Shown here: positions 1 to 64,000 of the stretch, in pieces
How the letters are laid out: each line of letters starts with the position of its first letter
Numbering within the stretch: position 1 is the first letter of the stretch
DNA from: Streptomyces lincolnensis
GTDB taxonomy: Bacteria; Actinomycetota; Actinomycetes; Streptomycetales; Streptomycetaceae
DNA: 64,000 bases
Direction of reading: 5' to 3'
NCBI RefSeq assembly: GCF_001685355.1
Contig: NZ_CP016438.1
Location: 7,626,001-7,690,000 of the forward strand
Notes under the pieces: generated by a model
The model's input: the letters and a program-made list of their open reading frames with translations, nothing else
Told to the model about the DNA's origin: nothing
Database searches by the model: none
Position numbers and translations under genes: made by a program

Positions 1-446
1 CCCTCGACATGCCCAAGCGGCGTGCCTTCATGCACCTCGACACGGTGATGACGATGGTCGACGGCGACACCTTCACCCAGTACGCGGGCCTCGGCATGCT
101 CCGCTCGTACACCATCGAGCCGGGCGTCGGCGAGGAGCTGAAGGTCACCGACCATCCGCCGGAGCACATGCACCGCGCGATCGCCGCCGCCCTCGGCCTC
201 AGCGAGATCCGGGTGCTGACCGCGACCCAGGACGTGCACGCCGCCGAGCGCGAGCAGTGGGACGACGGCTGCAACGTCCTGGCCGTCGAGCCGGGCGTCG
301 TCGTCGCCTACGAGCGCAACGCCACCACCAACACCCATCTGCGCAAGCAGGGCATCGAGGTCATCGAGATCCCCGGCAGCGAGCTGGGGCGGGGGAGGGG
401 TGGACCGCGGTGCATGAGCTGCCCGGTCGAGCGGGCGGCCGTATAA
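1..446 (+). CDS. arcA: Arginine deiminase, C-terminal part (5' end outside window)
   Basis: This is the last ~147 residues of an arginine deiminase, which hydrolyses L-arginine to L-citrulline and ammonia in the cytosol. The frame is open from the window edge, so the true start lies upstream. Visible family features are the [10 protein letters not shown] segment near the start and the C-terminal C-M-S-C-P motif (residues CMSCPVER), whose second Cys is the expected nucleophile. The next gene, 98 bp downstream on the same strand, is ornithine carbamoyltransferase, the second enzyme of the ADI pathway. No carbamate kinase is seen in the window. Confident on family; the catalytic Asp/Glu/His residues upstream of the edge cannot be checked. 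Confidence 0.93.
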
Positions 447-506
447 GCCGTATAAAAAGGGCGTCATGAAAAGGTCGACTGTATAGAAATGTCATCTGTC
501 GTATAG
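441..506 (+). promoter_or_regulatory. Repeated GTATA(A/G) motifs between arcA and argF
   Basis: GTATAA/GTATAG starts at 441, 450, 481 and 501. The first overlaps the arcA stop codon. The 441, 481 and 501 copies are 40 and 20 bp apart, i.e. whole helical turns, as expected for a regulator binding one DNA face. This AT-rich stretch stands out from its GC-rich surroundings. It may be a promoter/operator for argF, but no known ArgR or Crp-type consensus is matched with confidence. Confidence 0.35.
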
Positions 507-544
507 AGTTCCAGTGTCCTGTTCCCGCACTTCTGGAGCGCCCC

Positions 545-1552
545 ATGGCGACCGTCCCGACCGCCCTCGCCGGGCGCCCCTTCCTCAAGGAGCTCGACTT
601 CACCGCGCAGGAGTTCCTCGGCCTGGTCGAGCTGGCCGCCGAGCTCAAGGCGGCCAAGAAGGCGGGGACCGAGACACGGCACCTGAGCGGGAAGAACATC
701 GCGCTGATCTTCGAGAAGTCCTCCACGCGCACCCGCTGCTCCTTCGAGGTCGCCGCGGCCGACCAGGGCGCCTCGACGACGTACATCGACCCCGCCGGCT
801 CGCACATCGGCAAGAAGGAGTCCACGAAGGACACCGCGCGCGTCCTGGGACGGCTCTACGACGCGATCGAGTTCCGCGGTGACGCGCAGGACACGGCCGA
901 GACGCTCGCCGCGTACGCGGGGGTGCCGGTCTACAACGGCCTCACCGACGACTGGCACCCCACCCAGATGCTCGCCGACGTGCTCACGATGACCGAGCAC
1001 AGCGACAAGCCGGTCCAGGAGATCGTCTTCGCCTACCTCGGCGACGCCCGCTTCAACATGGGCAACTCCTACCTGGTCACCGGTGCCCTGCTCGGCATGG
1101 ACGTCCGGATCGTCGCTCCGAAGTCCTACTGGCCCGCGCAGGAGATCGTGGACCGGGCCCGCGAGCTCGCCGAGACCAGCGGCGCCCGCATCACGCTCAC
1201 CGAGTCGGTGGCGGAGGGCGTCGCCGGCGCCGACTTCGTCGCCACCGACGTCTGGGTCTCCATGGGTGAGCCCAAGGAGGTCTGGGACGAGCGGATCGCC
1301 GCGCTGGCGCCGTACGCCGTGACGATGGACGTCCTGCGTGCCACCGGCAACGCGGACGTCAGGTTCCTGCACTGCCTGCCGGCCTTCCACGACCTCGGCA
1401 CGAAGGTGGGCCGGGAGATATACGAGACCCACGGGCTGGAGTCCCTTGAGGTGACCGACGAGGTGTTCGAGTCCGCGCACTCGGTCGTGTTCGACGAGGC
1501 GGAGAACCGGATGCACACGATCAAGGCGGTCCTGGTGGCGACCCTGGCGTAA
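545..1552 (+). CDS. argF: Ornithine carbamoyltransferase
   Basis: A 335-aa cytosolic enzyme interconverting ornithine plus carbamoyl phosphate with citrulline plus phosphate. The carbamoyl-phosphate motif STRTR is at residues 60-64 and the ornithine/CP-binding HCLP at 276-279. Length and motifs fit a complete OTCase. The ATG at 545 follows a GGAG at 535-538. Its position directly after arginine deiminase suggests it can work catabolically (an arcB role), although Streptomyces genomes usually label this gene argF; sequence alone does not separate the two roles. The repeated GTATA motifs at 441-506 are the only visible regulatory signal. Confidence 0.95.
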
Positions 1553-1567
1553 GTGCCCCCACCTGCT

Positions 1568-1598
1568 ACGGCGTCCTGGAGCTCACGCGGGACGCCGT
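1568..1598 (+). terminator. Hairpin after argF
   Basis: A 9-bp perfect stem, ACGGCGTCC pairing with GGACGCCGT, with a 13-nt loop, 16 bp after the argF stop. The stop codon of the oppositely oriented ATPase gene lies in its loop, so it may act bidirectionally. There is no U-tract, as is common in Streptomyces. Confidence 0.55.
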
Positions 1599-2035
1599 TG
1601 GTGCGGAACCGTCGGCAGGCGGAACCACACCGCTTTTCCGCCCTCGGTCGGCCGATGGCCGCAGGACTGGCTGAGCGCGCGGATCAGCAGCAGCCCGCGG
1701 CCGTGCTCCTGCCAGGGATCGGGGTCCTCGCAGTCCGGCCGGGTCAGATGCCCCGGCGGTGCCGGGTCCGGGTCGTGGACCTCGACCTGGCAGCCGGTGG
1801 GCAGCAGCTCCACGACGAGCTCTATCGGCGCGTCGCCGGCGGTGTGCTCCACCGCGTTCGCGACCAGCTCCGCGGTCAGCAGTTCCGCGGTGTCGCTGTC
1901 GGCCCCGTGCTCCAGCTCGGCCAGCGCGGTGCGCACCAGGGCGCGGGCCACGGGCACGGCCGCGGCGGAGTGCGGCAGTGCGATGCGCCACGAGGCGGAG
2001 GCGGAGGGGCGTTCGTACAAGGCGGGTCCGTTCAT
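1583..2035 (-). CDS. ATP-binding protein, anti-sigma/HATPase_c type
   Basis: A 150-aa single-domain GHKL-type ATPase of the RsbW/SpoIIAB-like family that is abundant in Streptomyces. The N box is visible as ELVANAVEHT and the G box as HGRGLLLIRAL, followed by the FRLP terminal strand. There are no membrane segments. Such proteins bind sigma factors or anti-anti-sigma factors, usually through serine kinase activity; no partner gene is adjacent, so the target is unknown. It is divergent from the enoyl-CoA hydratase gene across a 304-bp spacer. Confidence 0.85.
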   Translation of the reverse strand: MNGPALYERPSASASWRIALPHSAAAVPVARALVRTALAELEHGADSDTAELLTAELVANAVEHTAGDAPIELVVELLPTGCQVEVHDPDPAPPGHLTRPDCEDPDPWQEHGRGLLLIRALSQSCGHRPTEGGKAVWFRLPTVPHQRRPA

Positions 2036-2339
2036 GAGCAGGCTGTCCTGCTTTCAACCTTATGAATGGTACGGCGCCGCCCGGCAGAGGCGTCCGACGG
2101 GCACCGCTCGGGACCTTCGGCCCCGTTGCAGGGCGGCTTACCCCTGACAACGCTCCGCCGCGCACGACTGCTCCCGCCGTTACACGGGTGTGGACGACTC
2201 GTGACGGCTGTGACGCGTCCCGGTCATGGCTATATCGCGCACTCGTGACGACAGTCACAGATGAGTGATAGCTTCGATGGTGAGAGCTCCACGAGCCCGT
2301 GCCCGCCCAGGCCCCACCCGGACGAGGAGGCCGCACCTC
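2036..2339. other. Divergent intergenic region, ATPase / CoA cluster
   Basis: A 304-bp region without a convincing gene, separating two divergent coding sequences. Its main feature is the operator at 2233-2270, repeated at 8061-8096. The last ~16 bases hold the GAGGAGG ribosome binding site for the GTG at 2340. An in-frame ATG further upstream (2265) would place the start inside the operator region and lacks a Shine-Dalgarno sequence, so it was not chosen. Confidence 0.6.
2233..2270 (+). promoter_or_regulatory. Candidate PaaX-family operator, copy A
   Basis: The core GTGACGACAGTCA (2245-2257) is centred on an inverted repeat TGAC-N4-GTCA, with outer arms beginning TATCNCNCA and ending GTGATA; 12 of 17 arm positions are complementary. 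The same 13-bp core recurs exactly at 8071-8083 between the ligase and acyl-CoA dehydrogenase genes. It lies about 70 bp upstream of the enoyl-CoA hydratase start. The regulator is inferred to be the PaaX-family protein at 5571-6383, the only regulator inside the cluster. Confidence 0.65.
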
Positions 2340-3167
2340 GTGAGTCCCTTCATCGGCTCCGCCACCCGCACGCCCCGCTGGGAGCACCTCCGCGTCGACG
2401 AGACCGACGCGGTCGTCACCGTCACCCTCGCCCGTCCGGACAAACTCAACGCGCTCACCTTCGGCGCCTACGCCGACCTGCGCGACCTCCTCGCCGAGCT
2501 GTCCCGGGAGCGGTCGGTGCGCGCCCTGGTGCTGGCGGGGGAGGGGCGCGGCTTCTGCTCCGGCGGTGACGTCGACGAGATCATCGGCGCGACCCTGTCC
2601 ATGGACACCGCCCAGCTGCTCGACTTCAACCGCATGACCGGCCAGGTCGTACGGGCCATCCGGGAGTGCCCCTTCCCGGTGATCGCGGCCGTCCACGGCG
2701 TGGCCGCCGGTGCGGGGGCGGTCCTCGCCCTGGCCGCCGACTTCCGCGTCGCCGACCCCTCCGCCCGCTTCGCCTTCCTCTTCACCCGCGTCGGCCTCTC
2801 CGGCGGCGACATGGGCGCGGCCTACCTGCTGCCCCGGGTGGTCGGCCTCGGCCACGCCACCCGCCTGCTCATGCTGGGCGACCCCGTTCGCGCCCCCGAG
2901 GCCGAGCGCATCGGCCTGATCAGCGAACTCACCGACGAGGGCCGAGCCGACGAGGCCGCCCAGATCCTGGCCCGCCGCCTGGCCGAGGGCCCGGCGCTGG
3001 CGTACGCCCAGACGAAGGCGCTGCTGACGGCGGAGCTGGACATGCCGCTGGCCGCCTCCGTCGAACTGGACGCCTCCACCCAGGCCCTCCTGATGAACGG
3101 CGAGGACTACACCGAGTTCCATGCGGCGTTCACGGAAAAGCGCCCTCCCAAATGGAGCGGACGGTGA
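2340..3167 (+). CDS. Enoyl-CoA hydratase/isomerase family protein
   Basis: A 275-aa crotonase-fold protein. It shows the LARPDKLNAL segment, the oxyanion-hole region GRGFCSGGDV, and VHGVAAGAGAVLALAADFR. The GTG at 2340 is preceded by GAGGAGG nine bases upstream. The catalytic acid positions lie around GGDMGAAYLLPRVVG, where one Glu typical of hydratases is replaced by Asp, so the exact reaction (hydration, isomerisation or ring-derived acyl-CoA processing) is uncertain. It overlaps the next gene by four bases (GTGA), so the two are translationally coupled. In this context it likely processes acyl-CoA intermediates of the aromatic-CoA pathway. Confidence 0.88.
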   Translation: MSPFIGSATRTPRWEHLRVDETDAVVTVTLARPDKLNALTFGAYADLRDLLAELSRERSVRALVLAGEGRGFCSGGDVDEIIGATLSMDTAQLLDFNRMTGQVVRAIRECPFPVIAAVHGVAAGAGAVLALAADFRVADPSARFAFLFTRVGLSGGDMGAAYLLPRVVGLGHATRLLMLGDPVRAPEAERIGLISELTDEGRADEAAQILARRLAEGPALAYAQTKALLTAELDMPLAASVELDASTQALLMNGEDYTEFHAAFTEKRPPKWSGR

Positions 3168-5509
3168 CCGCCCCAACCTCAGGGGCGCGGGGAACTGCGC
3201 GACCAGCCCCCACAGGCCCGCACTCGCGCAACGAGATCAGCCACCCCCAACGCATCGCGATCATCGGCGGCGGCCCGGGAGGGCTGTACGCCGCAGCCCT
3301 GCTGAAACGCCTCCGCCCCGACCGCGAGATAACCGTCCACGAACGCAACGCCCCCGACGACACCTTCGGCTTCGGAGTGGTCCTCTCGGACGAAACCCTG
3401 GGCGGCATAGAACACGCCGACCCCTTGGTCTACGAGGCCCTCCAACAACACTTCACCCGCTGGGACGACATAGACATCGTGCACCGGGGAGCACCGCACA
3501 CCTCCGGCGGCCACGGATTCGCCGCCCTGGGCAGAAAGCGCCTCCTGGAGATCCTCCACGACCGCTGCCATGCCCTGGGCGTAGACCTCCGCTTCCGCTC
3601 CGAGGCCCCGGCCGGCCTCCAAGAGACGCACGACCTCGTCATCGCGGCCGACGGAGTCAACAGCACCACCCGCGAGACCTACGCCCATGAGTTCCGCCCC
3701 CATGTGACCACCCACCACTGCCGTTACATCTGGCTCGCCGCCGACTTCCCCTTCGACGCCTTCCGCTTCGAGATCGCCGAGACCGAGCACGGCGTGATGC
3801 AACTGCACGGCTACCCGTACGCGCCCGACGCGTCGACCGTCATCATCGAGATGCACGAGGACGTCTGGCGGGCAGCGGGCTTCGAGGACCTGGACGAGAC
3901 GGAGTCCGTGGAACGCTGCGCCAAGATCTTCTCGGAAGCGCTCGGCAGCCGGCCTCTCCGCTCCAACAAGTCCGCGTGGACCACCTTCCGCACGGTCGTG
4001 AACGAACACTGGTCGCACGGCAACATCGTCCTGCTCGGTGACGCCGCCCACACCGCCCACTTCTCCATCGGCTCGGGCACCAAGCTCGCGGTGGAGGACG
4101 CGCTGGCGTTGGCAGCCTGTCTGGAGGAACAGCCTTCGATCGAGCGGGCGTTGGCGGCATATGAGGAGGAACGCAAACCGGTCGTCGCCTCCACCCAGCG
4201 CGCCGCCCGAGCCAGCCTGGAGTGGTTCGAGAACATCGGCCTCCACCTCGACCAGCCGCCCCGCCAGTTCGCGTTCAACCTCCTCACCCGCAGCCGCCGC
4301 GTCACTCACGACAACCTGCGCCTGCGCGACGCCCGCTTCACCTCGGCCGTGGAGCGCGAGTTCGGCTGCCCGCCCGGTACGCCGCCCATGTTCACGCCGT
4401 TCCGGCTGCGCGGACTGACCCTGCGCAACCGGGTCGTCGTCTCACCCATGGACATGTACTCGGCCACCGACGGCCTCCCCGGCGACTTCCACCTCGTCCA
4501 CCTGGGCGCGCGGGCACTCGGCGGTGCCGGGCTGGTGATGACCGAGATGGTGTGTGTGAGCGCCGAGGGGCGGATCACGCCCGGCTGCACCGGTCTCTAC
4601 ACCGGCCGGCAGGCCGACGCCTGGAAGCGGATCACCGACTTCGTGCACGCGCAGGCGCCGGGCACCGCGATCGGTGTGCAGCTCGGCCACAGCGGACGCA
4701 AGGGTTCGACCAGGCTGATGTGGGAGGGCATCGACGAACCCCTCCCGGACGGCAACTGGCCGCTGGTGGCCGCGTCGCCGCTCCCCTACAAGCCGTACAG
4801 CCAGACTCCGCGCGAGCTCACACGCGCCCATCTCACCGACCTGCGCGAGCAGTTCACCTCCGCCGCCCGGCGGGCCGCCCGGGCCGGCTTCGACCTGCTG
4901 GAACTGCACTGCGCCCACGGCTATCTGCTCTCCGGCTTCCTCTCCCCGCTGACCAACCATCGCACCGACGCCTACGGCGGCACGCTCGCGAACCGGCTGC
5001 GTTTCCCGCTGGAGGTCTTCGACGCCGTACGCGAGGTGTGGCCCGAGGAGAAGCCGCTGACCGTGCGGATCTCCGCCACGGACTGGGCCGAGGGCGGCAC
5101 CACGGGCGAGGACGCCGTGGAGATCGCCCGCGCCTTCGCCGCCCACGGTGCCGACGCCATCGACGTGTCGACCGGGCAGGTCGTGGCCGAGGAACGGCCG
5201 GAGTTCGGGAGGTCGTACCAGACGCCGTTCGCCGACCGGATCCGCCACGAGGCGGGCGTCCCGGTCGTCGCGGTCGGCGCGATCTCCTCCTGGGACGACG
5301 TCAACTCGCTCATCCTGGCGGGCCGTACGGACCTGTGCGCGCTGGCCCGCCCCCACCTCTACGACCCGCACTGGACCCTGCACGCGGCGGCCGAGCAGGG
5401 CTACGACGGGCCGGGCGTCGTCTGGCCGGCGCCCTACCGGGCGGGCAGCCGCCGCCCGCAGACCGGCCGCACCGACGGCCCCAAGCCCCGCCTCAAGCTG
5501 GGCAGTTGA
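3164..5509 (+). CDS. Bifunctional FAD aromatic-CoA monooxygenase / OYE-type FMN reductase
   Basis: A 781-aa fusion. The N-terminal half is a class A flavin monooxygenase: dinucleotide motif GGGPGGLYAAAL near residue 30, AADGVNS, and the FAD-binding GDAAHTAHFSIGSG. The C-terminal ~375 residues are an old-yellow-enzyme/2,4-dienoyl-CoA reductase-like TIM barrel, with FRLRGLTLRNRVVVSPM at its start and HCAHGYLLSGFLSPLTNHR. This architecture matches 2-aminobenzoyl-CoA monooxygenase/reductase and the salicylyl-CoA 5-hydroxylase fusions. The substrate is therefore probably an anthraniloyl- or salicylyl-CoA thioester, made by the ligase at 6399-7994. The GTG start overlaps the preceding stop and has a GGAG six bases upstream. 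Residues ~6-20 are encoded by a dispersed repeat usually seen between genes. Confidence 0.88.
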   Translation: MTAPTSGARGTARPAPTGPHSRNEISHPQRIAIIGGGPGGLYAAALLKRLRPDREITVHERNAPDDTFGFGVVLSDETLGGIEHADPLVYEALQQHFTRWDDIDIVHRGAPHTSGGHGFAALGRKRLLEILHDRCHALGVDLRFRSEAPAGLQETHDLVIAADGVNSTTRETYAHEFRPHVTTHHCRYIWLAADFPFDAFRFEIAETEHGVMQLHGYPYAPDASTVIIEMHEDVWRAAGFEDLDETESVERCAKIFSEALGSRPLRSNKSAWTTFRTVVNEHWSHGNIVLLGDAAHTAHFSIGSGTKLAVEDALALAACLEEQPSIERALAAYEEERKPVVASTQRAARASLEWFENIGLHLDQPPRQFAFNLLTRSRRVTHDNLRLRDARFTSAVEREFGCPPGTPPMFTPFRLRGLTLRNRVVVSPMDMYSATDGLPGDFHLVHLGARALGGAGLVMTEMVCVSAEGRITPGCTGLYTGRQADAWKRITDFVHAQAPGTAIGVQLGHSGRKGSTRLMWEGIDEPLPDGNWPLVAASPLPYKPYSQTPRELTRAHLTDLREQFTSAARRAARAGFDLLELHCAHGYLLSGFLSPLTNHRTDAYGGTLANRLRFPLEVFDAVREVWPEEKPLTVRISATDWAEGGTTGEDAVEIARAFAAHGADAIDVSTGQVVAEERPEFGRSYQTPFADRIRHEAGVPVVAVGAISSWDDVNSLILAGRTDLCALARPHLYDPHWTLHAAAEQGYDGPGVVWPAPYRAGSRRPQTGRTDGPKPRLKLGS
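3180..3211. repeat. Dispersed REP-like repeat inside a coding region
   Basis: The segment contains GGGGCGCGGGGAACTGCGCG followed by ACCAGCCCC. It is the inverse of the sequence at 50842-50873, matching over about 30 bp. This motif is commonly seen in Streptomyces intergenic DNA (recalled, not searched). Here it lies just after the GTG start of the monooxygenase and is translated as an extra N-terminal extension before the FAD-binding fold. Confidence 0.75.
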
Positions 5510-5570
5510 GACTCCCAAGCGCGACCCGAAGCGCGACCCGAAGCGCTCCGAACGGCCCCGAACCGCCCCG

Positions 5571-6383
5571 TCAGACGCCCGCGAAGGCCGCCCCCGCGTC
5601 CCGCAGCCGCGCGTGCAGGCCCTGGAACACCGCCGCCGAACGGGCCCCCGGCCAGCTCTCGGGGAGCAGCCGGGCGGGCAGGCCGGGATCGGCGTAGGGC
5701 AGATGGCGCCAGGAGTCCAGGGCGAGGAGGTAGTCGCGGTAGGCCTCCTCGGGCGGGGTGTCGGTGCGGCGCTGCCAGGCGTGCAGGACGCGCTCGTGGC
5801 GGTCGAGGAAGGCCTCGTGCTCCTTGGCGATCGCGGCCAGGTCCCACCAGCGGGCGGCCGCCTCGGCGGTGGGCGCGTAGCCGAGGTGCTCGCCGCGGAA
5901 GAAGTCGACGTACGGATCGAGCCGCAGCCGCTTCAGCGTGTGCCGGGCCTCCTCGTGCAGCCGTGCCGGAGCGAGCCACACCCCGGGGGCGGCGGTGCCG
6001 AAGCCGAGACCGGCCAGGCGGGAGCGCAGCACATGGCGTTTCTGCCGCTCCGACTCGGGCACGGAGAACACGGCCAGCACCCAGCCCTCGTCCTCCTGGG
6101 GCGGTGTGCCGTAGATGCGCCGGTCGCCGTCGTCCAGCAACTGGCGCGCGTCCGGGGAGAGTTCGTACCCGGCGGCGCCCTGTGCCGTACGGGCCGGCAG
6201 GAGCAGCCCGCGCCGTTTGAGACGGGACACCGACGAGCGTACGGAAGGGGCGTCCACGCCGACCGCGGCCAGCAGACGGATCAGCTCCGCGACGGGCACC
6301 GGGCCCGGCATGAAGCGGCCGTAGGCGCCGTAGAGCGTGACGATGAGAGACCGTGGTGCATGCTGGTCGGACACGTTGATCAT
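5571..6383 (-). CDS. PaaX-family transcriptional regulator
   Basis: A 270-aa regulator of the PaaX family, phenylacetyl-CoA-type repressors that sense an aryl-CoA. An N-terminal winged-helix region (residues ~10-70, VPVAELIRLLAAVGVDAPSV...SRLKRRGLL) is followed by the PaaX central and C-terminal domains (RQKRHVLRSRLAGLGFG; PYADPGLPARLLPESWPG). It is encoded 15 bp downstream of the aryl-CoA ligase and is probably co-transcribed with it. It is the likely protein acting at the two shared operators (2233-2270 and 8061-8096), with an acyl-CoA of the pathway as presumed inducer. Confidence 0.9.
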   Translation of the reverse strand: MINVSDQHAPRSLIVTLYGAYGRFMPGPVPVAELIRLLAAVGVDAPSVRSSVSRLKRRGLLLPARTAQGAAGYELSPDARQLLDDGDRRIYGTPPQEDEGWVLAVFSVPESERQKRHVLRSRLAGLGFGTAAPGVWLAPARLHEEARHTLKRLRLDPYVDFFRGEHLGYAPTAEAAARWWDLAAIAKEHEAFLDRHERVLHAWQRRTDTPPEEAYRDYLLALDSWRHLPYADPGLPARLLPESWPGARSAAVFQGLHARLRDAGAAFAGV

Positions 6384-6398
6384 CTTAGGTCGTCGGCA

Positions 6399-7994
6399 TC
6401 ACTGCTGGTCACCATTGGTGTCACGCAGTCTGAACCGCTGGAGCTTGCCGGTGGCCGTACGCGGCAGGGCGTCCAGGAGGACGACCTCGCGCGGACATTT
6501 GTAGGGCGCCAGTTCGGACTTCACGAAGGCGCGCAGCGCCTCGGTGTCCCGCCGGGCGCCCTCCTTGAGCACCGCGTATGCCACCACGACCTGTCCGCGC
6601 GCCTCGTCGGGGCGCCCCACGACCGCCGCCTCCAGGACGTCCGGATGGCGCAGCAGGGCGTCCTCGACCTCCGGACCGGCGATGTTGTACCCGGCGGAGA
6701 TGATCATGTCGTCGGCGCGGGCGAGGTAGCGGAAGTAGCCGTCGGGCTCGCGGACGTAGGTGTCGCCGGTGATGTTCCAGCCGTCGCGCACGTACTCCCG
6801 CTGCCGCGGATCGGCCAGATACCGGCAGCCGACCGGGCCGCGCACGGCCAGCAGCCCGGGTTCGCCGTCGGGCACCGGCTCACCGTCGCCGTCCTGCACG
6901 CGCGCGTGCCACCCCGGTACGGCGATCCCCGTCGTCCCGGGCCGGATGTCCTCATCGGCCGCGGAGATGAAGATGTGCAGCAGCTCGGTGGCCCCGATGC
7001 CGTTGATGAGCCGGAGTCCGGTCCGCTCGTGCCACGCCCGCCAGGTCGCGGCGGGCAGGTTCTCCCCGGCGGAGACACAGCGGCGCAGCGAGGAGACGTC
7101 GTGGCCGTCGAGTTCGGCGAGCATCGCCCGGTAGGCGGTCGGCGCGGTGAACAGCACCGAGACCCGGTGCCCGGCGATCGCGGGCAGCAACTGCCCGGGA
7201 CCGGCCTGTTCGAGGAGGACGGCGCTCGCGCCCGCGCGCAGCGGGAAGACCACCAGGCCGCCGAGTCCGAAGGTGAAGCCCAGGGGAGGACTGCCGGCGA
7301 AGACGTCGTCGGGGCGGGGCTGGAGCACATGGCGCGAGAAGGTGTCGGCGATCGCCAGTACATCCCGGTGGAAGTGCATGCACCCCTTCGGCCGGCCGGT
7401 GGTGCCGGAGGTGAACGCGATCAGCGCCACGTCGTCGGCGGCGGTGTCCACGGCCGGGTACGGAGTGTCGGGCGCCGGGCGGTTCAGCAGGTCGTCGGGG
7501 GCGTCACCGCCGTACGTGGTGACCCGCAGCCCGGGTATCTCGGCCTTGGCGAGGTCGTCGACGGCCCGGATGTCGCACAGGGCGTGCTCCACGCGGGCGA
7601 TCTCGCAGATCGTGGCCAGCTCGTGGGGCCGCTGCTGGGCCAGCACGGTGACGGCGACCGCGCCCGCCTTCAGCACCGCCAGCCAGCAGGCCGCCAGCCA
7701 GGGCGTGGTCGGACCGCGCAACAGGACCCGGGCGCCGGGCACCACCCCGAGGTCGCCGGCGAGGAGGTGCGCGACGCGGTCGACGCGGGCGCGGAGATCG
7801 GCGTACGTCCACAGGGGGCCGGTGGGTGTGCGGAACGCCGGGCGGTCCGCGGGCTGGCCGTGCAGCAGCTCGGCGGCACAGTTCAGCCGATCGGGGTACC
7901 GCAGCTCGGGCAGGTCGAACAGGAGATCGGGCCACTGGCTCGGGGGCGGGAGGTGGTCGCGCGCAAAGGTGTCGACGTGGGCCGAGACGTTCAT
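6399..7994 (-). CDS. Aryl-CoA ligase (benzoate-CoA ligase family)
   Basis: A 531-aa ANL-superfamily adenylate-forming enzyme that activates an aromatic acid to its CoA thioester via an acyl-AMP. Motifs include the phosphate loop FTSGTTGRPKGCMHF, the A5-type NGIGATELLHIFI, and the C-terminal YLARADDMIISAGYNI with the catalytic Lys in TATGKLQRF. The ATG at 7994 is chosen because AAGGGGG precedes it and the family N-terminus (NVSAHVDTFARDHLPPP) begins there; upstream codons are unrelated. It is divergent from acyl-CoA dehydrogenase across a shared operator. The substrate is inferred to be anthranilate or salicylate from the neighbouring monooxygenase/reductase fusion. Confidence 0.9.
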   Translation of the reverse strand: MNVSAHVDTFARDHLPPPSQWPDLLFDLPELRYPDRLNCAAELLHGQPADRPAFRTPTGPLWTYADLRARVDRVAHLLAGDLGVVPGARVLLRGPTTPWLAACWLAVLKAGAVAVTVLAQQRPHELATICEIARVEHALCDIRAVDDLAKAEIPGLRVTTYGGDAPDDLLNRPAPDTPYPAVDTAADDVALIAFTSGTTGRPKGCMHFHRDVLAIADTFSRHVLQPRPDDVFAGSPPLGFTFGLGGLVVFPLRAGASAVLLEQAGPGQLLPAIAGHRVSVLFTAPTAYRAMLAELDGHDVSSLRRCVSAGENLPAATWRAWHERTGLRLINGIGATELLHIFISAADEDIRPGTTGIAVPGWHARVQDGDGEPVPDGEPGLLAVRGPVGCRYLADPRQREYVRDGWNITGDTYVREPDGYFRYLARADDMIISAGYNIAGPEVEDALLRHPDVLEAAVVGRPDEARGQVVVAYAVLKEGARRDTEALRAFVKSELAPYKCPREVVLLDALPRTATGKLQRFRLRDTNGDQQ

Positions 7995-8060
7995 GGCGGT
8001 TCGCCCCCTTGCCTCGTGGGCTGCCTCGTGGGCGTCGATGGTGGGCTCGCACGAGGAGCG

Positions 8061-8096
8061 TATCGTGTTGGTGACGACAGTCAACGGTGCGCGATA
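8061..8096 (+). promoter_or_regulatory. Candidate PaaX-family operator, copy B
   Basis: The core GTGACGACAGTCA (8071-8083) is identical to copy A. It is flanked by TATCGTG on the left and GCGCGATA on the right. The right arm, read on the opposite strand, agrees with the left arm of copy A in about 14 of 17 bases. It lies midway between the divergent starts of the ligase-paaX operon (7994) and the dehydrogenase-ridA operon (8132). Confidence 0.65.
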
Positions 8097-8131
8097 CCGT
8101 CGTGGGGTCCAGTGGAGAGAGGGGACCGGCA

Positions 8132-9283
8132 ATGCCCGCATTCTCGCTCGAACCCGCCCAGACCGCCTGGTGTACGGAGCTGCGCACCCTTGCCACCGAC
8201 CGTCTGCGCCCGCTCGCGGAGAAGGGCGAGCCCGGGCACGTGAACCGCCCGCTGGTCGCCGAACTCGGCCGACTCGGGCTGCTGTCACGCCTGTTCACCT
8301 CGGGAGCCCTCGACCTCTGTCTGATGCGGGAGTCACTCGCGTACGCCTGTACCGAGGCCGAGACCGCCCTCGCGCTCCAGGGCCTAGGCGCCCACCCGGT
8401 CCACGCCCACGGCACCCCGGCCCAGCGCGAGCGCTGGCTGCCCCGGGTGGCGGACGGCACGGCGGTGGCCGCCTTCGCGCTGAGCGAGCCCGGGGCGGGA
8501 TCGGACGCGGCGGCGCTGAAGCTGACCGCCAGTCCCGACGGGCCGTCCGGCCGGCGCCTCACCGGCGAGAAGTGCTGGATCTCCAACGCCCCCGAGGCCG
8601 ACTTCTACACGGTGTTCGCCCGCACCACCCCCGGTGCCGGAGCCCGTGGCGTCACCGCGTTCCTCGTCCCGGCCGACCGTCCCGGTCTCACCGGCGCGCC
8701 CCTCGACATGCTCTCGCCGCACCCCATCGGCAGCCTCGACTTCGACGGCGTTCCCGTGACCGACGACGACGTGCTCGGCGAGGTCGACCGCGGCTTCCGG
8801 GTCGCCATGGGCACCCTCAACCTGTTCCGCCCGAGCGTCGGCGCCTTCGCCGTAGGCATGGCCCGGGCCGCCCTGGACGCCACCGTGCGGCACACCTCCC
8901 GACGGGACGCCTTCAGCGGCAAGCTGATGGACCTCCAGGCCGTCGCGCACCGCGTGGCCGAGATGGCGCTGCGCACCGAGGCGGCCCGCCTCATGGTGTA
9001 CGCGGCGGCGACGGCGTACGACGAGGGCGCCCCGGACGTCCCCCAGCGCGCCGCGATGGCGAAGCTGCTCGCCACCGAGACCGCCCAGTACGTCGTCGAC
9101 ACGGCCGTCCAGCTCCACGGCGCCCGCGCCCTGCGCCGCGGCCACCTCCTCGAACACCTCTACCGCGAGGTCCGCGCCCCGCGCATCTACGAGGGGGCCA
9201 GCGAAGTCCAACTCGGCATCATCGCCAAGGAGTTGTACAAGGAGTTGTCCAAGGATGTCGGCACGGAGGGGGAGGCCCTGTGA
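8132..9283 (+). CDS. Acyl-CoA dehydrogenase family protein
   Basis: A 383-aa FAD-dependent acyl-CoA dehydrogenase-fold protein. FAD/substrate-binding segments are AFALSEPGAGSDAAALK and KCWISNA, and the C-terminal IYEGASEVQ carries the Glu position used as catalytic base in several subfamilies. The ATG at 8132 follows GGAGAGAGGGG; an upstream in-frame ATG at 8087 falls in the operator region and is less likely. It overlaps ridA by GTGA. It probably oxidises or dehydrogenates an alicyclic CoA intermediate produced after ring reduction, but the exact substrate cannot be read. Confidence 0.9.
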   Translation: MPAFSLEPAQTAWCTELRTLATDRLRPLAEKGEPGHVNRPLVAELGRLGLLSRLFTSGALDLCLMRESLAYACTEAETALALQGLGAHPVHAHGTPAQRERWLPRVADGTAVAAFALSEPGAGSDAAALKLTASPDGPSGRRLTGEKCWISNAPEADFYTVFARTTPGAGARGVTAFLVPADRPGLTGAPLDMLSPHPIGSLDFDGVPVTDDDVLGEVDRGFRVAMGTLNLFRPSVGAFAVGMARAALDATVRHTSRRDAFSGKLMDLQAVAHRVAEMALRTEAARLMVYAAATAYDEGAPDVPQRAAMAKLLATETAQYVVDTAVQLHGARALRRGHLLEHLYREVRAPRIYEGASEVQLGIIAKELYKELSKDVGTEGEAL

Positions 9284-9678
9284 CCGCCGAGCGCATCAAC
9301 CCACCCGAACTCTCGCCGCCCACCGGCTTCTCCCACGCGGTCGTCGCCACCGGCGGCCGGCTGGTCTTCCTGGCGGGCCAGACCGCCCTCGACACCGACG
9401 GCAAGGTGGTCGGCGCCGCTCTCCCCGAGCAGTTCGAGACGGCCCTCGGCAATCTCCTGACCGCCCTGCACGCCTCCGGCGGCACTCCCGCCGACCTCGC
9501 CCGCGTCACCGTCTACGCCACGGACATCGCCGACTACCGCACCCACGCCGCCGAACTGGGCCGTGTCTGGCGGAGGTTGGCCGGCCGGGACTACCCGGCC
9601 ATGGCGGTCGTGGAAGTCGTACGCCTCTGGGACGACCGGGCGCTGGTGGAACTCGACGGCTTCGCCGTGCTGCCGTGA
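9280..9678 (+). CDS. RidA/YjgF-family protein
   Basis: A 132-aa RidA-fold protein, in a family that hydrolyses reactive enamines/imines as homotrimers. Recognisable are the VFLAGQTALDTDGKVVG opening, the Gln-based strand FETALGNLLTALHASGG, and the C-terminal YPAMAVVEVVRLWDD. In classic RidA an Arg near residue 105 binds the carboxylate; here the region reads PAMAVVEVVRL, with V-V-R. It is translationally coupled to acyl-CoA dehydrogenase. An imine-processing enzyme fits a pathway that starts from an amino-substituted aromatic such as anthranilate, and this is a modest argument for 2-aminobenzoyl-CoA over salicylyl-CoA. Confidence 0.9.
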   Translation: MTAERINPPELSPPTGFSHAVVATGGRLVFLAGQTALDTDGKVVGAALPEQFETALGNLLTALHASGGTPADLARVTVYATDIADYRTHAAELGRVWRRLAGRDYPAMAVVEVVRLWDDRALVELDGFAVLP

Positions 9679-9694
9679 CCCGCTGGCAGAGCGG

Positions 9695-9895
9695 CTAAGC
9701 CGCCATGGCGAGCCGCGCGGCGGGGGCCCGGTGCGGCGGGACGACGCGGCCGTCGGGCAGCAGCTCACCGGTGTCGTCGAAGACGATCGCGCCGTCGCAG
9801 AGCAGGTTCCAGCCCTGCTCGGGGTGGGCGGCCACGATGTGCACGGCCCGGGTGTCGTCGGTGGTTGCGGGGCACGAAGGCTGGTGGGAACACAT
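9695..9895 (-). CDS. DUF5999 family small protein
   Basis: A 66-aa protein with the DUF5999 pattern frequent in Streptomyces: MCSHQPSCP at the N-terminus and HPEQGWNLLCDGAIVFDDTG in the middle. The three Cys and two His residues could bind a metal, but this is speculative. It has no signal peptide. It converges with ridA. Confidence 0.8.
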   Translation of the reverse strand: MCSHQPSCPATTDDTRAVHIVAAHPEQGWNLLCDGAIVFDDTGELLPDGRVVPPHRAPAARLAMAA

Positions 9896-10011
9896 GGCGC
9901 ACCTCCACGGCGATAGGACCTCGGCGAGCCCCTCGGTCCGGGTCTCTGTGTCCTATGGCTAGACGATCCTCCCGACGAGAACTCATCGGAACAGCCTGCC
10001 GTGAAGCGTGA

Positions 10012-10566
<555 letters not shown>

Positions 10567-10736
10567 ACGCCGTCCCAGGGATGCCGCCGGGCCGGGGAGC
10601 GCGGCGGCGTCCGGCGCTCAGCACCGGCACGGCCATGCCTGTGCCGTACCGCGGTCCGACAGCCGAAACCGGGACGCCCGGATCCGCGTCGGAGAGGCAT
10701 GCTGGTGGTCGTGCACGTGGGCCGGGAGGTGCCGGG

Positions 10737-11216
10737 ATGCGGTGGTGGGCCGGGATGTGGGCGGTCGCCGGGGCGGCCGTCCTGATGGCGTGCGGCACAT
10801 CGGCGGGAGGGCTGTCGGGCGGTGCGCCGACGCGGTCCGGACCGGCCGCCGCGCCGCCTCCTTCGGCGGCGGACTGCACTGCCGCCGCCGGGCGCGCGGA
10901 GGTCCTCTTCCGTCCCGGTGACGCGGCGGCCCAGCGGCTGTGCGTGCGGCCGGGAGCCGTCGTGTCCCTCGTCCTGGAGCCCCGGGTGGACGACAAGCGG
11001 TGGACGGCCGTGCGGAGTTCGGTGCCGGCCCTCGTCCTGGTGTCCGGCTGGCGGGTGGACGCGGACGGCACGGCTCGCGCCTCGCTGCGGTGCGCGGGCA
11101 CCCGGGGCGGTACGGCCGAGGTCACCGCGCGGGCGAAGGCCCCGGACGTGGCGGGCGCAGCGCGGGTCGCCTTCACGCTGCACGTGGACGTGCTGCCGCA
11201 CACGACGCGGGGGTGA
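10737..11216 (+). CDS. Putative lipoprotein of unknown function
   Basis: A 159-aa protein with a lipoprotein signal peptide: MRWW, a hydrophobic core, then the lipobox LMAC with the lipidated Cys at residue 19. A low-complexity Gly/Ala/Pro linker follows, then a small domain with Cys in ADCTAAAG, RLCVRPG and SLRCAGT that looks like an extracellular immunoglobulin-like fold (alternating strands ending AARVAFTLHVDVLP). The start is set by GGGAGG about seven bases upstream. No family is recognised with confidence. Confidence 0.7.
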   Translation: MRWWAGMWAVAGAAVLMACGTSAGGLSGGAPTRSGPAAAPPPSAADCTAAAGRAEVLFRPGDAAAQRLCVRPGAVVSLVLEPRVDDKRWTAVRSSVPALVLVSGWRVDADGTARASLRCAGTRGGTAEVTARAKAPDVAGAARVAFTLHVDVLPHTTRG

Positions 11217-11251
11217 CTCCGCAACCCGGAGCCACCCCTGTCGCGCCGCTG

Positions 11252-13906
11252 TCAGCCGCAGTCGCGCACCTTGACCGTGTAGATGCCGCGGCCGTGGGTG
11301 GCCGCGTACAGCGTGCTGCCGTCGGGGCTCAGCTTCAGCTGGAGCACGGCGACCGCCGGGAGGCTGCCGACGCGCTGCCAGGCCGTACGGCCCGGCGCCC
11401 GGTAGACCACGCCGAGGTCGGTGCCCACGGCGAGGCCGCCGTTAGGCGTGACGACCGCGGAGTCGGCCGGCACGTCGGGGAGGTTCTTCGAGATGTCCTC
11501 CCAGGTCGTCCCGCCGTCCTTGGACTCGAAGACGTGGCCCACGCCCGCCCCCGGCCCCTCGGTCCACTGCCGGGAGAAGCCGTTGACCGTGAGGTAGACG
11601 TGGTCGGCGTTCTTCGGGTCGACGGCGAAGCCGCTGAGGTAGCGGTTGGGCACGGTGCCGTCCGCGCCGGTGGCCGGCAGGGTGATGTCGTGCCAGCCGG
11701 TGCCGTCCGCGTTGCCGACGGAGATGCCGCGGGCGAAGCCCTGGTTGTTGCAGGGGCCGCACCAGGCCGCGTACACCTTGCCGCCCGAGGCCGCGACGGC
11801 GGTGGCGGTGCGGCCGGAGCCGAGGTCGTACACGCTCTTCCACTCCGAGCCGCTGCGGATGGCGTACCCGTGGGTCTGCACCCAGATGTGCCGGCCGCCC
11901 GCGATCCACGTCGAGGAGTTCTTCGCGTCGGCCGCGAGCGGGGCGATGAAGCGTGCCTCACTGGTCGCGTTGTCGGCCGGGGCGACGTTGTACGACGTGG
12001 CCTTGGCGGCGTCGGCGACCCAACTGCCGTCGTTGAGAGCGCAGTTCTGGGTCACCTGGATGGAGAGGTAGACGTACTCCTCGGCGATGTTGCACCCGTT
12101 GGCCGGGTCGGTGAGCGTGTCGCCGCCGTCCCCGCCGAAGTTCGACCCCATCACGTGATCGTTGCTGCGCAGGAGGGACTGGCCGTTGTCCTGGAGACCG
12201 CCGGTGACCGAGACGCCGCCGTGGTCCAGGTCCTTGCCGATGCCGACCGAGTAGTACTGGAGGGTGTCGATGGTGCCGTCGTTCAGCGAGGTCCAGTCAG
12301 TGGCGTGCCCGGAGGCGTCCTGGGAGCCGTCGACCGGGCGCTTGTAGACGCCGCCGTCGTTGCCGACGTAGACGAAGCTCTTGCCGTGGTAGGTGCCGAT
12401 CGCCACGCCGTGCTGGTCGGAGTGGGTGGTCTGGTGGCAGTCACCGGTCTGCTTGGCGGGGTCGATGTTCCAGCAGGGGAAGGTGAAGTTCCAGTACGGG
12501 CCCACGGTCGACCAGGTGCTGCCGCCGTCCTTGGTCTCGTAGACCTCCTCCAGGCCCGCGTACACGTGCTCCGCGTTCGCCGGGTCGACCGTCAGGAACT
12601 GGTTGTACCAGGCCTGCACGCCCGGCATGTAGCCGCTGGTGGTCAGCGCGGAGCCGTCGGCGGCCAGGCCCTTGTAGTCGGCGATCTTCGTCCAAGGGCC
12701 GGTGGGGGAACCGGACTTGGAGACATAGATGCCCTCCAGCCCGCTGTCCGGGTTGGTGTTCAGCTGCTCCGGTGACTGGTCGACGGCGTAGTAGCGGGAG
12801 CCGTCGGCGGAGCGGGCGAAGGTGATGTTGCCGACGTCGTCCGCGTCGGCGGGCAGGTCGCCCAGACCGCTGCTGATCCGCGTCCAGGTGCCGCCCGCGC
12901 CCTTGGTGTAGAAGCCGTTGTAGTCGTCACCGCTGCGCCAGCCGACCGCCAGGACGACCTTGCGCGGGTCCTTCGGGTCGATCGCGATGTCGTTGGCGAT
13001 GTTCTTGTACGGGGCGTCCGGGTCGTCGGCCTTCGAACGGCCCGGCAGATAGTCGGGGTTGGGCGCGAACTCCTGCTTCCAGGGGCCCTTCAGCGTCTTC
13101 GTGGAGTGGCTCCACACGCCTGCGCTGGTCGCCGCCCACACCTTGCCGCCGCCGAACCGCAGCTGATGGACGGTGGTGGACTCCAGTTCGTCCCCGCCGA
13201 CCCGGCTGCGCGTGGAGAAGGTGCCCTGGTGCGGGTGGGACAGGACGTAGACGCCGCTGCCGAGGTAGGCGTCCGCGTTGGTCGTCGCCTCGCCGGTGCC
13301 CAGCCACAGCCGGCCGGTCCCGTCGAGCGCGAGCGCGCCGGTGGACTGCGCCGGCAGCCGGTCGCTGATCGGCTGCCAGTGTCCGCCGCCGGACCGGGAC
13401 CGCCACACGCCGCCACCCGCACTGCCCGCGTACACGTACCCGTCGTCGTCGGCGGCGATCGCCGCCATCCGACCGGTGACGTTGCCGGATCCGCCGCTGG
13501 AGTTGGAGTCGATGTCCCGGTAGCGCGGGTCGTCGGAGTTGTAGGGCAGGTCGGTGACGTTGTGCCAACTGCCGCTGGTGCTCGGCAGGTTGGTCAGGTC
13601 GTTCCAAGCCGCGCCGTACGCGCCCGGCGCGACGATGCCGGGTGAGGTGCGCGCCTCGGCGTACTGGTCCGCGCCTTCGGCTATCTCGTCCGCCTCGTTG
13701 CCGTCGTCGCCGTCCTCGTCCTTGAGCTTGGGGCTCATGACGCCCACCGAGTCCGCCCGTTCGGCGGCGAGTCGGTCGAGCGTGCGGGCGCCGAAGGGGC
13801 TGTTGTTCTGGCCGGACGTGGCGCTTGCGGGTAGCGCGACGAGTGCGGCGGATGCGGTGATGGCGCAGATCGTGAGCCATCGTCTCTTGCGGGTCGGTGC
13901 TGACAC
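11252..13906 (-). CDS. Large secreted BNR/Asp-box repeat protein
   Basis: An 884-aa exported protein. Lys/Arg residues are followed by a hydrophobic segment (LTICAITASAALVALPASA) ending near residue 30. Most of the mature protein is Asp-box (BNR) repeats, e.g. SRSGGGHWQPI, TKDGGSTWSTV, SKDGGTTWEDI, indicating a sialidase/sortilin-type beta-propeller. The architecture resembles secreted 'glycosyl hydrolase, BNR repeat' proteins and distantly GH74 enzymes, but the catalytic Asp pair of GH74 cannot be assigned. GTG at 13906 is chosen because GGGAGG sits just upstream; the apparent TTG start at 13918 overlaps that ribosome binding site. It may bind or cleave an extracellular glycan. Confidence 0.85.
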   Translation of the reverse strand: MSAPTRKRRWLTICAITASAALVALPASATSGQNNSPFGARTLDRLAAERADSVGVMSPKLKDEDGDDGNEADEIAEGADQYAEARTSPGIVAPGAYGAAWNDLTNLPSTSGSWHNVTDLPYNSDDPRYRDIDSNSSGGSGNVTGRMAAIAADDDGYVYAGSAGGGVWRSRSGGGHWQPISDRLPAQSTGALALDGTGRLWLGTGEATTNADAYLGSGVYVLSHPHQGTFSTRSRVGGDELESTTVHQLRFGGGKVWAATSAGVWSHSTKTLKGPWKQEFAPNPDYLPGRSKADDPDAPYKNIANDIAIDPKDPRKVVLAVGWRSGDDYNGFYTKGAGGTWTRISSGLGDLPADADDVGNITFARSADGSRYYAVDQSPEQLNTNPDSGLEGIYVSKSGSPTGPWTKIADYKGLAADGSALTTSGYMPGVQAWYNQFLTVDPANAEHVYAGLEEVYETKDGGSTWSTVGPYWNFTFPCWNIDPAKQTGDCHQTTHSDQHGVAIGTYHGKSFVYVGNDGGVYKRPVDGSQDASGHATDWTSLNDGTIDTLQYYSVGIGKDLDHGGVSVTGGLQDNGQSLLRSNDHVMGSNFGGDGGDTLTDPANGCNIAEEYVYLSIQVTQNCALNDGSWVADAAKATSYNVAPADNATSEARFIAPLAADAKNSSTWIAGGRHIWVQTHGYAIRSGSEWKSVYDLGSGRTATAVAASGGKVYAAWCGPCNNQGFARGISVGNADGTGWHDITLPATGADGTVPNRYLSGFAVDPKNADHVYLTVNGFSRQWTEGPGAGVGHVFESKDGGTTWEDISKNLPDVPADSAVVTPNGGLAVGTDLGVVYRAPGRTAWQRVGSLPAVAVLQLKLSPDGSTLYAATHGRGIYTVKVRDCG

Positions 13907-14126
13907 AGGTCCTCCCAAACGGGCATACGTACGGCCGTCGTTGGGACCTGATCACGGGTGGGAGGAAGCGTCCCGCGCTTGGAAAGCCTTTGACCAGAAC
14001 CTGTCGCTTCGTGTACGGGACATCGACAGGACGAAAGGTTGGCGGCCTGTGGCGCCGCCACTTCCCCGCCTGCCCCCGCGTGCACGGAGGTAAGGAGGGG
14101 TGTGGCGGCGCTTTCTCCGATGGCCC

Positions 14127-15656
14127 TCAGATGTCCCGGAAGATCTCGATCTGCGCCCCCACCGAGTTCAGCCGCTCCGCCAGATCCTCGTACCCCCGGT
14201 TGATGACGTACACGTTCCGCAGCACGGACGTGCCCTCGGCCGCCATCATCGCGAGCAGGACGACCACGGCGGGGCGCAGGGCGGGCGGGCACATCATCTC
14301 GGCGGCGCGCCAGCGGGTCGGGCCCTCGACCAGCACGCGGTGCGGGTCGAGCAACTGCAACCGCCCGCCCAGCCGGTTCAGGTCGGTCAGGTAGATGGCC
14401 CGGTTGTCGTAGACCCAGTCGTGGATGAGGGTCTTGCCGGAGGCGACGGCGGCGATGGCCGCGAAGAAGGGGACGTTGTCGATGTTCAGGCCGGGGAACG
14501 GCATGGGGTGGATCTTGTCGATCGGCGCCTCCAGCTTGGAGGGCCGGACGGTGAGGTCCACCAGGCGGGTGCGGCCGTTGTCGGCGAAGTACTCGGGCGT
14601 ACGGTCGTGGTCGAGGCCCATCTCCTCCAGGACCGCCAGCTCGATCTCCAGGAACTCGATGGGCACCCGGCGGACCGTCAGCTCCGACTCGGTGACGACG
14701 GCCGCGGCCAGCAGGCTCATCGCCTCTACCGGGTCCTCGGAGGGGGAGTAGTCCACGTCGGCGTCGATGTCCGGCACGCCGTGCACGGTGAGCGTGGTGG
14801 TGCCGATGCCCTCGACCCTCACGCCGAGCGCCTCCAGGAAGAAGCACAGGTCCTGCACCATGTAGTTGGAGGAGGCGTTGCGGATGACGGTGACACCGTC
14901 GTGCCGGGCGGCGGCCAGCAGCGCGTTCTCGGTGACCGTGTCCCCGCGCTCGGTCAGGACGATCGGGCGGTCCGGGCGGACGGAGCGGTCGACGACGGCG
15001 TGGTACTGCCCCTCCGTCGCGGCGATGTCCAGCCCGAACCGGCGCAGCGCGATCATGTGCGGCTCGATGGTCCGGGTCCCGAGGTCGCAGCCACCGGCGT
15101 AGGGCAGCTTGAAGCGGTCCATGTCGTGCAGCAGCGGACCGAGGAACATGATGATCGAGCGGGTGCGGACGGCGGCCTCGGCGTCGATCGTCGCCATGTT
15201 CAGCTCGGCCGGCGGCACGATCTCCAGGTCGACGCCCTCGTTGATCCAGCGGGTGCGCACGCCGATGGAGTTCAGCACCTCCAGAAGGCGGTAGACCTCC
15301 TCGATCCGGGCGACCCGGCGCAGCACCGTGCGCCCCCGGTTGAGCAGGGAGGCGCACAGCAGCGCCACGCACGCGTTCTTGCTCGTCTTGACGTCGATCG
15401 CGCCGGAGAGCCGACGACCGCCGACCACACGCAGGTGCATCGGGCCCGCGTAGCCCAGCGAGACGATTTCGCTGTCCAGCGCTTCGCCGATGCGAGCGAT
15501 CATCTCAAGGCTGATGTTCTGGTTGCCGCGCTCGATGCGATTGACGGCGCTCTGGCTGGTGCCGAGCGCCTCGGCGAGCTGGGTCTGTGTCCAGCCCCGG
15601 TGCTGCCGGGCGTCACGGATGAGCTTGCCGATGCGTACGAGGTAGTCGTCTGCCAT
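14127..15656 (-). CDS. murA2: HTH-XRE / MurA-like enolpyruvyl transferase fusion
   Basis: A 509-aa protein. Residues ~1-68 are a Cro/C1-type helix-turn-helix (GWTQTQLAEALGTSQSAVNRIERG). The rest is a UDP-N-acetylglucosamine 1-carboxyvinyltransferase (EPSP-synthase fold). The catalytic Lys-Asn pair is in TSKNACVALL and the PEP-binding Cys is at residue 190, in AGGCDLGTRTIEPH. The enzyme would transfer enolpyruvate from PEP to UDP-GlcNAc, the first committed step of peptidoglycan synthesis. Streptomyces carries such a second MurA next to aconitase (SCO5998 in S. coelicolor, from memory). A perfect palindrome just upstream of the start (15669-15684) may be its own operator. No clear Shine-Dalgarno sequence precedes the ATG, so the mRNA may be leaderless. 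Confidence 0.92.
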   Translation of the reverse strand: MADDYLVRIGKLIRDARQHRGWTQTQLAEALGTSQSAVNRIERGNQNISLEMIARIGEALDSEIVSLGYAGPMHLRVVGGRRLSGAIDVKTSKNACVALLCASLLNRGRTVLRRVARIEEVYRLLEVLNSIGVRTRWINEGVDLEIVPPAELNMATIDAEAAVRTRSIIMFLGPLLHDMDRFKLPYAGGCDLGTRTIEPHMIALRRFGLDIAATEGQYHAVVDRSVRPDRPIVLTERGDTVTENALLAAARHDGVTVIRNASSNYMVQDLCFFLEALGVRVEGIGTTTLTVHGVPDIDADVDYSPSEDPVEAMSLLAAAVVTESELTVRRVPIEFLEIELAVLEEMGLDHDRTPEYFADNGRTRLVDLTVRPSKLEAPIDKIHPMPFPGLNIDNVPFFAAIAAVASGKTLIHDWVYDNRAIYLTDLNRLGGRLQLLDPHRVLVEGPTRWRAAEMMCPPALRPAVVVLLAMMAAEGTSVLRNVYVINRGYEDLAERLNSVGAQIEIFRDI

Positions 15657-15668
15657 GAGGTTGAGGCT

Positions 15669-15684
15669 ATCTCAGATATGAGAT
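15669..15684. promoter_or_regulatory. Palindrome upstream of the HTH-MurA gene
   Basis: ATCTCA-GATA-TGAGAT, a perfect 6-bp inverted repeat with a 4-bp centre, 13 bp upstream of the ATG of the HTH-MurA fusion (minus strand). Size and position suit an XRE-type operator, so autoregulation is a reasonable inference. Confidence 0.45.
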
Positions 15685-15730
15685 GGCACATCCCGAGGGG
15701 GTCCATTCGGGTGACAGACCTGAAAGCCCG

Positions 15731-15931
15731 TCAGCGCCGCTTGGCGGTACGGGTCCGGCGCCATCCGAAAGGTCCGGGCAAATCCACTGATGTCGTACGA
15801 CGTCCTGTGCTGCTGCTGGTGTGTCGCGGCCCGTGGCGTCCGCCACCGGTGGTGATGGACCAGGAGCGCCGGTTGATGTTCAGGCGCACGCCGGGCAGGA
15901 TCCGGAAACTCTTGCGGAATGTGAGGGGCAT
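15731..15931 (-). CDS. DUF4236 small protein
   Basis: A 66-aa basic protein. Its N-terminus (MPLTFRKSFRILPGVRLNIN) is the DUF4236 signature, followed by a glycine-rich turn and the basic tail FGWRRTRTAKRR. An excellent AAGGAGG precedes the ATG by six bases, which fixes the start at 15931. DUF4236 domains occur in phage-related and cell-envelope proteins, and no function is established. It lies upstream of, and in the same direction as, the HTH-MurA gene. Confidence 0.75.
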   Translation of the reverse strand: MPLTFRKSFRILPGVRLNINRRSWSITTGGGRHGPRHTSSSTGRRTTSVDLPGPFGWRRTRTAKRR

Positions 15932-16079
15932 GTGGGCCTCCTTCCAGATGCGGTCAGGTGTTCCCAACTCCCTTCGGATACCCCGACTTGGCGAACTGAT
16001 GGCCGAATGCCACGGCCTCGTCGGCTCTTGACCCTGCCCGTCTTGACCCTGCCCGAGGGGGAGGGTCGACGGTGGCCGC

Positions 16080-16739
16080 ATGGAGATGGATGACGACGCC
16101 CTGCTGGCTGAACAGCTGGCCTACTACCGGGCCGGCGCGGCCGAATACGACCGGCCCTACACGCGGCACCAGGAGTTGCGCGACCTGCTCGCCACCGTCG
16201 ACGACCTCCCCATCGCCGGTGACGTGCTGGAACTGGCCTGCGGTACGGGCCAGTGGACCCCGCGGCTCGCCGCGCGGGCGCGGTCGGTCACGGCCGTCGA
16301 CGCGGCGCCCGAAACGCTGGCCCTGGCCCGGGCGCGCACCGCGTCCCCCGCCGTCCGGTTCGTCCGGGCCGACCTGTTCGCGTGGCGGCCGCCCCGGCGC
16401 TACGACACGGTCTTCTTCGCCTTCTGGCTCTCCCACGTCCCACCGGCCCGGCTGCCCGCCTTCTGGAACACCGTCGCCGCCGCGCTCGCCCCGGGTGGCA
16501 GGGCGGTCTTCGTCGACGACGGCCCCGCCGCCGCGGCGGACGAGGAACTCCTCGCGCGGCACCCGGTCCCGACGGTCCTGCGCCGCCTCGACGACGGCAG
16601 CCGCCACCGCGTCGTGAAGGTCCTCCACGACCCCCGGACCCTCACCCGCGACCTCACGGCCCAGGGCTGGTCGGTCCGCATCCGCCCCCTGGCGAACACC
16701 TTCACCGGCATCGCGGAGCCGCCGGCCGCCACCGTCTGA
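16080..16739 (+). CDS. Class I SAM-dependent methyltransferase
   Basis: A 219-aa Rossmann-fold methyltransferase. Motif I is VLELACGTGQWTPRLA (residues ~48-63), the acidic ribose-binding residue is in VTAVDAAPETL, and motif II is around FVRADLFAW, followed by FFAFWLSHVPP. The N-terminal RAGAAEYDRPYTRHQ is typical of small-molecule methyltransferases in actinomycetes. The substrate is unknown. An alternative ATG lies two codons downstream (16086). Confidence 0.85.
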   Translation: MEMDDDALLAEQLAYYRAGAAEYDRPYTRHQELRDLLATVDDLPIAGDVLELACGTGQWTPRLAARARSVTAVDAAPETLALARARTASPAVRFVRADLFAWRPPRRYDTVFFAFWLSHVPPARLPAFWNTVAAALAPGGRAVFVDDGPAAAADEELLARHPVPTVLRRLDDGSRHRVVKVLHDPRTLTRDLTAQGWSVRIRPLANTFTGIAEPPAATV

Positions 16740-16783
16740 AAAGCCGTTCGCCCCCGCGGGCGGCCCCTTCTAGCCTGCGCTGC

Positions 16784-17368
16784 ATGAAGGTACTCGTGAT
16801 CGGTGCGACGGGAACGATCGGCAGAGCGGTCGTGGAGGAACTGGAAGCGGCACACGAGGTGGTGAAGGTCTCCCGCGGCGGATCGCCGCGGGCCGACCTG
16901 GAGGACCCGTCCTCCCTGGACGCGCTCTTCGACGAGGTGCCCGACCTGGACGCGGTCGTGTGCTGCGCGGCGAGCGGCCCCCTGGTGGACCTGGCGGAGG
17001 TGACGGACGACACGTTCGCCGCCGGAGTCCGCGCCAAGCTGCTCGGTCAGGTCGCGCTGGCCCGGCGGGCGGTGCGGCGGCTGCGGGACGGCGGGTCGGT
17101 CACGCTGACCGGGGGGACGTTCGCCGAACCCCTCCCGGGCGGCTCGCTCGGCGCCCTGGTCAACAGCGGCCTGGAGGGATTCGTCACCAACGCCGCCGCG
17201 GAACTGCCACGAGGTCTGCGCATCAACCTCGTCAGCCCCGGCTGGATCAAGGAGACCCTGGAGGGTCTGGGTACGGACGGTACGGCCGGCACGCCCGCCG
17301 CCGAGGTCGCCCGGGTTTACGTCTCCCTCGTGGAGGGAGCCGTGACGGGCCGGGTCGTCCGCGCGTGA
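16784..17368 (+). CDS. Short-chain dehydrogenase-like protein (truncated SDR fold)
   Basis: A 194-aa protein with the SDR cofactor motif VIGATGTIGRAV at the N-terminus and the NAG-equivalent VVCCAASGP. In place of a canonical YxxxK it has ALVNSGLEGFVTNAAAEL. The active-site Tyr/Lys pair is not evident, so it may be a non-catalytic NAD(P)-binding sensor or use atypical residues, as in the ~200-aa SDR group of Streptomyces. The start is the ATG at 16784, where the fold begins. Confidence 0.8.
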   Translation: MKVLVIGATGTIGRAVVEELEAAHEVVKVSRGGSPRADLEDPSSLDALFDEVPDLDAVVCCAASGPLVDLAEVTDDTFAAGVRAKLLGQVALARRAVRRLRDGGSVTLTGGTFAEPLPGGSLGALVNSGLEGFVTNAAAELPRGLRINLVSPGWIKETLEGLGTDGTAGTPAAEVARVYVSLVEGAVTGRVVRA

Positions 17369-17411
17369 CCGGGAGGCCGGGCATGACCAACCCGGCCTCA
17401 TGTACTAGAGT

Positions 17412-17429
17412 TATCTCGACATCGAGATA
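17412..17429. promoter_or_regulatory. Perfect palindrome upstream of acnA
   Basis: TATCTCGA-CA-TCGAGATA, 8-bp arms, about 140 bp upstream of the aconitase GTG. It lies in the most AT-rich part of the leader, where a promoter is expected, and resembles operators of dimeric MarR/TetR-type regulators. The cognate regulator is not identifiable here. Confidence 0.55.
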
Positions 17430-17483
17430 TCTGCCGAGGCGTACCGCAGCCGCACGCTCGCTGGGTCTGGCAGTAAGGCATGC

Positions 17484-17502
17484 CTAACTTAGCCTTACCT
17501 TA
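17484..17502. promoter_or_regulatory. Iron-box-like site upstream of acnA
   Basis: CTAACTTAGCCTTACCTTA matches the DtxR/DmdR iron-box consensus TTAGGTTAGCCTAACCTAA at 14 of 19 positions, including the central TAGCCT. It is about 70 bp before the aconitase start. Aconitase carries a 4Fe-4S cluster, so iron-dependent control by a DmdR-type repressor would be sensible; this is inference. Confidence 0.55.
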
Positions 17503-17503
17503 G

Positions 17504-20287
<2,784 letters not shown>

Positions 20288-20306
20288 GCGGCGGCGCACG
20301 GCAGTC

Positions 20307-20342
20307 GAGGGTCGCATCCCCGGAAACGGGGGTGCGGCCCTC
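20307..20342 (+). terminator. Terminator hairpin after acnA
   Basis: A near-perfect 16-bp stem with a GAAA loop: GAGGGTCGCATCCCCG pairs with CGGGGGTGCGGCCCTC. It starts 20 bp after the stop and contains a few mismatches or wobbles around the middle. Confidence 0.8.
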
Positions 20343-20454
20343 CGCCGTGTCCGCAGGGGCGGGGGAGACGGATGTTCCCCGTATCCGCGCAGGTCATCGC
20401 CAGGCCTCAGGCGGAACACAGGCGTCCCTCAGGCGGCCGGGACACGATCGGTGC

Positions 20455-21153
20455 ATGACCGCCACCGAGGGGTTCCGACAGCGCCACGCGCGCGTGCCCG
20501 CCACGGACGACGGGCCGACGCCCCCGGCCCGCGGCCGTATCCCGCACGCCGTCGCGCCCCGCCCCCGGCGGAAGGGCCCCCGGCCGTCCGTCCGGATGCC
20601 GGGACGGACGCCGACGGTCCGCACCGTGCAGCGCCACGCGCGCGTGCCCGCCGCGGACGACGGGCCGACGGCCACCGAGGTGGTGTCGGTCGCCGTGACC
20701 GGAGCGGGCCGCAGGTCCGGTCCGGCCGTCGACGGGCACACCGACGGACACGCCGCGCCGCCCCCGGCCCGCGGCCACCTCCCGCACGCCGTCGCGCCCC
20801 GCCCCCGGCGGAAGGGCCCCCGGCCGCCCGTCCTGATGCCGGGACGGATGCCGACGGTCCGCACCGTGCAGCGCCACGCGCGAGTGCCCGCCGCGGACGA
20901 CGGGCCGACGGCCACCGAGGTGGTGTCGGTCGCCGTGACCGGAGCGGGCCGCAGGTCCGGTCCGGCCGTCGACGGGCACACCGACGGACACGCCGCGCCG
21001 CCCCCGGCCCGCGGCCACCTCCCGCACGCCATCGCGCCCCGCCCCCGGCGGAAGGGCCCCCGGCCGTCCGTCCTGATGCCGGGACGGATGCCGACGGTCC
21101 GCACCGTGCGCGGTCCCGGCCACGCCATCAGGCCGACGGAGGCAGCGAGATGA
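20455..21153 (+). pseudogene. Collapsed and tandemly duplicated OmpR-type response regulator
   Basis: An open frame of 232 codons that no longer encodes a functional regulator. Its N-terminus (MTATEGFRQ) and the segment DDGPTATEVVSVAVTGAG look like the start of a receiver domain (VDDEPT-TEVVSVA). The C-terminus PTVRTVRGPGHAIRPTEAAR looks like the TVRGVGY... end of an OmpR winged helix. Nearly everything between, including the phospho-acceptor Asp region (PHAV is followed by APRPRRK), is missing. The shortened unit of 80 codons is present 2.6 times in tandem. The stop still overlaps the kinase ATG (ATGA), as in an intact regulator-kinase operon. The resemblance is my reading, with no alignment run; the repeat itself is certain. 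Confidence 0.7.
20479..21108 (+). repeat. 240-bp direct tandem repeat, 2.6 copies
   Basis: Each unit begins CAGCGCCACGCG and ends GCACCGTG. Copies span 20479-20628 (150 bp, missing an internal 90 bp), 20629-20868 (240 bp) and 20869-21108 (240 bp). The two full copies differ at about three positions, so the duplication is recent. Both unit length and deletion are multiples of three, preserving the reading frame into the kinase start. Confidence 0.95.
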
Positions 21154-22706
21154 GCACCGACCAGGCCGACGGAGGCCGCGCGACGAGCGCCGTCCCGCGC
21201 CGCCGACAAACCCTCCGCGCCCGGTCCCTGCACACCCGCCTGCTCCTCCTCGTAGGCATCACCCTCCTCGTCGTGTGCTCGGCCACGGCCGGCACCACCG
21301 CCTTCGTCCAGCGCGCCTATCTGATGGGCCACCTCGACGACCGCGTCACCCAGGCCGTCGACCGCGGCGCGGGAGAGGCGGGCCGCCATCCGGACGAGGA
21401 GGACGACCTGTCCTTCTTCACCGGGAACGGCCACCCGGCCGGCATGATCGCCGCCCGGCTCGACACCGACGGCGGCATCCTCGCCGCGGCGGTCGTCGGC
21501 CAGGACACCCCGCCCCGGTCCCTCACCACCGCCCAGAGCGCCGCCCTGGCGGGTATCGCCACCGACGGCTCCCGGCACACCCGGACCGTCCCCGGCCTCG
21601 GCACCTACCGGGTCGCCGCGGTCGACAGCGACGGGTCCCGCGTCCTGGCCGGGTTGCCGATGGACGACGTCCAGCACCTGATCAGCACCCTGGTGGCGGT
21701 CGAGGCGGCCGTCGCCGGTGCCGGGCTCGCCCTCGCGTGCTGTGTCTGCGCCGTGGTCGTACGACGGCAACTGCGGCCCCTGGGCCGGGTCACCGCCACC
21801 GCGGCCGAGGTCACCCGCGCCCCGCCGCTCCGGGGCGAGGCCACCGGCCTCACCCGGGTCCCCGAGCGCGACACGGTCCCCGGCAGCGAGGCGGGGCAGA
21901 TCGGCGCCGCCCTCAACCGCCTGATCGACCAGGTCGAGTCCTCGCACGCCGAACGCCGGCGCGGCGAGGAACGCATGCGCCGCTTCCTGGCCGACGCCAG
22001 CCATGAACTGCGTACGCCTCTCACGTCCATCGCCGGATACGCGGAACTGATGACCCGAAGCCAGGTGAGTACCGGCCGCGTCGAACCGGCACTCGCCTGG
22101 CGCCGGGTCCTGGCCGAGTCGGCGCGCATGACCGGGCTGGTCGAGGACCTGCTCCTGCTGGCCCGGCTCGACGAGGGCCGGCCGCTCCACCGCGCCGAGG
22201 TCGACCTGGCGGCGCTGGTCGCGGAGGCGGTGTGGGAGGCGCGGGCCGCGGGCGACGGCCGTCACTGGCAGCTCGACCTGCGCCTCGACGCCCCCGCGTC
22301 GGTCGTCGGCGACGCGGACCGGCTCCACCAGGTGGTGGCCGGCCTGCTGGCCAACGCGCGTACGCACACCCCGGCCGGCACGACGGTGACGGCGACCGTC
22401 GAGGCCACCGGCACCCGCTGTGTCGTCCGGGTCCGCGACGACGGCCCCGGCATCCCGCAGGCTCTCCTGCCCACCGTCTTCGAACGCTTCACCCGCGCCG
22501 ACACCTCCCGCTCCCGCGCCGACGCCACGTCCGGCGGCACCGGCCTCGGCCTCGCCGTCGCCGCGGCGATCACCGCGGCCCACGGCGGCCGTATCGACGT
22601 CTCCAGCGTCCCCGGCCGCACCGAGTTCACCGTCGCGCTGCCGCCGGCCGGCGGGACGGCGGAGCCGGAGCGGCCGGCGCGGCGGACGAGCCCCGCGCGG
22701 GTGTGA
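21150..22706 (+). CDS. Membrane sensor histidine kinase
   Basis: A 518-aa two-component kinase. A transmembrane helix at residues ~31-52 is followed by an extracytoplasmic sensor of ~110 residues, a second helix (~175-200, LISTLVAVEAAVAGAG...), a HAMP linker, and HisKA with the phospho-acceptor His at residue 285 (DASHELRTPL). The ATPase boxes are N (LLANARTH), G1 (DDGPGIP), F (FERFTRAD) and G2 (GGTGLGLAV). All catalytic elements are present, yet its upstream partner regulator is a degenerate repeat, so the kinase is effectively orphaned. It may cross-talk or be decaying. The start overlaps the remnant's stop. Confidence 0.92.
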   Translation: MSTDQADGGRATSAVPRRRQTLRARSLHTRLLLLVGITLLVVCSATAGTTAFVQRAYLMGHLDDRVTQAVDRGAGEAGRHPDEEDDLSFFTGNGHPAGMIAARLDTDGGILAAAVVGQDTPPRSLTTAQSAALAGIATDGSRHTRTVPGLGTYRVAAVDSDGSRVLAGLPMDDVQHLISTLVAVEAAVAGAGLALACCVCAVVVRRQLRPLGRVTATAAEVTRAPPLRGEATGLTRVPERDTVPGSEAGQIGAALNRLIDQVESSHAERRRGEERMRRFLADASHELRTPLTSIAGYAELMTRSQVSTGRVEPALAWRRVLAESARMTGLVEDLLLLARLDEGRPLHRAEVDLAALVAEAVWEARAAGDGRHWQLDLRLDAPASVVGDADRLHQVVAGLLANARTHTPAGTTVTATVEATGTRCVVRVRDDGPGIPQALLPTVFERFTRADTSRSRADATSGGTGLGLAVAAAITAAHGGRIDVSSVPGRTEFTVALPPAGGTAEPERPARRTSPARV

Positions 22707-22722
22707 GGCCGCGCCGCGCTCG

Positions 22723-23538
22723 TCAGACGGCCCTCCTCACCTCCAGGGACAGGTCGTTGTCGACGGTGAAGTAGGGCCGCAGACAGGCCCCGTCGACCGT
22801 CACCGCCGGATACACGAACACCTCCTTGCGGTCCGCCACGTCGTCCAGGAGACGGGCGAGCCGGACGAGGGGCGCGTCGGGCGAGGGCTGGACGAAAATG
22901 TCCCACACGCCGTGGCGGGCGGCGGCCAGCGCGTCGTGGTCGACGGTGAAGAAGAACCCGTGGCCGTCGTCCGAGGCCAGGGGCTTCAGGTCGCGCACGG
23001 TGCCGCCCCCGCCGCGCAGCCGCAGACGGACGGTGGCCCCCGCCGCCAGGGAGTCACCGTGCAGCCGGGCCCCGACCGTGGTCGACCCGTCGCTCACGTC
23101 CACGCGCTCGACCTCCGCGTGGGCGGGGCGCAGCCAGGCGCGAATCGCGAAGTACCCGTCCACGGTGGCGTAGGGGATCCGGACGGCGAGCGGTGTCCGC
23201 CGGTCCCGGAGGTGCCCGTCGACCAGCGCCCGCAGGTCACGCAGGCCCGGCCGCAGCCGCTGCCGCTCGGATCCCGCACCCAGCAGGTACACGTCCCACC
23301 GGCCCTCCGCGAGGACGGTCTCCGGGTCCAGCGCGGCGTACAGCCGGCCGTCGTCGCCGGGTTCCAGGGCGAGGGTGTGCAGGACCTTCTCCGGCTCCCC
23401 CTTCTTCGGCCGCAGCCGCAGCACCAGCCGCTGCCCTTCGGCCGCCTGCGCCGACTCGGCCGGCAGATCGAAGAGGATCCGCCCGCTGCCGTCGGCCACA
23501 CAGCCCAGCCGTGCCGTCACCGCCGTCGCCGTACTCAT
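22723..23538 (-). CDS. Conserved protein of unknown function, coupled to a glycosyltransferase
   Basis: A 271-aa soluble protein without a signal peptide. It appears to be built of beta-rich modules: segments such as RLVLRLRPKKGEPEK, WDVYLLGAG, ATVRLRLRGGG and WDIFVQPS suggest two or three repeated beta-sandwich units, each ending in W-D-V/I. The ATG overlaps the stop of the upstream GT4 gene by four bases, so the two are translationally coupled and probably act together. Streptomyces homologues are sometimes labelled 'transferase', for which I see no motif. Confidence 0.7.
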   Translation of the reverse strand: MSTATAVTARLGCVADGSGRILFDLPAESAQAAEGQRLVLRLRPKKGEPEKVLHTLALEPGDDGRLYAALDPETVLAEGRWDVYLLGAGSERQRLRPGLRDLRALVDGHLRDRRTPLAVRIPYATVDGYFAIRAWLRPAHAEVERVDVSDGSTTVGARLHGDSLAAGATVRLRLRGGGGTVRDLKPLASDDGHGFFFTVDHDALAAARHGVWDIFVQPSPDAPLVRLARLLDDVADRKEVFVYPAVTVDGACLRPYFTVDNDLSLEVRRAV

Positions 23539-24800
23539 CGTCGCCCCTTCCGTACGACGCGCAGCGCGCCGCTCGCCACCGTGTACGCCGCGTCCCGGGC
23601 GGCGAACCCCTGGCCGGCCAGGACGCGCCGCACACCGGGGCGGTCCCCCGCGGCCCGTCGCCCCGCCTCGCGTGCCGCGAACGCCTCGGCGAACAGGCGC
23701 TCGGCCTGCTCGACCACCGGCCCGGGCGCGTACCGCTGGGCGTTCTTCAGCGCCGCACGGCCCGTCCGGCGGCGCAGCTCGTCGTCGCGGACCAGTTCCA
23801 GCAGGGCCGCGGCCAGCGCGTCACGGTCGTCGACCGGCACCAGTCGGCCGTCGACGCCGTCCTGGATGATCTCGCGGGGCCCGTGGGGGCAGTCGGTGCT
23901 CACCACGGGCAGGCCGCAGCGCATCGCCTCGACGATGGTCATGCCGAACGGCTCGAAGTTGGAGGCCGCCGCACCGATCGAGCCCTTGACCCACTCCGCC
24001 TCCATGGGAGCCGCCGCCCCCATCAGGAAGACGTTGTTCCACAGCCCCAGTTCGGCCGTCAGAGCGCGCAGCCGGTCGTGCTCCTCGCCCTTGCCGTAGA
24101 TGCGCAGCCGCCAGTCCGGATGCTCGGCGGCGACCAGAGCGAACGCCTCGATGAGCAGGTCGTACCGCTTGACCGGCACCAGCCGGCCGGCCGCGACGAC
24201 CACCTTCGCGTCACCGTCCGAGGGCGGCAGTACGGGATCCGGGACGCTGTTCGGAAGAGCTTCCACGCGTACGCCGGGCAGCCGCATCTTGCGCCGGTAG
24301 GCGGCGGCGTCCGCCTCGGTCACCGTCGTGAGCGCGTCCAGCCGGCGGTAGGCCCGGCGCAGCGCGTGGCGCAGCCGCGGCGAGTGGTTGTCGAGGGTGA
24401 GGTGCTCCTGGCCCACGCGCAGGACATGCTTCGGGGCCTGGTAGGCGAGATGGACGTTGAGCCCCGGCCGGGTGCCGATCACCACGTCGGCGTCGAGCGC
24501 GGCGAGGCACTCGCCTATGCGCTCGTCGGTCAGCTCGCTGTACTGCCCGTAGCGGTACTCGGCCCGCGGGAACACCCGCGCCGGTCTCAGATGTAAGGGG
24601 TGCTCCTTCTCCTGGCGCAGATCCACCAGCGGCCGCAGCGACACCCGCGGGTCCAGCGTGAAGTTCGGGAGCTCCCGGTGCCGCAGGACGGAGACGATCT
24701 CCACCTCGTGCCGTTCGGCCAGTGCCTGGGCCAGGTTGAAGGTGGTGGTGATGGTGCCTCCAATCCCATAAGCGTTATGAATAAGGAAAGAGATCTTCAT
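23535..24800 (-). CDS. Glycosyltransferase family 4 protein
   Basis: A 421-aa GT-B retaining glycosyltransferase. The N-terminal nucleotide-fold loop is in NAYGIGGTITTTFNLAQAL. The C-terminal donor site has VVAAGRLVPVKRYDLLIEAF and the E-x7-E motif in FEPFGMTIVEAM. No membrane segment or signal is present, so it is cytosolic. The likely product is an extracellular glycan or glycopolymer, acceptor unknown. The first dozen codons use rare Streptomyces codons (CTT, ATT, CAT, GCT, TAT), unlike the rest of the gene. It is followed by the coupled unknown protein at 22723. Confidence 0.88.
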   Translation of the reverse strand: MKISFLIHNAYGIGGTITTTFNLAQALAERHEVEIVSVLRHRELPNFTLDPRVSLRPLVDLRQEKEHPLHLRPARVFPRAEYRYGQYSELTDERIGECLAALDADVVIGTRPGLNVHLAYQAPKHVLRVGQEHLTLDNHSPRLRHALRRAYRRLDALTTVTEADAAAYRRKMRLPGVRVEALPNSVPDPVLPPSDGDAKVVVAAGRLVPVKRYDLLIEAFALVAAEHPDWRLRIYGKGEEHDRLRALTAELGLWNNVFLMGAAAPMEAEWVKGSIGAAASNFEPFGMTIVEAMRCGLPVVSTDCPHGPREIIQDGVDGRLVPVDDRDALAAALLELVRDDELRRRTGRAALKNAQRYAPGPVVEQAERLFAEAFAAREAGRRAAGDRPGVRRVLAGQGFAARDAAYTVASGALRVVRKGRR

Positions 24801-24969
24801 GGTGGTCCAGACAACACCAACTCCCCCGAGGGTTGCGGCCTGTTACCACTTCGTAGTGCGTCCGGTCCAGATCGCGGAGGGGCAACGGTGTGTCGCGCCC
24901 CGGCGGACACCGGGTGTCGGGAAGGTAACGACCGCAACCTTCCACCCCACCCGACCGCTCTCCCTCACC

Positions 24970-25836
24970 ATGCGCACGATCACGAACGGCGCCCGGACGC
25001 TCGCCCTGCAACTGCTCCGGTTCGCCCTGGTGCAGGCCCGCTGCTGCGCGTTCGCGGTGGCGCTGATGGGTGGCATGGCCGTCTCCAGGCTCCTCCCGCC
25101 CCTGCCGGTGGCACGCTACGACCTGCTGCTCGCGTACGGCGTCCTGCTCACCGGCGTGGGCTTCCTGCTGGGGTGGGAGACCCGGCGGGAGGTCGCGGTG
25201 GTGGCCGTCTGCCATGTCCTGGGGCTCGCCTTCGAGCTGGTGAAGGTCCAGGTGGGTTCCTGGAGCTACCCCGAACCCGGCCTGGCCAAGATCGCCGGTG
25301 TGCCGCTGTACGGCGGCTTCATGTACGCCGCCGTCGGCAGCTACGTCTGCCGTTCCTGGCGGCTGATGGACCTCTCGCTCACCGGCTACCGCGCCCGCGC
25401 CACCGCCGTCCTGGCCGTCGGCCTGTACGTCAACTTCCTGAGCCACCACTGGCTCCCCGACCTGCGATGGCCGCTCGGCGTCCTGCTCCTGGCCGCCACC
25501 TGCGGCACCTGGGTCCACTACACCGTCGGCCCCCGCCGCCACCGCATGCCCCTCGCCCTCGCCTTCGTCCTCATCGGCTTCTTCCTCTGGCTCGCCGAGA
25601 ACATCGCCACCTACTTCGGCGCCTGGACCTACCCCACCCAACTCCACGGCTGGCAACCGGTCCCGGTGACCAAGTGGATCTCCTGGGCCCTGCTGATCAG
25701 CGTCACCTTCGTCATCTGCGGGACGCGCCGGCACACCGCCGCGCGGAGGGACCGGCCGCTTTCCACGCGGGACGCCGGCACCGGCCCGCCGCCGGTGCCG
25801 GAGGAGTCGGTGCCGGAGGAGCCGGTGCGGGGCTGA
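24970..25836 (+). CDS. DUF817 family membrane protein
   Basis: A ~288-aa polytopic membrane protein (about eight hydrophobic helices) with the DUF817 features WSYPEPGLAKIAGVPLYGGFMYAAVGSYVCR and FGAWTYPTQLHGWQPV. The family (YoaT-like) has no established function. The start is uncertain: no good Shine-Dalgarno sequence exists, and the ATG at 24970 is chosen because homologous sequence begins there; the frame is open further upstream to 24799. The C-terminus is a disordered Pro/Glu tail. Confidence 0.75.
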   Translation: MRTITNGARTLALQLLRFALVQARCCAFAVALMGGMAVSRLLPPLPVARYDLLLAYGVLLTGVGFLLGWETRREVAVVAVCHVLGLAFELVKVQVGSWSYPEPGLAKIAGVPLYGGFMYAAVGSYVCRSWRLMDLSLTGYRARATAVLAVGLYVNFLSHHWLPDLRWPLGVLLLAATCGTWVHYTVGPRRHRMPLALAFVLIGFFLWLAENIATYFGAWTYPTQLHGWQPVPVTKWISWALLISVTFVICGTRRHTAARRDRPLSTRDAGTGPPPVPEESVPEEPVRG

Positions 25837-25957
25837 CACGTCACGCCGCGGGCTCGCCCCCACGGTCCACGCGCGTCCGCAGCCGCCCGACCAGGGCCCC
25901 TGTGCGCCAGCCGTTTACAAGTACGCCACCGAGCGCTAGCTTCCCCCACAGGTGGGG

Positions 25958-25971
25958 TGGGAGCGCTCCCA
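25958..25971. promoter_or_regulatory. CebR box upstream of the LPMO
   Basis: TGGGAGCGCTCCCA is a perfect 14-bp palindrome identical to the published consensus for CebR, the cellobiose/cellotriose-sensing LacI repressor of Streptomyces. It is about 100 bp upstream of the LPMO start. Confidence 0.9.
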
Positions 25972-26071
25972 CATGGCGGACCGGAACCTGCCCCGTGGGT
26001 CGCCCCCACCCCCCGCCCTCCGCACCCGCGCATTCCCACGGCCCGTACCTCAAGGAACGGACTGACCTGTC

Positions 26072-27160
26072 ATGATCATGACAAGAACAACAGCCGATTC
26101 CCCCCGCCGATTGGTCCCCGCGACCCGCGCCCGGGCTCTCTTCCTCGTTCTCGTCTCCCTGCTCGCGACGATCCCGGCCCTGAGTCTGGTCGTCACGGCG
26201 GGCGGTGAGGCGGAGGCCCACGGCACCCCGATGAAGCCCGCCAGCCGTACCTTCCTGTGCTGGCAGGACGGGCTGACCGACACCGGCGAGATCAAGCCGG
26301 TCAACCCGGCCTGCAAGAACGCGCAGGCGGTCAGCGGCACCACGCCGTTCTACAACTGGTTCTCGGTGCTCCGCTCGGACGGCGCCGGCCGCACCCGCGG
26401 CTTCGTGCCGGACGGTGAGCTGTGCAGTGGCGGCAACACCAACTTCACGGGCTTCAACGCCCCGCGCGGCGACTGGCCGCTCACCCACCTCACCTCGGGC
26501 GCGACGGTCGACTTCTCCTACAACGCCTGGGCCGCGCACCCGGGTTGGTTCTACGTCTACATCACCAAGGACGGCTTCGACCCGACCAAGACGCTCACCT
26601 GGAACGACATCGAGGACCGGCCGTTCCTGAGCGTCGACCACCCGCCGCTCAACGGCAGCCCGGGCACGGTCGAGGCCGACTACTCCTGGAACGGGCAGCT
26701 CCCGGCCGACAAGTCGGGCCGCCACATCATCTACATGGTCTGGCAGCGCTCGGACAGCGCGGAGACCTTCTACTCCTGCTCCGACGTGGTCTTCGACGGC
26801 GGCAACGGCGAGGTCACCGGCATCCACGACCCGGGCAACCCGACCGAGCCGGTGCCGGGCACCTGCACGGCCACGCGCAAGACCACCGGCACGTGGAACG
26901 GCGGCTACCAGTCCGAGGTGACCGTCACCAACTCCGGCAACGTCCCGATGCTCGGCTGGATGGTCGACTGGACGCTGCCGGGCGGCCAGAAGGTCGAGAG
27001 TCTGTGGAGCGGCAGCGCCACCTACACCGGCCAGGACGTGATGGTCCACAACGCCGGCTGGAACGGCTCACTGGCTCCGGGGAGGAGTACGACGTTCGGG
27101 TACGTCGTCTCGGGCTCCGGCGGTGAGACGGCGACGACCCTGCCCTGCCGGGTCGGCTGA
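26072..27160 (+). CDS. Secreted AA10 lytic polysaccharide monooxygenase with CBM2
   Basis: A 362-aa exported copper enzyme that oxidatively cleaves crystalline cellulose or chitin. A long Tat/Sec-like signal peptide ends with AEA before His50. That residue becomes the N-terminal His of the copper 'histidine brace'; the second brace His is in YNAWAAHPGW. The catalytic domain (50-~245) is followed by a short linker (PGNPTEPVPG) and a C-terminal CBM2 (GTCTATRKTTGTWNGG...TTLPCRVG, with a terminal disulfide). The CebR box and CBM2 favour cellulose as substrate. An alternative start is the second Met, two codons in. Confidence 0.95.
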   Translation: MIMTRTTADSPRRLVPATRARALFLVLVSLLATIPALSLVVTAGGEAEAHGTPMKPASRTFLCWQDGLTDTGEIKPVNPACKNAQAVSGTTPFYNWFSVLRSDGAGRTRGFVPDGELCSGGNTNFTGFNAPRGDWPLTHLTSGATVDFSYNAWAAHPGWFYVYITKDGFDPTKTLTWNDIEDRPFLSVDHPPLNGSPGTVEADYSWNGQLPADKSGRHIIYMVWQRSDSAETFYSCSDVVFDGGNGEVTGIHDPGNPTEPVPGTCTATRKTTGTWNGGYQSEVTVTNSGNVPMLGWMVDWTLPGGQKVESLWSGSATYTGQDVMVHNAGWNGSLAPGRSTTFGYVVSGSGGETATTLPCRVG

Positions 27161-27196
27161 TCGTCGCCGACACGCACCCTCGAACCGCCGCTCTGG

Positions 27197-27228
27197 GCGG
27201 ACCCGGTGGGGGATGCCACCGGGTCCGC
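27197..27228 (+). terminator. Terminator after the LPMO
   Basis: A 13-bp perfect stem, GCGGACCCGGTGG with CCACCGGGTCCGC, and a 6-nt loop, 37 bp after the stop codon. Confidence 0.8.
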
Positions 27229-27292
27229 GAGCCGGCCGGGCGAGGGGGGAGTGCGTCCGGCCGGAGGGGGTTGACCTGGAAAGGAAGTGTTC

Positions 27293-27304
27293 GACAACGT
27301 TGTC
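27293..27304. promoter_or_regulatory. Orphan LacI-type operator GACAACGTTGTC
   Basis: A 12-bp perfect palindrome extended by flanking TTC and GAA. The same 12-mer is at 42183-42194 in front of the GH92 gene. Here it lies between two convergent gene ends, so no adjacent promoter needs it. TTGACC sits upstream on the plus strand (27271-27276), and a TTGACC/TAGAGT pair on the minus strand around 27317-27349. This is possibly the leader of a lost gene. Confidence 0.55.
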
Positions 27305-27347
27305 CGAACGCCCTCCTCCGACTCTACCGCCTCGACGGAGACCAAGG

Positions 27348-28424
27348 TCAAACCACACCCGGCAGCCAGTCGAGCTGGCGGCGCACATGCACCGCGTCGC
27401 CGCCCTCGTGGCCGTTGTACGGATAGGCGTGGATCTCCTTGCGGGGCGGCGCGTCCTGGGGCCGCCGCCCGTCCTGGGCCGGTGCGTTCTGGGCCCGTGC
27501 GCCACTGGTCCGCGCACCGTGGGGCAGTGAACCGTGGGGCCGTGAACCGCCCAGCTCGCCGTACCGGTTGAAGGCGGCGTACGCACCGCTCGGCGGGCAC
27601 ACCGTGTCGCGCAGGCCGACCCCGAAGTGGGCCGAGGCCCGGGCGCGGCGGGCGAAGGAGATGCCCTCCAGGTACGCGAGGGTGCGGTAGGCCGCCTCCT
27701 CCGCTCCCCGGTGGACCGAGAGATAGGCGGTGATCTCGCCGTACGGGGCCGCGTCGGTGAGGTCGAGCGCGCGCCGGATCCCGCACAGGAAGGGGGCGGT
27801 GACCAGCACCGCCGCCAGGTCCGGTACCAGTCCCGCGACGGCCAGGGCGAGGCCGCCGCCCTGGCTGTTGCCCACGGCCACCGTCCGGCCCGCGTCCACG
27901 CCGGGCAGCGCGCGCACGGCGGTCACCGCGCGGACCGCGTCCGTGATCAGACGGCGGTAGTGGTGGTCCTGGGGTGCGAGCAGCCCTCGTACCGCCGGGC
28001 CGGGACCGCCCGGGGCGGCCGCGTGCGGGTCCGGGGTGTCGCCTCCGCAGCCGTACTGGTCCCCCTGGCCCCGGTTGTCCATGAGCAGATGCGCGTACCC
28101 GGCGTTCACCCAGGTCAGCCGCTCGTGCGGAAGGCCGCGCCCGCGGCCGTACCCGGCGTACTCGACGACGGCCGGGAGGGGCTCGCGCACCCCGGCGGGC
28201 CGGCTGTACCAGGCGCGGACCGGGTCGCCGGCGAATCCGCGGAAGGTCACGTCCCAACTCTCGGTGAGCCGCAGGCCGTTCGGCACCGGACGTACCGAGA
28301 CGAGAGGATCCGCCTGACCTGCCTCCTTCAGCGTGCTCAGCCAGAACTCGTCGAAATCGGCGGGCTCTTCGAGTTCCGCCCGATAGTGCTCCAGTTCGTT
28401 CGGCGGCAGGTCGAAGGCGGGCAC
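27348..28424 (-). CDS. CE7 acetylxylan esterase / cephalosporin-C deacetylase family
   Basis: A 358-aa alpha/beta hydrolase of the AXE1 family, which removes acetyl groups from xylo-oligosaccharides inside the cell. The nucleophile Ser is in VGNSQGGGLAL, the catalytic Asp region is LRDTVCPPSGAYAAFNRY, and the His is in YNGHEGG. No signal peptide is present. The GTG at 28424 follows GAGGTG; upstream in-frame codons lack homology. An unusual ~38-residue Ala/Pro/Gly-rich insertion (SRPHGSLPHGARTSGARAQ...) separates the Asp and His motifs, arising from short DNA repeats. It is divergent from the sugar ABC operon. Confidence 0.88.
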   Translation of the reverse strand: MPAFDLPPNELEHYRAELEEPADFDEFWLSTLKEAGQADPLVSVRPVPNGLRLTESWDVTFRGFAGDPVRAWYSRPAGVREPLPAVVEYAGYGRGRGLPHERLTWVNAGYAHLLMDNRGQGDQYGCGGDTPDPHAAAPGGPGPAVRGLLAPQDHHYRRLITDAVRAVTAVRALPGVDAGRTVAVGNSQGGGLALAVAGLVPDLAAVLVTAPFLCGIRRALDLTDAAPYGEITAYLSVHRGAEEAAYRTLAYLEGISFARRARASAHFGVGLRDTVCPPSGAYAAFNRYGELGGSRPHGSLPHGARTSGARAQNAPAQDGRRPQDAPPRKEIHAYPYNGHEGGDAVHVRRQLDWLPGVV

Positions 28425-28555
28425 GGGACACCTCGCAGGAGTCGGAGGGCAAAGGGAAACTTGCGGAGACAGTGGCACCGGATCCTCGGGTTCTACCCCG
28501 CTCCGAGGCGACTCCAACTCCCCGGATATGCGGCGGCAGACCGCTGCTCAACCCA

Positions 28556-28584
28556 TTGACAGCGCTTTCTGAGTGCCCTTAAGT
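28556..28584 (+). promoter_or_regulatory. Promoter of the sugar ABC operon
   Basis: TTGACA (28556-28561), 17-bp spacer, TTAAGT (28579-28584): a good housekeeping-sigma promoter about 70 bp before the first permease gene. Confidence 0.55.
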
Positions 28585-28609
28585 TGCCGCGCAGTTACCG
28601 GTAGAAGCT

Positions 28610-28620
28610 CGAAAGTTTCG
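28610..28620. promoter_or_regulatory. CGAAAGTTTCG palindrome upstream of the sugar ABC operon
   Basis: An 11-bp perfect palindrome (CGAAA-G-TTTCG) just downstream of the predicted promoter, well placed for a LacI-type repressor. It resembles the CGAAA elements described upstream of Streptomyces xylanase genes, which fits the neighbouring xylan-degrading enzymes. Confidence 0.6.
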
Positions 28621-28652
28621 GTTCCACGTCTCCGTCATGGGAGGACCGAGCA

Positions 28653-29636
28653 ATGAGCACCACCACCAAGTCGGCCTCTCCGCCCGGACTCCAGAAGCCA
28701 CCCGGAGCCGATCCGCCCCCACCGCCGACCTCCCGTACCGGCTGGCGCCGCGCACTGCGCCGGGACTGGCAGCTGTACTCGCTGGCGGTTCTGCCGCTGC
28801 TGTTCTTCCTGGTCTTCCGCTATCTGCCGATGATCGGCAACGTGATCGCCTTCCGGCGCTTCGAGCCCGGCGGTTCGATCTTCGGCGAGCAGTGGGTGGG
28901 CCTGCGCTATGTCGAGATGTTCCTCAGCGACCCGACCTTCTGGCAGGTGTTCCGCAACACCCTGTGGCTGGGCGGGCTCACCCTCGTCTTCTGCTTCCCG
29001 ATCCCGATCGTGCTGGCGCTGCTGCTGAACGAGGTGCGCCGGCGCTCCCTGAAGCGGTTCGTGCAGTCGGTGTCGTACCTCCCGCACTTCCTGTCGATCG
29101 TCATCGTCGCGGGCATCACCATGCAGATGCTCGCCACGGAGGGCCCGGTCAACCTCGTGCTCGGCTGGTTCGGCCACGACCCGATCCGGTTCATCCAGGA
29201 ACCCGAGTGGTTCCGCACGATCTACGTCGGCTCGGAGATCTGGCAGACCGCGGGCTGGGGCACGATCCTCTACCTCGCCGCGCTCACCACGATCGACGAG
29301 GACCTGTACGAGGCCGCGCGCATCGACGGGGCCAACCGCTGGCAGCAGACCTGGCACGTCACCCTGCCCGGCATCCGCCCCACCATGATCACGCTGCTGA
29401 TCCTCAACGTCGGCACCTTCCTCGCCGTCGGCTTCGAGAAGGTCCTGCTGCTGTACAACCCGCTGACCTACCAGACCTCCGACGTGATCTCCACATACGT
29501 CTACCGGACCGGTGTCGAGTCCAACAGCTTCAGCTACGCCGCCGCCATCGGCCTGTTCGAGGCGGTCATCGGCCTGGTCCTGATCACGTCCGCCAACACG
29601 CTCTCGCGCCGCACAGTGGGGACCAGCCTGTGGTGA
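28653..29636 (+). CDS. Sugar ABC transporter permease, LplB type
   Basis: A 327-aa membrane protein with six transmembrane helices after a Pro-rich cytosolic N-terminus. The ABC-permease EAA loop is EAARIDGANRWQQTWHVTLPGI. It is related to LplB/YtcP-system permeases that import oligosaccharides or uronic-acid sugars. A GGAG ribosome site precedes the ATG. It overlaps the next permease by GTGA. The operon has no ATPase gene; in Streptomyces such importers are energised by the shared ATPase MsiK. Confidence 0.93.
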   Translation: MSTTTKSASPPGLQKPPGADPPPPPTSRTGWRRALRRDWQLYSLAVLPLLFFLVFRYLPMIGNVIAFRRFEPGGSIFGEQWVGLRYVEMFLSDPTFWQVFRNTLWLGGLTLVFCFPIPIVLALLLNEVRRRSLKRFVQSVSYLPHFLSIVIVAGITMQMLATEGPVNLVLGWFGHDPIRFIQEPEWFRTIYVGSEIWQTAGWGTILYLAALTTIDEDLYEAARIDGANRWQQTWHVTLPGIRPTMITLLILNVGTFLAVGFEKVLLLYNPLTYQTSDVISTYVYRTGVESNSFSYAAAIGLFEAVIGLVLITSANTLSRRTVGTSLW

Positions 29637-30502
29637 AGCCGAGCCCTTCCTACCGCGTCTTCCAGGGCGTCAACGGGGTGATCCTCACCCTCGTCGTGAT
29701 CGTGACCCTGTACCCCTTCGTCAACATCGTCGCGCGGTCCTTCAGCGGGGAACGCCAGATCCGGGCCGGTGAAGTGACCCTGTGGCCCAAGGGGTTCAAC
29801 CTCACCACGTACAAGATCGTGTTCCAGGACGCGATGTTCTGGCGCAACTACGGCAACACCGTGCTCTACACGGTCGTATCGACGGCCGTGGCCATGCTTC
29901 TGACGACCTGTTACGCCTACGTCCTGTCGAAGAGGCACCTCAAGGGGCGCACCGCGCTGATCGGCATCGCCGTGTTCACGATGTTCTTCACCGGCGGTCT
30001 GATCCCCAACTACGTCCTGATCACCACGTTCGGCCTGAAGAACAGCGTCTGGGCCATCGCGCTGCCCAACGCGATCAGTGTCTTCAACCTGCTGGTGATG
30101 AAGGCCTTCTTCGAGAGCCTGCCCACCGAGTTGGAGGAGGCCGCGCAGATCGACGGACTGAGCACCTACGGCATCCTGCTCAGGATCGTGCTGCCGCTGT
30201 CCAAGGCGGTCGTCGCGACCATGGTGCTCTTCTACACGGTGTCCTACTGGAACTCCTGGTTCAGCGCGTTCCTCTACATGGACCGCACCGACCTGATGCC
30301 CGTCACCGTCTACCTGCGCAACATCATCGCCGGCGCCACCACCGGCGGCAACGCCGGAGCCACCGACGCCCAGCTCAGCCAGGTCGGCGCGAGCATCCAG
30401 GCGGTCACCATCGTGCTCACCGCGCTGCCGATCCTCTGCGTGTACCCGTTCGTCCAGCGCTATTTCGTCTCGGGCGTGATGCTCGGCGCGGTCAAGGGCT
30501 GA
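29633..30502 (+). CDS. Sugar ABC transporter permease, YtcP type
   Basis: A 289-aa second permease with six helices and the EAA motif EEAAQIDGLSTYGILLRIVLPL. It forms the membrane channel together with the LplB-type partner encoded immediately upstream. The start is the GTG overlapping the preceding stop; a second GTG one codon earlier (29630) has better spacing from the GGGGA and cannot be excluded. Confidence 0.92.
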   Translation: MKPSPSYRVFQGVNGVILTLVVIVTLYPFVNIVARSFSGERQIRAGEVTLWPKGFNLTTYKIVFQDAMFWRNYGNTVLYTVVSTAVAMLLTTCYAYVLSKRHLKGRTALIGIAVFTMFFTGGLIPNYVLITTFGLKNSVWAIALPNAISVFNLLVMKAFFESLPTELEEAAQIDGLSTYGILLRIVLPLSKAVVATMVLFYTVSYWNSWFSAFLYMDRTDLMPVTVYLRNIIAGATTGGNAGATDAQLSQVGASIQAVTIVLTALPILCVYPFVQRYFVSGVMLGAVKG

Positions 30503-30539
30503 CGGCCCGCCCCTTCCCCTACGGAACAAAGGAGTGTCC

Positions 30540-32195
30540 GTGAAGAACTCAGGAGAGCTGTCGCGCCGTCAGATCCTGGCCGCGGCCGGCTTCATAGGCC
30601 TCGCCACCCTCACCGGCTGCGGCAGCGGTGACGACGGCGGGGACACCAAGGACCTGACGAAGAAGCAGAACGGCGCGATGAAGAACTACCGCGCCGGACA
30701 GCAGTTCAAGGCCGCCAAGCCGCTGTCCTTCTCGGTCCTGCACAACAACAACCCCGTCTACCCGATGAAGGACGACTGGCTGTTCTGGAAGGAGGTCGCC
30801 AAGCGCACCGGCGTCACCCTGAAGCCCGTCGACGTCCCGCTCACGGACTACGAGAAGAAGCGCAGCGTCCTCATCGGCTCGGGCGACGCCCCCGTGCTGA
30901 TCCCCAAGACGTACCACCCCTCCGAGGTGGCCTTCGTGTCGTCGGGCGCGATCCTGCCGGTCAGCGAGTACGTGCACCTGATGCCCAACTACCGGGCGAA
31001 GGTGAAGAAGTGGAAGCTGGAGCCGGAGCTCGACTCCATCCGGCAGTCCGACGGCAAGTACTACCTGCTGCCCGGCCTGCACGAGAAGGCCAAGTCGGGC
31101 TACTCGCTGTCCTTCCGCACGGACGTCCTCGACCGGCTCGGCCTGACCCTGCCCGAGACGTGGGACCAGGTGTACGACGTCCTGAAGGCGATCAAGGCCG
31201 AGTACCCCGACAAGTACCCCTGGACCGACCGCTGGAGCACCAACACCCCCTTCCCGTGCGGGGCGCTGTTCAGTTACCTGGGCCAGGCGTACGGGGTCAA
31301 GGCGGGCTGGTCGTACGACAACGTCACCTTCGACACCGGCGCGGGGAAGTTCGTCTTCAACGCCACGACGGACCGCTACCGCCAGATGATCGAGTTCCTG
31401 CGGAAGATCGTCGCCGAGAAGCTGCTGGACCCGGAGAGCTTCACCCAGCAGGACGACCAGGCCACGCAGAAGCTGCTGGCCGAGAAGTCCTATGTGATCA
31501 GCGCCAATCCGCAGGAGCTGGTGCAGAACTACCGCTACAACCTGGAGAAGCAGGTCAAGGGCGCGAAGATCGAGATGGTCCCGGTGCCTCTCGGACCGGC
31601 CGGCCCGGTGGTGCTGGGCGGCACCCGCCTGGAGAACGGCGTCATGGTCTCCAGCAAGGCGCTCAAGAGCGACACCTTCGTCGCGATGATGCAGTTCGTG
31701 GACTGGCTCTGGTACTCCGACGAGGGCCAGAAGTTCTGCAAGTGGGGCGTCCAGGGCGTCACCTACACCGAGTCCGGCGACCGGTACACACTGGAGCCCG
31801 GCATCGCGCTCATGGGCTCCGACCCGGACGCCCCGAAGGACCTTCAGAAGGACTACGGCTTCTTCAACGGCGTCTTCACCTACGGCGGCAGCTGGGCCCT
31901 GGTCTCCTCCTCCTTCAGCCCGGACGAGAAGAAGTTCCAGGACGTCATGACCCAGCGCCGGCAACTGCCCATCGACCCGGCCCACCCGCTCCAGTCCATG
32001 GAGCAGGAACAGGCCACGCTCTGGGACACCCCGCTGAAGGACCACGCCATCCAGAACACCCTCAAGTTCGTCCTCGGCAAGCGCCCGATGTCCGAATGGG
32101 ACGCCTACGTCGCCGAGTTGAAGGCGAAGAACATGGACCGGCTGATCGACGTGCACAACAAGGCGTACGACCGCTACCGCAAGGAGAACGGGTGA
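30540..32195 (+). CDS. Extracellular sugar-binding lipoprotein
   Basis: A 551-aa solute-binding protein. A twin-arginine-like signal (SRRQILAAAGF) ends in the lipobox LTGC with the lipid-attached Cys at residue 27. It then forms a two-lobed binding protein of the large (~550 aa) LplA/YtcQ type that pairs with LplB/YtcP permeases. GTG at 30540 is chosen because AAAGGAG lies five bases upstream; an in-frame GTG at 30534 overlaps that site. The ligand is unknown; linked GH42, GH67 and acetyl esterase genes suggest a plant-wall oligosaccharide. It is coupled to the next gene by GTGA. Confidence 0.93.
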   Translation: MKNSGELSRRQILAAAGFIGLATLTGCGSGDDGGDTKDLTKKQNGAMKNYRAGQQFKAAKPLSFSVLHNNNPVYPMKDDWLFWKEVAKRTGVTLKPVDVPLTDYEKKRSVLIGSGDAPVLIPKTYHPSEVAFVSSGAILPVSEYVHLMPNYRAKVKKWKLEPELDSIRQSDGKYYLLPGLHEKAKSGYSLSFRTDVLDRLGLTLPETWDQVYDVLKAIKAEYPDKYPWTDRWSTNTPFPCGALFSYLGQAYGVKAGWSYDNVTFDTGAGKFVFNATTDRYRQMIEFLRKIVAEKLLDPESFTQQDDQATQKLLAEKSYVISANPQELVQNYRYNLEKQVKGAKIEMVPVPLGPAGPVVLGGTRLENGVMVSSKALKSDTFVAMMQFVDWLWYSDEGQKFCKWGVQGVTYTESGDRYTLEPGIALMGSDPDAPKDLQKDYGFFNGVFTYGGSWALVSSSFSPDEKKFQDVMTQRRQLPIDPAHPLQSMEQEQATLWDTPLKDHAIQNTLKFVLGKRPMSEWDAYVAELKAKNMDRLIDVHNKAYDRYRKENG

Positions 32196-32869
32196 GCACG
32201 TCCGTCACCTTCGGGGCGGGGGCCCTTTCCCGTGCCGCCGCCCTGGTCCACACCCTCGTCACCGTCGAGGCGCTGCTCCTCGCCGCCGCCTCACCGGGCC
32301 TGGCCGCACTGCTGCTGGTGGGCCGCGACCCGGCCAACCTGCCGCTGGCCGCCGTATGCCTGCTGCCCCTCGGCCCCGCCCTCTCCGCCGCCCTGTACGC
32401 GCTGCACCACCGCGACCGCGATCTCACCGACCTGCACCCGGCCCGCGCCTACCTGCGCGGCTGGCGGCTCAACGCGCTCCCGGCGCTGAAGCTGTGGACG
32501 CCGCTGCTGGCCTGGCTCACCGTGATCGCGTTCACGCTGACCCACTTCCCGGCCACCGGCCTGCCCGGCTGGTGGGCGGTGCTGCTCGCGGGCACCGGCG
32601 CCGTCTCGCTGCTGTGGGGTGCGCACGCCCTGGTGCTCACCTCGCTGTTCACCTTCCGCGCCCGTGACACCGCCCGCCTCGCCGGGTACTTCCTGCTCCG
32701 GCACGGCCGCGCCACCCTCGGCGCCGCCTCCCTGCTCGTCCTGACCGCCGCTCTCACCGCCCTGCTGACCGAGGCCCTGCCCGCCCTGCTGGCCGCACCC
32801 CTGCTGCTGTCCCTGCTGCACAGCGGCCGCCCGGTGATCGCCGAGACCCAGGAGGACTTCACCGCATGA
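32192..32869 (+). CDS. DUF624 / YesL-family membrane protein
   Basis: A 225-aa protein with five to six hydrophobic helices, related to YesL (DUF624). This family is typically encoded with LplABC-type sugar importers and GH genes for pectin or uronate-containing glycans. The biochemical role is unknown; an accessory role in transport is inferred from constant association. GTGA overlap upstream and ATGA overlap downstream place it firmly in the operon. Confidence 0.82.
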   Translation: MSTSVTFGAGALSRAAALVHTLVTVEALLLAAASPGLAALLLVGRDPANLPLAAVCLLPLGPALSAALYALHHRDRDLTDLHPARAYLRGWRLNALPALKLWTPLLAWLTVIAFTLTHFPATGLPGWWAVLLAGTGAVSLLWGAHALVLTSLFTFRARDTARLAGYFLLRHGRATLGAASLLVLTAALTALLTEALPALLAAPLLLSLLHSGRPVIAETQEDFTA

Positions 32870-34869
32870 CGTCCAAGATCCGGTACGGCGGTGACTACAA
32901 CCCCGAGCAATGGCCCGAGGAGGTCTGGGACGAGGACCACCGGCTGTTCACGCGGGCCGGCATCGACACCCTCACGGTCGGTGTCTTCTCCTGGGCCCTG
33001 ACCCAACCCGCCCCGGACACCTTCGACTTCACGGTCCTGGACCGCATCCTGGACCGGGCCGCCGCCGAGGGCCGCCAGGTCTGCCTGGCCACCGGCACGG
33101 CCGCCCTGCCGCCCTGGCTCGCGAAGCGGCACCCCGAGGTCAACCGCACCGACTTCGAGGGCCGCCGTCACCGCTACGGCCAGCGCCACAACTTCTGCCC
33201 CAGCTCACCGGCGTACCGCCGGCACGCCACGGCGCTGGCCGCCCTGCTCGCCGAACGGTACGCGCGGCACCCGGCGTTGCTCGCCTGGCACATCAACAAC
33301 GAGTACGGCGGCGCCTGTTACTGCGAGATGTGCGCCGACGCGTTCCGGACCTGGCTCCGGGACCGGTACGTCACCCTCGATGCCCTCAACGACGCCTGGT
33401 GCACGACCTTCTGGTCCCACCGCTACACCGACTTCGACGAGATCGAACCCCCGAGCGCGCTCACCGAGCACTGGCGCGGCCCCGACCACACCGCCTTCCA
33501 GGGCACCACCCTCGACTACTTCCGGTTCACCACCGACGCGCTGCTCGGCTGCTTCCTCGCCGAGAAGGAGGTGATCCGCGCCCACGACCCGGACACCCCC
33601 GTCACCACCAACTTCATGGGCATGTTCCGCCCCCTCGACTACCACCGCTGGGCGCCCCACCTCGACTTCGCCTCCTGGGACAGCTACCCGCCCCTGGACG
33701 CCCCGCCGACCTGGCCCGCCCTGGCCCACGACCTGATGCGGGGCCTGAAGGACGGCGCCCCCTTCTGGCTGATGGAGCAGACCCCGTCCACCACCGCCTG
33801 CCGAGACGTCAACCCCCTGAGACGACCAGGGGAGTTGCGCCTGGCCACCTACCAGGCGATCGCCCACGGCGCCGACGCGGCCCTCTACTTCCAGATGCGC
33901 GCCTCACGCGGCGCCTGCGAGAAGTACCACGGGGCGGTCATCGGCCACGCGGGCCGCGACGACACCCGCGTCTTCCGTGAAGTCGCCGCGATCGGCCGAG
34001 AGTTCGCGGAACTCGGTGACATCACACTCGGCGCCCGCACCCCCGCCCGCACGGCCCTGCTCTTCGACTGGGACAGCTGGTGGGCCCTGGAGATCTCCGA
34101 CGGCCCGTCCCGGCCGCTCAAGTACCAGAACGTCGTCCACGCCTACTACCGCGCCGCCCGCGAGGCCGGCGCCGACGTGGACGTGCTCCCGCAGACCGCC
34201 GACCTCACCGGCTACGACGTCGTCCTCGCCCCCGTCCTGCACATGGTCAAGGGCGACCTGGCCGGCCGACTCGAAGCGGTCGCCGCCCGCGGCGGCACGG
34301 TCCTGGCGACCTTCCTCTCGGGCCGCGTCGACGAGCACGACCGCGCCTTCCTCACCGACGTCCCCGGACCGCTCGCACCCCTCATGGGGATCCGCGTCGA
34401 CGAATGGGACTCCCGCCCGCCGGAGTTCGTCCAGCCCGTACCTGAGCTGTCCGCCGAGGCACGCCTCGTCTTCGAGATCGTGCTGCCACGCGGTGCCGAA
34501 CCGGTCGCCACATACGGCACCGACTTCTACGCGGGCACCCCCGCCGTCACCCGCAACCGCTACGGCGAGCGTGGGGGCGAGGCTTGGTACGTCGCCACCG
34601 CCCTCGACCAGCCCGGCGTCGACCAGGTGGTACGGCGCGTCCTGGCCCGCCACGACCTCATTGGCCCGTACGTCGAGCACCCGGGCCTGGAGACCGCCAC
34701 CCGCGTCGCCCCCGACGGCACCCGCGTCCTCTTCCTCCTCAACCACGCCACGCAGCCGGCCCGCCTGACCGCCCACGCCGCCGCGACCGACCTGCTGACC
34801 GGCAAGCGGGTCGAGGAGGGCGAAGCCCTGACCCTCGACCCGCTCGGTACCGCGATCCTGCGCCTTTAG
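32866..34869 (+). CDS. GH42 family glycosidase (beta-galactosidase type)
   Basis: A 667-aa intracellular enzyme of family GH42. It has the (beta/alpha)8 catalytic domain with acid/base Glu146 in HINNEYGG and nucleophile Glu304 in WLMEQTPS, a trimerisation domain (~390-600) and a C-terminal beta domain. Cys residues in NFCPSS and ACYCEMC match the zinc site of the family. There is no signal peptide. As last gene of the ABC operon it would hydrolyse the imported oligosaccharide. GH42 acts on beta-galactosides or alpha-L-arabinopyranosides; which one is not decidable. The TnpB element follows within ~30 bp. Confidence 0.93.
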   Translation: MTSKIRYGGDYNPEQWPEEVWDEDHRLFTRAGIDTLTVGVFSWALTQPAPDTFDFTVLDRILDRAAAEGRQVCLATGTAALPPWLAKRHPEVNRTDFEGRRHRYGQRHNFCPSSPAYRRHATALAALLAERYARHPALLAWHINNEYGGACYCEMCADAFRTWLRDRYVTLDALNDAWCTTFWSHRYTDFDEIEPPSALTEHWRGPDHTAFQGTTLDYFRFTTDALLGCFLAEKEVIRAHDPDTPVTTNFMGMFRPLDYHRWAPHLDFASWDSYPPLDAPPTWPALAHDLMRGLKDGAPFWLMEQTPSTTACRDVNPLRRPGELRLATYQAIAHGADAALYFQMRASRGACEKYHGAVIGHAGRDDTRVFREVAAIGREFAELGDITLGARTPARTALLFDWDSWWALEISDGPSRPLKYQNVVHAYYRAAREAGADVDVLPQTADLTGYDVVLAPVLHMVKGDLAGRLEAVAARGGTVLATFLSGRVDEHDRAFLTDVPGPLAPLMGIRVDEWDSRPPEFVQPVPELSAEARLVFEIVLPRGAEPVATYGTDFYAGTPAVTRNRYGERGGEAWYVATALDQPGVDQVVRRVLARHDLIGPYVEHPGLETATRVAPDGTRVLFLLNHATQPARLTAHAAATDLLTGKRVEEGEALTLDPLGTAILRL

Positions 34870-34896
34870 CAGCTTCAGCGGAATCTCGCGAGGAAT

Positions 34897-34916
34897 CCCG
34901 GGGCTTCAGCCCCGGG
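34897..34916. repeat. Left-end hairpin of the TnpB element
   Basis: CCCGGGGCTTCAGCCCCGGG, a perfect 8-bp stem with a 4-nt loop, 27 bp after the GH42 stop codon. It is the likely subterminal recognition hairpin for a TnpA supplied in trans. Confidence 0.65.
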
Positions 34917-35098
34917 AGGAATCGTGTCTGGCGAGGGCGACGCGGAGCATCGCGGCATCTGGGGTTCGGGCGCGGAGCGCCCGTAGGGCAGCTGACGGAG
35001 CAGGCGAAATCGAACGTCCGGACGGCTCGTCGCTGGATAGTGGGGCAGGTGTGCGGAAGTCGTCTGTTTGTGTGGCTGTGCTCGTAGGGTCGGGTGTC

Positions 35099-36352
35099 AT
35101 GAAGCTGGTGGTGCAGGTCAAACTGTTGCCGACGCCCGTGCAGGCGGCGGCGCTTGAGGCGACCCTGCATGCCTGCAACGAGGCGGCATCCTGGGTGTCC
35201 GGGGTGGCGTTCGAGAAGGATGTGAAGCGGAACTTCGCGCTGCGGGAGCACACCTACGCCGAGGTCAAGCAGCGGTGGGGGCTGGGGGCGCAGGCCGCTC
35301 AGCACGTCATCAAGAAGACCTGTGACGCCTACCGGACGCTGGCGGCGAATGCGAAGGCCGGGAACCTGGGCAAGCCGTGGTCGAAGCGGTATCGGCGGGC
35401 GGTGGAGAAGCCTGTCGTCTTCCGGCCGGAGGGCGCCCAGCCCTACGACGACCGGATGCTGTCCTGGCAGATCACCGAGCGTACGGTCTCTCTCTGGACG
35501 TTGTCGGGGCGGGTGAAGCGCGTGGCGTTCACCGCCTCCCCGGAGCAGCTGACCCGTCTGGCGCTGTACCGCAAGGGCGAGTCCGACCTCATCGCCCGGG
35601 ACGGCATGTGGTTGCTGAATGCCACCTGCGAGGTCCCCGAAGCCGAACCGGACAGCGCCCCGGCGGGCTTCCTCGGCCTCGACCTGGGCATCGTGAACAT
35701 CGCCACCACGTCGGACGGCGAGATCATGGCCGGGCGCGCTCTGAACCGGGGACGGCTGCGTGAGCGCACGCTGCGCACCAAGCTGCAGAAGAAGAACACC
35801 CCGTCCGCCAAGCGCCGGCTGAAGAAGCGGCGGCGCAAGGAGGCGCGGCGGGCGAAGGACATCAACCACAAGATCGCAAAGCATGTGGTGGCCGAGGCAG
35901 AACGCACCTCGCGCGGCATCGCCCTGGAAGACCTCACGGGTATCCGCGAGAGGGTCCGGCTTCGCAAGCCCCAACGGGCCACTCACTCAAGTTGGGCCTT
36001 CGCCCAGCTCGGCAATTTCATCGCGTACAAGGCCCGCAAGGCGGGAGTGCCGGTGGTGTACGTCGATCCGGCGTACACCTCGCGCACCTGCGCCGAATGT
36101 GGCCACATCGACAGAGCGAACCGGGTCTCCCAGGCGTGGTTCGCGTGCCGGTCCTGCGGATTCGTTGATCACGCGGACCGGAACAGCTCCCGCAACATCC
36201 GCCGGCGTGCGGAAGAGTTGTGGCGACGAGGGGCGCAGTCAACCGCCCCAGACCCACCCCCGATACCGGGGCGCGGGACAGGACGCAAGCGCAGCACCAC
36301 AACCAGTGGCGCCCGCTGTGCAAGCCCGGGAACTTTAGTCCCGGGTCGTTGA
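35099..36352 (+). CDS. tnpB: RNA-guided nuclease TnpB
   Basis: A 417-aa TnpB, the IS605-family ancestor of Cas12 nucleases. It shows a helix-turn-helix N-terminus and a split RuvC domain with catalytic Asp195 (LDLGIVNIAT), Glu277 (ALEDLTGI) and Asp360 (DHADRNSSRNI), plus the zinc ribbon CAEC...CRSC. All catalytic residues are present, so the protein may be active. The last ~50 codons, after the RuvC-III motif, run through the right end, where the guide RNA scaffold is expected, and include a rare TTA codon at 36335. The stop TGA directly abuts the GH67 stop codon. Confidence 0.93.
   Translation: MKLVVQVKLLPTPVQAAALEATLHACNEAASWVSGVAFEKDVKRNFALREHTYAEVKQRWGLGAQAAQHVIKKTCDAYRTLAANAKAGNLGKPWSKRYRRAVEKPVVFRPEGAQPYDDRMLSWQITERTVSLWTLSGRVKRVAFTASPEQLTRLALYRKGESDLIARDGMWLLNATCEVPEAEPDSAPAGFLGLDLGIVNIATTSDGEIMAGRALNRGRLRERTLRTKLQKKNTPSAKRRLKKRRRKEARRAKDINHKIAKHVVAEAERTSRGIALEDLTGIRERVRLRKPQRATHSSWAFAQLGNFIAYKARKAGVPVVYVDPAYTSRTCAECGHIDRANRVSQAWFACRSCGFVDHADRNSSRNIRRRAEELWRRGAQSTAPDPPPIPGRGTGRKRSTTTSGARCASPGTLVPGR
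36190..36352 (+). ncRNA. Probable omega RNA (TnpB guide RNA scaffold)
   Basis: Inferred from the family rule that the right end of IS605 elements, overlapping the 3' end of tnpB, is transcribed and processed into the guide scaffold. It ends with the CCCGGG hairpin at 36325-36345. The guide would be the flanking DNA immediately after the right end, i.e. the 3' terminus of the GH67 gene. Boundaries are approximate. Confidence 0.45.
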
Positions 36353-38311
36353 CTAGATGCGGCGCCCATGGGCGTCCGGCACACCCGACTTGCGGAAGAA
36401 GTAGCTGTTGATCTGATCCCGCCACTCGCGGGCACTCCGGAGCTGCTCCTCGAAGAGCTCCGCCACCCGCGCGTGACGCGCCGGATCCACCAGCCCGGCC
36501 AGCGAGGCCCACACCTCCCGGGCCGCCTCCACCTCCTCCACGCCCTCGAAGTGCGTGTCGTAGATGTGCTGGATCACCGTTGTGCCGCTGTGCAGCATGT
36601 GCCCGTAGGACACGTGGTGGAAGAACAGCAGCAGCTCGTCGGGGCAGGTGTCCGTCGACTCGTAGACCTCGGACCAGGGCTTGCCGTACTGCCCCGCGTA
36701 CCCGGTGCCGGTGGCGCGGCTGCGGTCCACGCCGAGCCCGTCGCGATCAGCGAAGTGGTAGGTGCCCCACGGGCTGTACTCGTAGCCGTCCACGCTCGGG
36801 CCGTAGTGGTGCCCCGGCTGCACCATGAAGCCGACCCCGAGTGGCGCGGTGTACTTCTCGTACGTCCGCCAGGAGCCGTCCAGGACGGCGTGCAGCCCGT
36901 CGGTCAGCGGCTCCGGGGGGTCCGGGAAGGTCAGCCGGATCCACTCGTCCAGGACGGCTGCCGGGTCCGCGTCCGGTTGCCACGCCAGCCGCCCGAAGGT
37001 GTACAGGTTCGCCTGGGCCAGCGGATGCCCGGTCCAGAACGGGTCGTCGCCCACGTTGGACACGGCGACCAGCCCGCCCCGCGCCAACTCCCCGACGGAG
37101 GAACCCTGTTCGACGGGGAACCGCAGCACCTCGCTCCACATCGGCCCGAGCCAGCACACGTGCCGCTGCTGCCCGGTGTACTCCTGCGTGGCCTGCAGCT
37201 CCACCGCCAGCCGGGTGCCGGGCATCGCGCCGATCAGCGGCGAGACCGGCTCCCGCACCTGGAAGTCCAGCGGGCCGTGCTTGATCTGGAGCACGGCGTT
37301 GTCGGCGAACTCCCCGTCCAGGGGCACGAAATGGTCGTACGCGGCCCGCGCCCGGTCGGTCGTGCGGTCCCGCCAGTCCTGGCGGTGGTCGTAGACGAAG
37401 GCCCGCCAGTGGACCGTGCCGCCGTGCGGCTCCAGCGCGGCGGCCAGCATGTTCGCGCCGTCCGCGTGCGTACGGCCGTAGGCGAACGGGCCGGGCTGCC
37501 CCTCGGAGTCGGCCTTCACCACGAACCCACCGAAGTCCGGGATCGCCGCGTACACCCCGGCGACCGCCCGCGCCCACCACGCCCGCACCTCCGCGTCCAG
37601 CGGATCGGCGCTCGCCAGTCCGCCGAGCACGACTGGCGCGGCGAAGGTGACCGACAGATGCGTCCGGATGCCGTACGGCCTCAACGCCCCCGCGATCTCG
37701 GCGACTTCGCCGATCCGGTCGGTCAGCAGACGGGCCTCGGTGGCGTGCACGTTGACGTTGTTCACGGCCACGGCGTTGATCCCGCAGGCCGCGAGCAGCC
37801 TGCCGTACGCCCGCACCCGCTCCAGGTCCCCGCGCGCCCGCCCGTCCTGCCAGAACAGCGACCCGCCCGCGTACCCGCGCTCGACCTGCCCCATGACCGG
37901 ATGCACGGCCACGTTGTCCCAGTGGTCGAGCATGCGCAGCGCCACCCGGGGGCGGAACAGCTCCGGCGGGTACGCGCCCTGGAACGCGGCCTCCCCGAGC
38001 CGTACGACATGGAACAGCCCGTACAGCAGGCCGCGCCCGCCGGACGCGGTGACGGTCGTACGGCCGTCGGCACGGCCGCAGGTGAAGGCCTCGGAGCCGT
38101 CGCCGTCGCCGGTCAGCTCCAGCGCCAGGTCGTAGGCGGCACCGCCCGGTCCGGCGTCGAGGTCGACCCGACCACCGAACCGGGCGCAGGCCCCGGCCAC
38201 TTCCGTGTGCACGGTGTCCACCAGCGGACCCGAACCGCGGATCAGTGTCCGCCGGGTGCCGATCGGCCGGAACACACCGTCCGGCAGCCAGGCCGGATCG
38301 ACACCCCGCAT
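36353..38311 (-). CDS. GH67 alpha-glucuronidase
   Basis: A 652-aa cytosolic enzyme removing (4-O-methyl)glucuronic acid from xylo-oligosaccharides. GH67 landmarks are FRPRVALRMLDHWDN, the acid region VKADSEGQPGPFAYGRTHADG, and the catalytic pair region VPLDGEFADNAVLQIKHGPLDFQVREP. There is no signal peptide, which agrees with a role on imported aldouronic acids. It is encoded 19 bp downstream of the GH92 gene on the same strand. Its 3' end touches the TnpB element but the coding sequence is complete. Confidence 0.94.
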   Translation of the reverse strand: MRGVDPAWLPDGVFRPIGTRRTLIRGSGPLVDTVHTEVAGACARFGGRVDLDAGPGGAAYDLALELTGDGDGSEAFTCGRADGRTTVTASGGRGLLYGLFHVVRLGEAAFQGAYPPELFRPRVALRMLDHWDNVAVHPVMGQVERGYAGGSLFWQDGRARGDLERVRAYGRLLAACGINAVAVNNVNVHATEARLLTDRIGEVAEIAGALRPYGIRTHLSVTFAAPVVLGGLASADPLDAEVRAWWARAVAGVYAAIPDFGGFVVKADSEGQPGPFAYGRTHADGANMLAAALEPHGGTVHWRAFVYDHRQDWRDRTTDRARAAYDHFVPLDGEFADNAVLQIKHGPLDFQVREPVSPLIGAMPGTRLAVELQATQEYTGQQRHVCWLGPMWSEVLRFPVEQGSSVGELARGGLVAVSNVGDDPFWTGHPLAQANLYTFGRLAWQPDADPAAVLDEWIRLTFPDPPEPLTDGLHAVLDGSWRTYEKYTAPLGVGFMVQPGHHYGPSVDGYEYSPWGTYHFADRDGLGVDRSRATGTGYAGQYGKPWSEVYESTDTCPDELLLFFHHVSYGHMLHSGTTVIQHIYDTHFEGVEEVEAAREVWASLAGLVDPARHARVAELFEEQLRSAREWRDQINSYFFRKSGVPDAHGRRI

Positions 38312-38330
38312 GAGACACCGACTCCCTTGG

Positions 38331-41300
38331 TCAGGCGAGCAGTTCGGCTTCCGAGACCACCGCCTCGCCGTCGAGCACCAGGCGGTACCTCCCGTACGTA
38401 CCCGGAGACCCCACGGTGAACGCCCGGGTCTGCCGGTCCCACGCGAAGGACTGCCCGGACCGCCGGTCGAGGGTCTTCCAGGTGGTTCCGTCGTCGGAGC
38501 CCTGGAGCGTCCAGCCGGTCGGCGCCTTGGCGCGGTCGGTGGACGAACTCACCGTGTACTGAAGGCCCTTGACCGGACCGGACACCGGAAGGTCCACGGA
38601 CGTCACGGTCGCGTCCGTGCCCGAGGTGTCGTCGAACAGGGCGCCCTCGCCCTTCAGCACGTCCGCCCTCGGCGCCGGCACCTTGTCGTCCTGGGTGATG
38701 GACACCGGCGCCGCGTTCCTCCCCGTGCCCCACGACGACGGGCGCGGCCCCATGTCGAAGTCCAGGACGGCACCCCTGGAGAGGACCGAGTGGGGCAGGG
38801 AAGTCGACGTCCAGGTACGGCCGTTGACCTTCAGGCCCTGGACGTAGACATTGCGGGCGCTGTTCTTCGGAGCCCGCACCACCAGCTCCCGCCCGTTCTC
38901 CAGGTGGACCGTCGCCTTCGTGAACAGCGGGGAGCCGACGGCGTACTCGCCGCTGCCCATCACCAGCGGGTAGAAGCCCAGCGCGGAGAAGAGGAACCAG
39001 GCCGACTGCTCGCCGTTGTCCTCGTCACCGTGGTAGCCCTGCCCGATCTCGCTGCCGGTGTACAGGCGCGACAGCACCTCGCGGACATTGCGCTGCGTCT
39101 TCCAGGGCTGCCCGGCCGCGTCGTACATGTAGTTCACGTGGTGGGCGACCTGGTTGGAGTGCCCGTACATGCCCATCCGGACGTCCCGGGCCTCCGTCAT
39201 CTCGTGGATGACACCGCCGTAGGAGCCGACGAAGTCCGGTGAGGCCGTCTCCGGCGTGGCGAAGTACTCGTCTAGCTTGTCCGCCAGTCCGCGGCGGCCG
39301 CCGTACAGGTTGGCCAGGCCCCGGCTGTCCTGCGGGGCGGTGAAGGCGTAGCCCCAGCCGTTGGTCTCGGTGTAGTCGTGGCCCCACACACGCGGGTCGT
39401 ACGCCGAGGACTCGACGCGCCAGTCGCCCTTGGCGTCGCGGCCCTGGAAGAAGCCGGCCCGGGAGTCGAAGAGGTTCACATAGTCCCGGGCCCGGTTCAG
39501 GAAGTACTCCGACTCCTCCTGGTAGCGCTTCTCGCCGGTCTCCCTGTACAGCGCCCGGCCCATCCGTGCGATGCCGTAGTCGTTGAGGTAGCCCTCCAGC
39601 GCCCAGGACAGGCCCTCGTGGGTGTCGGTGCTCGTGTAGCCGAGGAAGGGGGAGGTGGCCATGCCCTTGCGGCCCACGCCGGAGGAGGGCGGCACGACGG
39701 TGGCGTTCTTCACGGCCGCCTCGTACGCCGACCTCGCGTCGAAGTCGACGCCCTTGACGTACGCGTCCGCGAAGGCCACGTCGGAGGAGGTGCCGGTCAT
39801 CAGGTCCGCGTACCCGGGCGAGGACCAGCGGGAGGTCCAGCCGCCGTCCTTGTACTGCTGCACGAACCCGTCGGCCATCTCACCCGCCTGAGAGGGTGTC
39901 AGCAGCGAGTACGCCGGCCAGGTCGTCCGATAGGTGTCCCAGAAGCCGTTGTTGACGTACACCTTGCCGTCCATGATCTTCGCGCCGGTGTGCGTCGGGG
40001 TGTCCGGGCCGGGCATCGGCGAGAACGGGGAGGCGTACTGGAACTTCGAACCGACCTTCTCGAAGCCCGAGTTGGGGTACAGGTACAGCCGGTACAGGCT
40101 GGAGTACAGCGTGGTCAGCTGGTCCGGGGTGGCGCCCTCGACCTCGACCTTGCCGAGGATCCGGTCCCACTGCCGCTGGGCCCGGTTCCTCACCGTCTCG
40201 AAGGAGGTGCCGTCGGGGATCTCCTGGCGGAGGTTGTCCTTGGCCTGGTCGAGGCCGATGAGCGAGGTCGCCAGGCGCAGGGTGACGGTCCGGTCGTCGC
40301 CCGCGTCGAACCGCAGACGCCCCTTGACCCCGCTGGACGCCCCGTCCGTCACGGGCTTGTCGAACACGCCGTAGACGAAGAGCCGGGTCGCCCCCGTCGA
40401 CAGCCCCGACTTGACGTCCGAGTAGCCGGTGACGACCCCCGCCGCCGTGTCGAGCGTGAGCCCCGCCTGGTCCGTCACGTTGTCGAAGAGGACACTCGCG
40501 TCCTCGCCCGGGTAGCTGAAGCGGAGCACCGCCGCGTGGTCCGTCGGGGCCATCTCCGCCTTCAGCCCGTTCTCGAACCGCACCCCGTAGTAGTACGGCC
40601 GCGCGGTCTCGTTCTCGTGCCGGAAGGCCAGCTCGCGGGCCTCCCGGCCGGTGTCCGGGGTGCCGGCGGCGGCCGACGGCATCACCTGGAAGGTCTGCCG
40701 GTCGCCCATCCAGGGGCTCGGCTCGTGGCTCGCGCTGAACGCCTGGATCGTCGGCAGGTTGTCCGCGTTGTTCGCGCGGGCGTAGTCGTACAGCCAGCTC
40801 AGCGAGCCGGCGTTGGTCACCGGCGTCCAGAAGTTGAAGCCGTGCGGGACCGCCGTCGCCGGGAAGTTGTTGCCGCGCGAGAAGGCGCCGCTGGAGTGGG
40901 TGCCGCGGGTGGTGAGCGCGTAGTCGGAGAGATGGGCCCTGGGCCGCTCGGGGGCGACGGGCTCGATCGTCACGTCGTCCAGCCAGCCGCGGAACTTCGC
41001 CGGACCGGCGGGGGAGTCGTACCCGACCAGGATCCGGTCGACGGTCCGGCCGGCCGCGACCGATCCGATCCGCGAGGCCACGTGGTTCCACTGGTTGACG
41101 TAGAGCGCCTTGGCGGCGCCCTGCCCCCGCGGCGACAGCGCGAATCCGTGCTGGTCCGTCGCCCCGAGGCCGCTCAGCGAGGTGCCGTCCGTGAAGACGA
41201 GGTCCACCGCCACGTTGGTGGCGTCGTAGTCGCGGTCGCCGTCCGCCATCGACGGGAAGATCCGGTACGACAGCCGGGTGTTCCGGCCGACCGCCACGTT

Positions 41301-42155
41301 CACGTCGAGGACCTTGTTGTACGAGTACGCCCGCCCGTCGGCCGTGTGCCGTCCGGCGTAACGCAGGGCCCTCTTTCCGGTGAATCCGGCGCCCGCCTTC
41401 GCGGTGGGCGAGCCGCTCGGACCGCGGTCGACGAGCGAGAGCATGTCCGGCGGGACCGGGCCCTCGTCACCGCCGGTGGAGAACTGCACGTCGGCGAGCT
41501 GGAGGATGCCCTCGGCGCCGTTGTTCCCGGTGATGTCGACACGGAAGTGCCGGTACTCCGCCGGCTCCGCGAGGTCGTACGTCCTCGTCTGGAACCGCTC
41601 GGCGAAGGTCTCCCCGGAGCGGGTGTCGAGGGTCTTCCACTCTTTGCCGTCCGTGGAGCCCTTCAGGGTCCATTCCTTCGGGTCGCGCGCGGCGACGTCG
41701 TTCGCGGACGTGAACGCGTACCGGACCACCTTCACGGGCTCGTCCAGGTCGAACTCGACCCAGCCTGCCGACTCGAAGACCAGCCACTTGGTTCCCGGTT
41801 CGCCGTCGACCAGGTTCTCCTTCACCTCGCCGCCGCCGGTGTTCTCCCCGCTCGCCCGGATGTCCGTGACCTTGTCGGTGACATTGCCCGGGATGCCGGA
41901 GCTGTAGCCGCCGTCCACCCCCGCGGCCCGCTTGCCGCCGTCCGGCGCGGTGTCGACGGTGCTGATCCAGTCGGGTGCCGGATCACCCGACTCGAAGGAG
42001 GTGGCGAACGACCGGTCGGCCGCCGCGGGTGCCTCCGGCAGGGCGACCGCCGCGCCCTGGGAGCCCACCGTCATGACAAAGGCGGCCGCCACCGTCGCGA
42101 CCGCCGCACCACGTCTGTGCCGAACTCCGTGTTGCCGAACTCTGTGCTGTCGCAT
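38331..42155 (-). CDS. Secreted GH92 alpha-mannosidase with carbohydrate-binding modules
   Basis: A 1274-aa exported, calcium-dependent exo-alpha-mannosidase family protein. The signal peptide has an Arg/His-rich start and a hydrophobic core VATVAAAFVMTVGS. An F5/8-type discoidin module (~90-210) is followed by a beta-sandwich segment, the GH92 N-domain and the catalytic (alpha/alpha)6 domain, with NNGFWDTYRTTWPAYSLLTP, GHDYTETNGWGY and GDEDNGEQSAW. A second discoidin-like module closes the C-terminus. ATG at 42155 is chosen because AGGGAGAG precedes it and the operator GACAACGTTGTC lies upstream. Expected targets are mannosylated glycoproteins or fungal mannans. Confidence 0.93.
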   Translation of the reverse strand: MRQHRVRQHGVRHRRGAAVATVAAAFVMTVGSQGAAVALPEAPAAADRSFATSFESGDPAPDWISTVDTAPDGGKRAAGVDGGYSSGIPGNVTDKVTDIRASGENTGGGEVKENLVDGEPGTKWLVFESAGWVEFDLDEPVKVVRYAFTSANDVAARDPKEWTLKGSTDGKEWKTLDTRSGETFAERFQTRTYDLAEPAEYRHFRVDITGNNGAEGILQLADVQFSTGGDEGPVPPDMLSLVDRGPSGSPTAKAGAGFTGKRALRYAGRHTADGRAYSYNKVLDVNVAVGRNTRLSYRIFPSMADGDRDYDATNVAVDLVFTDGTSLSGLGATDQHGFALSPRGQGAAKALYVNQWNHVASRIGSVAAGRTVDRILVGYDSPAGPAKFRGWLDDVTIEPVAPERPRAHLSDYALTTRGTHSSGAFSRGNNFPATAVPHGFNFWTPVTNAGSLSWLYDYARANNADNLPTIQAFSASHEPSPWMGDRQTFQVMPSAAAGTPDTGREARELAFRHENETARPYYYGVRFENGLKAEMAPTDHAAVLRFSYPGEDASVLFDNVTDQAGLTLDTAAGVVTGYSDVKSGLSTGATRLFVYGVFDKPVTDGASSGVKGRLRFDAGDDRTVTLRLATSLIGLDQAKDNLRQEIPDGTSFETVRNRAQRQWDRILGKVEVEGATPDQLTTLYSSLYRLYLYPNSGFEKVGSKFQYASPFSPMPGPDTPTHTGAKIMDGKVYVNNGFWDTYRTTWPAYSLLTPSQAGEMADGFVQQYKDGGWTSRWSSPGYADLMTGTSSDVAFADAYVKGVDFDARSAYEAAVKNATVVPPSSGVGRKGMATSPFLGYTSTDTHEGLSWALEGYLNDYGIARMGRALYRETGEKRYQEESEYFLNRARDYVNLFDSRAGFFQGRDAKGDWRVESSAYDPRVWGHDYTETNGWGYAFTAPQDSRGLANLYGGRRGLADKLDEYFATPETASPDFVGSYGGVIHEMTEARDVRMGMYGHSNQVAHHVNYMYDAAGQPWKTQRNVREVLSRLYTGSEIGQGYHGDEDNGEQSAWFLFSALGFYPLVMGSGEYAVGSPLFTKATVHLENGRELVVRAPKNSARNVYVQGLKVNGRTWTSTSLPHSVLSRGAVLDFDMGPRPSSWGTGRNAAPVSITQDDKVPAPRADVLKGEGALFDDTSGTDATVTSVDLPVSGPVKGLQYTVSSSTDRAKAPTGWTLQGSDDGTTWKTLDRRSGQSFAWDRQTRAFTVGSPGTYGRYRLVLDGEAVVSEAELLA

Positions 42156-42182
42156 ACGCGAGCACTCTCCCTGCACCAAGTG

Positions 42183-42194
42183 GACAACGTTGTC
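42183..42194. promoter_or_regulatory. LacI-type operator of the GH92 gene
   Basis: GACAACGTTGTC, a perfect palindrome 28 bp upstream of the GH92 ATG and identical to the one at 27293-27304. No LacI regulator is encoded in the window. Confidence 0.65.
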
Positions 42195-42230
42195 AACTTC
42201 CTTGCGCAAGGATTAGTTGTTGCTCAAGTG

Positions 42231-42242
42231 GACAGTGTTGTC
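42231..42242. promoter_or_regulatory. Second, degenerate operator copy
   Basis: GACAGTGTTGTC matches the 42183 operator at 10 of 12 positions and is 48 bp from it. Paired operators suggest cooperative or looping repression. Confidence 0.5.
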
Positions 42243-42384
42243 AAGGGTGTTGACTGTGGCATTCGGGGTCTATGTCAGGGATTTTTCCGGCAAGAGGCGC
42301 ACAGGTCGCTCATATTTCCGGGAGGTCTCAACTCGGAAAAGACCCTCGGCCAACCTTGCATTCGATCTTGCTCCATTGACGTGA

Positions 42385-42400
42385 AGTGGACTATACCTGT
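42385..42400. promoter_or_regulatory. dre-like DasR site upstream of ngcE
   Basis: AGTGGACTATACCTGT matches the DasR-responsive element A(C/G)TGGTCTAGACCA(G/C)T at 13 of 16 positions. It overlaps the presumed -10 (TATACC). DasR is the GntR repressor of GlcNAc/chitin metabolism, which fits a chitobiose importer. Confidence 0.65.
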
Positions 42401-42515
42401 CGGCGATTCACCCGATCCGTACGTCATGATCCGCACGAACCTGCTTGACCTGACCGCGGTGCCGGCAAAGGATCCGGTTCACCGCCTGAGTCCTGGAGAA
42501 GGCGAGGACTTGAGC

Positions 42516-43970
42516 ATGGGATCCACTTCGGCCGAGTACAACGGCACGGGCGGTGTAGGCCGCCGCGATCTGATCAAGCGGTCCGCCGCGCTGGGCCTGA
42601 TCTCCGTCCCCACGATGAGCTTCCTGTCCGCGTGCGCCAGCAGTGGCGGCGACGGCGGCGGGGAGAAGGCCAAGGCCGGCAAGAAGACGGCCAAGAACCC
42701 GCTCGGTGTGAACGAGACCGCGGGCATGGAATTCGTCCTGTTCGACGGCGGCTTCGGCAAGGAGTACGCCGAGGACGCCGTGAAGATCTACGAGAAGAAC
42801 TTCCCCGAGGCCAAGGTGAAGTTCTCCGCCACCCAGAAGATCCAGTCCACCCTCCAGCCCCGCTTCAACCAGGGCACCCCGCCGGACCTCATCGACAACT
42901 CCGGCGCCGAGCAGATGGACATGGGCGTCCTGGTCGGCAAGAACCAGCTCGCCGACCTCACCCCGCTCCTGGACGCGCCGTCCTACGACGACCCGGCCAA
43001 GAAGGTCCGCGACACCCTGCGCCCGGGCATCGTCGAGATGGGCCAGTTCGACGGCGACCCGTTCTGGATCATGTACTACGCCTACACGGTGTACGGCGTC
43101 TGGTACTCGCAGAAGGCCCTGGACTCGCTCGACGAGCAGTACCCCGAGACCTGGGACCAGATGCTCGCCGTGTGCGAGAAGGCCAAGAAGAAGGGCATGG
43201 CGGGCTGGACGTACGCGGGCAAGTACCCGTACTACCTGCCCTTCTCGCTGTACCCGATGATCGCCAAGGTGGGCGGCCGCGAGGTCCTCGACTCCATCGA
43301 CAACCTGGAGCCGAACGCCTGGAAACACCCGGCGGTCAAGACCTGCTTCGAGGCCTACTACGAGCTCCAGCAGAAGGGCTACGTCCTCAAGGGCACCCCG
43401 GGCCTGGACCACATCCAGTCCCAGACCGCCTGGGCCCAGGGCAAGGCGCTGTTCATCCCGAACGGCTCCTGGGTGGAGAACGAGTCGGCGAACGTCATCC
43501 CCAAGGACTTCGGCCTCGCGGTCTCCGCGCCCACCGGCATCGACTCCTCCGACAAGATGCCCTTCGGCACCATCTGGGCCTCCGGCGGTGAGCCCTTCGT
43601 CGTCCCGGCCAAGGCGAAGAACGGCACGGGCGGCATGGAGCAGCTGCGCATCATGCTCAGCGAGGCGTCCTCGAAGAACTTCACCAGCAAGGTGAAGTCG
43701 CTGACCGCCTACAACGGCGGAACGGACGGCATCACCCTCACCCCGGGCCTCAAGTCCGGTGTCGCCGCGCTGGACAAGGCCGGCGAGAACGTGGTGAACC
43801 CGCGGATCCAGGACTGGTACGTCCAGCTTCAGAAGGAGCAGATCGGTGTGTCCGGCCTGGGCGAGATGATGGCCGGACGCCTCACCCCGGCCGAGGCGAT
43901 CAAGAAGATCCAGGGCTTCGCCGACGCGGCCGCCAAGGACACCTCGATCAAGCACTACAAGCACCAGTAG
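42516..43970 (+). CDS. ngcE: N,N'-diacetylchitobiose/GlcNAc-binding lipoprotein
   Basis: A 484-aa solute-binding lipoprotein. RRDLIKRSAALGLISV is a twin-arginine-like signal ending in the lipobox LSAC, with the lipidated Cys near residue 39. The mature protein is a family-1 extracellular binding protein (FVLFDGGFGKEYAEDAVKIYEKNFP...). Order and sequence match the ngcEFG-rok7B7 arrangement of S. coelicolor SCO6005-6008, where NgcE binds diacetylchitobiose (recalled). The dre-like site upstream supports chitin-related control. ATG 42516 is preceded by a GGCGAGG. Confidence 0.88.
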   Translation: MGSTSAEYNGTGGVGRRDLIKRSAALGLISVPTMSFLSACASSGGDGGGEKAKAGKKTAKNPLGVNETAGMEFVLFDGGFGKEYAEDAVKIYEKNFPEAKVKFSATQKIQSTLQPRFNQGTPPDLIDNSGAEQMDMGVLVGKNQLADLTPLLDAPSYDDPAKKVRDTLRPGIVEMGQFDGDPFWIMYYAYTVYGVWYSQKALDSLDEQYPETWDQMLAVCEKAKKKGMAGWTYAGKYPYYLPFSLYPMIAKVGGREVLDSIDNLEPNAWKHPAVKTCFEAYYELQQKGYVLKGTPGLDHIQSQTAWAQGKALFIPNGSWVENESANVIPKDFGLAVSAPTGIDSSDKMPFGTIWASGGEPFVVPAKAKNGTGGMEQLRIMLSEASSKNFTSKVKSLTAYNGGTDGITLTPGLKSGVAALDKAGENVVNPRIQDWYVQLQKEQIGVSGLGEMMAGRLTPAEAIKKIQGFADAAAKDTSIKHYKHQ

Positions 43971-43985
43971 CGGACCGGAGAAGCG

Positions 43986-44912
43986 ATGCAGCACGGCAAG
44001 TACCGGTTCATCGTGGGGTTTCTGGCGCTGCCCCTCGGACTGTACGCGCTCTTCGTGGTGTGGCCGTTCATCCAGTCCATCTACTACTCGTTCACGGACT
44101 GGACCGGTCTGAGCCCCGAATTCAAGATGGTCGGCCTGGACAATTACCGGAGGATGCTGGACGACGAGATCTTCTGGAAGTCCTTGCAGCACAGCTTGAT
44201 CTTCGCGGTCGTGCTGCCGCTGGTGACGATCAGTCTGGCACTGTTCTTCGCCTTCATGATCAATGTGGGGGGACGCCGAAGGAGGGGCGGCCCGGTGATT
44301 TCCGGAGTCCGGGGCTCCTCCTTCTACAAGATCGTCTATTTCTTCCCGCAGGTCCTCTCGATCGCGATCGTCGCCCTGTTGTTCGCCTTCGCGTACAACC
44401 CGGACAGCGGCGCGATCAATTCGATCCTGCGCGGGGTCGGTCTCGACAGCGTCCAGCCGCTGTGGCTGGGCGACCCCGATCTCGCCCTGTGGGCCGTGAT
44501 GGCCGTCCTGGTCTGGTCCACGGTCGGCTTCTTCGTGGTCCTCTTCTCCGCCGGTATGGCCTCGATCCCGGCGGACCTGTACGAGGCGGCGCTGCTGGAC
44601 GGGGCGAACCGCTCCACCACGTTCTTCCGGATCACCCTGCCGCTGCTGTGGGACACCGTGCAGTCCGGCTGGGTCTACATGGGCATCCTCGCCCTGGGCG
44701 CCGAGTCGTTCGCGGTCGTACAGATCATGACGACCGGTCCGGGCGGTCCCGACTACTCGACCACCGTCATGGTCCTGTACGTGTACCAGAAGGCGTTCCG
44801 TGACGGACAGGCCGCCTACGCCACCACCATCGGCGTCGCCCTGCTCGTCGTCACCCTGGCCTTCGCCGCCCTCGTGATGCGGCTGGGCCGGCGCGAGCGG
44901 CTGGAGTTCTGA
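43986..44912 (+). CDS. ngcF: Sugar ABC permease NgcF
   Basis: A 308-aa permease with six transmembrane helices, of the MalF-type CUT1 class. The EAA loop is EAALLDGANRSTTFFRITLPLL. The loop NVGGRRRRGGPVISG is a positively charged insertion between helices 2 and 3. It is encoded 15 bp after ngcE with a GGAG ribosome site. Together with NgcG it forms the channel for the NgcE ligand. ATP hydrolysis is presumably by MsiK, encoded elsewhere. Confidence 0.9.
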   Translation: MQHGKYRFIVGFLALPLGLYALFVVWPFIQSIYYSFTDWTGLSPEFKMVGLDNYRRMLDDEIFWKSLQHSLIFAVVLPLVTISLALFFAFMINVGGRRRRGGPVISGVRGSSFYKIVYFFPQVLSIAIVALLFAFAYNPDSGAINSILRGVGLDSVQPLWLGDPDLALWAVMAVLVWSTVGFFVVLFSAGMASIPADLYEAALLDGANRSTTFFRITLPLLWDTVQSGWVYMGILALGAESFAVVQIMTTGPGGPDYSTTVMVLYVYQKAFRDGQAAYATTIGVALLVVTLAFAALVMRLGRRERLEF

Positions 44913-44916
44913 TCAC

Positions 44917-45840
44917 ATGAAGACGACCGAGACCCCCGCCCCGGTACCGGCCCAGCCCGGTCCCCCCGTCGCCAAGACCGACGCCCCGCACGGCCCGTCC
45001 CGGAAGGAGAAGCAGGAGGGCGCCGTCCTCAACGTCTTCTCGCACGGCATCCTGGTCGTCTGGGCGATCCTGGTGGTGCTGCCGCTGCTGTGGGCGGTGA
45101 TGACGTCCTTCAAGGACGACAGCTCCATCTTCAGCTCGCCCTGGTCGCTGCCGGACAAGCTCCACTTCGACAACTGGTCGCGGGCCTGGACCCAGGCCAA
45201 CATGAGCGACTACTTCCTCAACACCATTCTGGTGGTGGGCGGTTCACTCATCGGCACCCTGGTGCTCGGCTCGATGGCGGCCTACGTCCTGGCCCGCTTC
45301 GACTTCCCCGGCAACCGGTTCATCTACTACCTGTTCATCGGCGGCATGAGCTTCCCGATCATGCTGGCGCTGGTCCCGCTGTTCTACGTGGTGAACAACA
45401 TGGGCCTGCTGAACACCATCCACGGGCTGATCCTGGTCTACATCGCCTACTCGCTGCCGTTCACGGTGTTCTTCCTGACCGCGTTCTTCCGCACCCTGCC
45501 GAGCTCGGTGGCGGAGGCGGCCTTCGTGGACGGGGCCTCGCACTCCCGGACGTTCTTCCAGATCATGCTGCCGATGGCCAAGCCCGGTCTGATCAGCGTG
45601 GGGATCTTCAACTTCCTCGGGCAGTGGAACCAGTACATGCTGCCGACGGTGCTCAACACCGACCCGGACAAGCGCGTGCTCACCCAGGGGCTGGTCCAGC
45701 TGGCGGTCAGCCAGGGGTACAAGGGCGACTGGTCGGGCCTGTTCGCGGGCCTGGTGATGGCGATGCTGCCGGTGCTCGCGGCGTACATCGTCTTCCAGCG
45801 ACAGGTGGTGCAGGGACTGACCGCGGGGGCGCTCAAGTAA
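44917..45840 (+). CDS. ngcG: Sugar ABC permease NgcG
   Basis: A 307-aa MalG-type permease. A ~35-residue Pro-rich cytosolic N-terminus precedes six helices and the EAA motif EAAFVDGASHSRTFFQIMLPM. It starts four bases after ngcF, so it is co-translated. A hairpin follows the stop (45862-45893), separating the transporter operon from rok7B7. Confidence 0.9.
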   Translation: MKTTETPAPVPAQPGPPVAKTDAPHGPSRKEKQEGAVLNVFSHGILVVWAILVVLPLLWAVMTSFKDDSSIFSSPWSLPDKLHFDNWSRAWTQANMSDYFLNTILVVGGSLIGTLVLGSMAAYVLARFDFPGNRFIYYLFIGGMSFPIMLALVPLFYVVNNMGLLNTIHGLILVYIAYSLPFTVFFLTAFFRTLPSSVAEAAFVDGASHSRTFFQIMLPMAKPGLISVGIFNFLGQWNQYMLPTVLNTDPDKRVLTQGLVQLAVSQGYKGDWSGLFAGLVMAMLPVLAAYIVFQRQVVQGLTAGALK

Positions 45841-45861
45841 CCTCCCGGCAACACTTCGCGT

Positions 45862-45893
45862 ACACCGCCTCCAGGGGTCTCCGGGGGCGGTGT
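45862..45893 (+). terminator. Hairpin after ngcG
   Basis: An 8-bp perfect stem, ACACCGCC with GGCGGTGT, with a 16-nt loop that can form further CC/GG pairs, 22 bp after the stop. Confidence 0.5.
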
Positions 45894-46023
45894 CCGTGGT
45901 GTCCATGGACCCGGATGCGGTTCAACCTCTTGACGGGAGGCAACCCGAACGGCTCAGCTTAGAGTTCACTAGTTGGACATAGACGGGGCCTCATCGATGC
46001 GGTCCCGCGCGCAGGAGGTCGTC

Positions 46024-47223
46024 GTGGAGACTCCGGGGTCGCAGTCGTCGCTGCACCGAGCCAACCTGGAACGGGTCGTGCGTGCCGTGCGGCTGGCCGG
46101 GTCGCTCACGCAGGCCGAGATCGCACGGACGACGGGCCTGTCCGCGGCCACCGTCTCCAACATCGTCCGCGAGCTCAAGGACGGCGGAACCGTCGAGGTC
46201 ACGCCCACCTCCTCGGGCGGCCGAAGGGCCCGCGCGGTGTCGCTGAGCGGGGACGCCGGCATCGTCATAGGGGTGGACTTCGGGCACACCCATTTGCGCG
46301 TCGCGGTCGGGAATCTCGCCCACCAGGTGCTGGCCGAGGAATCCGAGCCGGTGGACGTGGACGCCTCCTCGACGCAGGGCTTCGACCGGGCGGAACAGCT
46401 GGTCACCCGGCTGATCGAGGCCACCGGCGTGGACCGCTCCAAGATCGCGGGCGTGGGCCTCGGCGTGCCCGGCCCGATCGACGTGGAGTCCGGCACGCTG
46501 GGCTCGACGGCCATCCTGCCGGGCTGGACCGGCACCAAGCCCGCCGAGGAGCTGGGCGGGCGGCTCGGCGTCCCCGTGCACGTCGACAACGACGCCAACC
46601 TCGGCGCCCTCGGTGAGCTGGTGTGGGGCAGCGGCAGGGGAGTGCGGGACCTGGCGTACATCAAGGTCGCCAGCGGTGTCGGGGCCGGCCTGGTCATCAA
46701 CGGCAGGATCTACCGCGGCCCGGGTGGCACAGCGGGAGAAATCGGGCATATTACTCTTGATGAATCCGGTCCCGTCTGCCGCTGTGGCAACCGGGGCTGC
46801 CTGGAGACCTTCGCGGCCGCGCGCTATGTGCTTCCGCTCCTCCAGTCCAGCCACGGCACCGACCTGACGATGGAGGGCGTCGTACGCCTGGCGCGGGACG
46901 GAGACCCTGGCTGCCGTCGGGTGATCGCCGACGTCGGCCGCCACATCGGCAGTGGAGTCGCCAATCTCTGCAACCTGCTGAACCCGAGCCGAGTGGTCCT
47001 GGGCGGTGATCTCGCCGAGGCCGGTGAGCTGGTGCTCGGGCCGATCAGGGAGTCCGTCGGTCGCTACGCGATCCCCAGTGCGGCACGTCAACTGTCCGTG
47101 CTTCCCGGGGCACTTGGAGGTCGCGCGGAGGTGCTCGGAGCACTCGCCCTCGCCCTCAGCGAGATGGGTGATTCGACCCTTTTGGACAGCACGCTGCATG
47201 CAGCGACACCTGCCTTCACTTAG
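46024..47223 (+). CDS. rok7B7: ROK-family transcriptional regulator
   Basis: A 399-aa ROK repressor. The N-terminal winged helix (GSLTQAEIARTTGLSAATVSN, residues ~25-45) is followed by a sugar-kinase-like domain with the ATP motif GVDFGHTHLRV, the sugar-binding VHVDNDANLGALGE, and the ROK zinc signature CRCGNRGCLET. GTG at 46024 has AGGAGG six bases upstream. Its place between ngcEFG and xylFGH matches S. coelicolor Rok7B7 (SCO6008), reported to control the xylose transporter and to affect development and carbon catabolite repression (recalled). A likely operator is the palindrome at 47253-47264. Confidence 0.92.
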   Translation: METPGSQSSLHRANLERVVRAVRLAGSLTQAEIARTTGLSAATVSNIVRELKDGGTVEVTPTSSGGRRARAVSLSGDAGIVIGVDFGHTHLRVAVGNLAHQVLAEESEPVDVDASSTQGFDRAEQLVTRLIEATGVDRSKIAGVGLGVPGPIDVESGTLGSTAILPGWTGTKPAEELGGRLGVPVHVDNDANLGALGELVWGSGRGVRDLAYIKVASGVGAGLVINGRIYRGPGGTAGEIGHITLDESGPVCRCGNRGCLETFAAARYVLPLLQSSHGTDLTMEGVVRLARDGDPGCRRVIADVGRHIGSGVANLCNLLNPSRVVLGGDLAEAGELVLGPIRESVGRYAIPSAARQLSVLPGALGGRAEVLGALALALSEMGDSTLLDSTLHAATPAFT

Positions 47224-47252
47224 AGAACGCAGGACGCCGTTGCCATCTCGTT

Positions 47253-47264
47253 AAGTATTTACTT
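47253..47264. promoter_or_regulatory. Palindrome in the xylF promoter region
   Basis: AAGTA-TT-TACTT, perfect 5-bp arms, immediately before TTGACG (47266-47271), which could be a -35 element. It lies between rok7B7 and xylF and is a candidate operator for Rok7B7; inference from position only. Confidence 0.4.
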
Positions 47265-47344
47265 CTTGACGTCGCACGTGTGGCCGAGTTGACTTCCAGC
47301 CACCTCGGCCGCAACGACGCGGCCTCGTCAGGGAGGTTTCTCAA

Positions 47345-48439
47345 GTGAACACGCTCATGCGTCGTGCCGCCGTTGCCGTTGCCATCTCGGCACTCGCCGT
47401 CTCGGCCACCGCCTGTGGCAAGGCCGGGGACGACAAGGACAGCGGCAGCTCGGACTCGGGCAGCAAGTCGATCGGCCTGCTCCTGCCCGACAGTGTCACC
47501 ACCCGGTACGCCAAGTTCGACAAGCCGTACTTCGACGCGAAGGTCAAGGAGCTCTGCTCCGAGTGCAAGCTGGAGTACGCGAACGCCGCCGGTAACGCCT
47601 CGACCCAGGCCCAGCAGGTCAGCAGCATGATCACCAAGGGCGTCAAGGTCATCGCGATCAGCGCCGTGGACTCCGCCGCGATCAAGTCCTCCATCCAGGC
47701 CGCCGTCGACAAGGGCATCAAGGTCATCGCCTACGACCGTCTGGCCCAGGGCCCGGTCTCCGCGTACGTGTCCTTCGACAACGAGAAGGTCGGCGAGCTC
47801 CAGGGCCAGTCCCTGCTCGACGCCATGGGCGACAAGGCCACCCCGAAGTCCAAGGTCGTCATGATCAACGGCCTGGCCTCCGACCCGAACGCCGGCCTGT
47901 TCAAGAAGGGCGCCCACAAGGTCCTCGACGGCAAGGTCGACATCGCCTACGAGCAGGCCGGTGACTGGGACGACAAGGTCGCCGCCCAGAAGATGTCCGC
48001 CGCCATCACCCAGCTGGGTGCCAAGAACATCGCGGGCGTCTACTCCGCCAACGACGGCATGGCCGGCGGTATCGCCACCGTCCTCAAGGGCGCGGGCATC
48101 AGCACCGTCCCGCTGACCGGCCAGGACGCGGAGCTCTCCAGCATCCAGCGGATCCTCGCCGGGACCCAGGCCAGCACCATCTACAAGGCGTACAAGCCGG
48201 AGGCCGACGCGGCCGCCCAGCTGGCCGTCAACCTGCTGGAGAACAAGAGCATCGACTCCCTGGCCACCACGACCCAGACCAGCGGCTCCGGCGACAAGGT
48301 GCCCTCGCAGCTGCTGACCCCGGTCGCGCTCACCAAGGCCAACATCAAGGACACGGTGATCAAGGACAAGCTCTACACCGTCGCCGAGATCTGCACCGCG
48401 CCCTACGCCGCCGCGTGCAAGGCCGCCGGTCTTCAGTAG
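47345..48439 (+). CDS. xylF: Xylose/pentose-binding lipoprotein
   Basis: A 364-aa periplasmic-binding-protein-like lipoprotein (CUT2 class). The signal peptide ends with SATAC, giving a lipid-attached Cys near residue 24, followed by an Asp/Ser-rich spacer. The mature domain (IGLLLPDSVTTRYAKFDKPYF; VIAISAVDSAAIK; GVYSANDGMAGG) is the XylF/RbsB fold binding D-xylose or similar aldopentoses. The GTG start follows GGGAGG. A strong hairpin after the gene probably lowers read-through into xylGH, giving excess binding protein. Confidence 0.93.
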   Translation: MNTLMRRAAVAVAISALAVSATACGKAGDDKDSGSSDSGSKSIGLLLPDSVTTRYAKFDKPYFDAKVKELCSECKLEYANAAGNASTQAQQVSSMITKGVKVIAISAVDSAAIKSSIQAAVDKGIKVIAYDRLAQGPVSAYVSFDNEKVGELQGQSLLDAMGDKATPKSKVVMINGLASDPNAGLFKKGAHKVLDGKVDIAYEQAGDWDDKVAAQKMSAAITQLGAKNIAGVYSANDGMAGGIATVLKGAGISTVPLTGQDAELSSIQRILAGTQASTIYKAYKPEADAAAQLAVNLLENKSIDSLATTTQTSGSGDKVPSQLLTPVALTKANIKDTVIKDKLYTVAEICTAPYAAACKAAGLQ

Positions 48440-48446
48440 TCGCCGC

Positions 48447-48485
48447 GCCCCCGGGACGCTCCTGGTCCAGGAGCGTCCCGGGGGC
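48447..48485 (+). terminator. Strong hairpin between xylF and xylG
   Basis: An 18-bp perfect stem beginning GCCCCCGGGACGCTCCTG, with a GT loop and the exact complement, 7 bp after the xylF stop. It is probably a partial terminator or mRNA-stabilising structure setting the XylF:XylGH ratio. Confidence 0.8.
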
Positions 48486-48496
48486 ACGCAAGAGCA

Positions 48497-48548
48497 CGTC
48501 CGGCGCTCGTCCCGCCTTCATACCCCGCTGCGGGGCGGGCGCCGGACG
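48497..48548. repeat. Nested hairpin in the xylF-xylG spacer
   Basis: The outer stem CGTCCGGCGC/GCGCCGGACG (10 bp perfect) encloses CCCGCC...GGCGGG and CCCCG-CTG-CGGGG. It lies directly after the xylF hairpin, so the 252-bp spacer carries two consecutive structures. Confidence 0.6.
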
Positions 48549-48691
48549 GAAACATGACGAGCGCAGCCGTTGCCAACGGGCATCGGCCGCGCGCATGTTC
48601 ATCCTGTAAATCGGTGCTTCGAGCACAACTCTCCGCGCATTACCCCAAGCGCGGCATCCCCGCCGGTCAGGCGGCGAAGGAGATGGTTCAC

Positions 48692-49474
48692 GTGTCCGCT
48701 ACGCCCGTGCTGGCGTTGCGCGGAGTCTCCAAGCGATTCGGTGCGGTCCAGGCCCTCACCGACGTCGAGCTGGAGGTCCACGCCGGAGAAGTGGTCGCCC
48801 TGGTCGGCGACAACGGCGCAGGAAAGTCGACTCTGGTCAAGACGATCGCCGGTGTACACCCCATCGACGAGGGCGTCATCGAGTGGGAGGGCGACCCGGT
48901 CAGCATCAACAAGCCGCACGACGCCCAGGGACTCGGCGTCGCGACGGTCTACCAGGACCTCGCGCTGTGCGACAACCTCGACGTGGTCGCCAACCTGTAC
49001 CTCGGTCGCGAGCTGCTGCACCGCGGCGTGATCGACGAGGTCACGATGGAGCAGAAGGCCCGCGAGCTGCTGTCCACGCTCTCCATCCGCATCCCGAGCG
49101 TGCGCATCCCGATCGCCAGCCTCTCCGGTGGCCAGCGCCAGGTCGTCGCCATCGCGCGCGCCCTCATCGGTGACCCCAAGGTCGTCATCCTCGACGAGCC
49201 CACCGCCGCCCTCGGTGTCGAGCAGACCGCGCAGGTCCTCGACCTGGTCGAGCGGCTGCGCGAGCGCAACCTCGGCGTCATCCTCATCAGCCACAACATG
49301 GCCGACGTCAAGGCGGTGGCGGACACCGTCGCCGTGCTGCGCCTGGGCAAGAACAACGGATCCTTCCCGGTGAAGGACACCACCCACGAAGAGATCATCG
49401 CCGCGATCACGGGTGCCACGGACAACGCCGTGACCCGTCGTGCGGGGCGTCGCACCACGGAGGCGGCAAAGTGA
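48692..49474 (+). CDS. xylG: Xylose ABC transporter ATPase
   Basis: A 260-aa ABC ATPase: Walker A GDNGAGKST, Q-loop YQDLALCDN, signature LSGGQRQ, Walker B VVILDEPTA, and switch His in LISHNMAD. It is a single-domain protein, half the size of E. coli XylG/RbsA-type fused ATPases, so two copies should assemble per transporter. GTG at 48692 has AAGGAG nine bases upstream; an ATG three codons earlier overlaps that site. The stop overlaps xylH (GTGA). Confidence 0.93.
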   Translation: MSATPVLALRGVSKRFGAVQALTDVELEVHAGEVVALVGDNGAGKSTLVKTIAGVHPIDEGVIEWEGDPVSINKPHDAQGLGVATVYQDLALCDNLDVVANLYLGRELLHRGVIDEVTMEQKARELLSTLSIRIPSVRIPIASLSGGQRQVVAIARALIGDPKVVILDEPTAALGVEQTAQVLDLVERLRERNLGVILISHNMADVKAVADTVAVLRLGKNNGSFPVKDTTHEEIIAAITGATDNAVTRRAGRRTTEAAK

Positions 49475-50790
49475 GCGACACGTCCAAGACCGTGAAGCAG
49501 GATCCGGAGCCGGCCTCCCAGGCGACCGTCGCCCCGGCGGACGACCCGACCGCCGCGCCCGTCGCCGTCGTCGACCCGCGGCTGCTGATCCGCGAAGAGG
49601 GCCTCAAGGGCTACTGGACCGAGTTCAAGCGCAAGGTGAAGGGCGGTGAGATCGGCTCCCTGCCGGTCGTCCTCGGCCTGATCGTCATCTGGACCGTCTT
49701 CCAGCTCCAGAACGACCGGTTCCTCAGCGCCGAGAACCTGTCCAACATCAGCTTCTACCTGTCGGCCACCGGCATGCTCGCCATCGGCCTGGTGTTCGTG
49801 CTGCTGCTCGGCGAGATCGACCTCTCCGTCGCCTCCGTCAGCGGCCTCGCGTCCACCCTGTTCGCCGTGTTCGTGGTCAACCACGACATGAACGCCTGGC
49901 TCAGCCTGCTGCTGACCATCCTGATCGGTGTCGGTGTCGGCACCCTGCACGGCTGGTTCTTCGCCAAGCTCGGGGTCCCCGCCTTCGTGGTGACCCTGGC
50001 CGGCTTCCTCGGCTGGAACGGCCTGATGCTGTGGCTGCTGGGCTCGACCGGCACCATCAACATCCCGGACACCGGCCCGGTGCACCTGCTCGGCCAGCGG
50101 TCCTTCTTCATGGACCAGGCCATCATCGGCGCCTACCTGCTGGCCGGCCTCGGTGTCGTCTCCCTGCTCGTCGGCTCGCTGATCGAGCAGCGCCGGCGCA
50201 AGGCCGCGGGGGTGCCGCACCGGACCAACGCCGAGATCGCGCTGCGCGTCGGCGCGCTGGCGGTGGCCGCGTTCATCGCGGCGTACGTGCTGAACTCGTC
50301 CGCCGGTGTCTCCAACGCGCTGGTGATCTTCCTGGCCTGCCTGGTGATCGTGGACTTCGTCCTGCGCCGTACGACGTTCGGGCGCAAGGTGTTCGCGGTC
50401 GGCGGCGGGATCGAGGCGGCGCGGCGTGCCGGTATCAACGTGCCGCTGGTGCGGATCACCGTGTTCGCCATCGCCGGCGGGTTCGCCGCGGTCGGCGGCA
50501 TGTTCTTCGCCGGTCAGACGCAGAGCGCCTCGCTGACGTCCGGTGGCGGCAACACGCTGATGCTCGCCATCGCCGCGGCCGTCATCGGTGGTACGTCGCT
50601 GTTCGGCGGCCGGGGCACGGTGTGGTCCGCGCTGCTGGGCATGCTGGTGATCCAGTCGATCCAGACGGGCCTGGACCTGCTGAACATGAACACCTCGATC
50701 CAGTACATGATCACCGGTGCGGTGCTGCTGGGCGCCGTGGTCATCGACTCGGTCTCCCGCAAGAGCCAGAAGGCGGCGGGGCGCGCGTAG
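49471..50790 (+). CDS. xylH: Xylose ABC transporter permease
   Basis: A 439-aa CUT2-class permease with a ~65-residue cytosolic N-terminus and about ten transmembrane helices. The family signature GRKVFAVGGGIEAARRAGI is present and the C-terminal helix region reads IQSIQTGLDLLNMNTSIQYM. It is translationally coupled to xylG and completes the XylFGH importer. Two hairpins or structured elements follow in the spacer before dxs. Confidence 0.93.
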   Translation: MSDTSKTVKQDPEPASQATVAPADDPTAAPVAVVDPRLLIREEGLKGYWTEFKRKVKGGEIGSLPVVLGLIVIWTVFQLQNDRFLSAENLSNISFYLSATGMLAIGLVFVLLLGEIDLSVASVSGLASTLFAVFVVNHDMNAWLSLLLTILIGVGVGTLHGWFFAKLGVPAFVVTLAGFLGWNGLMLWLLGSTGTINIPDTGPVHLLGQRSFFMDQAIIGAYLLAGLGVVSLLVGSLIEQRRRKAAGVPHRTNAEIALRVGALAVAAFIAAYVLNSSAGVSNALVIFLACLVIVDFVLRRTTFGRKVFAVGGGIEAARRAGINVPLVRITVFAIAGGFAAVGGMFFAGQTQSASLTSGGGNTLMLAIAAAVIGGTSLFGGRGTVWSALLGMLVIQSIQTGLDLLNMNTSIQYMITGAVLLGAVVIDSVSRKSQKAAGRA

Positions 50791-50841
50791 CGCGGTCCCG
50801 CCGTAGGGGTGCGGTTCGGATTGCGGGTGCCGGTCCGTCGT

Positions 50842-50873
50842 GGCTGGTCGCGCAGTTCCCCGCGCCCCTGGGG
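50842..50873. repeat. REP-like repeat, inverse copy of 3180-3211
   Basis: GGCTGGTCGCGCAGTTCCCC continuing GCGCCCCTG, the reverse complement of the copy at 3180-3211. Its right end runs into the terminal inverted repeat of the element at 50867. Confidence 0.8.
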
Positions 50874-50982
50874 TCTGCCCGGCGGATCAGGTCGCAGGCG
50901 AGCAGCGTCGCCTGACTCAACGCCGCAGATCGGCGTGGCAGGCCCTCGCGACCGCGGCATGATCCGCTGGACAGACCCCAGG
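50867..50982. mobile_element. 116-bp MITE-like element, highly structured
   Basis: The terminal inverted repeats are 23 bp with two mismatches, starting CCTGGGGTCTG on each end. Inside, GGTCGC (50890) pairs with GCGACC (50948), and two hairpins fill the centre: AGGCGA-N6-TCGCCT (50896-50913) and ACGCCG-CAGAT-CGGCGT (50920-50936). As RNA it would fold into a branched cloverleaf. It encodes no protein. It is most simply a non-autonomous IS remnant; a structured RNA is the alternative. Confidence 0.7.
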
Positions 50983-50989
50983 TGTCATC

Positions 50990-51023
50990 CTGTTGCCCGG
51001 TGCTTCTCAGCGCCGGGCAACAG
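50990..51023 (+). terminator. Hairpin downstream of the MITE-like element
   Basis: An 11-bp perfect stem, CTGTTGCCCGG with CCGGGCAACAG, and a 12-nt loop. It is a likely terminator for xylFGH read-through or part of the dxs leader. Confidence 0.6.
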
Positions 51024-51165
51024 TCTTGTCGTAGGAGCGGCACATCCTGGGTACAGCCGATCGCGTGACGTATGACGCACCGCCCGGGCGCGGTCCCCAC
51101 AGGCGGAACATTAGACTCGACAAGCCCGGCAACAGCTCGATCAGCTCTACTGCAAGGAGGCACGG

Positions 51166-53094
51166 GTGCCGCTGCTGACCCGCATCAGGGGACCGCGTGA
51201 TCTGGACCGGCTCAGCCTGGAGCAGCTGGACCAGCTGGCGGAGGAGATCCGGACCTTCCTCGTCGACGCCGTCTCCAAGACCGGCGGCCACCTGGGCCCG
51301 AACCTCGGTGTGGTCGAGCTGACCATCGCGCTGCACCGGGTGTTCGAGTCGCCCAGGGACAAGGTGCTGTGGGACACCGGCCACCAGTCCTACGTCCACA
51401 AGCTGCTCACCGGCCGCCAGGACTTCTCCAGGCTGAAGATGAAGGGCGGCCTGTCCGGCTACCCCTCGCAGGCGGAGTCCGAGCACGACGTCATCGAGAA
51501 CAGCCACGCCTCCACGGTCCTCGGCTGGGCCGACGGCCTCGCCAAGGCCAACCAGGTGCTCGAACGCGACGACCACGTGGTCGCCGTGATCGGCGACGGC
51601 GCCCTGACCGGCGGTATGGCCTGGGAGGCCCTCAACAACATCGCCGACGCCAAGGACCGGCCGCTGGTCATCGTCGTCAACGACAACGAGCGGTCCTACG
51701 CGCCGACCATCGGCGGCCTCGCCAACCACCTCGCGACCCTGCGCACCACCGACGGCTACGAGCGCTTCCTGGCCCGCGGCAAGGACCTCCTGGAGCGCAC
51801 TCCGGTCGTCGGCCGGCCCCTCTACGAGACGCTGCACGGCGCCAAGAAGGGCCTGAAGGACTTCATCGCCCCGCAGGGCATGTTCGAGGACCTCGGCCTG
51901 AAGTACGTCGGTCCCATCGACGGCCACGACATCGAGGCCCTGGAGTCGGCGCTCGCGCGCGCCAAGCGCTTCGGCGGACCCGTCATCGTGCACTGCCTCA
52001 CCGAGAAGGGCCGCGGCTACCAGCCCGCCCTCCAGGACGAGGCCGACCGCTTCCACGGCATCGGCCCCATCCACCCCGACACCGGCCTGCCGATCAAGGC
52101 CTCCGGCGCCGACTGGACGTCCGTCTTCGGCGAGGAGATGGTCAAGCTCGGCAAGGAGCGCGAGGACATCGTGGCGATCACCGCGGCGATGCTCCAGCCC
52201 GTCGGCCTGAAGAAGTTCGCCGACGCCTTCCCGGAGCGGATCTACGACGTCGGCATCGCCGAGCAGCACGGCGCCGTGTCGGCCGCGGGCCTCGCGCACG
52301 GTGGACTCCATCCCGTCTTCGCGGTGTACGCCACGTTCCTGAATCGTGCCTTCGACCAGGTGCTCATGGATGTCGCCCTCCACAAGTGCGGTGTGACCTT
52401 CGTACTGGACCGGGCCGGAATCACCGGCACCGACGGCGCCTCCCACAACGGCATGTGGGACATGTCGATCCTCCAGGTCGTCCCCGGGCTCCGGCTGGCC
52501 GCGCCGCGCGACGCCGACCAGGTGCGGGCGCAGCTGCGGGAGGCCGTCGAGGTCAAGGACGCGCCGACCGTGGTCCGCTTCTCCAAGGGCGCCGTCGGTC
52601 CCGCCGTGGCCGCCGTGGGGCGCGTCGGCGGCATGGACGTGCTGCGCGAACCGGGGACGGACACGCCAGACGTGCTCCTCGTCTCAGTGGGCGCCCTGGC
52701 TCCGATGTGCCTGGAGATCGCCTCCCTGCTCGACAAGCAGGGCATCTCCACCACCGTCGTCGACCCGCGCTGGGTCAAACCCGTCGACGAGGCCATGGCC
52801 CCCCTCGCGGAGCGGCACCGCGTGGTCGTCACCGTCGAGGACAACTCCCGTGTCGGCGGCGTCGGTTCGGCCGTCGCGCAGGCCCTGCGGGACGCCGGGG
52901 TCGACGTCCCGCTGCGGGACTTCGGCATCCCGCCGCGCTTCCTCGACCACGCCTCCCGCGCCGAGGTCATGGCGGAGATCGGGCTCACCGCGCCCGACAT
53001 CGCCCGCCAGGTCACCGGCCTCGTCTCCAAGCTGGACGGCAAGTACGGCAGCGCGGCGGCCGAGGTGGACTCGGTGGAACCCGCGCGCGACTGA
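51166..53094 (+). CDS. dxs: 1-deoxy-D-xylulose-5-phosphate synthase
   Basis: A 642-aa thiamine-diphosphate enzyme condensing pyruvate and glyceraldehyde-3-phosphate to DXP, the first step of the MEP isoprenoid pathway. Landmarks are [16 protein letters not shown], the ThDP motif [17 protein letters not shown]...VIVVNDN, catalytic [15 protein letters not shown], and the C-terminal transketolase domain ([14 protein letters not shown]). GTG at 51166 follows AAGGAGG. The XylFGH neighbour supplies pentose but is probably not functionally linked. Streptomyces often carry two dxs genes. Confidence 0.97.
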
Positions 53095-53104
53095 CACACC
53101 CGAG

Positions 53105-53146
53105 TGGGCCGCTCATACCACCCTTGGCGGTGGTACGAGCGGCCCA
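53105..53146 (+). terminator. Terminator after dxs
   Basis: An 18-bp stem with one mismatch, TGGGCCGCTCATACCACC opposite GGTGGTACGAGCGGCCCA, and a 6-nt loop, followed by TTTG. Confidence 0.9.
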
Positions 53147-53229
53147 TTTGCGTGAATACGGCCGCGCCGGGGCATACGACCTACGCCCCCTCTCGATCAT
53201 GTCGAGGACGACAAGCGTGGGAGGTACCC

Positions 53230-54756
53230 GTGAGCAGCACCCTCTTCCGGACGAAGAAGGTCGAGCAGTCCATCCTCGATACCGAGGAGCCCGAGCACGC
53301 GCTCAAGAAATCCTTGTCCGCGCTGGATCTGACCGTCTTCGGCGTCGGTGTCATCATCGGCACCGGCATCTTCGTCCTGACCGGCACGGTGGCCAAGAAC
53401 AACGCCGGTCCCGCCGTGGCCCTGGCCTTCGTCGTGGCCGGAGTCGTCTGCGCGCTCGCCGCGCTCTGCTACGCCGAGTTCGCCTCCACCGTCCCGGTGG
53501 CGGGCTCCGCGTACACCTTCTCGTACGCCTCGCTCGGTGAACTGCCCGCCTGGATCATCGGCTGGGACCTGGTCCTGGAGTTCGCGCTCGGCACCGCGGT
53601 GGTCGCCGTGGGCTGGTCCGGCTACATCGCCTCGCTGCTGGACAACGCCGGCTGGCATCTGCCCGCGGCGCTCGGCGTCAGGGACGGGGCCGACGGCTTC
53701 GGCTTCGACATCCTCGCCGCCGCGCTGGTCCTGGTGCTCACCGGCATCCTGGTGCTCGGCACCAAGCTCTCGGCTCGGGTCACCTCGATCGTCGTCGCCA
53801 TCAAGGTGACGGTCGTGCTGACCGTGATCGTCGCCGGTGCGTTCTTCATCAAGGGCGACAACTACGACCCGTTCATCCCGAAGGCGCAGGACGTGCCGGC
53901 GGGCGACAGTCTGCAGTCGCCGCTCATCCAGCTGATGTTCGGCTGGGCACCCTCCAACTTCGGTGTGATGGGCGTCTTCACCGCCGCCTCCGTCGTGTTC
54001 TTCGCCTTCATCGGCTTCGACGTCGTCGCCACGGCCGCCGAGGAGACCCGGAACCCGCAGCGGGACATGCCCCGCGGCATCCTCGGCTCGCTGCTCATCT
54101 GCACCACCCTGTACGTGGCCGTGTCGATCGTGGTGACCGGCATGCAGCACTACACCGACCTGTCGATCACGGCCCCGCTCGCCGACGCGTTCAAGGCCAC
54201 CGGGCATCCCTGGTTCGCGGGCTTCATCAGCTTCGGCGCCGCGGTCGGCCTCACCACGGTCTGCATGATCCTGCTCCTCGGCCAGACCCGCGTGTTCTTC
54301 GCCATGAGCCGCGACGGACTGATGCCGCGCTTCTTCTCCCACGTCCACCCGAAGTTCAAGACCCCGCACCGGCCGACCATCCTGCTCGGCGTGCTCATCG
54401 CGATCGTCGCCGGCTTCACCCCGCTGAGCGAGCTGGCCGAACTGGTCAACATCGGCACGCTGTTCGCCTTCGTGGTCGTCGCGATCGGCGTGATCATCCT
54501 CCGCAAGTCCCGCCCCGACCTGCACCGCGCCTTCCGCACCCCGTGGGTCCCCTTCATCCCCATCCTCTCGGTGGCCGCCTCCCTGTGGCTGATGCTCAAC
54601 CTCCCCGCAGAAACCTGGCTCCGCTTCGCCCTCTGGATGGTCCTCGGCTTCATCGTGTACTTCGCCTACGGCCGCTCCCACAGCCGCCTCGGCCGCCAGC
54701 AGGAAACCACGGTCGGCGAGGTGGTGAAGCCCCCGAACGGCGGCCCCACCCAGTAA
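53230..54756 (+). CDS. APC-superfamily amino acid permease
   Basis: A 508-aa integral membrane protein with 12 or more hydrophobic helices. The cationic amino acid transporter-like N-terminus (LDLTVFGVGVIIGTGIFVLTG) and FIGFDVVATAAEETRNPQRDMP are characteristic of the CAT/YfnA branch. The substrate is probably a basic or neutral amino acid taken up by proton or ion coupling. GTG at 53230 has GGGAGG six bases upstream. The C-terminal ~30 residues are a polar tail. Confidence 0.93.
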   Translation: MSSTLFRTKKVEQSILDTEEPEHALKKSLSALDLTVFGVGVIIGTGIFVLTGTVAKNNAGPAVALAFVVAGVVCALAALCYAEFASTVPVAGSAYTFSYASLGELPAWIIGWDLVLEFALGTAVVAVGWSGYIASLLDNAGWHLPAALGVRDGADGFGFDILAAALVLVLTGILVLGTKLSARVTSIVVAIKVTVVLTVIVAGAFFIKGDNYDPFIPKAQDVPAGDSLQSPLIQLMFGWAPSNFGVMGVFTAASVVFFAFIGFDVVATAAEETRNPQRDMPRGILGSLLICTTLYVAVSIVVTGMQHYTDLSITAPLADAFKATGHPWFAGFISFGAAVGLTTVCMILLLGQTRVFFAMSRDGLMPRFFSHVHPKFKTPHRPTILLGVLIAIVAGFTPLSELAELVNIGTLFAFVVVAIGVIILRKSRPDLHRAFRTPWVPFIPILSVAASLWLMLNLPAETWLRFALWMVLGFIVYFAYGRSHSRLGRQQETTVGEVVKPPNGGPTQ

Positions 54757-54785
54757 CCACCACCCACATCGCCCTTCCGGCCCCG

Positions 54786-54815
54786 CGGCCCCGCTTTGGC
54801 GGAGACGCGGGGCCG
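54786..54815 (+). terminator. Hairpin after the permease
   Basis: A 9-bp perfect stem CGGCCCCGC/GCGGGGCCG with a 12-nt loop, 29 bp after the stop codon. Confidence 0.5.
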
Positions 54816-54889
54816 ATCCCTGGGCGGGGTGGCCGAGTTGCCGCATCGGCGCGGCGGGCCGTGCCGACACATCGCGTCGCCGCACCACG

Positions 54890-55500
54890 CGAGCCGCCCG
54901 GTCCGGTTCGGTGACGCAGTCCCCAGGACGGTCCCGCCATCTACGCCCCTCCGGCTGCCCTGGTACGGCGGTGCCGTGGGGAGGACTTCATCGTCCGTGC
55001 CTCCGGTGCCGGTTGGCGCACACGCGGGGCCCGTCGGAAGGGTCTGGCTGTTGGCGCCCCGTCCCGGCCGCCCCTGTACGGCGGTGCCGTCCGGAGGGCT
55101 CAACCCTCCGGGTCGGCTCCGCTGCCCCCACGGGGCGGGAGCCCGCCAGGAGTGCCCACCGCCCACGCCCCGGGCCCGGTCGCCCCCATTCGGCGGAGCC
55201 TGCCAGGACGGCCTCGCCGTTGGCATCTCGCTCCGGCTGCCCTCATGCCGAGGAGGTCCCCGGGCGGTCCCGACTTCAGCGCCCCGCTCCGGTTGCCCTC
55301 ATGCGCCGGAGGCCGTCGGGACGGTCTGATAGCCGGCGCCCCGCTCCGCTCGCTCCCCATGCGCCGGAGGCCATCAGGACTGTCTGACCGTTGGCACCGC
55401 GCACCGGTCGCCCTCGTGCGTCGGTGCCCGCCAGGAGCGTCTCACCGCCCCGTCCACGCCGCCCCCACGCCGTACAGCCCCTCAGGTCGGTCTCACCGTC
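54890..55500. repeat. Degenerate tandem repeat array, ~57-bp period, 10-11 units
   Basis: The 725-bp space between two convergent genes is filled by diverged units aligned on CTCCGG(C/T)TGCCCTCATGCG followed by CCGGAGGCC and a (C)AGGACGGTCT-like tail. Anchors (end of TGCCC or its variant) fall near 54960, 55017, 55073, 55127, 55184, 55242, 55298, 55356, 55413 and 55464, steps of 51-58 bp. A further unit is likely at ~54904. The best-matched units are at 55280-55400. No frame stays open across the array on either strand with conserved content, so it is probably non-coding. The last unit runs ~19 bp into the 3' end of the NYN-like gene. Confidence 0.75.
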
Positions 55501-55856
55501 CGAGGCCCCGCCACCGCCGCTCCCAACTCGCCGACGCGGTGGCGGAGTTCGCGGTCGGCTGTGATGACCAGTACGGGGCGGTCGCCCGCGCGGGCGACCA
55601 GGGTGACCATGTGGTCGTCTCCGCTGCCGGGTGCGGACTCCACGCGGACGCCCGGGACCGACTCGACGCCCCGGGCCGCGCCCTCGACCACGAGGACGAT
55701 GTCCGTGGGGCCGGAGTGCCCGGGTACGCCGTCGGCCGCGAGCCGGTCACGCAGGCGTTCCGCGGCTCCCCGGCGGTCGCGCCACCAGCCGTCGGGCACG
55801 GACCCGACGACGTTGGCGGCGTCCACGATCACCAGCAGTGGCGCGTTCTCGTCCAT
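55482..55856 (-). CDS. NYN/PIN-like domain protein
   Basis: A 124-aa protein resembling YacP/NYN ribonuclease-like domains. The acidic motif VIVDAANVVGS is at the N-terminus, DIVLVVEGAARG in the middle, and VLVITADRELRHRV near the C-terminus. These Asp positions would coordinate a metal in a PIN-fold nuclease. It has no signal peptide. Its 3' end abuts the 57-bp repeat array. Confidence 0.75.
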   Translation of the reverse strand: MDENAPLLVIVDAANVVGSVPDGWWRDRRGAAERLRDRLAADGVPGHSGPTDIVLVVEGAARGVESVPGVRVESAPGSGDDHMVTLVARAGDRPVLVITADRELRHRVGELGAAVAGPRTVRPT

Positions 55857-55890
55857 GCGGCCAGGGTCCCACGCCCGGCGTCCGCCGAGC

Positions 55891-56790
55891 TCAGGTCTGG
55901 TGCGGCTCACCCTTCTCGTCGAAGCTCGCGAAGTACGCCGCGACCATGTCCTCGTCGCCGTGCCCCTGTGCCGCGGCCCGTTCCAGGCGTTCCGCGCTCG
56001 CGGCGGCGACGTCGAGCCGGACGCCGTACCGCTCGCCCGCCCGGACGATGAGCCGGGCGTCCTTGGCGGCGGTGGAGACCGCGAACTGGGCGGGGGAGAG
56101 CCGGTCGTCGAGGACGAGCGCGGACTTGGCACGCAGGTACCCCATGTCGAGCGGGCCGCCCTCGATGAGGTCGAAGAAGCCGTTCGGGTCGACGTCGAGC
56201 GCCTTGGACAGCGCCAGGACCTCACCGGCCGCCGCCGTCGCCGCCAGCACCCAGCTGTTGGCCACCAGTTTCAGCCGGGTCGCGCTGCCCGCCGCGCCGT
56301 CCTCACCCGTCCAGACCGTGCGCGCGCCGACCGCCTCGAAGACCGGCGTCACCGCGGCCCGCTCCCCGAGAGGCCCGGCGGCCAGCACCGTCAGCTGCCC
56401 GGCCTCGGCGGGCTGACGGGTGCCCAGCACCGGTGCGTCGAAGAAGACCAGGCCGTGCTCGCGGGCGAAGTCGGCGAGCTCGCCCACCGCTTCGACACCC
56501 GCGGTCGTCGACTGCACCCAGGCGGCTCCCCGGCGCAGCGCGGGCGCGGCCTGCCGCATCACGTCCAGGGCGGCGGGACCGTCGTAGAGCATCGTCAGGA
56601 CGGCGTCGGCGCCGCGGACGGCCTCGGCGGGGGAGTCGGTGACGGTGATGCCGTCGGCGGTGAGGGGCTCGGCCTTGTCGCGGGTGCGGTTCCAGGCGCG
56701 GACGGTGTGTCCGTGGCGGGCGAGGTTGCGGGCCATCGCGGCCCCCATGATCCCGGTCCCGAGGACACTGACGGTGAGCTGGTCGGTCAT
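55891..56790 (-). CDS. NAD(P)-dependent beta-hydroxyacid dehydrogenase family protein
   Basis: A 299-aa protein of the 3-hydroxyisobutyrate/6-phosphogluconate dehydrogenase-like family. The N-terminal Rossmann motif is VLGTGIMGAAMARNL, the substrate motif region reads DAPVLGTRQPAEAGQLTV, and the catalytic Lys is expected in RLKLVANSWVLA. This corresponds to the glyoxylate/succinic-semialdehyde-reductase-like or imine-reductase branches; the substrate is unknown. It starts at ATG 56790. The NYN-like gene follows 34 bp downstream on the same strand. Confidence 0.87.
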   Translation of the reverse strand: MTDQLTVSVLGTGIMGAAMARNLARHGHTVRAWNRTRDKAEPLTADGITVTDSPAEAVRGADAVLTMLYDGPAALDVMRQAAPALRRGAAWVQSTTAGVEAVGELADFAREHGLVFFDAPVLGTRQPAEAGQLTVLAAGPLGERAAVTPVFEAVGARTVWTGEDGAAGSATRLKLVANSWVLAATAAAGEVLALSKALDVDPNGFFDLIEGGPLDMGYLRAKSALVLDDRLSPAQFAVSTAAKDARLIVRAGERYGVRLDVAAASAERLERAAAQGHGDEDMVAAYFASFDEKGEPHQT

Positions 56791-56943
56791 GATCGTCGAC
56801 TTCCTGTTCTCGTACGGTGCCTGCGGCCATGGACCAGCCTGCCCGATCGGCGCCCGGGACGAGGACAGCGCCCCGGCACCCACGAGAGTCCCCCGACAGG
56901 GGCCGACACGCGACGAGTCACCCCCTCCGCTTAGAGTGAACCG

Positions 56944-57960
56944 GTGAACGGCGACTGGCTCATACGCGGCCGAGACGGCCGGCTCAGTGTGTATCTGTCC
57001 ACGGACGACGCCGTCCTGTGCCGGGCCGAGCACGGCCCCGGCGGTCCCTGGGACGCACCCCGGCGCGTCGGCGGCACCCAGAAACTGCATCCCGTGCTCG
57101 CGGTCGGCCAGGGCGCCGACGGCTACGCCCATCTGGTCTCCTGGCGGCCCACCACCGGCGGTGAGTCCGGCCTCGTGCACTCCACGCACTTCCGGCCCCG
57201 CCTCGCGGCCCTCGACTGGATGCCCGTCGGGCACCCGGACAAGCGGGGCAAGCGCACCGGCACCCCCGCCGTCGCCGTGGACGCCCAGGGCCGCGCCCAT
57301 GTCTTCGTCCGCAACACGGCCGGCGGGGTGAGCATGGTCGCCCAGAAGGAGAAGGGCGGCTGGGACCCCTGGCGCGACCTCAAGGGCGGTGACGTACAGG
57401 AGGAGTTGGCGGCCGTGACGGGGGAGTCCGGGCGCGTGGAGCTGTACGCGGCCGCGCCGGGCGCCATCCTGCACTGGCGGCAGGAGGAACCGGGCGCGCA
57501 GCCGGTCCTTCGGGAGACCATCGAGGCCGACGTCCGTCCCGGCACCCTGAGCGCGCTCGCGACCTCCCCCGACAGCACGACCCTGTTCTACGCCGACGTC
57601 TCCGGCGACCTGTGCGCCTGGCGTCCCGGCGGCAAGCCGGCCGTCCTGCTCGCCTCCGCCGGACCGGGCCCGGTCCGCGCCGTCCGCTGCGAACTCGACG
57701 GCTACGACTGCACGTTGATCGCCCAGCGCTCCGCGAGCGGCCGGGTGGCCTTCGCCGCCTACCCGACCGAGCAGGAGTCGGCGGGCGCCTGGTGGACCGA
57801 GTCGGGGCCGCAACTCCCCATGGACGCCGAGGTGTCGCTCACTGTCGACGAGGACGACCGGGTCGTCGCGGCGACCCTCTCGGCGTCGGGCGGACAGCTG
57901 TTCCTGACCCGCCGCAAGGACGAGCCGGTGCTCGCCCTGGAGGCATGGCGCCAGGTCTGA
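56944..57960 (+). CDS. Putative beta-propeller protein of unknown function
   Basis: A 338-aa protein without a signal peptide or membrane segment. Repeated short strands with W-x-P/D blocks (GPWDAPRRVGG, GWDPWRDLKGG, WRPGGKPAVLL, AWWTESGPQLP) at ~45-60 residue intervals suggest a five- to seven-bladed propeller similar to PLL/tectonin-type lectins. No catalytic motif is seen. The GTG start is at 56944, 20 bp after the stop of the preceding open stretch, and a distinct ribosome site is weak. It may bind sugars or proteins. Confidence 0.7.
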   Translation: MNGDWLIRGRDGRLSVYLSTDDAVLCRAEHGPGGPWDAPRRVGGTQKLHPVLAVGQGADGYAHLVSWRPTTGGESGLVHSTHFRPRLAALDWMPVGHPDKRGKRTGTPAVAVDAQGRAHVFVRNTAGGVSMVAQKEKGGWDPWRDLKGGDVQEELAAVTGESGRVELYAAAPGAILHWRQEEPGAQPVLRETIEADVRPGTLSALATSPDSTTLFYADVSGDLCAWRPGGKPAVLLASAGPGPVRAVRCELDGYDCTLIAQRSASGRVAFAAYPTEQESAGAWWTESGPQLPMDAEVSLTVDEDDRVVAATLSASGGQLFLTRRKDEPVLALEAWRQV

Positions 57961-57986
57961 GGCCTGTGGAGGGCGCCCGGGCCCGG

Positions 57987-58003
57987 TGATACGTGGCGTA
58001 TCA
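57987..58003. promoter_or_regulatory. Palindrome upstream of the exopolysaccharide genes
   Basis: TGATACG-TGG-CGTATCA, 7-bp perfect arms with a 3-bp centre, about 195 bp upstream of the nucleotide-sugar dehydrogenase start. The remaining spacer includes the AT-rich stretch at 58070-58115, likely the promoter. The regulator is unknown. Confidence 0.5.
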
Positions 58004-58196
58004 GGGACCTGAGACACATGAGGTGCACGGAGGGTTGTATGGGCCTTCGCGTGACAAGTGGCACTCGGGAAACTTTAAGAAGCTGTGGTTAAAACGTGAA
58101 AATGCTTGCTAGCCTCCCTGCGTTTGTTCGAATTATCGGGAGACCGATGTAGCACCGGCACCCGGCGGACGCCGGAACGGGGTTGGGAATGTTGTC

Positions 58197-59468
58197 GTGA
58201 GCAGATCCTCCACGGCGGATCTAGTCGTTGTCGGGCTCGGCTACGTGGGCCTTCCGTTGGCCCGCTCCGCCGCCGCCGCGGGCCTGAAGGTGGTGGGTCT
58301 CGACCGCAGCCGACGCGTGGTCGACGGACTGAACGCCGGCCGTTCGCACGTGGACGACATCACCGACGCCGAAGTCGCCGCCATGCTGGAGCAGGGCTTC
58401 GAGGCCGTCGACCGGGCCGAGGTCATCGCGGACGCCGCCGCGGTCGTCGTCTGCGTCCCGACCCCGCTCACCGACCACGGCGCCCCCGACCTCGGCGCGG
58501 TGCACGCGGCCGTCGACGACATCGCCGCCCACCTGCGCGCCGGCACGCTCGTCGTGCTGGAGTCGACGACCTACCCGGGCACCACCGACGAGGTCGTCCG
58601 CCCGCGCCTGGAGGCCGGCGGACTGCGCGTCGGCACCGACTTCCACCTCGCCTTCTCCCCGGAGCGCATCGACCCGGGCAACCCCTCCTACGGCCTGGAG
58701 AACACCCCCAAGGTCGTCGGCGGCATCACCGCGGACTGCACCAAGGCCGCCCGCGCCCTCTACGAGCGCTTCGTGAACAAGGTCGTCGAGGCCAAGGGCA
58801 CCCGCGAGGCCGAGATGGCCAAGCTCCTGGAGAACACCTACCGGCACGTCAACATCGCCCTCGTCAACGAGATGTCGATGTTCTGCCGCGAGATCGGCGT
58901 CGACCTCTGGGACGCGATCCGCTGCGCCTCCACCAAGCCGTTCGGCTTCGCGCCCTTCTACCCGGGCCCGGGCGTCGGCGGTCACTGCATCCCGATCGAC
59001 CCCAACTACCTGTCGTACAAGGTGCGTTCGCTGGGCATCCCGTTCCGGTTCGTGGAACTCGCGCAGGAGATCAACCAGCGCATGCCCGTGCATGTCGTCA
59101 ACCGCGCGGCCGACCTCCTCAACGACCAGGGCAAGGCCGTCCGCGGCTCCCGGGTCCTGCTCCTCGGCGTGACCTACAAGCCGGACATCTCCGACCAGCG
59201 CGAGAGCCCGGCCCTGGCCGTCGCGGAGGCGCTCCTGGCGCGCGGCGCCGAACTCGTCTACTTCGACCCGCGTGTCGAGGACTGGCGGGTCGGCGGCGCG
59301 AGCGTGGAGCGGGTGGAGGACTACCTGGCCGCGGCCGGGGAGGCCGACCTCACGATCCTGCTCCAGCCCCACCGCGAGATCGAACTGGACGTGCTCGCCG
59401 ACCGGGCCCGCGCCCTCTTCGACACCCGCGGCAAGTCCGCCGACCACCCCCGGGTGGTCAAGCTGTGA
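58197..59468 (+). CDS. Nucleotide-sugar 6-dehydrogenase
   Basis: A 423-aa UDP-glucose/UDP-GlcNAc/UDP-ManNAc 6-dehydrogenase family enzyme that oxidises the C6 hydroxyl of a nucleotide sugar to the uronic acid with two NAD+. It has the Rossmann motif VVGLGYVGLPLA, the sugar-binding FSPERIDPGN, catalytic Cys264 in GVGGHCIPIDP, and a C-terminal second Rossmann domain (VLLLGVTYKPDISDQRESP). The sequence leans to the WbpA/WecC (N-acetylhexosamine) side rather than classic Ugd, but this is not decisive. GTG start; overlaps the next gene by GTGA, indicating the uronate is used by the adjacent synthase. Confidence 0.92.
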   Translation: MSRSSTADLVVVGLGYVGLPLARSAAAAGLKVVGLDRSRRVVDGLNAGRSHVDDITDAEVAAMLEQGFEAVDRAEVIADAAAVVVCVPTPLTDHGAPDLGAVHAAVDDIAAHLRAGTLVVLESTTYPGTTDEVVRPRLEAGGLRVGTDFHLAFSPERIDPGNPSYGLENTPKVVGGITADCTKAARALYERFVNKVVEAKGTREAEMAKLLENTYRHVNIALVNEMSMFCREIGVDLWDAIRCASTKPFGFAPFYPGPGVGGHCIPIDPNYLSYKVRSLGIPFRFVELAQEINQRMPVHVVNRAADLLNDQGKAVRGSRVLLLGVTYKPDISDQRESPALAVAEALLARGAELVYFDPRVEDWRVGGASVERVEDYLAAAGEADLTILLQPHREIELDVLADRARALFDTRGKSADHPRVVKL

Positions 59469-61186
59469 CTTCCGAAGATGCGTACGTTCCCGGAGCCGTC
59501 GACTCCGGCGGCCGCCGCGCGCACCGCAAACGCCGGCACCTGAAGGTCTCGTACTTCGTCTTCCTCGGCCTCGCCGCACTCATCGCCACACGGCTCGACG
59601 CCGGCTCCCTGCACCTGTACTCGATGGGTGCGATGGGCCTGCTGGCCCTGAAGATGTTCGGTGCCCTCTTCTACCGTCCGGCCAAGGCCGGGCGGGAGGA
59701 GCTGGAGTACCTGGAGAACGCCTGGGTCACCGCGGTCATCCCGATCTACAACGAGGACCCGGTGATGTTCGAGCAGGGCATGCGCAGCCTCCTCGCGCAG
59801 AGCCGCCTGCCCAACGAGATCCACATCATCGACGACGCCAGCGCCAACGACTCCGGCATCCGGGCCGCGAAGAAGATGCGCCGCGAGTTCGAGGCCAAGG
59901 GCGTCAAGTACACGGTCAGCGTGCAGCCCGAGAACAAGGGCAAGCGCGAGGCGCTCGCCCTGGGCTTCCAGGCAGCGCCGTACACGGACATCTTCCTGTG
60001 CGTGGACTCGGACACGGTGCTCTCCCGGGACACGGTCCGTGAGCTGCTGCTGCCGATGGCCGACGAGAAGATCATGGCCTCCACCGGCATGGTCCTCGCG
60101 CTCAACCACGACAGCAACATCTTCACCCGCCTCCAGGACCTGCGCTACGGCAACTCCTTCCTCTTCGAGCGGGCCGCCTACTCCCGCCTGAAGTCGGTCC
60201 TGTGCTGCTGCGGCGCGCTGTCCGCCTACCGCGGCACGCTGGTGCGCAAGTACCTCGACGACTTCCTCAACCAGCAGTTCCTGGGCAAGCCGGCCGTCTT
60301 CGGCGACGACCGCCGCATGACCAACTACTGCCTGATGGAGGGCCAGGTCGTCTTCCAGGAGACCGCCGTGGGCTACACGGCCGTCCCCGAGAAGCTGCCG
60401 CACTTCCTGCGCCAGCAGGTCCGCTGGAACAAGTCCTTCTTCCGCGAGTCCCTGTGGGCCTTCCGCCACCAGAAGAAGTACCGCCCGGCGTTCTGGCTGA
60501 CCTGCATGGAACTGGCGCTGTGGCTGGTCTTCGGCTCGGCGATGTTCTACTCGATGGTGATCCTGCCCATCATCAAGCCCGAGCAGTTCGTCAACCACAT
60601 CGGCGACTACCTGGTCTTCATGGTCCTGATGGGCTACCTGCGCAACGTCCGCTACCTGGACTTCCCGCGCCGCGGCATGGGCTTCGTCAAGCGGTTCGGC
60701 ATGTTCCTCCTCGCGCCCATCTACGGCGTGATCCAGCTGACCCTGCTCACCCCGCTGCGCTTCTACGCCCTCTTCACCCTGCACAAGGGCAGTTGGGGCA
60801 CCCGCCAGGGCGGCGTCGAGGTGTCCGTGGCCGGCGACCACGAGGCCGACGTGACGGAGATCTTCGAGGAAGAGGACCCGTACTCGGACAAGAAGGTCAC
60901 CGAGACCCTCCAGTTGATGCGCCTCCAGGGCGTGGCCCTGCGCACCCGGCCCCGCCCCTCCGGCGGCATCCCCTCCCAGCCGCAGCCGATCCCCGGCTAC
61001 GACGAGCAGCAGCACGCGGGCGTCCCGCAGCAGCCCGTCTCCTGGGGGACACCGGCCCCGGCAGGGCAGCAGCAGTGGCAGGGCGGCGGCCACCACGATC
61101 CGTACCGGCAGCAGGGCTACGACCCGCAGCATCAGGGCGGTCACGTCGACCCCTCCTGGCAGCAGGGCAACGGCCAGGGCTGGTGA
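59465..61186 (+). CDS. Processive GT2 glycosyltransferase, hyaluronan/cellulose-synthase-like
   Basis: A 573-aa membrane polymerase. Two N-terminal helices (~28-70) are followed by the GT-A domain with IIDDASAND, the DxD in CVDSDTVLS, and the acceptor-binding GDDRRMTNYCL. The product-binding QQVRW (QxxRW) marks processive synthases, followed by C-terminal transmembrane helices (~340-440). A ~110-residue Gln/Pro/Gly-rich cytosolic tail ends the protein. It resembles NodC/HasA-type synthases. Coupling to a nucleotide-sugar dehydrogenase suggests a uronic-acid-containing beta-linked exopolysaccharide. A terminator hairpin follows. Confidence 0.9.
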   Translation: MTSEDAYVPGAVDSGGRRAHRKRRHLKVSYFVFLGLAALIATRLDAGSLHLYSMGAMGLLALKMFGALFYRPAKAGREELEYLENAWVTAVIPIYNEDPVMFEQGMRSLLAQSRLPNEIHIIDDASANDSGIRAAKKMRREFEAKGVKYTVSVQPENKGKREALALGFQAAPYTDIFLCVDSDTVLSRDTVRELLLPMADEKIMASTGMVLALNHDSNIFTRLQDLRYGNSFLFERAAYSRLKSVLCCCGALSAYRGTLVRKYLDDFLNQQFLGKPAVFGDDRRMTNYCLMEGQVVFQETAVGYTAVPEKLPHFLRQQVRWNKSFFRESLWAFRHQKKYRPAFWLTCMELALWLVFGSAMFYSMVILPIIKPEQFVNHIGDYLVFMVLMGYLRNVRYLDFPRRGMGFVKRFGMFLLAPIYGVIQLTLLTPLRFYALFTLHKGSWGTRQGGVEVSVAGDHEADVTEIFEEEDPYSDKKVTETLQLMRLQGVALRTRPRPSGGIPSQPQPIPGYDEQQHAGVPQQPVSWGTPAPAGQQQWQGGGHHDPYRQQGYDPQHQGGHVDPSWQQGNGQGW

Positions 61187-61194
61187 CCACATGA

Positions 61195-61228
61195 GGAAGA
61201 GGGGCGGCCGAACGGCCGCCCCTCTTCC
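61195..61228. terminator. Bidirectional terminator
   Basis: A perfect 15-bp stem, GGAAGAGGGGCGGCC with GGCCGCCCCTCTTCC and a GAAC loop, between the convergent synthase and deacetylase genes. Confidence 0.92.
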
Positions 61229-61243
61229 GGTTGTTCGCGGGCC

Positions 61244-62704
61244 TCACGTGTAGGAGGCCATCGCCTCCTCGACCGTGAGGACCGGGATACCGCGGTCGTC
61301 GATCGCCTTCATCAGCGCGGTCAGACCGGCCTTGCCGATCTCCGTGCTGGTCGCCGGCGTACCCGCGACGACCTTGTGCAGACACAGGATGAGCCAGTCG
61401 CCGTTCTTCACGCAGCGGTCGAGCCGGCCGCCCGCGCCCGTCACCCTCGACAGCGCCGTCCCGCCGATGCCCGTCCCGTCGTTGATACCGGTCAGTGCCT
61501 TGAGGCGGTACGGCATCGCCGGGGCGAAGGACTCGATCGTCTCGGAGATGATCGACCGGGCCGTGGTGAAGTGCCGGCTCGCGATCAGGTCCACCGGAAC
61601 ACCGTCGGAGGTCTTCTGGAACGCCCCGTGCGGATAGGCGAAGTGCTCGCTGCTGAACCCGTTGCCCACCAGCCACTCGCGCAGCTTGCGGAAGTCGTCG
61701 TCCGCCTGCTCCGCGGTGAGCTTGGGATAGCTCGCGGTGTGGGTGGCGTTGGCGTAGGAGTGCCCGGCCATCTCCCAGCCGGAGAAGTTCTGCATCGAGC
61801 GCATCTGGTCGATCGTCAGAAAGCTGCCCGTGCCGATCGCGTCGGCGATGTTGTAGACCGTGCCGGAGTAGCCGAAGGAGTCCATCACCGGGCGGGCCAG
61901 GTCGTGGATCGACTTGTGGGAGTCGTCGAAGGTGATCGAGACGACGCCCTTGGGGAAGACCGTGGCGGTGTCCGGTATCAGCTCCACGGCCTGGACCCGG
62001 TAGGTCACCGGACCGCCCGCGTTGTCGTACACGGCGAACGACATGTCGGTGAAGCCGGTCTTGGTGGACGGGACTCCGGCCGCCGAGATCGAGTACGTGC
62101 CGGCCGCGCTGGTGACATCGGCCCACTGGAGGTGGACCGTCACCCACTCCCCGGACTGCACGTAGTTGGCGGCGGTCCCCGAGTGCGCGTGGAAGGTCCA
62201 GGCGAAGTGGTTCGCGAGGGATCCGCTGCCCAGGTAGAAGACCAGCTTGGACAGGTTGGCCACGTCCTCGACCCGCAGCACCAGCCTGATCATCTTGCCC
62301 GTCAGGTTCTGCGCGGCCATCCCGGTCTTGCGGACGTAGGACTGCTTGCCGGTGCCGTTGGTGGTGACCCGCACCGACTGCGTCCCCCGGGCGAAGACGG
62401 TGGTGTCGTTCGCCTCCGCCGAGGCGGTGCCCGCGCCTCCCGGGGTCCAGCCGTGGGCGGCCTGGAACTGCTGGGACCAGGTGGCCCGGCGGTACTTGGG
62501 CCGGCGCCCGGACGGGGCGTAGGCGGGCGGTGTGGTCAGGCCGCCGATGGCCGCTTCGGCCTGGGCCGCAGCGGGCTGGGCGGACACGGTGTTGCCGAGC
62601 CATGCGGCGCCGCCGGCCAGCGCGACGCCACCGGTGCCGCCCATGAGCAGCGCGGCGCGCCGGCTAAGCGGGCGGGAACGGCCACGGTTTTGCTCCTTGC
62701 TCAA
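61244..62704 (-). CDS. Secreted polysaccharide deacetylase (CE4/NodB type)
   Basis: A 486-aa exported protein. The twin-arginine signal RPLSRRAALLMGG is followed by a hydrophobic core and AQPAAA cleavage region. Next comes a ~170-residue beta-sandwich, carbohydrate-binding-like module (FARGTQSVRVTTNGTGKQ...), then the NodB domain with metal/catalytic residues in SITFDDSHKS, the metal-binding His pair in AGHSYANATH, and FAYPHGAF. It would remove N- or O-acetyl groups from a glycan at the cell surface. The start is a TTG at 62704 with AGGAG just upstream, overlapping the stop of the CBM3-GH16 gene (TTGA). Confidence 0.87.
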   Translation of the reverse strand: MSKEQNRGRSRPLSRRAALLMGGTGGVALAGGAAWLGNTVSAQPAAAQAEAAIGGLTTPPAYAPSGRRPKYRRATWSQQFQAAHGWTPGGAGTASAEANDTTVFARGTQSVRVTTNGTGKQSYVRKTGMAAQNLTGKMIRLVLRVEDVANLSKLVFYLGSGSLANHFAWTFHAHSGTAANYVQSGEWVTVHLQWADVTSAAGTYSISAAGVPSTKTGFTDMSFAVYDNAGGPVTYRVQAVELIPDTATVFPKGVVSITFDDSHKSIHDLARPVMDSFGYSGTVYNIADAIGTGSFLTIDQMRSMQNFSGWEMAGHSYANATHTASYPKLTAEQADDDFRKLREWLVGNGFSSEHFAYPHGAFQKTSDGVPVDLIASRHFTTARSIISETIESFAPAMPYRLKALTGINDGTGIGGTALSRVTGAGGRLDRCVKNGDWLILCLHKVVAGTPATSTEIGKAGLTALMKAIDDRGIPVLTVEEAMASYT

Positions 62705-64000
62705 CGAGTCTCCTGGACTGTGTCGAAATAGTTCAGGCCGGCGCCGCTGTACTTCTCGACCGCGGCGTCGACCTCTTTCACGGACAGCACGTTGTTGGCG
62801 TCGTAGTACAGCCAGTCGACCTTCATGTCCCAGGCGCGGTCGCCCTTGAACGGCAGATCGATGAACCAGTGGTTGAAGTTGATCGACATCCCCGAGCGCG
62901 GCGCGTACTTGCCGCTGCTGGAGAAGAGCTTCTCGCCGTCCATGCGGTAGGTGACCTGGTCGTCCTTCACCGTGATCATCATGGTGTGCCAGCCGTCGAG
63001 GCTCTTGTTCGTGGTGGTGTAGACCCGGTCGTTGTCCTTGTGGTCGTACCAGGTCACCGTGTCGAGCTTCGGCCCGAGCCGTCCCCAACCGCCGTTCGGC
63101 AGGTACTCGTTGTCGAGTTCGCTGTACGTCTTCCCGCTGCCGCCGATCGTGTAGAAGGTCTGGTTGACGTGGTCGCCGCCCTCGCCCTCGGCCGGATCGT
63201 CGCTGAAGTGGATGCGGGCGGCGTAGGTGCCGTCGCGGAACTCGCGGCTCCTGGTGCCGAGGCTGGCCTGCCGGGTGCCTGACTCGGTGCCGTCGGTGGC
63301 GGCGCGCAGGTTGAGCACCTCGCCGTCGCCGAGGGCGTCCTTCTCCCCGGGGAAGGTGACCCCGTCGGCCGACCAGGTGTCGTCGATGCCCGGGCCGCCC
63401 TTGCTGGTGCGGACCAGCCAGCCGTGCTTGAACAGGGCGGGGTCCTTGGCGCCGGCGTAGTGGAAGTTGTCGAACAGCACCCCGGGCGGGGCGGCCGGCA
63501 GGGGAGCGGGCGCGGCGGCCGCCTTGGCCGAGGACTGCTTCCCGCCGCCGTTCGGCTCGTCACCCCAGACCAGGACGCCCCGCTTGTAGGCGGTGACCGC
63601 CTTGGACTCCTTGTAGCTGGTCTTCTCGGCGTCGAAGGAGCGGTCGTCGGACTGCTTGAGCTCCTTGTGGTCGGCGCGGAAGAGCTGGACGTCGATGCCC
63701 TTGCTGTTGCCACCGGCCTTCAGGGTGCCCGCGTCCTCGGTGAACCGCAGCTCCAGGTAGTGGTCGGCGTCCTCGGTGGGCTCGTCGAGCTTCGCGACGG
63801 TGCCGGCGATGTTCGAGCAGCCGGCCGCGGCCTGGACGCAGTTGAAGGCGTAGGGGGAGTCCCCGTCCGAGGTGAAGTAGTACCGGAGCGTCAGATCGCT
63901 CAACGGCAGCGGCTTCCCGGAGTCGTTGAGGACCTCGAACGACGGCTTGGCCACGGCGGCGGTGGCCGGGGTGGCGGTGCGGTACCGGACGGTGAGCTCC
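62701..64000 (-). CDS. CBM3 plus GH16/PL-like jelly-roll protein (5' end outside window)
   Basis: The C-terminal ~433 residues of a larger, presumably secreted protein, open to the window edge. The first ~150 residues are a CBM3 module (FEVLNDSGKPLPLSDLTLRYY; a Cys pair in FNCVQAAAGCSN; ending AYKRGVLVWGDEP). A short Ala/Pro linker leads to a ~270-residue concanavalin-like domain (GVLFDNFHY...; SELDNEYLPNGG; WYDHKDNDRVY; INFNHWFIDLP). SELDNEY resembles the E-x-D-x-E core of GH16, with polysaccharide-lyase families of the same fold as alternatives. It is translationally coupled to the deacetylase. CBM3 normally binds cellulose or chitin. Confidence 0.8.
   Translation of the reverse strand, partial: ELTVRYRTATPATAAVAKPSFEVLNDSGKPLPLSDLTLRYYFTSDGDSPYAFNCVQAAAGCSNIAGTVAKLDEPTEDADHYLELRFTEDAGTLKAGGNSKGIDVQLFRADHKELKQSDDRSFDAEKTSYKESKAVTAYKRGVLVWGDEPNGGGKQSSAKAAAAPAPLPAAPPGVLFDNFHYAGAKDPALFKHGWLVRTSKGGPGIDDTWSADGVTFPGEKDALGDGEVLNLRAATDGTESGTRQASLGTRSREFRDGTYAARIHFSDDPAEGEGGDHVNQTFYTIGGSGKTYSELDNEYLPNGGWGRLGPKLDTVTWYDHKDNDRVYTTTNKSLDGWHTMMITVKDDQVTYRMDGEKLFSSSGKYAPRSGMSINFNHWFIDLPFKGDRAWDMKVDWLYYDANNVLSVKEVDAAVEKYSGAGLNYFDTVQETR

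Follow-up and report, generated by a model that had tools for sequence, protein, structure and literature searches.

Collapse and tandem re-expansion of a response-regulator gene ahead of a retained sensor kinase in Streptomyces lincolnensis

Translationally coupled leader cistrons are short upstream open reading frames (ORFs) whose stop codon overlaps the start of the next gene. The loss or rewiring of paired signalling genes is usually inferred from end states. For Streptomyces coelicolor, a review on two-component systems states that orphan kinases and regulators lacking genomic partners may still have functional ones, and a title cited there reports the identification of the cognate regulator of the orphan kinase OhkA (PMC9739842). 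Here we analyzed a 64,000-nucleotide stretch of Streptomyces lincolnensis DNA (the window; contig NZ_CP016438.1, positions 7,626,001 to 7,690,000) from a genome consisting of a single contig of 10,319,054 bases, in which an intact sensor kinase gene follows a degenerate, internally repeated regulator gene. The features of the locus, in window coordinates, are:

17522..20287, + strand: aconitase-like ORF (acnA), the upstream syntenic anchor, from the ORF list; the true start may lie downstream of 17522
20406..20432, + strand: operator-like direct repeats CTCAGG-N5-CACAGG-N5-CTCAG with an 11-bp pitch, from conserved columns across loci
20443..20448, + strand: CACGAT, a -10-like hexamer six bases ahead of the ATG, from sequence and conserved columns
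20455..21153, + strand: degenerate, tandemly expanded response-regulator gene of 232 codons plus stop, without a Pfam match
20479..20628, + strand: partial first unit of 150 bp (the unit minus 90 bp)
20629..20868, + strand: first full 240-bp unit
20869..21108, + strand: second full 240-bp unit, with 3 differences from the first
21109..21153, + strand: regulator C-terminal tail and the stop that overlaps the kinase start, from alignment to the L030 and L092 regulators
21138..21142, + strand: GGAGG, a Shine-Dalgarno-like sequence inside the last regulator codons
21150..22706, + strand: intact sensor histidine kinase of 518 aa with HisKA and HATPase_c domains, catalytic motifs kept

Tandem Repeats Finder describes an array at 20519-21109 with a period of 240, 2.5 copies and 97% matches; its score is 1126, and the runner-up among the 14 repeat rows of the window scores 178. 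This result and the register of the copies confirm the 150 + 240 + 240 bp structure proposed earlier from the sequence alone (the original prediction), together with the preserved frame and the ATGA in which the TGA of the ORF overlaps the kinase ATG at 21150. The full units, predicted to differ at about 3 of 240 bases, do so at exactly three sites (20643, 20791 and 20827). Codon changes are non-synonymous in 6/6 cases between the partial and the first full unit, and in 2/3 between the two full units. G+C by codon position is 0.81/0.70/0.93 in the ORF and 0.78/0.58/0.94 in the kinase; this resemblance favors the 20455 frame over the other open frames on both strands, and the minus-strand and kinase-frame ORFs across the array were set aside on the same grounds. 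A whole-genome DNA search, in which 40 of 307 first-look candidates were scored, found no second substantial copy, the other match covering 33 bases at 88%. As far as this search sees, the array is single-copy in the genome. A 33-bp tandem repeat (21129-21192, 1.9 copies, 87% matches) spans the Shine-Dalgarno-like sequence and start codon of the kinase, with ACG in place of ATG in its second copy. Elsewhere in the window, a second tandem array lies at 55279-55424 (period 58, 2.5 copies, 78% matches), and the minus-strand ORF 14127-15656 (509 aa) presumably joins, judged by eye, a helix-turn-helix regulator-like start to a MurA-type enolpyruvyl transferase-like part.

In orthologous acnA-linked operons a 241-aa OmpR-type regulator, not an unrelated gene, occupies exactly this place, behind the same promoter and with the same kinase overlap. 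Alignment to these regulators bears out the regulator-like start and TVRG..HAIRP end recognized previously. Judged by its shared place, promoter, start, end and overlap, ORF 20455-21153 is a descendant of an OmpR/PhoB response regulator. Aligned with the L030 regulator, the one-unit form of the remnant (102 codons) displays a 12-bp insertion, a 42-bp deletion that takes the VVLDGMLPDLDG segment, identified by this alignment as the phospho-acceptor segment, and a 387-bp deletion that takes the remaining receiver and nearly all of the DNA-binding domain, of which the TVRG..HAIRP end alone survives. Two 240-bp duplications, with 90 bp removed from one copy, account for the rest of the present ORF; every indel that separates the window remnant from the intact relative has a length divisible by three. 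Neither a receiver domain with the phospho-acceptor aspartate nor a C-terminal winged-helix DNA-binding domain is present in the remnant. The predicted loss of both the phospho-acceptor and the DNA-binding region is thus upheld, but the single large deletion invoked for it resolves into the two deletions and the insertion; the subsequent duplication also stands, refined in that the first copy is a full unit shortened in frame.

The sole database match to the repeat ORF is a 152-aa protein that equals the window ORF minus exactly 80 residues and also holds one partial and one full unit; it forms a cluster of 5 sequences on 2 contigs, the longest of 9,862,049 bases. As this form is exactly one 80-aa unit shorter, copy number differs between assemblies, a variation the original prediction had suggested looking for. 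The nearest row to the window in a kinase tree, L055 from S. lincolnensis L4, carries an unexpanded 41-codon remnant; an arrangement similar to the 33-bp repeat over the kinase start is visible there too. Remnant DNA as a query against 61 related genomes returned almost only short GC-rich matches, and paired matches in G011 pointed to an intact regulator; the approach was set aside.

Regulator loss recurs well beyond the window, which the window sequence alone does not reveal. We gathered 137 loci (30 genome-search matches, the best 80 of 410 related loci and 27 further stretches) that collapse to 113 distinct kinases, many with an acnA homologue just upstream. Classified from sequence, 72 of these have an intact regulator, 29 a remnant (window included), 10 a fused gene and 2 an out-of-frame one, so that an intact regulator is missing at 41/113. 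The window genome's own paralogue (L189) is counted among the 113 and the 72 and was excluded from motif and DHp counts; the window locus (L023), intact-like by length, was placed among the remnants; L096, L099, L109, L113, L124 and L179 were counted as intact by hand, L179 on its regulator match. Remnants other than that of the window measure 20 to 152 codons. In all 29, stop and kinase start share a single base (ATGA in 28, GTGA at L102), an overlap also seen in 61 of the 65 intact loci with an automatically found start. In the fused class, the kinase reading frame opens with the start codon and first codons of the regulator (e.g., L117, L121 and L084). The out-of-frame loci are L101 and L108. 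At L101, from a draft genome, the regulator has its full length and a single frameshift, which may be a sequencing error. Small repeats are found in other remnants as well: the 100-codon remnant of L122 ends in three short in-frame RPAEHVV repeats, an independent small expansion, and the L074 and L177 leaders contain short in-frame repeats too.

On the kinase tree, 18 changes between intact and non-intact states are needed, 15 of them forced by starred branches; this quick tree cannot by itself separate loss from gain, and the changes are read as losses because remnants are present. The window falls within a clade of 12 rows (support 86), none of which has an intact regulator. Conversely, 295 genomes yielded 31 regulator matches scoring over 350 bits; 30 of these lie beside a listed kinase by coordinate check, and at the single strong match without an intact kinase beside it (G286:C1:10138495) the kinase is eroded. 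With 41/113 kinases lacking an intact regulator versus 1/31 regulators lacking an intact kinase, the order of loss looks one-sided, regulator first. Three genomes (G009, G091 and G170) keep promoter and acnA with an eroding kinase. Frame is kept in one of four eroding-kinase loci, L221 being an in-frame chimera, L222 truncated, and L223 and L228 frameshifted. At L221 (G009:C1:7480500-7484500) a 130-codon in-frame chimera of kinase start and end stands behind the conserved promoter. At L223 (G170:C44:34800-38800, reverse strand) the HisKA segment of the eroding kinase is tandemly duplicated with frameshifts around it, another tandem duplication in the same decaying operon.

The window kinase, predicted to be intact, matches HisKA and HATPase_c and keeps its catalytic motifs; it stands, as an orphan histidine kinase does, without an intact cognate regulator beside it. 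The phospho-acceptor histidine, the asparagine, and the G1 and G2 glycine motifs are retained in 41/41 regulator-less kinases. Omega (GY+F3X4) over the whole kinase ranges from 0.108 to 0.165 in five regulator-less sets and from 0.038 to 0.106 in nine intact sets, all hand-chosen from the tree and two of the five overlapping; from the DHp domain on, the ranges are 0.107-0.155 and 0.030-0.088, and the median is about 2-3 fold higher in regulator-less sets. Where an intact and a regulator-less row are sisters on the kinase tree, the regulator-less tip is the longer one in 5/5 pairs. Agreement with the intact consensus is 0.931 in regulator-less versus 0.945 in intact kinases for the DHp domain, 0.791 versus 0.820 for the ATPase domain, and 0.676 versus 0.732 for the sensor domain. 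These comparisons indicate that regulator-less kinases are under purifying selection that is relaxed, and least relaxed where the regulator would dock. NG86, which ignores codon bias, was used for pairwise contrasts alone: the common 52-codon remnant of L093 and L094 yields dN 0.121 and dS 0.059, compared with 0.043 and 0.088 for their kinases.

Promoter and operator information content is alike in 53 intact, 29 remnant and 10 fused loci. The loci compared deviate from the start consensus at no more than 6 positions (53/72, 29/29 and 10/10, respectively); the 2 out-of-frame loci are not among them. In the window genome the operator pattern has one exact match (20406..20432) and one match with 3 mismatches. 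Within this genome, the top regulator match at E <= 1e-75 is a paralogue of 62% identity, located with its own kinase at 4.956 Mb. CTCAGG-N5-CACAG precedes the gene of this paralogue, as it does 4/6 such paralogues from other genomes, the best-scoring ones fetched; on account of these common boxes the paralogous regulator is the first candidate reader of the old operator. We looked for a shift of regulator-less DHp domains toward paralogue residues and saw none: at +10 and +16 relative to the histidine, A and M are retained in the window against R and T in the paralogue, and regulator-less kinases match the intact consensus there in 0.95 and 0.98 of cases. Promoter-motif matches without the kinase (G263, G011 contig 24, G176 and G314) had no match to kinase, regulator or acnA and were discarded. 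A literature search for a name of the operator found nothing on point.

Frame is kept at 39/41 regulator-less loci (29 remnants and 10 fused), which favors, of the two options raised in the original prediction, preservation for the sake of the kinase. How much of this mutation alone would produce was gauged on pairs of direct repeats at least 60 bases apart in intact regulator genes. The in-frame share of these pairs is 0.335, 0.393 and 0.437 when 1, 2 and 3 bases match exactly, and rises to 0.558 with 4-base and 0.782 with 8-base words. By this control, an expectation of one in three is too low and too favorable to a role of the remnant as leader, and was rejected. Eleven remnant-versus-intact comparisons of 16 tried contain 17 distinct deletions of at least 60 bp, 15 of which are multiples of three; the exceptions, 365 bp (L166) and 109 bp (L074), are each offset by small indels nearby, and junctions mostly share 0-4 bases of homology, apart from one with 7 and one with 9. 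Among the poorer alignments left out of this count, L122 and L173 each display one large loss, of 450 and 615 bp respectively, both divisible by three, and in L086, L107 and L114 the aligner splits the loss into pieces, several of them not multiples of three. Binomial tails, treating events as independent, are 4.5e-6, 2.1e-4, 5.2e-3 and 0.056 for 15/17 at p = 1/3, 0.44, 0.56 and 0.68, and 3.1e-5, 8.5e-4, 0.013 and 0.096 for the 13/15 forced events at the same values. Set against the direct-repeat expectation, these tails make selection on frame in regulator remnants likely, not proven, and deletion bias in GC-rich DNA explains frame conservation in part. The contrast with the kinase erosions helps, because no gene behind an eroding kinase needs protection, but is small.

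We propose, at a probability of roughly 0.6, that the dead OmpR-family regulator gene is retained as a translated leader through which expression of the kinase is maintained. Transcription would begin at or next to the old regulator ATG, the 20455 ATG in the window, giving a leaderless mRNA. Ribosomes would load at this start, traverse the remaining in-frame residue, stop at the TGA overlapping the kinase ATG and restart there, aided by the GGAGG in the last regulator codons; the kinase would thus be translationally coupled to the remnant ORF, requiring its first codons, its last codons and its frame, with the regulator middle dispensable. In the window strain, in-frame deletions would have removed this middle, leaving a remnant of about 102 codons later enlarged by 80-codon tandem duplications. 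Being 240 bp long and so divisible by three, such duplications may be tolerated in a stretch whose residues have ceased to matter, as the predominance of non-synonymous changes among the units suggests. The kinase itself may now work with another regulator, for which the conserved operator and the conserved docking domain are indirect hints. The proposal draws on the intact 241-aa regulator of the orthologues, the one-base overlap in every remnant, at least 15 state changes, the catalytic motifs and purifying omega of the kinases, an operator equally conserved with and without the regulator, the dN/dS contrast between the L093/L094 remnant and its kinases, and the kinase erosions, which keep frame in only 1/4.

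Decay of the operon is the serious and main rival. Under it, the entire two-component operon is being lost, the regulator first and the kinase later, the remnant and its repeats do nothing, and frame survives chiefly through the tendency of codon-periodic GC-rich DNA to lose stretches divisible by three. We hold this account to be rather unlikely, but several observations speak for it: direct-repeat pairs are in frame in 0.34-0.78 of cases, leaving frame conservation partly expected from mutation (tail 0.056 at p = 0.68), regulator-less kinases evolve under the roughly 2-3 fold higher median omega and the longer tips described above, and three genomes retain promoter and acnA with an eroding kinase. 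The losses split into non-multiples of three at L086, L107 and L114 and the broken frames of L101 and L108 also count against a leader role, and coupling need not be required, as the kinase has a Shine-Dalgarno-like sequence of its own (a GGAG, GAGG, AGGA or GGGA word within 20 bases upstream) at 27/29 remnant loci. Mere decay, however, fits poorly with catalytic motifs kept in all 41 kinases, DHp agreement of 0.931 versus 0.945, an operator conserved after regulator loss, and exact one-base overlaps in 29/29 remnants although most measured junctions share only 0-4 bases.

The other two accounts concern the array itself. The option, raised in the original prediction, that the expanded remnant is a new functional repeat protein found little support and appears extremely improbable: the long open ORF has a coding-like codon-position pattern, its length of 232 is near the 241 of the lost regulator and its copy number varies, but the codon changes between units are largely amino acid replacements, no Pfam family is matched, the database yields nothing but a shorter version of this ORF, and the sister locus L055 is unexpanded. 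A misassembly that inflated the copy number of a truly shorter array in the window is likewise improbable. The 152-aa form, with one unit fewer, indeed lies on a contig of at most 9,862,049 bases, other than the 10,319,054-base chromosome; yet the second full unit, differing from the first at 3 sites, is not a plain copy of it, and the shorter form holds a partial and a full unit, so that a tandem repeat exists either way.

Building on the leader proposal, a broader scheme may be put forward tentatively, as a possibility we would not favor at even odds: such operons would come apart regulator-first by a selected route, in which the regulator is whittled down to the translational need of the kinase or the kinase captures the leaderless start, the kinase keeps its docking domain, and a paralogous regulator uses the old operator via CTCAGG-N5-CACAG boxes. 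One genus would then hold at least 15 replicates at many stages, the window strain having re-expanded its leader by tandem repeats. One operon displays side by side the intact pair, remnants from 152 down to 20 codons, capture of the start codon by the kinase, and erosion of the kinase itself, and so amounts to a natural experiment on the breakup of two-gene signalling systems. Such a series opens several questions to test: is it worse to have a regulator without its kinase than a kinase without its regulator, do kinases switch to a paralogous regulator, and what share do selection and GC-rich deletion bias each have in the frame conservation of dying genes? Our literature search, with subscription papers mostly outside its reach, found no account of regulators repeatedly collapsing in front of a kinase that is kept.

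Among known arrangements, the intact acnA-linked OmpR-type operon (e.g., L077/L032 of S. pseudovenezuelae GGS1; L030) resembles the window locus in place, operator, -10-like element, regulator start and end, and overlap, whereas in the window the phospho-acceptor segment is gone, hardly any of the DNA-binding domain is left, and the remnant is tandemly expanded. With Streptomyces orphan kinases such as OhkA of S. coelicolor, the window kinase shares conserved catalytic motifs and the lack of an intact regulator gene beside it; the window operon still keeps the remnant of the lost regulator in frame, and the loss recurs in many relatives. As in translationally coupled leader cistrons, the stop of the window ORF overlaps the start of the following gene, but this ORF, whose coupling to the kinase is proposed here, derives from a degenerated regulator and has been expanded by tandem repeats.
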